A stretch of DNA of 38,205 nt from Deltaproteobacteria bacterium (GTDB lineage Bacteria > Myxococcota_A > Polyangia > JAAYKL01). Made by a program: the position numbers and the translations under genes. Under the pieces are notes generated by a model. The model did not search any database. It worked only from the letters and a program-made list of their open reading frames with translations, and was not told the origin of the DNA. Where the stretch lies: contig JAQTNF010000002.1 of NCBI GenBank assembly GCA_028713995.1, forward strand, positions 81,028 through 119,232, read 5' to 3'. Shown piece by piece: positions 1 through 38,205 of the stretch (position 1 is its first letter; the number at the start of each line of letters is the position of its first letter).

Positions 1-202
1 TGCCCGAGTGCTCGCCGTCGAAGTAGCTCACGGCGCCCTCGAAGATGGCCTTGATGTTGATGCTCGCCTCGGACGTCTTGGAGCGCTTCATGTAGTTGAT
101 GAACGCCGGGATGGCGACCGCGGCGAGAATGCCGAGAATGGCCACCACGATCATGAGCTCGATCAACGTGAATCCGCGCTTTGCCAGTGACTTCTTTTCC
201 AT
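1..202 (-). CDS. Type IV pilin (PilA-like), 3' end outside window
   Basis: The first 67 residues of a prepilin are visible; the rest lies beyond the window edge. A short basic leader ([10 protein letters not shown]) ends in the glycine cut by prepilin peptidase. It is followed by Phe+1, Glu+5 (FTLIE) and a long hydrophobic N-terminal helix rich in Ile, Val and Ala, the hallmark of type IV pilins and pseudopilins. After the helix, the KRSKTSEA stretch with the following IKAIF resembles deltaproteobacterial major pilins. An AAAGGAGAG ribosome-binding site lies about 6 bases before the ATG and decides the start. The gene follows a second pilin on the same strand after about 50 bases, so the two may be co-transcribed. 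Whether it is the major pilin cannot be judged without the C-terminal domain. Confidence 0.9.
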
Positions 203-221
203 GTGCTCTCTCCTTTTATTG

Positions 222-236
222 CCGGGGTTGTCCCGG
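222..236 (-). other. Short hairpin between the two pilin genes
   Basis: CCGGG and CCCGG form a 5-bp stem around a 5-base loop between the stop of the upstream pilin and the ribosome-binding site of the downstream pilin. There is no following U-tract, so it is a poor terminator. It could stabilise or separate the two messages. The stem is short enough to be chance in GC-rich DNA. Confidence 0.25.
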
Positions 237-251
237 GTGTTCGCATCTCGT

Positions 252-797
252 CTAGCTCGGACAGCTGCCGTCCTTGATCTCCTGGATCTGCATGATTCCG
301 GTCGTGATCTGGAATCCCGCGCACTTTCCATCATCGTTGAGATCCTGCAGGGCCTTGGCCCCGTACCAGAAATCGTTCATGAAAATCCGCTGGCCGCCCG
401 CGTCCTGAGGGAAGTCGGCCTCGTTGAACGCCGACGGTGCGTCGCCCGGCAACCCGGATTCGCCGTAGTAGCTGAAGTACACGCCGTTGTCCGGTCTGAC
501 CCCGAGCTGGTTCCACTGGACCTTGTCCGTGGGCCAGTTTCTCGATGCGATGCCCGGGGTCGCGTTTGGGACCCACCCCGCGTCCTTCAAGTTCGCGTAC
601 TGGTGGAACGTGGCGCGGTAGGCTTCCTGCTTGAGCCGGATGTCCGCCAGGATGCCCGTGGCCTCTGCGTTGTGCGATCGCTCGACGTACTTGTTGTACG
701 CGACGATGGCCACGGCGGCCAGGATTCCCAATATGGCGACGACAATCATCATTTCGATCAGCGTGAAACCTTTTTGCCCTGTTGTTGTTCGTTCCAT
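252..797 (-). CDS. Type IV pilin-like protein, 181 aa
   Basis: This is a prepilin with leader [10 protein letters not shown], then [10 protein letters not shown] (Phe11 becomes residue +1, Glu15 becomes +5) and a hydrophobic helix to about residue 34. The soluble domain ends with two cysteines (Cys159 and Cys179), which probably form the C-terminal disulfide loop of pilins. At 181 residues it has ordinary pilin length. A TTG at 818 would add seven residues, but those codons overlap the sigma-54-type promoter, so I chose the ATG at 797. A GAGG sits directly against this ATG and AAGAAG lies further upstream. It is followed by another pilin gene and preceded by pilR, so regulation by PilR and sigma-54 is likely. 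It could be a second major pilin or a minor pilin. Confidence 0.9.
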
Positions 798-814
798 CCT
801 CAAACTTCTTTTTA

Positions 815-829
815 GCAAGCCCCGTGCCG
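815..829 (-). promoter_or_regulatory. Sigma-54 (-24/-12) promoter for the pilin genes
   Basis: On the minus strand the sequence reads CGGCAC-GGGGC-TTGC, one base from the TGGCAC-N5-TTGC consensus, with exactly 10 bases between the invariant GG and GC pairs. PilR, an activator of sigma-54 promoters, is encoded next door. The predicted start of transcription near 803 leaves only about six bases before the pilin ATG. That is unusual, so either the message is almost leaderless or the initiation point differs. Confidence 0.65.
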
Positions 830-926
830 AGCCACGGAGTCGGTTATTTCCGTCTGATTACGTGGAATTTCCCGAACCGGCCGCGTTCTTCTACAGTGGA
901 GTTACATTGTGACTGCCTTTTTACGA

Positions 927-949
927 CATGCGCATGACAAAATTTGTCA
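927..949. promoter_or_regulatory. Two overlapping palindromes between pilR and pilin
   Basis: CATGCGCATG (927-936) is a perfect 10-bp palindrome. TGACAAA-A-TTTGTCA (935-949) is a 15-base perfect inverted repeat that overlaps it by two bases and runs into the pilR stop codon. The second has almost no loop and no U-tract, so a protein-binding site is as likely as a terminator. It lies about 100 bases upstream of the sigma-54 promoter, a normal distance for an activator site. Confidence 0.4.
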
Positions 950-2335
950 CGTCTCTTGCCCATCGTTTTCCGCGATACCGTGCTTGCTCAGCCGGTACCG
1001 GAGCGACCTGAACGTGATGCCGAGCAGGGCCGCGGCCTGCGTCCGGTTGCCCTTGGTCCGCTCAAGCGCCCTGTCGATGAGCGTGCGCTCGGTCTTGTCG
1101 AGGATTTCGTCCAGGTTGACGCCGCTCTCGGGCAGGGGGCCGCTCGTCTGGGGCGCGGGCCGGACCATGTCGGGCGGCAGGTCGTCGAGCGTGATGCGGT
1201 CCGACGAGGCCAGGGTCGCGGCGCGCTCCAGGATGTTGGCGAGCTCGCGCACGTTTCCCGGGTAGTGGTAGGAGAGCAGGGCGCGCATGGCGTCCGGGGA
1301 GATGTTCGGCCGTGCTCCGCGCTCGGCCGCCAGCCTGGCGACCATGTGCTCGATGAGGGGCGGGATATCCTCCGGTCGCTCCCTGAGCGGCGGGATCTGG
1401 ATGTGGATCACGTTGAGGCGGTAGAACAGGTCGGTCCTGAACAGGCCTGCCGCCACCTGGGCCTCGAGGTTGCGGTTGGTGGCCGCGATGACGCGCACGT
1501 CCACGTGCGACTCCTTGCTGCCGCCCACCTTGCGGATCGTGTGGTCCTGCAGGACGCGCAACATCTTGACCTGGAGCGCCATGGGCAGCTCCCCGACCTC
1601 GTCGAGGAAGACCGTGCCGCCGTCCGCCGCCTTGAACAGCCCGTCCTTGTCCTCGGAAGCGCCGGTGAACGACCCGCGCTCGTGGCCGAAGAGCTCGGAC
1701 TCCATGAGCTGCTCGGGCATGGCACCGCAGTTGACGGCCACGAAGGGGGCGCCGGACCGCGGGCCGCTAAAGTGGATGGCGCGGGCCACGACCTCCTTGC
1801 CCGTGCCGGATTCGCCGGACACGAGGATCGTCGCGGTGGAATCGGCCACCTTGCGCGCCACGACGATGACGCGCTGCATGGCCGGCGAGCGTCCCACAAC
1901 GTCCGCGAGCTTGAACCGTCCCTGCACGCGCGCCCGCAGCCTGATGTTGTCCCGGATGAGGTTCTGGCGCTCCATGGCCTGACGTACAATGATGAGGAAT
2001 TCATCCACGTTGAACGGCTTCGCGAGGTAGTCGTAGGCGCCCTTCTTCATGGCCTCGACCGCGGACTCGGCCGTGCCGAAGGCGGTGATCAGGATGACCT
2101 CGCACTCGGGCGAGGCGGCCTTGGCGCGGGTGAGCACCTCGATGCCGCCGACGTTCTCCATGAAGAGGTCGGTGACGACGATGTCGAACCGTTCGCCCGC
2201 GTCGAGGAGGGCGACCGCCTCCTTCCCGGAGGAGGCTTGCGTGACGTGGTAGCCGGCGCGCTTGAGCATGATCGCGACCATCTCGCGCATGGAGCGCTCG
2301 TCGTCCACCACCAGGATGTGGGTGTCGTCCGCCAC
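947..2335 (-). CDS. pilR: Sigma-54-dependent response regulator PilR
   Basis: This 462-residue NtrC-family activator switches on sigma-54 promoters, classically the pilin promoter. It has a receiver domain (about 5-120; acidic pair Asp11/Asp12, phospho-acceptor Asp56, Lys106). The AAA+ domain (about 145-375) carries Walker A GESGTGKE at 174-181, the sigma-54-contacting loop GSFTGA at 221-226 and a Walker B region VFLDEV at 242-247. A Fis-type helix-turn-helix lies at about 429-452 (GNRTQAAALLGI). The GSFTGA variant and the C-terminal helix closely resemble PilR proteins. No PilS-type sensor kinase is encoded in the window. The gene ends 150 bases before a pilin whose upstream region carries a sigma-54-type site, which supports the assignment. 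It follows a methyltransferase gene after 45 bases. Confidence 0.9.
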   Translation of the reverse strand: MADDTHILVVDDERSMREMVAIMLKRAGYHVTQASSGKEAVALLDAGERFDIVVTDLFMENVGGIEVLTRAKAASPECEVILITAFGTAESAVEAMKKGAYDYLAKPFNVDEFLIIVRQAMERQNLIRDNIRLRARVQGRFKLADVVGRSPAMQRVIVVARKVADSTATILVSGESGTGKEVVARAIHFSGPRSGAPFVAVNCGAMPEQLMESELFGHERGSFTGASEDKDGLFKAADGGTVFLDEVGELPMALQVKMLRVLQDHTIRKVGGSKESHVDVRVIAATNRNLEAQVAAGLFRTDLFYRLNVIHIQIPPLRERPEDIPPLIEHMVARLAAERGARPNISPDAMRALLSYHYPGNVRELANILERAATLASSDRITLDDLPPDMVRPAPQTSGPLPESGVNLDEILDKTERTLIDRALERTKGNRTQAAALLGITFRSLRYRLSKHGIAENDGQET

Positions 2336-2380
2336 GGCGGAATCATACCCGATCCGGCGGCCGCGCGCGAAATAGGCTTT

Positions 2381-3094
2381 TCAATTCTTGCGGAAGACGG
2401 CGACGAGGAAGCCGCCGAGCCGCGCGAGGGGCGACTCCACGGCGAGCTTTTCGAGTCGCGGAAGCACGAGCCCGGCGCCGGGCACGGCAAAGACCTTGGC
2501 TGTCGGCGTGAGCACGCGCACGCCGCGCCAGCCCTCGAGCGTCACGCCGGGAGGGGCGTACGAGAGGATGTCCGCGGGCGTGTCCCAGCGCGTGTAGACC
2601 TCGGCCTCGGTGCGGTTCTCCGAGATCCTGCCGGGACGCGCGAGGCGCTTGGCCAGGAAACGCACGCTCCACGCGTTGTAGAACTCGGCCACGATGCGCC
2701 CGCCCGGGCGCAGGACGCGTGCCATCTCCGCCATGGCCTCGCGGATGGGCGGCACGTGCGCGAGCACCTTGAACGAGTACACGATGTCGAAGCTGCCGTC
2801 AGGAAAGGGGAGGGCGTCGGCCGTGCCCTGGACCACCTCGAACGATCGCGCGTGCGCCTCGCGCAGCATGCCCCGCGACAGGTCGAGCCCCACGAGCCGG
2901 TGGGCGCGCCCCTCAAGCCCTCTCATGATGAGGCCGGTGCCGCAGCCCACCTCGAGCGCGTCGCGTCCGCTCGCCAGCGGCCGCACAACGCCGAGCTCCA
3001 GCGCGTCGATCATGGCGTGGTAGCCGTGGTGCCGCTCGCGTTCGTACCAGTTGGAAAAGTCGTCGTAGTAGGTTTTGGTCTCTTCGTTCCTCAT
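2381..3094 (-). CDS. SAM-dependent class I methyltransferase
   Basis: The 237-residue protein has a Rossmann-type SAM-binding core: motif I LEVGCGTG at residues 47-54, an acidic end of strand 2 at LVGLDLS, and the FPDGSFDIVYS segment with LRPGGR typical of the Methyltransf_11/UbiE-like family. The substrate cannot be predicted. The start at 3094 has AGGAAC just upstream and lies 5 bases after the stop of the glycosyltransferase gene, so the pair is probably translated from one message. A longer reading frame extends upstream but only overlaps the glycosyltransferase, so it is not used. Glycan or lipid methylation is a context-based guess. Confidence 0.85.
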   Translation of the reverse strand: MRNEETKTYYDDFSNWYERERHHGYHAMIDALELGVVRPLASGRDALEVGCGTGLIMRGLEGRAHRLVGLDLSRGMLREAHARSFEVVQGTADALPFPDGSFDIVYSFKVLAHVPPIREAMAEMARVLRPGGRIVAEFYNAWSVRFLAKRLARPGRISENRTEAEVYTRWDTPADILSYAPPGVTLEGWRGVRVLTPTAKVFAVPGAGLVLPRLEKLAVESPLARLGGFLVAVFRKN

Positions 3095-3099
3095 GTTCC

Positions 3100-4218
3100 T
3101 CACCCGCCGAGCAGCTCGTCGTAGATCGCCTCCACCGCGGCGGCCATGCTGCCGGCTGAAAAATGCGCCCTCACGGCGCGACTCCCGGCGGCGCCCGTTT
3201 CCGCCCTGCACGCCTCGTCCCCGAGGAGCCGCAACATCGCCTCGGTGAGGCCCGAAGGATCGCCGGGTCTGACCCCCAGCCCTGCGCCCATTGCCAGAAT
3301 CTCGTCGAGCGGCGGGACGTCCGCGAGCACCAGCGGGACGCCTTGTGACATGGCCTCGAGCAACACGAGCGGCGCATCCATCTTTGCATACAGGCTTTCG
3401 GCCGGCATGACCACCACGTCCGCGGCGCCCGCCAGCGAGGGCATGTCCGCGACCTTGGGGAAGAACCGGACGCGCGCGCCGTGCCCGGCCGCCTCGAGCC
3501 GCTCTCGGATGCCTTGCTCGATGGCCCGTGAGGCCTCGCGCTTGATGCGGCACGCGAACACCACGGTCACGTCGGGCCGGCCCGCGGCGAGGAGCGGCAC
3601 CGCGGCCTCCACGGTTCGCGCGGCGTCGGAGAACTCATAGTCGCCGGGGAAGATCACGAGCGGGCCCGGGCCGAGGCCGTGGCCCTCCCGGACCTCCCGC
3701 TTCCTCTCCGGGGCGAGCGGCGCGAGCGCGGGGATCCCGGGGCGGATCAGGCGCAGCTTCGATTCGGGCACACCCGCGGCCACGAACCGTCGCAGGGTGT
3801 CCGCGGACAGCACGATGGCCACGTCGGTGAAGAGCAGCCCCGCGGCCCGTTCGAAGGACGCCGGGGCCGAACAGATCGTCTGCACGGACGGCACGCGCGA
3901 CGTGAGCCGCAAAAGCCGGCCCATGCGCGAGGTAAGCGGGTTGGGGGCGAAGAAGTAGTGGTAGAGGCTTGCGCCGCGCGGCCGCAGCGCCCGCGTGAAG
4001 ACCCGCAGGTTCTGCCTGAGGCCGGCCGCGTAGGTCCCGCCGTCGCCGTAGATGGGCTCGCAGATCACGCCCGGCGCGGGCGGAGCGACGCCGCGTGCGG
4101 TGAGGACATGGTACGCGTAGCGCCCGCCTTTCGAGACCTGGTCGCGCACGATGTTCTTGGCCGAGTCGTCCCACGGCGGAACGACGGGTTTGGAGATCAT
4201 GAGGACGTGAGGCTTCAT
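3100..4218 (-). CDS. Glycosyltransferase, GT4-like (GT-B fold)
   Basis: This 372-residue protein resembles group 1 (GT4) glycosyltransferases, which move a sugar from a nucleotide donor. The N-terminal half ends with a segment of the type seen before the domain linker (VAIVLSADTLRRF, then IRPGIP). The C-terminal half has the GPGPLVIFPG strand and the donor-site segment APLVLLEAMSQGVPLVLAD, whose Glu-Ala and Gly-x-Pro features match the family's C-terminal E-x7-E region. I chose the ATG at 4218 (MKPHVLMISKP) because it begins the first Rossmann strand and lies 4 bases after the stop of the preceding gene. Longer starts add only Arg-rich residues. Donor and acceptor sugars are unknown. It is flanked by a membrane protein and a methyltransferase, which suggests a cell-surface glycan. 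Confidence 0.85.
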   Translation of the reverse strand: MKPHVLMISKPVVPPWDDSAKNIVRDQVSKGGRYAYHVLTARGVAPPAPGVICEPIYGDGGTYAAGLRQNLRVFTRALRPRGASLYHYFFAPNPLTSRMGRLLRLTSRVPSVQTICSAPASFERAAGLLFTDVAIVLSADTLRRFVAAGVPESKLRLIRPGIPALAPLAPERKREVREGHGLGPGPLVIFPGDYEFSDAARTVEAAVPLLAAGRPDVTVVFACRIKREASRAIEQGIRERLEAAGHGARVRFFPKVADMPSLAGAADVVVMPAESLYAKMDAPLVLLEAMSQGVPLVLADVPPLDEILAMGAGLGVRPGDPSGLTEAMLRLLGDEACRAETGAAGSRAVRAHFSAGSMAAAVEAIYDELLGG

Positions 4219-4222
4219 TCGA

Positions 4223-4884
4223 TCACCACGTCGGGTCGGGCGGCACCGGCCACTCCTTCTCGGGCGGCGCCGGTGGGACATATACCGTGGATACTCCGAG
4301 CGCGGCCCGCATGGCCAGCGCCGGGACTATGGGTATCGCGGCGAACAGGAGCACGAACGCCAGGGTCGAGCGCGCCATGAAACCCACGGTCCAGCGCCTT
4401 CGGATGCCGAGCTTAGGGGACGCGGCCGCGCGCAGCGTCCTCGCCGCGACGACCGCTGCGGCGACGAGCCACAGGAGTTCGCCCAGCTCCGGCCCGAGGC
4501 CGAAGAGCGGCGGGAAGGCGAGGACGAGACCGGCGGTCCACGCGGGCCACACCACGCCCATGGCGGCCGGGCCGAGGCGCCGCACGGGTACGTCCTCGTG
4601 GGCCATCCGTACCGCCCAGGCCAGCACCAGTGTCATGGCCGGCACCGCGACGAGCGCACCGCCCGCGGCCGCGACCAGCCCCACCGCGGCTCGCTGCACC
4701 GCGATCGCGCCCTCCTCGACCCCGAGCAGGGCCGAGCCCAGGTGCCCGCCCACGACCGCGATGGCCGGCCACACGGCAGCGGTGAGGCCCGCGCCGAGCA
4801 GGAAGAGCGGCGAGCGCTCGCGCGAGCCCACGGCCGCGGGCCAGGCGCGCGCCGGGCTGACGAGCAGCCTGGGACCGTTCAGGA

Positions 4885-4888
<4 letters not shown>
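4223..4888 (-). CDS. Multi-pass membrane protein, possibly Yip1-like
   Basis: The 221-residue protein is largely hydrophobic. There are about five likely membrane segments, around residues 28-50, 65-95, 105-130, 135-150 and 170-195. The tail is Pro-rich and polar, ending PVPPDPTW. The overall pattern recalls Yip1-domain proteins but I see no diagnostic motif. It starts at a GTG that overlaps the stop of the kinase gene by 4 bases (GTGA), which implies translational coupling, and ends 4 bases before the glycosyltransferase start. Function unknown; it may be a membrane partner of the kinase or of surface-glycan assembly. Confidence 0.75.
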
Positions 4889-6741
<1,853 letters not shown>

Positions 6742-6751
6742 TCCGCCAAGA

Positions 6752-7999
6752 TCACCCGGCGTAGAGAACCATCAGATTGAGCACGGTGCACAAGGAGAGC
6801 CCCATGGAGCGCGTCGAGATCCACTCGGTCTGGCCGTGGAAGTTCATGCCGCCCGCGAAGACGTTGGGGGTCGGCATGCCCATGCGCGTGAGGTGCGCGC
6901 CGTCCGTGCCGCCGCGGATGGGAACCAGATCTGGCTCGATGCCCGACCGTCGCACGGCCTCGCGCAGGCGCTCGAGGATCTCGGGCTTGTCCTTGAGGAA
7001 CTTGTACATGTTCGGATACGACGGTTTGATCTCCACGTCGTGCTTGAGCCGCGGCTCCTGCGCCGCAACGCCCGCCGCCACCTCCCTGACCCTCGCGCCC
7101 AGCGCCGCGAGCTTGTCCTCGTCGAAGTCGCGCAGGATGAGGTGGCACTTGCACTTCCCGGCGTCGCCGTTCACCTCGTAGGGGTGGATGAAGCCCTGCC
7201 GGTCCGACGTGTGCTCCGGGCTCACGTCCCTGGGCAGGCGATCGAGGAAGACGCCCATGTGCCGCAGCGCGTTCACCATCTTGCCCTTGGCCGTGCCCGG
7301 GTGCGTCGCGACGCCCGTGAAGGTGACGAAGGCCGAGTGCGCGTTGAAGGTCTCGATGTTGATCTCGCCGTCGAACGTGCCGTCCAGGGTGAAGGCCACG
7401 TCCGCGCCGAACCGCTCGAGCGGGAAGCGCGACGCGCCCTTGCCGATCTCCTCGTCCGGCGTGAACGCCACCTTGATGGTGGGGCGCGGCGTGTCGGGGT
7501 GCAGCTGGTAGTGCCGCAGCGCACCCATGATCACCGCGATGCCCGCCTTGTCGTCGGCGCCGAGGAGCGTGGTGCCGTCCGAGGTGATGATCGTGTCGCC
7601 GATGCACCGCTTGAGCTCCGGGTTGTCCGCGGGGTCGATCACCACGCCGTCCTTGAGCTCGATGCGCCTGCCGTCGTAGCTCTCGTGGAAGACCGGCTTC
7701 ACGTCCTTGCCTGGCGCCGCGGGCGACGTGTCGAGATGGGCGATGAGGCCCACGGCCGGCCGGTCGGTCTTCCCGGGCAGCGTGGCCGTCACGTAACCGT
7801 TCTCGTCGAGACCCGCGCCCGCGAGGCCGAGCCCCTTGAGCTCCTCGACCAGCTTGCGGCCGAAGCCCAACTGCCCGTCCGTGCTCGGGAAGCGTTCCAC
7901 GTGCTCGTCGGAGGTCGTCTCGATCTGCACGTACTCCACGAACCGCTCCACGATCCGGGTTTCCTTGAGAAGCGCCTTATAATCGTCGAATTTTTTCAT
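6752..7999 (-). CDS. pepT: Peptidase T (tripeptide aminopeptidase)
   Basis: This 415-residue M20B-family zinc aminopeptidase releases N-terminal residues from tripeptides in the cytoplasm. The metal and catalytic residues are in place: HLDTSP (His88, Asp90), the bridging Asp in GADDKAG (about 149), the catalytic Glu pair in PDEEIGKGA (183-184), Asp206 in LDGT, and the late histidine in NFHGQTEW. The length matches the family. GAGGTGAAAA precedes the ATG. The gene lies 82 bases after the M23 peptidase gene and 10 bases before the kinase gene on the same strand. No signal peptide is seen. Confidence 0.95.
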   Translation of the reverse strand: MKKFDDYKALLKETRIVERFVEYVQIETTSDEHVERFPSTDGQLGFGRKLVEELKGLGLAGAGLDENGYVTATLPGKTDRPAVGLIAHLDTSPAAPGKDVKPVFHESYDGRRIELKDGVVIDPADNPELKRCIGDTIITSDGTTLLGADDKAGIAVIMGALRHYQLHPDTPRPTIKVAFTPDEEIGKGASRFPLERFGADVAFTLDGTFDGEINIETFNAHSAFVTFTGVATHPGTAKGKMVNALRHMGVFLDRLPRDVSPEHTSDRQGFIHPYEVNGDAGKCKCHLILRDFDEDKLAALGARVREVAAGVAAQEPRLKHDVEIKPSYPNMYKFLKDKPEILERLREAVRRSGIEPDLVPIRGGTDGAHLTRMGMPTPNVFAGGMNFHGQTEWISTRSMGLSLCTVLNLMVLYAG

Positions 8000-8044
8000 T
8001 TTTCACCTCGATTTCGGCCCACTATAGCCCAACGAAAGAGGAGT

Positions 8045-8065
8045 CGCAGCAAGAAACCTGCTGCG
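8045..8065 (-). terminator. Hairpin after M23 peptidase gene
   Basis: CGCAGCA and TGCTGCG form a perfect 7-bp stem around a 7-base loop, 17 bases beyond the stop of the M23 peptidase gene. The sequence that follows on the minus strand is pyrimidine-rich (CTCCTCTTTC) but not a real U-tract. It may be a weak or partial terminator, so read-through into pepT is possible. Confidence 0.4.
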
Positions 8066-8081
8066 CCGCGTGCGCCTTGGG

Positions 8082-9320
8082 CTACTTGCGGTTCTCGAGG
8101 ATGCGCTTGGGATCGACGAGCGCGTCCGCGAGGGGCGGCGTGGGATCGACGCGATCGGTTCCTATCCTGAGCTCCAGGTGAACGTGCGGCCCGGCCACCT
8201 TGGTGCCGGTGGCGCCCGCGGCGCCCAGGATCTGACCGGCCGTCACCTGATCCCAGTCCTTCACCGCGATCGATTCGAGGTGCATGTAGCAGCTCTTGAA
8301 CGCGACGTGGTTCACGCACACGTAGAGGCCGCCCGGGCCGAGGCCTCTCGCCGGATAGCTGGCCGCCTCTTCCGGGGTGAGGGGCGCGCTCGTGCCGCCG
8401 CCGGGGAGATCTGCGCCGGCGAAGACCACGCGACCCGCGGCCACCGACCGCACGGGCTCTCCGGTCGCGGCGTCGATGTCGAGCCCCATGTGGGAGAACC
8501 CGTTCTTCTTCCCGCGCTTGTTCCCGAAATCGTCGAGCACGAGGCGCGGAACGCCGTCGAGGGGCGACACGATCGGCACGCCCATGAAGGCGCCCACCGC
8601 GGCCGGGACCGTCTCGTGGTAGTGGGCGAGCAGCCTGCGGCGCACGGTGAGGACGCGATCCTCGGGCTCGGTGTCCGAGACGGCGTCGCCGAAGAACCAG
8701 TGCGAGACGAAGTGCCGGTGTGCGATGCCCGGGAACGCCTTGTCGAGATCCGGACACTGAGTCGCGAAGACGCTCAGGATCGCGGCCGAGAAGTAGAGGT
8801 TCGAGGGGATCTGATCCGCCTTCCAGCGGTTGAACGGGTAGAGGCCCATGTCCAGCGCTCGGGGCGTCCACTCTCCGTTCTCGCGCACGAAATAAGTGTA
8901 CGTCCCGCGGCGGATGTGGGGCGCGTGCATGTCCACGTCGAGGCGGGTGAGCCCGTGGCCCTTCGCGTGCGCGCTCGGCATCGGCAGGCAGCCCGATCCG
9001 TCCACGACCAGCGCCGCGAGCAGGAACGGATCGACGCCGAAGCGTGCCGACTCGGCCAGGATCGTGCCCGAGTAAAGGTCGAGCCGCTCTATGGGCATGG
9101 GCGGGCACACGGCGCCGATGGCCGCGCGGAAGCGTTCCAATGTGACGGGCGCCGGGACCACGGGCTCGGCCGGCCACATGTCCGCGGTGACCCGCTCGCG
9201 CGACAGATGGTGCCGGATCTCCACGTCGCGGCCAATGCGGCGCTGCCAGGGCGTCCTGGCCGCGAGGGCCGTGGCCGTGAGGAGCACGAGCGCGGCGAGG
9301 GCGACGAAAAACCTCATCAC
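8082..9320 (-). CDS. M23 (LytM) metallopeptidase with degenerate SLT-like domain
   Basis: The 412-residue exported protein starts with a signal peptide or N-terminal anchor (hydrophobic residues 4-20, ending ALAA). Residues about 75-235 resemble a soluble lytic transglycosylase fold (SARFGVDPFLLAALVVDGSG followed by a GHGLTRLD stretch). The position where such enzymes have the catalytic Glu-Ser-Gly carries Asp107-Gly-Ser. The C-terminal part (about 250-400) is an M23 endopeptidase with its zinc ligands: HMGLD (His277, Asp281), His347 in YMHLES, and HVH (379-381). So the endopeptidase should cut peptide cross-links in peptidoglycan, while the first domain may only bind glycan strands. It could head the minus-strand operon that continues with pepT. 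Confidence 0.85.
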   Translation of the reverse strand: MMRFFVALAALVLLTATALAARTPWQRRIGRDVEIRHHLSRERVTADMWPAEPVVPAPVTLERFRAAIGAVCPPMPIERLDLYSGTILAESARFGVDPFLLAALVVDGSGCLPMPSAHAKGHGLTRLDVDMHAPHIRRGTYTYFVRENGEWTPRALDMGLYPFNRWKADQIPSNLYFSAAILSVFATQCPDLDKAFPGIAHRHFVSHWFFGDAVSDTEPEDRVLTVRRRLLAHYHETVPAAVGAFMGVPIVSPLDGVPRLVLDDFGNKRGKKNGFSHMGLDIDAATGEPVRSVAAGRVVFAGADLPGGGTSAPLTPEEAASYPARGLGPGGLYVCVNHVAFKSCYMHLESIAVKDWDQVTAGQILGAAGATGTKVAGPHVHLELRIGTDRVDPTPPLADALVDPKRILENRK

Positions 9321-9350
9321 GGTTTTTCTACCATGTGCGCGGGGCTTTGC

Positions 9351-9369
9351 GCCGACTTTCGAAATCGGC
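9351..9369. promoter_or_regulatory. Imperfect palindrome in divergent intergenic region
   Basis: GCCGA-CTTTCGAAA-TCGGC is an inverted repeat with 5-bp outer arms and a TTTCGAAA palindrome in the centre, offset by half a base. It lies in the 81 bases between the divergent M23 peptidase and racemase genes, so it may be an operator serving one or both. No convincing -10/-35 pair was found beside it. Confidence 0.35.
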
Positions 9370-9401
9370 TAGACCGGGTGAAGAGACTACGGAGGCGACC
9401 C

Positions 9402-10100
9402 ATGCAGCGCATCGGAATTCTCGGCGGGCTGAGCCCCAGGTCCACGGCACGCTACTACGACATCATCACCTCGACCCACGCCAGGCGGTGTCCGGACCTG
9501 AGCTCCCCGGAGATCGTGCTCTTTTCCATGAACTTCAAGAAGTTCGTGGAATGGCAGAGCGCGGGGAAGTGGGACGAGATCAAGGAAGTGACGGTCTCGG
9601 CGCTGCAGACCATCGCGGCCGCCGGGGCCGACTTCGCCCTGGTCGCGGCCGGCACGGTCCACCACGTTTTCGGCGCGCTCGAGGATATGAGCTCCATCCC
9701 GCTGCTCTCGCAGATCGAGTGCGTCGCCGACGAGGTGGCGCGCCGCGGCTTTCGGACCGTTGGTCTGCTCGGCACCGCGTTCACCATGCGGGCTTCGTTC
9801 TACCAGCAGACCTTCGAGCGGCAGGGCGTCAGAATCATGGTTCCGGAGCCCGATGAGATTGTGTGCATCGACGACGTCATCTACCGAAATCTCGTGAAGG
9901 GCGTGGCCACCGAGTCTTCGAGGGACGCGGTGCGCCGCGCCGTCGAGGGCCTCGCGCGCAAGGGGGCGCAGGCCGTCATCATGGGATGCACTGAGCTTCC
10001 CGAAGCTGCGCCCGACGAGAGCCCGGTCCCGCTCCTCGATGTCACACGGATCCACGCCATTGCCGCCCTCGACCGCGCCACGTCCGGCGGAGCGGCGTAA
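9402..10100 (+). CDS. Aspartate/glutamate racemase-family protein (YgeA-like)
   Basis: The 232-residue protein matches the two-domain Asp/Glu racemase family, close to the YgeA-type amino acid racemases (IGILGGLSPRSTARYY at the start, VGLLGTAFTM in the middle, MGCTELP near the end). These cofactor-independent enzymes use two cysteines, one per face. Here the second is present (Cys196), but the segment where relatives have a Cys-Thr-Asn-Thr motif reads AAGTVHH (residues 82-88), so the first cysteine is missing. It may work in one direction only or have another activity. The ATG at 9402 has GGAGG 8 bases upstream; longer frames are antisense to the M23 gene. It stands alone before the ATP synthase operon. 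Confidence 0.85.
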   Translation: MQRIGILGGLSPRSTARYYDIITSTHARRCPDLSSPEIVLFSMNFKKFVEWQSAGKWDEIKEVTVSALQTIAAAGADFALVAAGTVHHVFGALEDMSSIPLLSQIECVADEVARRGFRTVGLLGTAFTMRASFYQQTFERQGVRIMVPEPDEIVCIDDVIYRNLVKGVATESSRDAVRRAVEGLARKGAQAVIMGCTELPEAAPDESPVPLLDVTRIHAIAALDRATSGGAA

Positions 10101-10145
10101 CGCGTCTTGCTCCGTGTGGGAAAAAAGCGATGCGGCTCGCGCGGC

Positions 10146-10177
10146 GTCGCGGCGTTGGTTGGTCGCGGCGTTGGTTG
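10146..10177 (+). repeat. 16-bp perfect tandem repeat (two copies)
   Basis: GTCGCGGCGTTGGTTG occurs twice head to tail, ending 3 bases before the -35 element of the ATP synthase promoter. Its position is right for an upstream activator site, but it could also be simple slippage. Confidence 0.7.
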
Positions 10178-10180
10178 TCC

Positions 10181-10210
10181 TTGACAGGCCGACACCCCGT
10201 TGGGTAAATA
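10181..10210 (+). promoter_or_regulatory. Sigma-70-type promoter of the ATP synthase operon
   Basis: A perfect TTGACA (10181-10186) is separated by 18 bases from TAAATA (10205-10210), giving a predicted transcript start near 10217 and a leader of about 75 bases. It is the only good promoter seen before atpF', and matches constitutive expression of the operon. Confidence 0.7.
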
Positions 10211-10254
10211 AGCCTACGATTTTTTTTGCGATTTTTCTGGCCGCAAAAAGATCG

Positions 10255-10279
10255 GACCGGCAGGTAGTGGTGTCCGGTC
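10255..10279 (+). other. Leader stem-loop of the atp operon
   Basis: GACCGG (10255-10260) and CCGGTC (10274-10279) form a 6-bp stem with a 13-base loop, 3 bases before the GAGGG ribosome-binding site of atpF'. It may stabilise the messenger or modulate initiation. Confidence 0.35.
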
Positions 10280-10293
10280 ACGAGGGATGTGTG

Positions 10294-10755
10294 ATGGTAC
10301 CTGCTTTCATCGTGGCCTCGAGCGGCAACCTCATCGACCTGGACGCGACCATCTTGCTCCAGCTCGGCATCTTCTTCCTGATGATGCTCCTTTTGCGCAG
10401 CTTCCTTTTCAAGCCGGTGCTCCGGCTGATCGACGCGCGAAAAGAGGCCATCGAGGGCACCGAGGCCAAGGCCAAGGCCATGCAGGTCGAAGCCATGGCG
10501 CTCAAGCGGCAGGCCGAGGGTCAGCTGTTCGATATCCGGACCGCGGCCGCCGCGGAGCGTGCAAGGATGATCGAGCAGGCGCGTTCCGCGGAGCGCGACA
10601 TTGCCGGGGCCACGCGGGAGGACTGCCAGCGCATCGCGGAAGGGGCGAGGACAAAGATGGAGAAACGGGCCGTCGAGGTGCGCGGCGATCTCGAGCGCGA
10701 GGCCCGGACGCTGGTCACGCTGGCGGCGGCGCGGGCGCTGGGACGCCCCCTGTGA
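10294..10755 (+). CDS. F0F1 ATP synthase subunit b' (second b-type stator)
   Basis: The 153-residue protein has one N-terminal membrane helix (about 20-40, LLQLGIFFLMMLLLRSFLF). This is followed by KPVLRLIDARKEAIEG and a long charged, Ala/Glu/Arg-rich helix, the design of the b/b' peripheral stalk that holds F1 against rotation. It is the first gene of an operon with a second b subunit 21 bases later, so the stator is probably a b/b' heterodimer, as in many deltaproteobacteria, cyanobacteria and alphaproteobacteria. The ATG at 10294 is preceded by GAGGG with 7 bases spacing; an adjacent in-frame GTG at 10291 is possible. Subunits a and c are not encoded next to it and must lie elsewhere. Confidence 0.88.
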   Translation: MVPAFIVASSGNLIDLDATILLQLGIFFLMMLLLRSFLFKPVLRLIDARKEAIEGTEAKAKAMQVEAMALKRQAEGQLFDIRTAAAAERARMIEQARSAERDIAGATREDCQRIAEGARTKMEKRAVEVRGDLEREARTLVTLAAARALGRPL

Positions 10756-10776
10756 GAGGCGAGGAGGCCTCGTAGA

Positions 10777-11379
10777 GTGCTGCGACTTCTCACTCTGTTC
10801 CTGGGACTGATCCTGTACTCGCCGCTCGCGGCCGCGTCGAGCGGGTCGTCCGCCATCAACTGGGTCGATTTCAAGAACAGCGAGGTCCCGGCGCTCCTGG
10901 CCGTCATCGTCAACTTCGCGCTGCTCGTGATCCTGCTCGTCGTCTTCGTGCGCAAGCCGCTGGTCAAGGCCCTGCGCGACCGAAGGGACAAGATCGAGGC
11001 GGCGATCCGAGAGGCCGAGCGCATGATGGTCGAGGCGCGCGCGACCATGGCCGAGGCCGTGGCGAGGATGGACGCCATGGACATGGAGATGGCCAGGATC
11101 CGCTCAGAGACGCTCGGCGCCGGCAAGGCCGAGAGCGAGCGGATCATCGCCGAGGCCAAGCTGCGGTCGGAGCGTATGCGAGCGGACACGTCGACGGCCA
11201 TCGAACAGGAGATCGCGCGGATGGCCGAGGCGTTGCGTGCGGAGATCGTGGAGAAGGTCATGATCCAGGCCGAGGCCATGGTCAAGGAGAAGGCCGGGCC
11301 TCCGGATCACGAGCGGCTGGCGCGGGAATACCTTGCGTCCGTGGACGGCAAGGGTGAGACCCCGTCCACGCGCGGGTGA
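10777..11379 (+). CDS. atpF: F0F1 ATP synthase subunit b
   Basis: The 200-residue subunit has a likely cleavable N-terminal signal or first helix (residues 3-20, ending PLAAASS), then the membrane helix (about 39-58, LLAVIVNFALLVILLVVFVR). KPLVKALRDRRDKIEAAIREAE begins the long coiled coil of the peripheral stalk. A b subunit with an extra N-terminal hydrophobic segment is common in deltaproteobacteria. It starts at GTG with GAGGAGG 9 bases upstream; no ATG lies near. It follows b' after 21 bases and precedes delta after 15 bases. Confidence 0.9.
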   Translation: MLRLLTLFLGLILYSPLAAASSGSSAINWVDFKNSEVPALLAVIVNFALLVILLVVFVRKPLVKALRDRRDKIEAAIREAERMMVEARATMAEAVARMDAMDMEMARIRSETLGAGKAESERIIAEAKLRSERMRADTSTAIEQEIARMAEALRAEIVEKVMIQAEAMVKEKAGPPDHERLAREYLASVDGKGETPSTRG

Positions 11380-11394
11380 GGGAGACAACCCAAG

Positions 11395-11937
11395 ATGCTG
11401 AGCGGAAGCATAGCGCGCAGGTACGCCAGGGCTCTCTTCGCCATCGGGGAGGAGCAGGGCACCCTCGTCGCTCTCGTGCGCGAGGTGCAGCGGGCCGCCG
11501 AGACGTGGGAGGGGAGCGCCGAGCTGCGTACCAACGTCACGAGCCCGATGGTGAAGGAGGAGGCGCGCAGGGCGATGTGGGGCGCCGTGGCGCAGAAGCT
11601 CGCGGTGTCGCGCATCACGCGCAGCTTCCTCGACATGCTCCTCGATCGGAACCGCCTCCCGTACCTGCCGTCCATCGCGCGCGAGCTCAGCGAGATGGGC
11701 GATCGCAAGGAGAACAGGCTGCGCGCCGAGGTGGCGAGCGCGAAGCCGGTGGCGGCCGACGTCGTCGCGCGCCTGCGCGGCGTGCTCGAGCGTCAGACGG
11801 GAAAGACGGTCGTGCTGACGACGCGGCAGGATCCGGCCCTGATCGGCGGGATGGTGACGAAGGTGGGGAATCTCCTGTACGACGGTTCCCTGAAGACGCA
11901 GCTCGAGAGGATGAAGGAGTCCATGCTGGGGCGCTGA
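11395..11937 (+). CDS. atpH: F0F1 ATP synthase subunit delta
   Basis: The 180-residue delta (OSCP) subunit links the top of F1 to the b/b' stalk. The N-terminal motif IARRYARALFAIGEEQG and the C-terminal QDPALIGGMVTKVGNLLYDGSLKTQL (opening at about residue 145) are diagnostic, and the length is normal. It lies between atpF and atpA. The 75 bases after it hold a strong stem-loop. Confidence 0.93.
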   Translation: MLSGSIARRYARALFAIGEEQGTLVALVREVQRAAETWEGSAELRTNVTSPMVKEEARRAMWGAVAQKLAVSRITRSFLDMLLDRNRLPYLPSIARELSEMGDRKENRLRAEVASAKPVAADVVARLRGVLERQTGKTVVLTTRQDPALIGGMVTKVGNLLYDGSLKTQLERMKESMLGR

Positions 11938-13521
<1,584 letters not shown>

Positions 13522-13539
13522 GAGAGGCGCCCGGAAGAC

Positions 13540-14400
13540 ATGGCCAAGCTCAAGACGATACGCAGGCGGATCACGAGCGTGAGGAACACGCAGAAGATCA
13601 CGCGCGCCATGAAGATGGTGGCCGCGGCGCGACTGCGCAGGGCCCAGGAAACCGCCCAGCGCTTCCGCGAGTACGCGGATCTCTCCACCGCCATCCTGGC
13701 GGAGGTGGCTTCCGGGCCTCAGGACGACGAACACCCGCTGCTCAAGCGCCGGACCGAAGGAAAGAGCCTCATCCTCGTCATCTGCGCGGACCGCGGGCTG
13801 TGCGGGGCGTTCAACGGCAACCTGTGCCGGGCCGTGGAGTCCCGCCTCAAGACCGACGGCGTCAAGCCGAGCCTCGCCATCGTCGGGCGCAAGGCGGTCG
13901 ATTACTTCGAGCGGCGCGGCGCGACCATCGATCGGGTGTTCAAAGACGTTTACGAAACTCCGGGGATCGCCGCCGCGGCCGCAATCGGCCGTGAGCTGGC
14001 GGACAGGTACTCCGCGGGCGACTTCAGCCACATCGAGATCGCTTCCAACGAGTTCCTGTCCATGATCAGCCAGAAGCCGGTGTTCCGTACGCTCTTGCCG
14101 GTGCCGCTTCCCGAGCGGCGCGAGGCAGGCGGGGCATCCCCCATCTTCATCTTCGAGCCGGAGCAGACGGAGCTCCTCGCCAGGCTGCTCCCGAGATACG
14201 TGGAGGTGGAGATTGAGCGCGCGCTGCTCGAGTCGGTGGCGGCCGAGCACGCGGCGCGCATGACCGCCATGGACGCGGCGACGAACAATGCCGAAGATAT
14301 GTTGAACCACCTCACGCTGGTCTACAACCGGGCGAGGCAGAGTGCGATCACGAGCGATCTGATGGACATCGTGGGCGGCGCCGAAGCGCTGCACGACTAG
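13540..14400 (+). CDS. atpG: F0F1 ATP synthase subunit gamma
   Basis: The 286-residue central-shaft subunit has the family's N-terminal helix (LKTIRRRITSVRNTQKIT, then AMKMVAAARLRRAQ) and the C-terminal helix (MTAMDAATNNAEDML). The middle carries ADRGLCGAFN, also typical. It starts 18 bases after atpA and ends 19 bases before atpD, the normal gene order. Confidence 0.97.
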   Translation: MAKLKTIRRRITSVRNTQKITRAMKMVAAARLRRAQETAQRFREYADLSTAILAEVASGPQDDEHPLLKRRTEGKSLILVICADRGLCGAFNGNLCRAVESRLKTDGVKPSLAIVGRKAVDYFERRGATIDRVFKDVYETPGIAAAAAIGRELADRYSAGDFSHIEIASNEFLSMISQKPVFRTLLPVPLPERREAGGASPIFIFEPEQTELLARLLPRYVEVEIERALLESVAAEHAARMTAMDAATNNAEDMLNHLTLVYNRARQSAITSDLMDIVGGAEALHD

Positions 14401-14413
14401 TCCGGGAGCATGA

Positions 14414-15865
<1,452 letters not shown>

Positions 15866-15868
15866 GGC

Positions 15869-16273
15869 ATGGCCGACATCCTCAAGGTCAAGGTCGTCAC
15901 TCCAGAGGGGGCGTGCGTCCGGGAGGACGCGAGGTCGTTCACGGCGCGCTCCGAGGTGGGCGAGTTCTGCATGCTGCCCAACCACCAGCCTATTCTGGCC
16001 GCGCTCACGCCCGGGAAGGTGGTGGTCGAGCGTCCGGGAGGCGAGAAGGTCGTTTACGCCATCGACGGTGGGTTCCTGGAGGGTGGCGTTGACCACGCCA
16101 ATGTCATCGTCGGCCGCTGCGTGGCCGCGGCGGACGTGGAGAAAGCGGCGATCGAGTCCGAGGTCGACGCCCTGACCGCCAGACTGGATGCCCTCGCGGA
16201 AAGCGACCCCACGCGGCTCGAGGTTTCCGAGGCGTTGGGGTGGGCCAAGGCGCGTCGCGAAATCTGCGAATGA
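15869..16273 (+). CDS. atpC: F0F1 ATP synthase subunit epsilon
   Basis: The 134-residue subunit has the beta-sandwich hallmarks: KVKVVTPEG at the start, ARSEVGEFCMLPNHQPILAA (the family's GEFGVLPNH segment) and AIDGGFLE. A C-terminal helical hairpin follows. It links gamma to the c ring and regulates ATP hydrolysis. It is the last gene of the operon. No clear hairpin-plus-U terminator follows, so read-through towards the EGF-repeat gene is possible. Confidence 0.94.
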   Translation: MADILKVKVVTPEGACVREDARSFTARSEVGEFCMLPNHQPILAALTPGKVVVERPGGEKVVYAIDGGFLEGGVDHANVIVGRCVAAADVEKAAIESEVDALTARLDALAESDPTRLEVSEALGWAKARREICE

Positions 16274-16326
16274 ATCGAGAACGGGTCTTTTTCTTAAAAA
16301 TTAATGATCCTCTCGGGGGATGATCG

Positions 16327-16332
16327 TATACT
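16327..16332 (+). promoter_or_regulatory. Possible -10 element before the EGF-repeat gene
   Basis: TATACT lies in an AT-richer patch after atpC and about 105 bases before the lipoprotein start. No good -35 is found at 16-18 bases spacing, so this is weak. The rest of the 164-base gap contains a possible 20-codon reading frame with a GGAGGAG site (from 16375) that runs in frame into the lipoprotein gene. Confidence 0.25.
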
Positions 16333-16437
16333 TCATCGAGGTTGGTGTGAAAAAGGGGGAGGAGAGTTACGGGCATGCTTATGGAGTCGGTTCGGGCGCT
16401 TGGTGATATTTCCGAAAACCTTCCAAGGAGGGGCATG

Positions 16438-18786
16438 ATGCGATTTACCGATCTTTTAGTGGCAACGCTGTGCGTCGCGGCGGCGGGCGCGTGGACCGGG
16501 TGCTCCAAAACCTCTCCGGTCGATATCGACACGAGTCTGGACGGCAGCTCAGATACCAATTCGGAAACCGAAACGAGCACGGGCACGTCGACCGACACGG
16601 ATTCCGATACCGATACGGATTCCGATACCGACAGTGATACGGACGGCGACACGGACTTGGACGCCGGTGACGGTTCAGTCCCGGACGCTGGTGACGGCGG
16701 CCTGAGTTGTTCCGAAATCGACCCGTGCGGTGAGCACGGGACCTGCCAAGATGCGGGCGGGACCATTACCTGCAAGTGTGGCGACGGGTACACTGGGACG
16801 TACTGCAACCAGTGTGATGCCGGCTACCATCCGGTCGGCGCGAGTTGCGTCGTTGACGAGACGTGCACCCCCGACCCGTGCGTGAGCGGCGAATGCACGG
16901 CGGTTGGCGGCGAGGCGCAGTGCAACTGCGATTTGGGTTGGGCCGGCGATATCTGCGATACCTGCGCGCCCGGCTTCCACGAGGACGGACCTGATTGCGT
17001 CCTTGATCAGGTTTGCTCCTCCACGAGCTGCGCCAACGACGGGATATGCGACGACACGGGCGGAGTCGTGACCTGCGAGTGCACGGGCAACCGCGACGCG
17101 GCCACGTTCTGTTACACGTGCGTTTCGGGTTATCACGAGTCCGTTGGCGTTTGTGTCGTGGACGAGACGTGCACGACCGGCCCGTCCGGCACGTGCAACG
17201 GTCGCGGCGATTGCGCGGTGGTCGGGGGCGTGGCGCAGTGCACCTGCACCGCGGCCAATACCAAGCTGCCTTCCTGCGCGTGCGTCACTGGCTTCAACAG
17301 TCACGGCGCGACGTGCGACATCAGTTGCTCTTTGTGGGGAGGGAGCTGCGGCGTCGGCGGCGACTGCGCCGACACGACCGGTCCGGCGCACTGCGCTTGC
17401 GACCCGGGCTACACCGGGGACTACTGCAACGTCTGCGACACGGGCTACCACGCCTCGGGCTCTACGTGCGTGGTGAACGAGACGTGCACTCCCGTCGACC
17501 CGTGCGTTCATGGCGATTGCACGGTGGTGGGCGGCGAGACGCAGTGCGGCTGCGATCTGGGTTGGGCCGGCGACACGTGCAACATTTGCGCGCCCGGCTT
17601 CCACGCGGACGGCCTCAATTGCGTCCTCGATCAGGTCTGCTCCGGCACAAGCTGCGCCCACGGCGGCACGTGTAACGATACGACCCATGTCGTGACGTGC
17701 ACTTGCCCCGTTTCCAGTTACTGGGATCCGGCCACCTTCTGCTACACGTGCCTTTCGGGTTACCACCAGTCAGGTGGGGCTTGTGTCGTGGACGAGACGT
17801 GCACGACCGGCCCGTCCGGTACGTGCAACGGTCACGGCAATTGCGCGGTGGTCGGGGGCGTAGCGCAGTGCACGTGCACCGCCGCCAACACGACGCTGCC
17901 ATATTGCGCGTGCGTCACGGGGTTCAACAACCACGGCGCCACGTGCGACATGGGCTGCTCGCTGTGGGGTGGAGACTGCGGCATCCACGGCACATGCAAC
18001 GACGCGACCAGCGCGGCACACTGCGCCTGCAATACCGGGTTCAGCGGGGCGTACTGCGCCACGTGCATTGACGACACCTATGACAACCCGCCCGGCAACG
18101 ACACGACCGCGACCGCGTTTCCCATCACCGGGGATCTCACCGTGACCGGACAGGTTTCTTGCACCAACCAGGACCAGGATTGGTTCTCGGTCACGCTGGA
18201 GGAAGGCGACATCATCGATGTCAGCGTGAGCTTCACGAATGCCTTGGGTGATATCAATATCTACCTCTGGTATGAATACTACGATCCACCGGCGACAACT
18301 TCGGACCGCGCCGTGGCGATCAGTGAAACAACGAACGATGTTGAGAGCTTCCATTACCAGGTGCCCACGGGCAAGACCGGCAAGTACCTTTTGCAGATCA
18401 TCGGCGCGCAGCCCACGAAGCGCAACACCTACGACCTCAATGTGGATCTGACCTTGGGCTGTGGCACTTGCCTGGGTCAGGGACGAGTGTGCGGCGACTG
18501 GGTGGACAACTGCGGCGTTCCGCAGGATTGCGGCTCGTGCGGCACGGGCGAAACCTGCGATGAATATTTCGGCGTTTGCGCGGATGCGATTTGCGATCTG
18601 CCGTACGGCTGCTGCTCAGGCACGGTCTATTGGTATTGTTATGAAAGTGTCGCCTATCCGTGGGAATGTGCGGACAACGCACAGACATGCGGCTGGATCT
18701 CCGGACCACCTCCTGGTCCCGGCTGTGATGCTCCAGGGAACCTGTTGACACCGCCCGAGGGCGCAATTGTGACTTGTCCATGGTAG
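16438..18786 (+). CDS. Large EGF-repeat surface lipoprotein with PPC-like domain
   Basis: The 782-residue protein begins with a lipoprotein signal (hydrophobic 5-20, lipobox-like AWTGC with Cys22). An Asp/Thr/Ser-rich linker follows (about 30-87, repeats of DTDSDT). Residues about 91-545 are EGF-like cysteine-rich modules (C-x-C-x-G-[YFW] patterns), mostly in two copies of a 207-residue unit. Residues about 545-672 resemble a bacterial pre-peptidase C-terminal (PPC) beta-sandwich (DQDWFSVTLEEGD). The last 110 residues are another Cys-rich region. It is probably displayed on the outer surface for adhesion or binding. AAGGAGG lies 6 bases before the ATG at 16438 and decides the start over in-frame ATGs at 16375, 16381 and 16435. 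Its stop is 28 bases before the peptide gene, so it may share that transcript. Confidence 0.85.
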   Translation: MRFTDLLVATLCVAAAGAWTGCSKTSPVDIDTSLDGSSDTNSETETSTGTSTDTDSDTDTDSDTDSDTDGDTDLDAGDGSVPDAGDGGLSCSEIDPCGEHGTCQDAGGTITCKCGDGYTGTYCNQCDAGYHPVGASCVVDETCTPDPCVSGECTAVGGEAQCNCDLGWAGDICDTCAPGFHEDGPDCVLDQVCSSTSCANDGICDDTGGVVTCECTGNRDAATFCYTCVSGYHESVGVCVVDETCTTGPSGTCNGRGDCAVVGGVAQCTCTAANTKLPSCACVTGFNSHGATCDISCSLWGGSCGVGGDCADTTGPAHCACDPGYTGDYCNVCDTGYHASGSTCVVNETCTPVDPCVHGDCTVVGGETQCGCDLGWAGDTCNICAPGFHADGLNCVLDQVCSGTSCAHGGTCNDTTHVVTCTCPVSSYWDPATFCYTCLSGYHQSGGACVVDETCTTGPSGTCNGHGNCAVVGGVAQCTCTAANTTLPYCACVTGFNNHGATCDMGCSLWGGDCGIHGTCNDATSAAHCACNTGFSGAYCATCIDDTYDNPPGNDTTATAFPITGDLTVTGQVSCTNQDQDWFSVTLEEGDIIDVSVSFTNALGDINIYLWYEYYDPPATTSDRAVAISETTNDVESFHYQVPTGKTGKYLLQIIGAQPTKRNTYDLNVDLTLGCGTCLGQGRVCGDWVDNCGVPQDCGSCGTGETCDEYFGVCADAICDLPYGCCSGTVYWYCYESVAYPWECADNAQTCGWISGPPPGPGCDAPGNLLTPPEGAIVTCPW
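16846..18066 (+). repeat. Tandem 621-bp duplication inside the EGF-repeat gene
   Basis: Two units, starting at the Cys codons at 16846 and 17467, encode about 207 residues each with the same order of modules (CVVDETC, CDLGWAGD, CVLDQVCS, DETCTTGPSGTCNG, CACVTGFN, CSLWGG). Many stretches are identical at the DNA level, which suggests a fairly recent internal duplication or gene conversion. Confidence 0.85.
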
Positions 18787-18814
18787 ACGAACTTTCCAGG
18801 TGAGGGAGGGACCG

Positions 18815-18982
18815 ATGATTGAGAAGAACGACCCCAAGAAGACTAATGATGTTCTGGCACCGCCCGAACGCGAACCCTACACCGCTCCTTTGATTCTTGA
18901 AGAAGAGGCGTTCGAGACGCTTGTCCTGACTTGTACAAATGCCGAAGGGTTCTGCGGTGTTCGGGTTCCCAAGAGTACATAG
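18815..18982 (+). CDS. Putative RiPP precursor peptide, 55 aa
   Basis: This 55-residue peptide has no hydrophobic signal. The charged leader (MIEKNDPKKT, Pro-rich to 25) contains Y22-T-A-P25, a YxxP motif like the one in lasso-peptide leaders that binds the PqqD-like recognition element. It is followed by LILEEEAFETLVLTC. The C-terminal part has Cys40 and Cys47 (CX6C) and ends VPKST, giving a possible core of about 16 residues with a terminal Ser-Thr. A strong GAGGGAGGG site precedes the ATG at 18815 (a GTG at 18800 is possible). It lies 17 bases before the kinase gene and upstream of PqqD-like and radical SAM genes, which is the main reason for the call. No homologue was recognised by name. 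The cleavage site and the modification are unknown. Confidence 0.75.
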   Translation: MIEKNDPKKTNDVLAPPEREPYTAPLILEEEAFETLVLTCTNAEGFCGVRVPKST

Positions 18983-18999
18983 CGTTTTGAGACTGCTCG

Positions 19000-19842
19000 A
19001 TGCTATTGCCAAGCTCGTGTTCGACCTTTCGCTGGTCCATCGCTGAAAACCTCGTTGAGACGTGCATCAAAGCATCGCATCGGCCCTTGTTTGGGGATTG
19101 GATCGGCTCGCTGCATTCCTACGCCGCCGTTGAGCATGAGCCGCCGAAGCTTAGGCTCACGATCGATATCCGTCCGCTTCCCGACGACTTGATAACGCAT
19201 GCCCGTTGCGATTTTGGCTACGACGCGGCAGGCGAGATTACATCGGCCAAGCTCATTGGACAGTCCTTCGTCGGACGGCTTGTGCGCGAGCAGGGGCGGT
19301 GGTTGGGGCAGTTCACAATCGGCGGTGAGATCTCGGGTTCGATGGAAAATGTATTGCGCATCGGTCTCTCGCTTCTTTGCGAGGCGCGTGGAGATCTCTT
19401 GTTGCATGCCTCTGCCGTGGAACGCGAGGGAGCGGTCTACGTTTTTTCAGGGCCATCCGGCGCGGGGAAAACGACGATTGCCACCGAGTTGACGGCCGGC
19501 GCCACGCCCGTCGCGCTCGAACGTGTGGTGCTGCGCATCCGGGATCGCGATCACATCGAGGTGCATTCCACGCCCTTCAGCGATCCGACGCGCGTCCTGC
19601 TTGGGCCGCGTGTCGGGCGCATGGCGCGGCTGTGTTTCATCGAGCAGGCCGATCGCCACGCCTGCGACCCGCTTGCTCCATTCGCCGCTGTGCAACGGCT
19701 GTTCGCCCAGACCCTTGTCTGCTCGCGCCGGCAAGGCCAGCTTACGCGGACGCTCGACGCGGTGAGCCGGGTCGCCGAGACCGGTCGCTGCATGCGGCTG
19801 CTCTTTTGTCGCGATCCCGGTTTCTGGAACATGATAGTTTGA
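19000..19842 (+). CDS. HprK-related kinase-like protein of the peptide cluster
   Basis: The 280-residue protein has the C-terminal fold of HPr kinase/phosphorylase relatives: LLHASAVEREG at 133-143, then P-loop FSGPSGAGKTTIA (Walker A 151-158), a TPF element at 191-193 and the ending LLFCRDPGFW. The DD pair that normally follows the P-loop strand (SDD before VxL) is replaced by Leu-Glu (ALERVVL, 172-178), so catalysis may be altered. The N-terminal 120 residues match nothing I know. HprK relatives occur with PqqD-like proteins in lasso clusters, where some phosphorylate the C-terminal Ser of the precursor, and in the system NCBI calls HPr-rel-A. The adjacent peptide ends in Ser-Thr. The ribosome-binding site is weak, so coupling to the peptide gene is possible. 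Confidence 0.75.
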   Translation: MLLPSSCSTFRWSIAENLVETCIKASHRPLFGDWIGSLHSYAAVEHEPPKLRLTIDIRPLPDDLITHARCDFGYDAAGEITSAKLIGQSFVGRLVREQGRWLGQFTIGGEISGSMENVLRIGLSLLCEARGDLLLHASAVEREGAVYVFSGPSGAGKTTIATELTAGATPVALERVVLRIRDRDHIEVHSTPFSDPTRVLLGPRVGRMARLCFIEQADRHACDPLAPFAAVQRLFAQTLVCSRRQGQLTRTLDAVSRVAETGRCMRLLFCRDPGFWNMIV

Positions 19843-19856
19843 GCCAGGAGGCCGCA

Positions 19857-20141
19857 ATGGTCGAGACCGACGGTGTGTACAGAATCAACTCGCATGTGGC
19901 CTTTCGCACGTTCGGGAAAGAGCTGGTGGTCGTCGATACGCTTGGCCAGCGCCTTTTGAGGCTCAACGCCACAGGTGCCCTGGTTTTCAGACTTCTCGAC
20001 GCAGGCCAGGGCCTGCCGGAGGTCGCCGCGGCTGTGGCTCGCGCGTTCGACACGAGTGTCGAGCAGGCGCGCATCGATGCTCTTTCTTTCATCGAAGAGC
20101 TCGAGAAACGCGGGCTGGTAGAACGCCGCGTCACGACCTGA
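19857..20141 (+). CDS. PqqD-like RiPP recognition protein
   Basis: The 94-residue protein has the PqqD/RRE layout: an N-terminal beta hairpin (ELVVVDTLGQRLLRLNATGALVFRLLD), then helices of a winged-helix (GLPEVAAAVARAFD, ARIDALSFIEELEKRGLV). The segment around NATGALVFRLLD is the most typical part of the family. Such proteins bind the leader of a precursor and deliver it to a modifying enzyme, here presumably the radical SAM enzyme whose gene overlaps by one base (TGATG). AGGAGG precedes the ATG with good spacing. Confidence 0.88.
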   Translation: MVETDGVYRINSHVAFRTFGKELVVVDTLGQRLLRLNATGALVFRLLDAGQGLPEVAAAVARAFDTSVEQARIDALSFIEELEKRGLVERRVTT

Positions 20142-21172
20142 TGCCCGATTGTGAGCTCCAGCGCGAGGTCGCCATTCCAAGTCCCTCCATGTGGGATCGG
20201 ATCCAGAACGAGATCGATTTCCCTCTCGCGGTTTTGATAAGTCTGACAGGGCGCTGCCCGCTCTCGTGCGGCCATTGCTACATACCCCAAGAGGTCAAGC
20301 CAGAGCGACTGGGGACCGCGGAGCTCCTGCACCTGCTCGACGAGCTCGTGGCCGGCGGCACGTTGCGTGTCACGTTCACGGGAGGAGAGCCGGCGGTGCG
20401 CTCGGATCTCGTGGCGCTGGTGGCGGCTGCGGCAAAACGGCGGTTTGCCGTCGGCCTCAAGACGAGCGCCTTTCTTTTCGACGAGAAGAGGATCGAAACG
20501 CTGTGGAATGCAGGCCTTTCCGAGATGAATGTCAGCCTCTATCACCCGGAGGCGGCGGAGCACGATCGATTCGTGGGCGCAGAAGGGGCCTTTGCGAGAG
20601 CGGTTGGCGCGCTTCGCATGTTTCAAGCGCTGGGTGGCCGCGTGAGGGCAAGCATCGTCGCGATGGATTGGAATACCGCTGCCATTCCCCGCTTGTTGGA
20701 TTTCTGTGAAGGCGTCGGTCTATCGTACGGCGTCGACATACGAGTGACACGACGTCTCGATGGCACGGCGGAGCCTTTTCGCCATCGTGCATCGGGAAGC
20801 ATGCTCGCAATGCTGCTCGACGACCAACGGATCACGAGGCACAAGCCATTTCCTCGCCCGGCGACCGCCGACATTTGCGACGCGCGCCATGGCTGTTACG
20901 TCAATCCCGACGGCGCTATCTGGCCGTGCCCCAACCTGCCGCTGTTGCTGGGCAATATTTTCGAGAGGCCGTTCGCGGAAATCTGGCGCGATTCCGAAGG
21001 GCGGCGGCGGTTGAAGGAACTCCGCTGGGGTGACTCGGAGCGTTGCCGAGATTGCCAGATGGCCGAATCGTGCGAGCGTTGCCCTGGAGAGGCTTGGCTC
21101 GAGCATGGCAATCTTAACGAGCCCGCGACAACCGACTGTGAGCTCGCGCGTGTCTACTCAGCCAAACGCTAG
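20141..21172 (+). CDS. Radical SAM/SPASM peptide-modifying enzyme
   Basis: The 343-residue enzyme has the radical SAM motif CPLSCGHC (Cys39, Cys43, Cys46, CX3CX2C) and a GGEP stretch at 81-84. Its C-terminal SPASM domain has eight cysteines (246, 252, 263, 302, 305, 311, 314, 333) that can bind auxiliary iron-sulfur clusters. CYVNPDGAIWPCPN and LGNIFERPFAEIW are typical of SPASM proteins acting on peptides. It probably acts on the small peptide encoded upstream, using the PqqD-like protein. The chemistry (C-C, thioether or other cross-link, epimerisation) cannot be read from sequence. The ATG overlaps the stop of the preceding gene by one base. Confidence 0.93.
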   Translation: MPDCELQREVAIPSPSMWDRIQNEIDFPLAVLISLTGRCPLSCGHCYIPQEVKPERLGTAELLHLLDELVAGGTLRVTFTGGEPAVRSDLVALVAAAAKRRFAVGLKTSAFLFDEKRIETLWNAGLSEMNVSLYHPEAAEHDRFVGAEGAFARAVGALRMFQALGGRVRASIVAMDWNTAAIPRLLDFCEGVGLSYGVDIRVTRRLDGTAEPFRHRASGSMLAMLLDDQRITRHKPFPRPATADICDARHGCYVNPDGAIWPCPNLPLLLGNIFERPFAEIWRDSEGRRRLKELRWGDSERCRDCQMAESCERCPGEAWLEHGNLNEPATTDCELARVYSAKR

Positions 21173-21194
21173 TTCGGCACCGCCGAGCGCGATC

Positions 21195-22403
21195 ATGCGC
21201 TTTCCTATCGCTGACCGAGTGGCGACGGCACTCGTGGCCATGGGAGTCGCGGCCCTGGCATTCGAGGGTGTCGGGAGTTGGTCCCTCAGGGGGTTGGTGG
21301 GCGCATCGCTCTCCGACTTCTTCTTCGTGCCGGCGGCAGTATTGCTGTTGTTCACGGCTTGGCGCGAAAAGAGATGGCTTGCGACGCAGCCCGTCCTCTG
21401 GGCGATCGCGGCAATTGCCTCGTCCGGAATCCTGGCATCGCTCGTTTCCGGGCATCCTATGGACGATATCCGATACATAGCCAGGAACGGGCTCTTCGTC
21501 GTCGTGACAGCGGGCATTGCTGCACTGTCCCGGGACGGTCAGGCGAATGCGCGTATACGGGGCGGCTTCGTGGGAGCGGGTGCGGTCGCTACTGTCGTAT
21601 CTTTAGTGGGATATGGTCTGGTGCTGGCCTTTTTTAGAGACGAAGGAGGATTGAGGCCATTTGTCTTCTCGAGTGCCAATCCGGTGTTCGACGGGTGGCC
21701 GCGACTGGCCGAAACCTATGCCCATTCGCCACAGCATTTCGGCGAGTATCTCGTGGCTCTGCTGGCCGTTGCGACCTGCTGCTGGGAAGGAATTCCCACC
21801 GGCCGTTGGCGCGCGCTCCGTGGATTGATTATCGTTTTATTGTCGATCGCGTTGGTTCTCACGTTCAGCTTCGCTATCGTCGGCGGAATCGTCCCTTGCG
21901 GAGTCGCTGGAGAGGCCTGCCGCTGCGATCTTCTCGACCGAGAGCATGACGTCTATGCGGCGAAGGGAGAAGTTTGCTATCCGCAGCGATCCGCTTGGCC
22001 GAGCGGTTCGATCGAGACCGTGTACCATCAGTCCAAGAGATATGAGCTCGGCGCGTTCGCGGAGAATTCGGTGGCCGGCTTGGGACAGACGGGATATCAA
22101 ACCTACGCGGAAGAGCGCTTTCAAAGGGAGACGGGAACGTCCAATGGAAATTTCTATGGGACGACACATTCCACTTTCCCGGGTGTGTTGGCGGAAGCCG
22201 GTTCGTTGGGAGGGCTCGCCCTTGTATTTCTGGTCGCGGCCATTTCGGCAATGCGTCGAGAGAGGGTCACAAACAACGAGGGGCTTTGGTTCGGGATCGT
22301 AGCTCTTCTGGTCGTTGGAATAAACGTCGATATCCTCTCGAACAGGAACCTATGGGTGCTAGTTGGACTCCTCTTGGGAGGAGGAGGAAACCGATATGGG
22401 TGA
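21195..22403 (+). CDS. O-antigen-ligase-like polytopic membrane protein
   Basis: The 402-residue protein has many hydrophobic helices (at about 8-30, 35-50, 60-80, 90-110, 120-145, 185-210, 215-235, 335-360, 370-395) and one large hydrophilic loop (about 236-320). The segment HSTFPGVLAEAGSLGG resembles the HNxxL-x-E-x-GxxG region of the O-antigen ligase/polymerase (Wzy_C/WaaL) superfamily. The large loop has several cysteines. A GTG at 21153 is an alternative start, overlapping the radical SAM gene by 20 bases. I chose the ATG at 21195, since a membrane segment begins soon after it. It may join a glycan to a lipid or to a peptide. Its place in the cluster is only inferred from co-orientation. 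Confidence 0.65.
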   Translation: MRFPIADRVATALVAMGVAALAFEGVGSWSLRGLVGASLSDFFFVPAAVLLLFTAWREKRWLATQPVLWAIAAIASSGILASLVSGHPMDDIRYIARNGLFVVVTAGIAALSRDGQANARIRGGFVGAGAVATVVSLVGYGLVLAFFRDEGGLRPFVFSSANPVFDGWPRLAETYAHSPQHFGEYLVALLAVATCCWEGIPTGRWRALRGLIIVLLSIALVLTFSFAIVGGIVPCGVAGEACRCDLLDREHDVYAAKGEVCYPQRSAWPSGSIETVYHQSKRYELGAFAENSVAGLGQTGYQTYAEERFQRETGTSNGNFYGTTHSTFPGVLAEAGSLGGLALVFLVAAISAMRRERVTNNEGLWFGIVALLVVGINVDILSNRNLWVLVGLLLGGGGNRYG

Positions 22404-22833
22404 AGACAAGACAAGAACGTTCCTCACGAAAGGCTCGAGCATGCTGCCCACCATCCTCCCAGGCAGCCGACTGCATGTGGCCCCGGCGCGGCCCGACGAT
22501 CTGCGGCCCGGCGATGTGGCGTGCTATATCGGGCAAGGAAGCGCCGTGGTCGCTCACCGCGTGGTGAGCACTGTTGGTGGGGAGGGAAATGGTACTCTCG
22601 TCGTCAAAGGAGACTCCCAGCCGACGCCGGAGACGCTGCCGAAGAGCGCCGTCATGTACAGGGTCCTGCGCGTCGAGAACAGGTTCATCTCCTACGACAC
22701 CGACGGGATGATGGGACGCGCGTTGGCCCGGATGGCGCTCTCCGATGGAATCGCGGTGAAGGGGCTTCAATGCGCCCTTCGCACGGGAATCTCACTTGCG
22801 GTCTTTGTGAAAGGTTTTCTGCGGAGGCGATGA
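22396..22833 (+). CDS. S26 (SipW-like) signal peptidase-type protein
   Basis: The 145-residue protein has the S26/SipW-like signature: GSSMLPTILPGS with catalytic Ser15, VAHRVV with His54, and VVKGDSQPTPE. Serine and histidine fit the archaeal/ER-like Ser-His type, rather than the Ser-Lys dyad of LepB. There is no obvious N-terminal anchor; a hydrophobic C-terminal helix (about 128-142, ISLAVFVKGFL) could attach it to the membrane. A strong GGAGGAGG lies before the ATG at 22396, which overlaps the stop of the ligase-like gene by 8 bases, indicating coupling. It may cleave the modified peptide, or a pilin-like or lipoprotein partner. Confidence 0.78.
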   Translation: MGEDKTRTFLTKGSSMLPTILPGSRLHVAPARPDDLRPGDVACYIGQGSAVVAHRVVSTVGGEGNGTLVVKGDSQPTPETLPKSAVMYRVLRVENRFISYDTDGMMGRALARMALSDGIAVKGLQCALRTGISLAVFVKGFLRRR

Positions 22834-22840
22834 CGGGAGC

Positions 22841-23266
22841 CTACTTCGCCTTGCCCTTCTTGGCGGACTTGTAGGACGCCGCGTCCTTGATCTTGCCGGC
22901 CTCGAAGGCCTTCCAGTGCTTGCCACAGAAGCCCTTGCCGCGGACGAAGCGGTTCTTGCCGCAACTGGGGAATGCGCACTTGGGGTAGTTCTTGACGATC
23001 CGCTTTTTCTTCGCGGGAGCCTTGGGGGCATTGACGGCCTTGGGGGCCTTAAGGGCCTTGACGGCCTTGGGCGGCCTGCCGAGCTTCTTGCCAGTCTTCT
23101 TGCCCTTGGCCTTCGGAGGACGGCCGCGACGCACCTGGGGGGCTGCGACGCCGCCCTGCAGGGCGACGATTTCCTGGAACGTGGCGCCCTGGATCGCTTT
23201 CACGATCTCCATTGCAAATTCAGAAGCCGCCTCCTGGATGTTCGCAACCAAAATGCTCTTTGCCAT
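22841..23266 (-). CDS. AT-hook/Lys-rich protein with CX4CX11CX2H zinc knuckle
   Basis: The 141-residue protein starts with a short predicted helical region (residues 1-38, KSILVANIQEAASEFAMEIV). RRGRPPK (46-52) and LGRPPK (62-67) follow, both AT-hook-like GRP cores that bind the DNA minor groove, then a Lys/Ala/Pro-rich histone-H1-like stretch (68-93). Near the C-terminus are Cys97, Cys102, Cys114 and His117, spaced CX4CX11CX2H, a likely zinc knuckle. A Lys-rich tail ends the protein. It is probably a nucleoid or gene-regulatory protein. AAGGAGG before the ATG at 23266 decides the start. It is convergent with the peptidase-like gene, 7 bases away. Confidence 0.8.
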   Translation of the reverse strand: MAKSILVANIQEAASEFAMEIVKAIQGATFQEIVALQGGVAAPQVRRGRPPKAKGKKTGKKLGRPPKAVKALKAPKAVNAPKAPAKKKRIVKNYPKCAFPSCGKNRFVRGKGFCGKHWKAFEAGKIKDAASYKSAKKGKAK

Positions 23267-23323
23267 GCTCGATATCCTCCTTCGAGATGTTGTCGACTGC
23301 GGAAAATCTAACATGGTGCGGCG

Positions 23324-23386
23324 GAAATACCAAGAAAAATAGATAGCGGTTCCAATCTTGCAACCGGAAACCGTTGCTGGTATTTC
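23324..23386. promoter_or_regulatory. 9-bp inverted repeat in divergent promoter region
   Basis: GAAATACCA (23324-23332) and TGGTATTTC (23378-23386) are perfect inverted copies, 45 bases apart. Between them are smaller GCGGTT/AACCG arms. The arms overlap candidate promoter elements of both divergent genes (minus-strand TTGGTA-N16-TTAGAT and plus-strand TTGCAA-N17-TATTTC). A shared operator is plausible. Confidence 0.45.
23358..23386 (+). promoter_or_regulatory. Candidate promoter of the DUF6918-like gene
   Basis: TTGCAA (23358-23363) and TATTTC (23381-23386) are spaced by 17 bases. Both are only partial matches to the sigma-70 consensus. A transcript from here would have a leader of about 30 bases containing AAGAAGGAGG. 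Confidence 0.35.
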
Positions 23387-23421
23387 ATCGTGCCTGGAGA
23401 AAAAGAAGGAGGACCGTCGCA

Positions 23422-23874
23422 ATGGGAACACTTTCCGAAACATTGCTCGCAGACGACAAGCGCGGGAAGGTCATCGAGGATTCCTGCCGGCTCATAGACG
23501 GCGAGGTGGCCGCCAAGTCCGGCATCACGGGATTGCTCATCAAGGGCGGATACAAGGCGTTCAAGGCCGTCAAGCCGACGATGGTGCATGAGGCGGTCAC
23601 ATTCCTTCTCCCCGAGTTCGTAGGAGTCATGGACAGGCACTACGCCGAGTACCTGGCCGCGGAGCCGAAGAAGGAGATGACTCTCGATCGGTGGCTCGTC
23701 AGGCGCGACACGAAGGTCGCCGACGATCTCCTGGGGATTACGGACCGCATCATGGATCGCTCGAACAAGGCCGCGCTCAAGGCCATCTATAAGAAGCTCA
23801 GGCCCGTGGGGCAGCGGAACGTGAAAGAAGCGATCCCGGGCATCGGAAGGCTCATCGCGTCACACGTGAAGTAG
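23422..23874 (+). CDS. Small conserved protein, DUF6918-like
   Basis: The 150-residue protein begins MGTLSETLLADDKRGKVIED and continues with LIDGEVAAKSGITGLLIKGGYKAFKAVKP at about 25-53. This pattern I recall from DUF6918 proteins, which are of unknown function. It is helical, soluble and has no signal peptide or catalytic motif I can recognise. AAGGAGG before the ATG at 23422 decides the start over the in-frame ATG at 23374. It ends 3 bases before the convergent topoisomerase gene. Confidence 0.72.
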   Translation: MGTLSETLLADDKRGKVIEDSCRLIDGEVAAKSGITGLLIKGGYKAFKAVKPTMVHEAVTFLLPEFVGVMDRHYAEYLAAEPKKEMTLDRWLVRRDTKVADDLLGITDRIMDRSNKAALKAIYKKLRPVGQRNVKEAIPGIGRLIASHVK

Positions 23875-23877
23875 GGG

Positions 23878-24966
23878 CTACGGAAGAAACTTGTGGGGCG
23901 CCGCCAGCTTTTCCGGAAGATATGTGTCGATGACGTAGTTGAGGCCGTGCTTGGCGAGGGCCTGCTGCTCGGCGCGGACACCCATCTCCATGAGAAGGTT
24001 GAACGCATCCTGCCACTCGCGGTGGTGCTGCACGAACGGATCGTTCTTGATGGCGTCCTGGGCGCGTTTGATGTCCACTTCCTTCAGGGGGTGGGTCGGA
24101 AGCTTGTATTTCTTGATGTCCATGGGGGTGATGCCCAGAAAGCGCGCCTGCGGGACGCAGAAAAACTCGTTCACGTGCGCCGCGTTGCCTGAGCCGACCT
24201 TGAGCGTGCGGTAGATGTTGGCGATGCCGTACGGATCGCAGTCGACAAACACATAGACCGGGATGCGCTTGAAGTCGGCGAGCCTGCGTACGAAGCGGCG
24301 GCAGGCGCGGGTCGGGACGCCTCCCATGGAGATGAGGATGCAGTTGGCCTTCTTCCAGTAGGAGTGCTGTTGCAACCGCTGGTACATGCCGGCGGTCTCG
24401 ATGGCCAGGATGAACTCGGCGTCGGTCTCGAACTCCAGGTGCTCCACGTTGATGGGGATGGAATAGGCGCCGGAGCCGAACTTGGTGCAGTCGATGCGCA
24501 GCTTCTTCTTGCTGTCGCGATCGGTGTCGATCACGATCAGGTTTCCGGAGACCGCGCCGCCCTTCTCCTCCGGGATGAAGCCGAGCTGCTCGCGGTTGAC
24601 GCTGAAGTACGCCTCGATGTCCTCGATGATCATGTCGGATTCGGGCTGCTCGTCGAAGCGGCAGTCGCCCCAGTTCTTCGAGACGTAGTAGGCTTCCCTC
24701 TTGGTGGCGATGTCGTCGCCCTCCACCAGGGTCTTCGACAGGGACATCATGCGCAGGGTCTGGGCGAACGTCTTCACGGTGTTGACCGTGAGCGCCCGCT
24801 CCTTGGTCTTGCCGAGCAGCTCGAAGAAGCCGGTGCGCGGCTTGTAGACCACGTTCTGCAAGGAGCGAACGGGCATCTTGAGGCTCGGCTTGCGACCCTT
24901 CTGGATGCGGCTGTGGACGTCCTTGGCCGCGGCGACGATGGCGTCGAGGACTTTCACGTCTGGCAC
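23878..24966 (-). CDS. DNA topoisomerase VI subunit A (Spo11-like)
   Basis: The 362-residue protein carries the two domains of the TopoVI-A/Spo11 family: a winged-helix (5Y-CAP) domain with the catalytic tyrosine region TKREAYYVSKNWGD (Tyr93/Tyr94), and a Toprim domain with Glu190 (FILAIETAGMY) and VDCDPYG (Asp242, Asp244) for magnesium. The enzyme makes double-strand breaks and, with the B subunit, passes DNA through them. No B subunit is encoded next to it. The GTG at 24966 is chosen because AAGGAGATCCGC lies just before it and a promoter starts transcription near 25013; a GTG at 25014 would leave almost no leader. Confidence 0.9.
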   Translation of the reverse strand: MPDVKVLDAIVAAAKDVHSRIQKGRKPSLKMPVRSLQNVVYKPRTGFFELLGKTKERALTVNTVKTFAQTLRMMSLSKTLVEGDDIATKREAYYVSKNWGDCRFDEQPESDMIIEDIEAYFSVNREQLGFIPEEKGGAVSGNLIVIDTDRDSKKKLRIDCTKFGSGAYSIPINVEHLEFETDAEFILAIETAGMYQRLQQHSYWKKANCILISMGGVPTRACRRFVRRLADFKRIPVYVFVDCDPYGIANIYRTLKVGSGNAAHVNEFFCVPQARFLGITPMDIKKYKLPTHPLKEVDIKRAQDAIKNDPFVQHHREWQDAFNLLMEMGVRAEQQALAKHGLNYVIDTYLPEKLAAPHKFLP

Positions 24967-25019
24967 GCGGATCTCCTTCTGTCGGGGAAACCGGCTCCTT
25001 GGCCGGCCGGTCACGTCCG

Positions 25020-25048
25020 GGTGTAGGAGACACCTGTACGGATGTCAA
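25020..25048 (-). promoter_or_regulatory. Sigma-70-type promoter of the topoisomerase VI-A gene
   Basis: On the minus strand, a perfect TTGACA (25048-25043) is spaced by 17 bases from TACACC (25025-25020). Predicted transcription starts near 25013, giving a leader of about 47 bases to the GTG at 24966. Confidence 0.55.
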
Positions 25049-25119
25049 GATGACGTACCACGCATTTTCCTGGAAACTCCTGGGCGGGAACGGCCGATGA
25101 AGGGGACGAGGGACGGAAA

Positions 25120-25932
25120 TTGACGAAACGGTTTTCGAGAGCGATTCGCAACCGGACAGGGGCCACGATGGCGCTCTTGTCGGTCCTCTGCTGCGGCCCG
25201 ACGTTCGCGGCGGGCGAGCCGGAGTCGAGACCCGCACCTGAGCTCGAGCCTGCGTTCCTGTCAGGTTACGGGCGGGCGCCCGGCCGGCCGTCGTTCGAGG
25301 CGAAGCGCCACGGGTCCACGCTCGTGCTGCGCGGCGCCGTGAACGGGCCAGGAGGGGAAACGGTTGTCCAGTCGGTGTGTCTCCTGTGCACGACCGCCGA
25401 GGCGTCGACCGCCGCGCGCTCGTTGGGCGCCGACCTGGCCATGAAGGTCGGGGGGGCGGCACCGGCCCTGTTCCGTCTCGATGGTGTCGATCAGGGGACT
25501 GCGCGGCTCGACGGCCTGCCGTTCGAGGCCGCGCAATCCGCGGCAAAGGTGGAGCCCGGCCCCCACCGTCTGGAAGCTGCCGCCGATGGCACCGCACGTG
25601 CGCAGGACCTCGCGCTCGCCGCGGGCGCCGAAGTGGAGCTCGATGCAACCGACCTGCCTTTGCGGGAGACACCATGGAGGCCCGGTGTGGCTGTGCTGAC
25701 GGCGGGGCTCGGCGTGGCCGCGGCCGCCGTGGGAGGGATCTTGCTTTGGCTCGACGGACAGTGCGCGAGCCCGCGCGTGGATCATTCCGGGAATTGCGAG
25801 AACGAGCACGACCTTGTGCCTGCGGGCGCCGCGCTGATCGGGGTCGGGGCGGCCGCCATCGTCGGCGGGTTTGTGATTCTCTTTACAGGCGAAGCGCAGC
25901 AGGCGCCCCAAACCGATGAGGAGGCGAGATGA
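25120..25932 (+). CDS. Exported protein with PEGA-like region and two C-terminal helices
   Basis: The 270-residue protein begins with a signal peptide (basic MTKRFSRAIRNR, hydrophobic ATMALLSVLCC, cleavage near TFAAG). The middle (about 100-180) reads like a PEGA-type beta module (ATARLDGLPF-like, GPHRLEAAADG). Two hydrophobic helices follow at about 188-210 and 230-250, and the tail is acidic. It starts at TTG after a GAGGGACGG stretch; the ATG at 25168 would remove the basic signal region. It overlaps the next gene by 4 bases (ATGA), so both are likely one operon. Function unknown. Confidence 0.7.
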   Translation: MTKRFSRAIRNRTGATMALLSVLCCGPTFAAGEPESRPAPELEPAFLSGYGRAPGRPSFEAKRHGSTLVLRGAVNGPGGETVVQSVCLLCTTAEASTAARSLGADLAMKVGGAAPALFRLDGVDQGTARLDGLPFEAAQSAAKVEPGPHRLEAAADGTARAQDLALAAGAEVELDATDLPLRETPWRPGVAVLTAGLGVAAAAVGGILLWLDGQCASPRVDHSGNCENEHDLVPAGAALIGVGAAAIVGGFVILFTGEAQQAPQTDEEAR

Positions 25933-27248
25933 GAGGCGTGCTCCCGGGGCTGTGCGCCTTGCTCGCGCTCGCCACCGCGGCTGCACCGGCTTTCGCCGCG
26001 GACGAGGATGACGCGACGCGGATCCCGGTTCTCGGCGTGGAGGCGGGGGGTGGTCTCCAAGGGCCGGTGATGGATGCCGTGGCCATAGGGCTTGGTGTCC
26101 CGTCGCTTGGCGGCGCTCTGCTCGCGGCCCTGATCGTGCCGGCTTCGAAGGAAGCCGCGAAGACGGGTGACGCGCGGGCGCGGCTCGCGCAGGGCGAGGA
26201 GGATTTCTACGCCGGTCGCTTCGAGCAGTCGCGCTCCGTGCTTGACGGGCTCGTCTCGGATGTCGAGCGCTCGGCGCTGACATTCGCCCGCGATCCCGGA
26301 TTGCGCGAAGTCGTTTTCCGCGCCCGCATCTACCTGGCTCAGATCGCCCACAGGGACGGCGACAACCTGGAAGCCGAGCGCGATCTGGCCGGCGCGGTTC
26401 GGCTCTACCCGGAAATGGAACCCGGTCCGACCGACTTTCCGCCCTGGGTCTGCGAATCCGCTGCCCGCCTCGAGCGCGAGGCTGCGGCTTTTGTCGGGGT
26501 GCTTCGGATCCGAATTCCCGCGGGGTGCCGCGCGATCGTGGACGGCAGGGACATGGGCGCAAGGGGCGAGATCAGCGGCCTGTCGCCGGGTCCGCACGCG
26601 GTGCAGGCCAGGTGCGGCAACCGGATCGGGCCGCCGGGATTGGTGGAGGTCGGCGAGACGGCGCAGGAGTTCGAGCCGGCCGCGCTCGAGCATTGCGCGG
26701 TCATGGAGCGTGACGACGGCTTGAGGCTCGTCGCGGACGACGGCGCTTCGGACGCGGAGATCGCCGGAGACGCGGCCATTCTGCTCAGGACGAGCGGCCG
26801 CGCACGATCGGTTGTGGTCGTTTCGAGGCCCCATGGCATGGACGTATGGCTCGTGGATATCGGCTCGCGCCGCATCGTGCGCCGGGCTGTCGCGCCGTCG
26901 GGAGATGCGGAGGCCGTGGCAACGGCTGCGGGCGTTCTCGGTCGGGACATCGGGGAAGGGGCGGCGCGCGCGCGGGACGCGGAGGCGAGCGCCTGGTACC
27001 GGGACGGCCTGGCCTGGGGGCTCGTCGCGGGCGGCGTGGCGGCGCTTTCGGCCGGCTTCGCGCTCGGCCAGGTCTATGGGAGCCCCTCCAGGCAGGAGGC
27101 GTGGACATGGGCCCTGTTCGCGGCAGGCGGCGGTCTCGGAGCCACGGGGCTTGCGTTGTTCGTGGTGCCCGGCGCATGGCCTGCGAACGACGTCGGCGCG
27201 TCCGGCGGCCCGGTCGCGATCGTTGCGGTCGGCGCCGTGGATTTCTGA
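25929..27248 (+). CDS. Exported TPR/PEGA-like protein
   Basis: The 439-residue protein has a clear signal peptide (LCALLALATAAAPAFAA). After a Gly/Ala-rich membrane-like stretch (about 45-70) come TPR-like helices (about 80-170, ARARLAQGEEDFYAGRFEQSRSVLDGLV as one repeat). A PEGA-like segment (about 195-235, LRIRIPAGCRAIVDGRDMG) follows, then a middle domain of unknown fold and two C-terminal hydrophobic helices (about 365-415). It shares this architecture of PEGA plus paired helices with the preceding gene, whose stop it overlaps by 4 bases. It probably acts at the cell envelope. No enzyme motif was seen. Confidence 0.72.
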   Translation: MRGVLPGLCALLALATAAAPAFAADEDDATRIPVLGVEAGGGLQGPVMDAVAIGLGVPSLGGALLAALIVPASKEAAKTGDARARLAQGEEDFYAGRFEQSRSVLDGLVSDVERSALTFARDPGLREVVFRARIYLAQIAHRDGDNLEAERDLAGAVRLYPEMEPGPTDFPPWVCESAARLEREAAAFVGVLRIRIPAGCRAIVDGRDMGARGEISGLSPGPHAVQARCGNRIGPPGLVEVGETAQEFEPAALEHCAVMERDDGLRLVADDGASDAEIAGDAAILLRTSGRARSVVVVSRPHGMDVWLVDIGSRRIVRRAVAPSGDAEAVATAAGVLGRDIGEGAARARDAEASAWYRDGLAWGLVAGGVAALSAGFALGQVYGSPSRQEAWTWALFAAGGGLGATGLALFVVPGAWPANDVGASGGPVAIVAVGAVDF

Positions 27249-27321
27249 GAACCGGGACGCCCGCGGCATTGAATCCGCGCCCCGTGAGGGGATAAGCTCG
27301 TGCGCATCGGAGGCACCTCGT

Positions 27322-28254
27322 ATGAACCGCGCTCGCGTGTCGATCGGACTCGTCTTATCCTGCGCCGCGGTTGCGACAGCGGCGTGCGGCGGGAAGAACG
27401 GCGCGCAGCAGGTGGACGCCGGCACGCCCTCGGCCGGCCCGGCAACGACTTTGGCGTCGGCTCGCGACGGGCGTTCCCGCACGCCAGGCCTCAAAGAGCT
27501 TGAGGCCGAAATGCAGGCGGCCCTCGCGGCGGAGGACTGGCCCAAGGCGGGCCGGCTCGCCGGTGAGGGTGTGTCCCTCGCGACCGGGCGGGGCAAGGAC
27601 GCGGACCTGGTTCGCGCCCGCTTCGTGTACGGGCAGGCCGAGGTCGCAAGGAGGACCGGGCGCCTCGAAGACGCCGGGCGGCTCTACACGGACGCCCTGG
27701 CCGCGTTCCATGTCTTCGCGGACGCCAACGGCAAGTTCCTCGTCAACCTGGCCATGGGCCAGCTCGAGGAGCAGCGCGGCGATCAGGTCTCGGCCGCGCG
27801 CCACTTCGCGGAGTCCGAGGCCATGCTGACCCAGATCACCGACCGCAAGCTGAAGGGCGTCTTCGAGGTGGAGATGGGCAGGCTCGCCGTGCGGCAGGTC
27901 AAGCACGAGGCGGCGTACCAGCGCTTCGCGAACGCTCTCAAGATCTTCGAGGCGGTTTCCGCCAAGACCGAAGAGGCCGAGACGCTCCTTGCGCTCGCCA
28001 CCGAGGAGGACGCCATGGAGCGGGGAGCCTCGTGCGCGCGCAGCCTCGAGAAGTCGCTGCGCATCTTCCGCGAGATGGGTGATCCCAAGGGAGAGGTGAG
28101 GGCGCTGCACCGTCTGGCGTCGCTCGCGGTGCGCGACAGGCAATATGGGAAGGCGCGCGGCCTCCTCGAGAAGACCGTCGAGCTCTACGAGAAGCTGGAC
28201 AACCGCAGCTCGGCCGCGGCCGTGCGGCGCGATCTGGCCGCGCTTCCGGAGTAG
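27322..28254 (+). CDS. TPR-containing lipoprotein
   Basis: The 310-residue protein has a lipoprotein signal (LVLSCAAVATAAC, lipobox cysteine Cys22), a short Ala/Pro/Thr-rich linker and a run of TPR-like helix pairs from about residue 55 to the end. Examples are AEVARRTGRLEDAGRLYTDAL, then RLASLAVRDRQYGKARGLLE. TPR lipoproteins usually scaffold envelope complexes. GGAGG at 27309-27313 supports the ATG at 27322; the longer frame upstream belongs to the antisense or overlapping gene. It lies 73 bases after the preceding exported gene, and is convergent with the next. Confidence 0.82.
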   Translation: MNRARVSIGLVLSCAAVATAACGGKNGAQQVDAGTPSAGPATTLASARDGRSRTPGLKELEAEMQAALAAEDWPKAGRLAGEGVSLATGRGKDADLVRARFVYGQAEVARRTGRLEDAGRLYTDALAAFHVFADANGKFLVNLAMGQLEEQRGDQVSAARHFAESEAMLTQITDRKLKGVFEVEMGRLAVRQVKHEAAYQRFANALKIFEAVSAKTEEAETLLALATEEDAMERGASCARSLEKSLRIFREMGDPKGEVRALHRLASLAVRDRQYGKARGLLEKTVELYEKLDNRSSAAAVRRDLAALPE

Positions 28255-28261
28255 GGGACGC

Positions 28262-28987
28262 TCAGTCGCCGAGGTTGACGGGGGCGCTCTGCTTCTGCTC
28301 GGCGTTGACCATGATGGAAACCGGTTTCACGACCGTCTTGCCGGCCTTCTTGCCCATGTCGAGGAGGATCTCGTAGCGTCCGGTCTCGAGCACGACCGGC
28401 TCGCACGTCTTTCCCTTGCCGGGCAGCTCCTTGTTGAGGGTCTCGGACTTGACCGTGAAGGACTTCTTCACGCAAGGCCCGTCCTTCTTGTTCAAGTAGG
28501 TGTGGAGCAGGGTCTCGCCGGCCGGGAAGATCTCGTCCACCTTCTTCTCCTTGCCCGTGACCTCGATGTCCTCCGCCGTGTACGTTGGCTCGCCGAACAC
28601 GGCCTTGGTCTTGAACTCGATGTTGTAGAGCCCCTGGGGCACCTCCACGGTCTCGCCGAACTTGCCGTTCTCGAGGGCCGCGGTGCCGTCGGCCTTGAGG
28701 ACCCGGTACGAGCCCTCGGGGTTTTTGTGATCGACGACCTTCAGGTTCACCGTCAGCTTCGTCGGTCCGGTGTAGGCCTCCTCGACGGGCGCCGGCTTGG
28801 TCGTGTCCTCGTCCTTGATTTCCGCCTTGCCCTCGAGGGCCGAGCAGTCCTCACCCTTTTCGCAGAGGATCGACGCGAGGTTCCCGTCGTCCTCGGCGGT
28901 CTGGGCCTTGGGGGCGCTCGACCCGCAGGCAACGAGCCCGAGGGCGCAAGGGACGATGACGGCTGTAAAAAGAAAGGTGATCTTCAT
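28262..28987 (-). CDS. Lipoprotein of unknown function with beta repeats
   Basis: The 241-residue protein has a lipoprotein signal (FLFTAVIVPCALGLVAC; lipobox LVAC), an acidic linker with two cysteines, and two beta-rich segments (about 75-165 and 165-240). These resemble each other: both have a V-P-x-G-[LR]-Y-x-[IE] type pattern (VEVPQGLYNIEFK; VLETGRYEILLD). This is typical of small envelope beta-sandwich domains found beside von Willebrand proteins in deltaproteobacteria. GGAGG lies 6 bases before the ATG at 28987. It is convergent with the TPR lipoprotein gene. Confidence 0.7.
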   Translation of the reverse strand: MKITFLFTAVIVPCALGLVACGSSAPKAQTAEDDGNLASILCEKGEDCSALEGKAEIKDEDTTKPAPVEEAYTGPTKLTVNLKVVDHKNPEGSYRVLKADGTAALENGKFGETVEVPQGLYNIEFKTKAVFGEPTYTAEDIEVTGKEKKVDEIFPAGETLLHTYLNKKDGPCVKKSFTVKSETLNKELPGKGKTCEPVVLETGRYEILLDMGKKAGKTVVKPVSIMVNAEQKQSAPVNLGD

Positions 28988-29043
28988 GTCTGCCTCCGTT
29001 GTGCATGACTCCGGCCGATGTGCTCCGACCGGTGCAGCGGCAC

Positions 29044-29052
29044 ATTCTAGCA
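29044..29052 (-). promoter_or_regulatory. Extended -10 promoter for the 28262 lipoprotein
   Basis: On the minus strand TGCTAGAAT is an extended -10 (TGn followed by TAGAAT). No good -35 is seen at 17 bases, as is usual for extended -10 sites. The distance to the start is about 55 bases. Confidence 0.45.
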
Positions 29053-29091
29053 CGGAACCGGGCTGAATTCTCCCCTTGGCATGCGTTGGCT

Positions 29092-29120
29092 TTGGCATCG
29101 GCCCTCGTCTGGTCTACAAT
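29092..29120 (+). promoter_or_regulatory. Sigma-70-type promoter of the cNMP-domain gene
   Basis: TTGGCA (29092-29097) and TACAAT (29115-29120) are spaced by exactly 17 bases, each one mismatch from consensus. It predicts a short leader of about 15 bases before the ATG at 29142. Confidence 0.65.
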
Positions 29121-29141
29121 ACGACCTCGTCCGGAGGCATG

Positions 29142-30644
29142 ATGGATCAGATGCAGGCGCGAGAGATTCTCTCCCGGCACGTCAAGGACTCCTTCGGGAA
29201 GATCGTGGAGCTCAGGGAGGTATCCGTGGTGCGGCGCGCTTGCGGCCGTGCGTGGACGGGCGATCTGTACTGCGTCACGCGCGGCGGCGAGGCGAGGGTT
29301 GGGCGGCTCGAGGTGTCGGACGAGGGCGCGATCGTGGGCGGTTTCGGCGTAGAGGACCTCATCGAGGCCCTGCGGGGGCTGGAGGTGGAGGGCGGCAGGA
29401 TCTCCATGGCCAAGGCCGAGCCGGTCCCCGGAACGAGGGCCGAGAACGACTTTTCGGGCCTCTCCTCGGGCAAAGGGGAATTCGCGGCTGATCCGGTTCC
29501 CGCAGGGGAGGAGCTCGACGGCCTCTTTAACGGCTTGGGGCAGGACGACCTGCGCGCGCGCATCGACCGCCTGCTCTCGTCGCTCTCCCGCAACGACCTG
29601 CTCGCGGCGCGCGAGCTTTTGCCGCAGCTGCTCGCGGCGGCCGAGGGTCGCGGGAAGGTGCTGTTCGAGATGGGGGAGCTCGAGCTCCGGCTCGGCGAGA
29701 TCGACCTGGCGGTGAACTACTTCGAGGCGGCGGCGCGCGAGTTCGCGGACGGCGCGGACATCGAGGCGCTCGGCCGCGTGGCCGAGAGGACCTATGCCGT
29801 GCTGGGCGCCGAGAGCTACGCGCGCAGCTCGATCAAGGCCCTCTTCGACCATGCGCGGTCGAGCCTCAAGCCCCTCGACCGGCTGCGCGGCGCCCCCATC
29901 TTCGCGGGGCTTGCCGCGGAGGAGATGTTCGAGCTCGAGGGCGGGGCCCATGACATGTTCGCCCGTCAGGGGGAGGACGTGCTCAAGGAGGGAGACCCGG
30001 CACGAAGCGCGTTTGTGGTCAGGTCCGGGCTCCTTTCCATCCGGCTCGAGGCGCCCGACGGAAGCTCGCGGGTGGTGCGCTGCTGCTACCCGGGGGCCTT
30101 CGTGGGCGAGACGAGCGTGCTCGGCAAGCCGGGCGCCACGTGCACGGCCACGGTTCGCGCCGAGTGCGCGACCACCCTGTGGAGGTTCGAAGGCGCGCGG
30201 CTGCGTCAGCTGTGCGCCGCGTCGAAGGAGGTGCGCGCTCGCGTCGAGTCGGCGCGGGTGCTGCACCACCTCGACTCGTTCTTGTCGATGAACGAGGTCA
30301 CGCTGTCCCTCGACACGCGCGTGAGGGACAGGCTGCTCGGCAGCATCGAGACCATAAGGGGCGCGGCGTTGGGGGAGGTGCTGAGCAAAGCCGGGGAGCT
30401 GCCGCGGACGGTGTACCTGGTGGCCGAGGGCACGGTGGAATCGCGCGGGCCCGGTGAGGAGACGCGCGTCTATCCGGCCGACTCCTTCGTCGGCCTGACC
30501 GACACCCTGCACGGCCTGGCCCCCGAGGGGGATCTGGTGGCCGGCGCGGATTGCCGGCTGGTGTGCTTCGAGGCGGGGGCCCTGCGGGCTCTCGCCATGG
30601 ACGCGCCGCCCGAGGTCGTGGCCGTGCTCGAGCGGCTCGAATAG
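29142..30644 (+). CDS. Protein with cyclic-nucleotide-binding-type domain and helical repeats
   Basis: The 500-residue protein has an N-terminal alpha/beta region (1-100), an acidic linker, a helical TPR-like region (about 130-235) and a cNMP_binding (Crp-like) domain at about 246-372. The motifs of the latter are EEMFELEGGAHDMFARQGEDVLKEGD, FVVRSGLLSIRL and PGAFVGETSVL. A second, more diverged copy of the same fold fills the C-terminus (about 390-500; VYLVAEGTVESRG). There is no DNA-binding helix-turn-helix. It could sense c-di-GMP, cAMP or another ligand, or be a scaffold in surface-motility or signalling complexes. The ATG at 29142 is preferred to the ATG at 29139 because GGAGG spacing is better. 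Confidence 0.8.
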   Translation: MDQMQAREILSRHVKDSFGKIVELREVSVVRRACGRAWTGDLYCVTRGGEARVGRLEVSDEGAIVGGFGVEDLIEALRGLEVEGGRISMAKAEPVPGTRAENDFSGLSSGKGEFAADPVPAGEELDGLFNGLGQDDLRARIDRLLSSLSRNDLLAARELLPQLLAAAEGRGKVLFEMGELELRLGEIDLAVNYFEAAAREFADGADIEALGRVAERTYAVLGAESYARSSIKALFDHARSSLKPLDRLRGAPIFAGLAAEEMFELEGGAHDMFARQGEDVLKEGDPARSAFVVRSGLLSIRLEAPDGSSRVVRCCYPGAFVGETSVLGKPGATCTATVRAECATTLWRFEGARLRQLCAASKEVRARVESARVLHHLDSFLSMNEVTLSLDTRVRDRLLGSIETIRGAALGEVLSKAGELPRTVYLVAEGTVESRGPGEETRVYPADSFVGLTDTLHGLAPEGDLVAGADCRLVCFEAGALRALAMDAPPEVVAVLERLE

Positions 30645-30670
30645 CGGGCGGCAAAGGGGAGAGGGACGAT

Positions 30671-31363
30671 ATGGACAGGGGAGGGCGGCCGGCTGAAGGT
30701 GTTGTCGTGTTCGACCTCGACGGCACGCTCGTCGACACGAGCGGCGACATCGTCCGCGCGGCCAACTACGTCCGCTCCGTGGAGGGGCTCATGCCTCTCA
30801 CCGACGAGGAGATCCTGGCCGCCGTGGGGCGTGGCGCGAGGTGGCTCGTGCGCGAGGTGACGGATATCGGCGAAGAGGACAAGGAGCGGCTCGACGCGCT
30901 CGTCAGCACGTACTCAGGATACTACCGCCGCCACCAGACCGAGCATTCGCGGCCCTACCCCGGTGTGGCCGAGGCCCTCGCGAGCCTTGGACGGCGCTTC
31001 GATCTGTACGTCCTGTCCAACAAGCCCAAGGAGGCGGTCGTCCGCGAGGTGACCCGCCACGGGCTCGCCCCGTTCCTGCGCGAGGTCTTCGGCGGCGGCT
31101 CCTTTGGCGGTTTGAAGCCCGATCCCTCGGGCGTGCTGCACGCGCTCGAGGCGAGCGGCGTTCCGGCCGCGCGCGGCATCATGGTCGGCGACCTGGCCAT
31201 CGACCTCGAGACCGGCATCGCCGCGGGCGTGTCCACCTGCTTCGCGGCGTGGGGCTTCTCCGAGCTTAAGGCCGACGATCCCGAGCCCACCATCCGCATC
31301 GAGTCGATCGCCGAGCTCGAGCCAAGGATCGAGGAGCTGTGGGGGTTGGGGGACGCGGTTTGA
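30671..31363 (+). CDS. HAD hydrolase, phosphoglycolate phosphatase-like
   Basis: The 230-residue protein has all four HAD motifs: FDLDGTLVD (Asp15, Asp17), LSNK, GLKPDPSG with the conserved lysine, and VGDLAIDLE. With its cap domain it matches the Gph/PGP type of phosphatases, which act on phosphoglycolate and similar sugars or sugar phosphates. Substrate not certain. GGGGAGAGGGA precedes the ATG. It follows the cNMP-domain gene after 26 bases and may be co-transcribed with it. Confidence 0.88.
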   Translation: MDRGGRPAEGVVVFDLDGTLVDTSGDIVRAANYVRSVEGLMPLTDEEILAAVGRGARWLVREVTDIGEEDKERLDALVSTYSGYYRRHQTEHSRPYPGVAEALASLGRRFDLYVLSNKPKEAVVREVTRHGLAPFLREVFGGGSFGGLKPDPSGVLHALEASGVPAARGIMVGDLAIDLETGIAAGVSTCFAAWGFSELKADDPEPTIRIESIAELEPRIEELWGLGDAV

Positions 31364-31369
31364 TCCGCG

Positions 31370-31393
31370 TGCCTGGGGCCGGAAGGCCGGGCA
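31370..31393. terminator. Hairpin between convergent phosphatase and aspS genes
   Basis: TGCC...GGCA with inner GGCC-GGAA-GGCC forms a two-part hairpin immediately after the phosphatase stop and 19 bases before the aspS stop. It has no U-tract in either direction, so termination by it alone is uncertain. Confidence 0.35.
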
Positions 31394-31412
31394 AGAATCG
31401 AGGAGTCGGAGC

Positions 31413-33197
<1,785 letters not shown>

Positions 33198-33287
33198 GTG
33201 TGTCGCTCCGTTTCGGCCGCGCCCCTCGCGCGGCAGGCACAATGGATTACACCCGGGAGGCTGCCGAGGCCAGCCCCCTCACGCGGA

Positions 33288-34922
33288 TCACGGGGTGAGG
33301 AGCAAGGCCAAGGACGGATCACCGGCGCCGAGGCGAGCGCGCCCGAGCAGCACGAGCCGCAGGAGCAGACGGCGCGTCGGATCGCCTTCTTCGGACACTA
33401 AGAGAGGACCCGCGGGCGCGACGCCCGCCGAAGGAGCGAGCACGGCCATGGCCGACGCGGCGAACGATTCCTCGGCCTCTTCGACCGCACGCGCTGCGAA
33501 CAGCGACGCTTCTTTCGCGCTCACGGGCACGCAGCGCGGTTCCCGGCCGAATGACGCACCCGCGAGCGCGGTCAGGACCGCGGACGATGCGGTGGCACCC
33601 GCGGGCAGCGGGGCGCGCGCACCGAGCGCGCCGAAGACGAACGCCGAAACCCGTTCGGCCTCGGCGAGGAGCCGGTCGGCGAACCCGACCTGCGCGAGCG
33701 AGGAGAAGGCCTCGAGCTCGTCCGGGAGGGGTTCCACGAGCGTCGCGGCCAGATCCCGGCCGTCGTCGAGGCCCGGCCAGCGTACGGGCAATTGGGCTGC
33801 AAGTCCGCGCACGACCACGGCGTGAGGTCCGTCGAGCGCGTCGCCCGGGACACCGTCTGCCCTGAGCCCGCGATCGGCGAGGACCGCGCGCGCGCGGCGC
33901 TGCATGGGGGCGAGCACGCCGAGGCCGGCCTGCAGCACGAGCCCCGCGACGACCGTGGCGAGCGTCCGTACGGCCGCGGCCGCGTCCCCTCGCGAGACAG
34001 CCTCGAGGCCGAGCGCCAGGGTGTCGCGGGCGTGTCGCACGTCTCGCGCCACTGCCGTGGGATCGCCGAGGTCGCATCCCACGCCGGTGAGGAACCGGCT
34101 CGTCATGGCCGCGAGCTCGCCTCCGAGCGTGCCGGCGCGCGCCGCAACCGCCGGATCGGAGGAGGTCTCGAAGGATGCGAGCACGCGATCCAAAAACGCG
34201 TGTCCCGCGTAGCTCCTGCCGTAGAGCACGGGCATCGGAATATCGGCCGGCAGGCGTGGCGCCGCGACCCCCGCCTCCACCATGCGCCGGACCTCGTCCG
34301 GGTCGCGCGGGGAAAGGAGCGTCAGGCCCTCCTGCCTCGTGGCGTATCCCAGGTCCGCGAGCCGGCCCTCGCGGAAGCGCCTCGCGGTCTCCTCAAGCTC
34401 GGAGGCGAAATCGTGCCGCACGCAGTCGAGCTCGCGGTGATATTCGTCGAACGGCCTCAGGAGCAGCGCCGCGATGAGCCCGCGCACCGTCTCCGAGACC
34501 AGATCCGGATCCGGGAATTCGATGTGGTAGTAGCCGTCCGCGCACGAGATGAGCTCCGAGCCCTCGGCCGCGGGCGGCTCGTCGTCCCGGCTGTCGACCA
34601 CGTGCACGCGGGCGTGGGCCTTGAAGAGGAGCGTGCGCAGCTCCGGCTCCAAGAGATCGAGCGCGAGCGAGGCGCCCTCCGCCCCGGACGCCACGAGCGG
34701 CCGCAGGAGATCCTCGAGATCGGCGATCTCCGGCGCGTCCGTCTTCCAGCATGCCATGTCCGCGAGGAGCACGATCTGCTCGCGCCCGGCTGCGCCCAGG
34801 ATGTCGAGCCGCTGCTCGTCGTCCGCCGCGCGCCACGCCCACAGGAGATCCTGGGGCGCAAGCGCGCGCACGATGGTGCCCGGGTCGTCCGCCGCGCGGA
34901 TCCGGGCCAGGACCGTGTCCAC
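33288..34922 (-). CDS. DUF6178-like protein
   Basis: The 544-residue protein matches what I recall of DUF6178: an N-terminal TVLARIRAADDPGTIVRALAPQDLLWAW, and the EQIVLLADMACWKTD segment with the Trp. The rest is Ala/Leu/Arg-rich helical, with a few beta segments. No catalytic motif is seen and function is unknown. I chose the GTG at 34922 because AGAGG lies 4 bases before it; a TTG at 34961 overlaps the stop of the upstream vWA lipoprotein by two bases. It is likely translated from the same message as that gene. Confidence 0.72.
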   Translation of the reverse strand: MDTVLARIRAADDPGTIVRALAPQDLLWAWRAADDEQRLDILGAAGREQIVLLADMACWKTDAPEIADLEDLLRPLVASGAEGASLALDLLEPELRTLLFKAHARVHVVDSRDDEPPAAEGSELISCADGYYHIEFPDPDLVSETVRGLIAALLLRPFDEYHRELDCVRHDFASELEETARRFREGRLADLGYATRQEGLTLLSPRDPDEVRRMVEAGVAAPRLPADIPMPVLYGRSYAGHAFLDRVLASFETSSDPAVAARAGTLGGELAAMTSRFLTGVGCDLGDPTAVARDVRHARDTLALGLEAVSRGDAAAAVRTLATVVAGLVLQAGLGVLAPMQRRARAVLADRGLRADGVPGDALDGPHAVVVRGLAAQLPVRWPGLDDGRDLAATLVEPLPDELEAFSSLAQVGFADRLLAEAERVSAFVFGALGARAPLPAGATASSAVLTALAGASFGREPRCVPVSAKEASLFAARAVEEAEESFAASAMAVLAPSAGVAPAGPLLVSEEGDPTRRLLLRLVLLGRARLGAGDPSLALLLTP

Positions 34923-34957
34923 GGTCGCCTCTGCTCCGATTCTGGGGAAAAGAAGGA

Positions 34958-36229
34958 TCAACCCACGGGGATGATGTCGCAGCCGAAGCCCGCGCTGACC
35001 GACGTGTACGCACCGTCCTTGAGCTTCTGGCACGCGCCGGGGCACAGCTCGATGACCGTGCAGTCCGTGATGGGCGCGGTCTTCTCGTCCGGATCGTTCT
35101 TCCAGTGCCACGAGTTGGTATCCGTGCAGTTTGGCGAGAACTTGATGTCCGCAGGATCACCGACCTTGGGCGTGCCGTACACGCGCACCTTGTCGCAGCT
35201 CTTGTCGACCTTCGGGGTGGCGTCGTCCGGGATCTTGGTCCAGTCCACCGTGAACTCGCAGGAGAGCGCCTCGCCCGTGATCTTGGCCAGGGCCTCGTTG
35301 AGCGCCGTCGCGTCGCCGGCGGGGTAGTACTTTGTCGTTCCGCCGTACTGCGCGATCTTGTTCATCACGTCCTGCCAGTCCCCCACGCTGCTGCCCACGC
35401 CGATGACGTACACCGGGATGCCCTTGTCGTGCAGCTTGATGGCGGCGTTGTAACTGCACATGTCGTCCAGGCACTGGTTCGGGATCTGGGCGTCCTTTTT
35501 TCCGGTGGCCGTGTTGAGGCACGTCGCCACGTCGCCGGCCGAGTTGCAGTTCGGCGCGCCGTCCGTGGCCACGAGGACGTAGCCCGGGAAGTCCTTGACG
35601 TCGGCCGGGAGCGAGCCGCCGGTGAGGTAGTCCATGGCCCACTTGAGCGACTGGCACAGGGGAGTCCCCCCGCACGTCCCGATCCCGTCGAGCTGCGCGG
35701 CGATGTCGTCGTACGACGAGAGGCCCATGGGCACGACCGGGTTGTTGCCGGTCTGTGCCGGCGTGCACTCGTCGGGCGAGTCCTCGTCGCCGCTGGTGCA
35801 GGAGGGCGCCGGGAACACGCCCAGGCCGAAGTTGATGAGGTCGATGTCGTCGTTGGTCTTGACCACGGTCTTGAGCGCGGTCGCCACGACCTTGGCATAG
35901 GTGTCGCTGCCGATCTTGTTTTTCGACATGGACAGCGAGCGGTCCAGCACCACCAGCATGTTGATGGGGTTGTGCTCGATAGGATAGTCCGCGGTCGCGC
36001 ACTGGCTCGTGTCCGTGTTGCCAGCGTCGCCATCCGAATCTCCGTCGCCGTCTCCGTCGCCGTCCCCGTCCGCGTCGGAATCGGTATCCGAGTCCGCGTC
36101 CGTGTCACCATCCGTGCCGCTGTCCGTGTCAGAGCCGAGGTTGATGGGGCTTTCGCCCGATCCCCCGCAGCTCCAAGTGCCGAAACCCAGGCTCACGATT
36201 GCCACCAACCCGAAGAAAATTCTCCACAT
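34958..36229 (-). CDS. von Willebrand A-domain lipoprotein
   Basis: The 423-residue protein has a lipoprotein signal (FFGLVAIVSLGFGTWSC, Cys21) and an Asp/Gly/Thr/Ser-rich linker (about 30-75, long runs of DGDGD). The vWA domain (about 85-310) has the MIDAS motif DRSLS (Asp96, Ser98, Ser100), followed by a Thr and an Asp in the usual later positions (GGTP; ATDGAP). Several Cys pairs are spread through it, and a C-terminal beta region is Cys-rich. It is probably surface-exposed, binding a protein ligand through a metal ion. The linker resembles that of the EGF-repeat lipoprotein. GAGG lies about 10 bases before the ATG. It is divergent from the NamZ gene; the 150-base gap has an AT-rich core (36330-36345) that probably holds promoters. 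Confidence 0.88.
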   Translation of the reverse strand: MWRIFFGLVAIVSLGFGTWSCGGSGESPINLGSDTDSGTDGDTDADSDTDSDADGDGDGDGDGDSDGDAGNTDTSQCATADYPIEHNPINMLVVLDRSLSMSKNKIGSDTYAKVVATALKTVVKTNDDIDLINFGLGVFPAPSCTSGDEDSPDECTPAQTGNNPVVPMGLSSYDDIAAQLDGIGTCGGTPLCQSLKWAMDYLTGGSLPADVKDFPGYVLVATDGAPNCNSAGDVATCLNTATGKKDAQIPNQCLDDMCSYNAAIKLHDKGIPVYVIGVGSSVGDWQDVMNKIAQYGGTTKYYPAGDATALNEALAKITGEALSCEFTVDWTKIPDDATPKVDKSCDKVRVYGTPKVGDPADIKFSPNCTDTNSWHWKNDPDEKTAPITDCTVIELCPGACQKLKDGAYTSVSAGFGCDIIPVG

Positions 36230-36379
36230 GCTCTGACCTCTCTTTCGAACGTTGGCGCCTTTCCCTTTGATCTCGCGTATCGCGGTGGGGTCGGCGGCTC
36301 GTCATAACCTGTCTTTTAGAGTACCCTTTTCACTATATATTACGATTCGACGGCGCAAAAGCGAATCCAAGGTGAAAAA

Positions 36380-37558
36380 ATGGCGCGAGTTGTTACGGGC
36401 CTCGAACGATTGCTCGTGGACCGGCGGAACCTGGTAGCCGGTCGCCGCGTGGGGCTTGTGGCCCATCCGGCGAGCACCACATCCGGGCTGACGCATGCGC
36501 TCGACGTGCTGCTTGAGGCCGGTGCCGAGGTGGAGATCCTTTTCGGGCCGGAGCACGGTTTCGCGGGCGAGGCCCAGGATATGGAGCCGGTCGACGGCGT
36601 GCGGCACGGTCCCCGTGGTCTGCCGCTCCGAAGCCTGTACGGTTGTGTGGAGTCCAGCTTGGCCCCCCGCGGGGAGGATTTGGCCGGTCTCGAGGCCCTG
36701 GTGGTGGACCTGTTCGACGTGGGCTCGCGCTACTACACGTTCGCGTGGACCGCTGTCCTGTGCCTGCGCGCCTGTCACGCGGCCGGCGTGCGGCTCGTGG
36801 CCCTCGACCGGCCCAATCCGCTCGGCGGCGCGGCCGTGGAGGGCGCTCCGCAAGAGCCGAGCCTTTGCTCGTTCGTGGGCCTCCTGCCCGTGTCCAACCG
36901 CCATGGCCTGACCCTCGCCGAATTGCTCGCGCTCGCGGCCCGCGCGGACGGCACCGCGGACGCCCTCGAGATCGTGCCCATGCTGGGCTGGCGCCGCGAG
37001 ATGCTTTTTGCGGATACGGACCTGCCGTGGGTCATGCCGTCGCCCAACATGCCCGCCTTCGATACGGCGCTCGTGTACCCGGGCCAATGCCTGCTCGAGG
37101 GCACGTGGGCGTCCGAGGGCCGCGGCACGACCCGACCGTTCGAGATCTTCGGCGCGCCGGGCGTGGACGGGGTGGCGCTCGCCGCGCGACTCGGCCGCAT
37201 GGGCTTGCGGGGCGCGCGCTTTCGGCCCCTTGCCTTCAAGCCGTCGTTCCAGAAGCACACGGGCGAGCTCTGCGGCGGCGTGCAGATCCACGTGGAAGAT
37301 GCGCGGGCGTTTCTGCCCTACCGCACCGGCGTGGCCGCCCTGCTCGCGCTCAAGGCCGAGGCCGGGGATCGCTTCGCGTGGCGCGTCGCGCCGTACGAGT
37401 TCGTTTCCGGGGCGCCGGCCGTCGATCTGCTCGCGGGCACGCCTCTCGTGCGCGAGGCCGTGGAGAGCGGCGCAAGCATCGACGAGGTGGCCGCCACTTG
37501 GGCCGCGGGCGAGCGGGCTTTCGACGAAGCGAGGCGGGAGTTCTTCCTGTATGCGTAG
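36380..37558 (+). CDS. namZ: NamZ/DUF1343-family exo-beta-N-acetylmuramidase-like protein
   Basis: The 392-residue protein shows the DUF1343 signatures: FGPEHGF at 55-61 (Glu58, His59), DVGSRYYTF, DRPNPLGG, and the YPGQCLLEGTWASEGRGTTRPFE stretch opening at about 236. The family includes NamZ, which releases terminal MurNAc from peptidoglycan fragments. Unlike exported members, it has no signal peptide, so it may act in the cytoplasm on recycled muropeptides. AAGGTGAAAAA precedes the ATG. The protein ends 46 bases before the convergent BIG2 gene. Confidence 0.88.
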   Translation: MARVVTGLERLLVDRRNLVAGRRVGLVAHPASTTSGLTHALDVLLEAGAEVEILFGPEHGFAGEAQDMEPVDGVRHGPRGLPLRSLYGCVESSLAPRGEDLAGLEALVVDLFDVGSRYYTFAWTAVLCLRACHAAGVRLVALDRPNPLGGAAVEGAPQEPSLCSFVGLLPVSNRHGLTLAELLALAARADGTADALEIVPMLGWRREMLFADTDLPWVMPSPNMPAFDTALVYPGQCLLEGTWASEGRGTTRPFEIFGAPGVDGVALAARLGRMGLRGARFRPLAFKPSFQKHTGELCGGVQIHVEDARAFLPYRTGVAALLALKAEAGDRFAWRVAPYEFVSGAPAVDLLAGTPLVREAVESGASIDEVAATWAAGERAFDEARREFFLYA

Positions 37559-37604
37559 GGGTTGCCTGGGACGCTGAACGCGGAGCGGAATTCGGGGAGG
37601 ACGG

Positions 37605-38205
37605 CTACTTCACGGTCACCTTGACGGCCGCGGTCTTGTCGCCGGCCTTTGCGGTGACGACGGCCTCGCCCTTGGCCACGGCCTTGCACTCGCCCTCGGG
37701 CGACACGGTCGCGATCTTCGCGTCCGACGTTGTCCACTCGATCTTCACGCCCTCGACCGGCTTGCCCGCGGCGTCCGCGGCCGTGACCGCGATCTTCTCG
37801 GCCTTGCCGACCTTCAGCTCGATGGCTTCTTTGGCGGCCTTGAACTGCGCAGGTCCCGAGGACTCCACGGCGACGGTCGCGTTCGCGGTGAGGGCCTTGG
37901 CCGTGGCGGTTACGTTCGTCTTGCCCGCGGCCACTGCCGCGACCTTGCCGTCGGCGTCGACCTTCGCGACAGCCTCGTTCTCGACCTTCCACTCGACCTT
38001 GCCGTCGATGGGGGCACCCGCTTCGTCCAGGATCTGCGCAGTGAGGGGCTTCATCTCGCCGGCCTTCAGGATCAGCTCAGGCGGGACGACCTTGAGCGTG
38101 GTGTACAGGGCGACCTTCACGGCCACGTCCTGCTTCACCTCGCCCACGGCCACGGTTACTGTCGCGTCGCCGCTCTTCTTGGCGGTCAGCTTGCCGGACG
38201 CGTCG
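37605..38205 (-). CDS. Bacterial Ig-like (BIG2) domain protein, 5' end outside window
   Basis: About 200 residues of the C-terminal part are visible; the frame stays open to the window edge, so the ATG at 38153 is internal. The sequence is a chain of BIG2-type Ig-like modules, about 80 residues each, marked by VEWKVENEAVAKVDADGKVAAVAAGKTNVTATAK-like strands (opening near residue 55) and VKIEWTTSDAKIATVSPEGE. The end is TAAVKVTVK and there is no sorting signal. BIG2 modules occur in surface and adhesion proteins. The number of modules and the N-terminal signal cannot be seen. Confidence 0.85.
   Translation of the reverse strand, partial: DASGKLTAKKSGDATVTVAVGEVKQDVAVKVALYTTLKVVPPELILKAGEMKPLTAQILDEAGAPIDGKVEWKVENEAVAKVDADGKVAAVAAGKTNVTATAKALTANATVAVESSGPAQFKAAKEAIELKVGKAEKIAVTAADAAGKPVEGVKIEWTTSDAKIATVSPEGECKAVAKGEAVVTAKAGDKTAAVKVTVK

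Follow-up and report, generated by a model that had tools for sequence, protein, structure and literature searches.

What does the set of peptide-modifying genes behind the ATP synthase genes of this Myxococcota genome make, and with which partner does its product act? The window (the whole 38,205-nucleotide stretch of DNA that was analysed) comes from contig 2 of the host genome, which measures 4.98 Mb and is 97% complete. The genes probably encode a RiPP route of the LPP/paeninodin-kinase type, extended by a SPASM radical-SAM enzyme and working alongside a large surface lipoprotein. Among described systems the nearest is LPP, the 'linear polyphosphorylated peptide' pathway of Bacillota (LppA/K/B/S/D/N, PMC13381572), and the cassette works like LPP plus radical SAM.

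Gene layout and conservation of the cassette

The genes atpA, atpG, atpD and atpC, which end at 16273, precede the cassette. After atpC, the genes follow on one strand in the order EGF-repeat lipoprotein, peptide, HprK-like kinase, PqqD, radical SAM/SPASM, Wzy-like membrane protein and S26 peptidase. The features are as follows:

16375..18786, + strand: lipoprotein-like protein of 803 aa, with Asp/Ser/Thr-rich stalk, EGF-like repeats and PPC-like region (Pfam EGF and PPC-like matches)
18815..18982, + strand: precursor peptide of 55 aa (...EPYTAPLILEEEAFETLVLTCTNAEGFCGVRVPKST), member of a 29-sequence family
18878..18889, + strand: YxxP motif (YTAP), the part of the leader predicted to bind the RRE (conserved in the peptide family; LppB/9x8z precedent)
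18911..18919, + strand: FET motif, where the leader is predicted to end and S26 to cut (family conservation; LPP precedent)
18920..18979, + strand: predicted core of 20 aa, LVLTCTNAEGFCGVRVPKST, containing two Cys and ending in Ser-Thr (putative cut site)
19000..19842, + strand: HprK/PEPCK-fold P-loop kinase (invariant residues, AF2 fold)
19857..20141, + strand: PqqD-family RiPP recognition element (PF05402; best PDB match LppB 9x8z)
20141..21172, + strand: radical SAM/SPASM enzyme (PF04055, PF13186, invariant Cys)
21195..22403, + strand: accessory Wzy/O-antigen-ligase-like polytopic membrane protein (Wzy_C scores of relatives)
22396..22833, + strand: SipW/archaeal-type S26 peptidase lacking an N-terminal membrane anchor, S15-H54-D73 (conserved residues, fold)

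What the sequence itself establishes is which genes are present and that they are conserved, the motifs of the peptide, the catalytic residues, and the adjacency of lipoprotein and peptide. The first-pass annotation had described the genes from the peptide to the S26 peptidase as a cassette; all six are real and co-oriented, with the coordinates and junctions it gave: the kinase starts 17 bases past the peptide stop, PqqD and the radical-SAM gene overlap by 1 base, and the genes for the polytopic protein and S26 overlap by 8 bases. The lipoprotein gene at 16375-18786, a conserved extra partner, lay outside its coordinates and was missed. A purine-rich AGGGAGG precedes the peptide ATG. No exporter was found among the cassette genes, and neither an NTP transferase nor an MsbA-like transporter was identified among those of the window or in the gene maps of the family loci. 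In the window cassette, Pfam identified no glycosyltransferase, and no heme or oxidoreductase gene was found.

A close homolog of the radical-SAM enzyme occurs in nine of 14 genomes of the same family, and the block is found in eight genomes of the family besides that of the window (the three relatives with records are Myxococcota/Deltaproteobacteria MAGs). It follows atpC in eight of the nine family loci, the ninth starting inside the lipoprotein at a contig end. The order peptide, kinase, PqqD, radical SAM is kept in all nine, and S26 lies downstream in eight and on the opposite strand in the ninth. Across the class, the radical-SAM profile matches 40 of 144 genomes, and the 20 loci fetched at this level (several of which end at contig ends) contain the peptide in 17 cases, PqqD in 17, the kinase in 16, S26 in 11 and a giant lipoprotein in 14; since the genomes are related, such counts are not independent events. 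Outside the window's family the order becomes kinase-PqqD-radical SAM-lipoprotein-peptide-S26, and this difference across the class indicates that synteny alone does not keep the set together. As a control within the host genome, four other radical-SAM loci (L028-L031) lack the PqqD/kinase/S26/peptide set. The earlier assignment to a RiPP-type cassette is supported by the recurrence of the block in family and class with a conserved peptide adjoining: homologs of these genes are not regularly found apart in either set of neighbourhoods, and the small peptide beside them belongs to a family of 29 members.

The first-pass annotation also counted an O-antigen-ligase-like gene as part of the cassette. 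This gene is accessory, being present in three of the nine family cassettes (the window, and G009 and G010 at loci L062 and L063), and was rejected as a core part. The label itself is the weakest of those given: the window protein has no Pfam match, Wzy_C (PF04932) included, but the proteins of its two nearest relatives (L062 and L063, 35-36% identical to it) come near the Wzy_C cut-off of 31.7 bits, with 27.0 and 31.1 bits.

Precursor peptide and its processing

The 55-residue peptide carries a YxxP motif, two cysteines and a terminal Ser-Thr, as had been read from the sequence before. The 29 family members compared, found with a profile built solely on the region from YxxP to the second Cys, share the pattern [YW]xxPx[IV]...FET...C...C. 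Cys1 follows Y at a spacing of 18 residues in 24 of them, and F, E and T stand at -7, -6 and -5 before Cys1 in 20, 19 and 18 of 29, respectively. All 29 have the second Cys, with 6-10 residues from there to the end in nearly all. The terminal residue is Ser or Thr in 25 of 29, and every member has one of the two within its last two positions; as the search profile stops short of the C-terminus, selection by the search does not explain this, although the members are related to one another. Within-core permutation of the first 16 peptides reached the observed terminal Ser/Thr count 0 times in 20,000 trials. Lipidation of the peptide was considered and rejected, as the residues before Cys1 are unlike a lipobox and the N-terminus is not hydrophobic.

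In the LPP pathway, presentation of the peptide falls to the RRE and phosphorylation of a Ser to the kinase, and the S26 peptidase needs the RRE in order to cut after FET; the leaders follow the pattern YxxPxVLxHQxIxFETxxS, end in FET and are cleaved after T (PMC13381572). In lasso systems, kinases of the HprK-like type act by phosphorylating the Ser at the C-terminus (PMC9266682). With these two systems as precedents, we infer RRE-guided radical-SAM modification of the Cys-containing core, C-terminal phosphorylation and core release. The order of the steps, their chemistry, the phosphorylation and cleavage sites, export and the role of the lipoprotein are likewise inferences.

In the first step, PqqD would grip the YxxPxI leader and present the peptide. 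HMM searches bear out the earlier assignments of PqqD, Radical_SAM and SPASM, all of which exceed their Pfam cut-offs, with PqqD (PF05402) at 51.7 bits against 23.4. Against the PDB, the window PqqD scores best with 9x8z, LppB bound to the LppA leader (E 4.6e-4). The conserved residues N37, D74 and F78 of PqqD align with N33, D70 and F74 of LppB, which hold the YxxP leader in the crystal structure (PMC13381572); other lasso-type RREs make use of D70 and N33 too, so the match shows that the protein is suited to binding YxxP and does not place it in LPP.

The radical SAM/SPASM enzyme would then modify the Cys-containing core; the likeliest guess at the product is a cross-link, a thioether or another, that involves one Cys or both. 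It scores 76.4 bits for Radical_SAM (PF04055) and 38.4 bits for SPASM (PF13186), and no NCBIfam model reaches its cut-off with it. The CxxxCxxC motif (Cys 39/43/46) and the full SPASM Cys set (C246, C263, C302, C305, C311, C314, C333) are invariant in 10 relatives.

For the kinase and S26, the earlier assignments fall below HMM cut-offs, and their predicted folds match PEPCK/HprK and signal peptidases. The kinase, which would phosphorylate the C-terminal Ser/Thr, has only a local match to HprK-related models (22 bits, cut-off 200); its AF2 model (pLDDT 84) matches PEPCK (E 1e-7) and HprK/P (E about 1e-5), and H136, G151, G156 and K157, which include the His and the P-loop Lys, are invariant in 24 relatives. 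Of the His-Lys-Asp-Asp motif known from lasso kinases, the first Asp is absent throughout the window's family, and Glu replaces the second in the window kinase. Activity is likely from the residues kept, yet not assured. The S26 protein scores 41.9 bits against the archaeal-type signal peptidase I model (cut-off 51.85), and its AF2 model (pLDDT 93) finds signal peptidases as best fold matches. G13, S15, M16, P18, H54, G72 and D73 are conserved, and the Ser-to-His spacing of 39 equals that of LppS (S29-H68, with D93 as the Asp). Sequence and model identify it as a soluble SipW-like leader peptidase with predicted Ser-His-Asp catalysis, which would cut after FET and release a core of ~20 residues. 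The core may then act outside the cell together with the lipoprotein encoded directly upstream.

The lipoprotein partner

The lipoprotein gene of the window ends 28 bases before the peptide ATG, and a lipoprotein occupies the same position in L019, L021, L023, L024 and L026. The EGF part of the window protein is unique in its own genome. Its stalk matches 33 other places there, and was for this reason rejected as evidence of linkage. EGF/PPC lipoproteins of 569 aa or longer are present in the window and five relatives in place of a giant. At class level, the radical-SAM gene is followed by a lipoprotein of 1220-1420 aa (Ig-like, fn3, FG-GAP) and then the peptide. Homology among these giants extends over most of the protein, at about 25-44% identity across families, and takes in those of G009 and G010 from the window's own family. 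The window EGF lipoprotein is not homologous to them and has position alone in common. From the lipoprotein stop to the first Met of the peptide there are 9-104 bases in 16 relatives. In L077 the first in-frame Met precedes the lipoprotein stop, and translation more likely starts at a later one; the peptide frame of L071 yielded no Met.

A search with the giant only matches 37 of 144 class genomes. Giant and radical SAM occur together in 22 of the 144, against 10.3 expected (Fisher p 1.9e-6), and in 19 of these 22 the giant lies within 1.5 kb of the radical-SAM gene. Several giants without radical SAM adjoin lasso clusters encoding cyclase, PqqD, kinase, mostly B2, and in some cases an NTP transferase. 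In a test on new data, five further giants were found at phylum level without reference to the cassette, and all five adjoin a PqqD/kinase cassette (four of radical-SAM type, one of lasso type). No cassette is seen near roughly a dozen giants, some of whose loci run into a contig end.

Relation to known systems and alternative readings

The window shares with LPP a short precursor with a YxxPx[hydrophobic]...FET leader, a discrete LppB-type RRE that is the best PDB match of its PqqD, a kinase that is HprK-like by fold and P-loop with the His-Lys-Asp-Asp motif partly kept, and a SipW-like Ser-His-Asp S26 peptidase. It differs in adding the radical SAM/SPASM enzyme and lipoprotein, in having no NTP transferase or MsbA-like transporter in the cassette, and in its core, which has two Cys and a conserved C-terminal Ser/Thr, whereas LPP has Ser at core position 3. 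It also lies in Myxococcota, and LPP in Bacillota. In the leader, YxxPxI and FET are present but HQ is absent, and the spacing from FET to YxxP is two residues shorter (Y at -14, compared with -16 in LPP). As two LPP cluster genes are absent and leader spacing differs, membership in LPP is not claimed.

Paeninodin-type lasso systems (PadeK/ThcoK-like kinase, PMC9266682) resemble the window in the [Y/W]xxP leader, the PqqD-like B1 and the HprK-like kinase targeting the C-terminal Ser, and the same giant lipoprotein family adjoins such lasso clusters in relatives. The window has radical SAM and S26 in place of the cyclase and B2 protease, and a lasso peptide was rejected as the cassette lacks both of the latter. 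Asn_synthase and Transglut_core3, both found beside giants in relatives, have no Pfam match in the window cassette proteins. SynChlorMet (NCBIfam ScmA-F) likewise combines HprK-like, PqqD-like and SPASM radical-SAM proteins, but has two SPASM enzymes and, to our knowledge, no S26; it was rejected on scores far below the NCBIfam cut-offs (ScmC 21.6/125, ScmD 16.3/100, ScmE 82.4/400). In PQQ, mycofactocin and GeoRSP systems, too, a small peptide is the substrate of a SPASM maturase that a PqqD-like protein accompanies. They were rejected because the radical-SAM scores are far below cut-offs (PqqE 111.7/381, GeoRSP 108.4/400); we know of no kinase and S26 as features of these systems.

The first-pass annotation had taken its gene combination to be undescribed. 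For the peptide, HprK-like kinase, RRE and S26 this does not hold, since that set is already known as LPP (PMC13381572); what is new is the added SPASM radical-SAM enzyme and the lipoprotein pairing. In the open-access literature, the HprK, PqqD, radical SAM and S26 set was found undescribed beyond the LPP paper, and no report was found of an FG-GAP lipoprotein paired with RiPP genes, although reports elsewhere are possible.

The lipoprotein could instead be a bystander of an ordinary secreted RiPP (antibacterial or signal), inherited vertically beside the ATP synthase operon as a syntenic neighbour. The position behind atpC means that adjacency within the family could be plain synteny, the genome has many other lipoproteins with a stalk rich in Asp, Ser and Thr, and in G013 the cassette occurs without the lipoprotein. 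We consider this unlikely: outside the family the gene order changes, yet lipoprotein and peptide stay neighbours, and full-length homologous giants adjoin two chemically different RiPP types. That the adjacency survives changes of both gene order and RiPP type suggests that the product works with the lipoprotein.

The peptide might also be a protein-derived redox or structural subunit docking on the FG-GAP propeller of the lipoprotein. In quinohemoprotein amine dehydrogenase, a small gamma subunit made by a SPASM enzyme is seated on a beta-propeller, and this analogy fits the SPASM enzyme, small Cys peptide, dedicated leader peptidase and FG-GAP propeller of the class-level partners. The window partner has EGF/PPC rather than FG-GAP, no heme or oxidoreductase gene was found in the cassette, and the giants also adjoin lasso clusters, which makes such a subunit improbable. 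Slightly more remote is a reading near that of the first-pass annotation, in which the processed, phosphorylated peptide is joined to a surface glycan with the Wzy-like protein as ligase. LPP clusters do occur in capsule loci, their products being thought to be phosphorylated and possibly glycosylated peptides (PMC13381572), and Wzy_C-like proteins are present in the window, L062 and L063; but six of the nine family cassettes lack the gene, and neither NTP transferase nor glycosyltransferase was identified in that of the window.

We favour the LPP/paeninodin-kinase type of pathway working with the lipoprotein. The case for a product that acts with the lipoprotein is strong where the FG-GAP giants are concerned, and for the EGF protein of the window it is one of position only. 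The peptide gene stands nearly always directly behind a large lipoprotein gene, which points to an undescribed system of peptide plus surface protein. More tentatively, and with some doubt, a Myxococcota surface lipoprotein (Ig-like stalk/FG-GAP propeller, or EGF/PPC) may need a dedicated modified peptide as ligand or subunit, made by lineage-specific RiPP chemistries (radical-SAM/S26 or lasso). The just-described S26/HprK/RRE peptide logic would extend to Gram-negative Myxococcota with a radical-SAM step added. RiPPs tied to one large surface lipoprotein family would offer a testable answer to the purpose of such peptides, and the lipoprotein-peptide pairing a search handle for clusters missed by peptide-centred mining.

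Further cassettes and a possible fusion

The source genome of the window encodes another, diverged cassette on contig 23 (locus L027), in which the gene order differs from that of the window and which has no large lipoprotein close by.

L027, 8475-10934: PqqD protein, radical SAM enzyme, two-Cys peptide ending in RS, HprK-like kinase

An additional PqqD/radical-SAM/peptide unit is present in genome G007 (locus L025, 7446-10665). The lipoprotein encoded after it has a stalk, CBM6 and a SASA domain, which is sialic-acid-esterase-like. On contig 57 of genome G000 (about 17298-18599), one 694-aa open frame holds both a radical-SAM match and a match to the Asp/Ser/Thr-rich stalk, and is possibly a fusion of the two.

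A topoisomerase-like gene in the window

The window, part of a bacterial genome, also carries a gene related to topoisomerase VI subunit A and Spo11.

23878-25014 (-): topoisomerase VI subunit A/Spo11-like gene (PF21180, 200 bits)

S26 peptidases and large lipoproteins

The nucleophilic Ser of the S26 peptidase is replaced by Cys at L062 (9548-9958) and L063 (11043-11456), in the motifs GECMDP and GGCMAP; these two family members also carry both the FG-GAP giant lipoprotein and the Wzy-like gene. At L068, the large lipoprotein near the cassette (lipoprotein at 3821-6784) has NHL repeats in place of FG-GAP, likely another propeller type.

FG-GAP giants also adjoin paeninodin-like lasso clusters at seven loci (L100, L101, L107, L112, L113, L114 and L120), a pairing for which we found no published account in the open-access literature. 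These clusters encode an Asn-synthase cyclase, a PqqD protein and an HprK-like kinase, with B2 in most and an NTP transferase in some.
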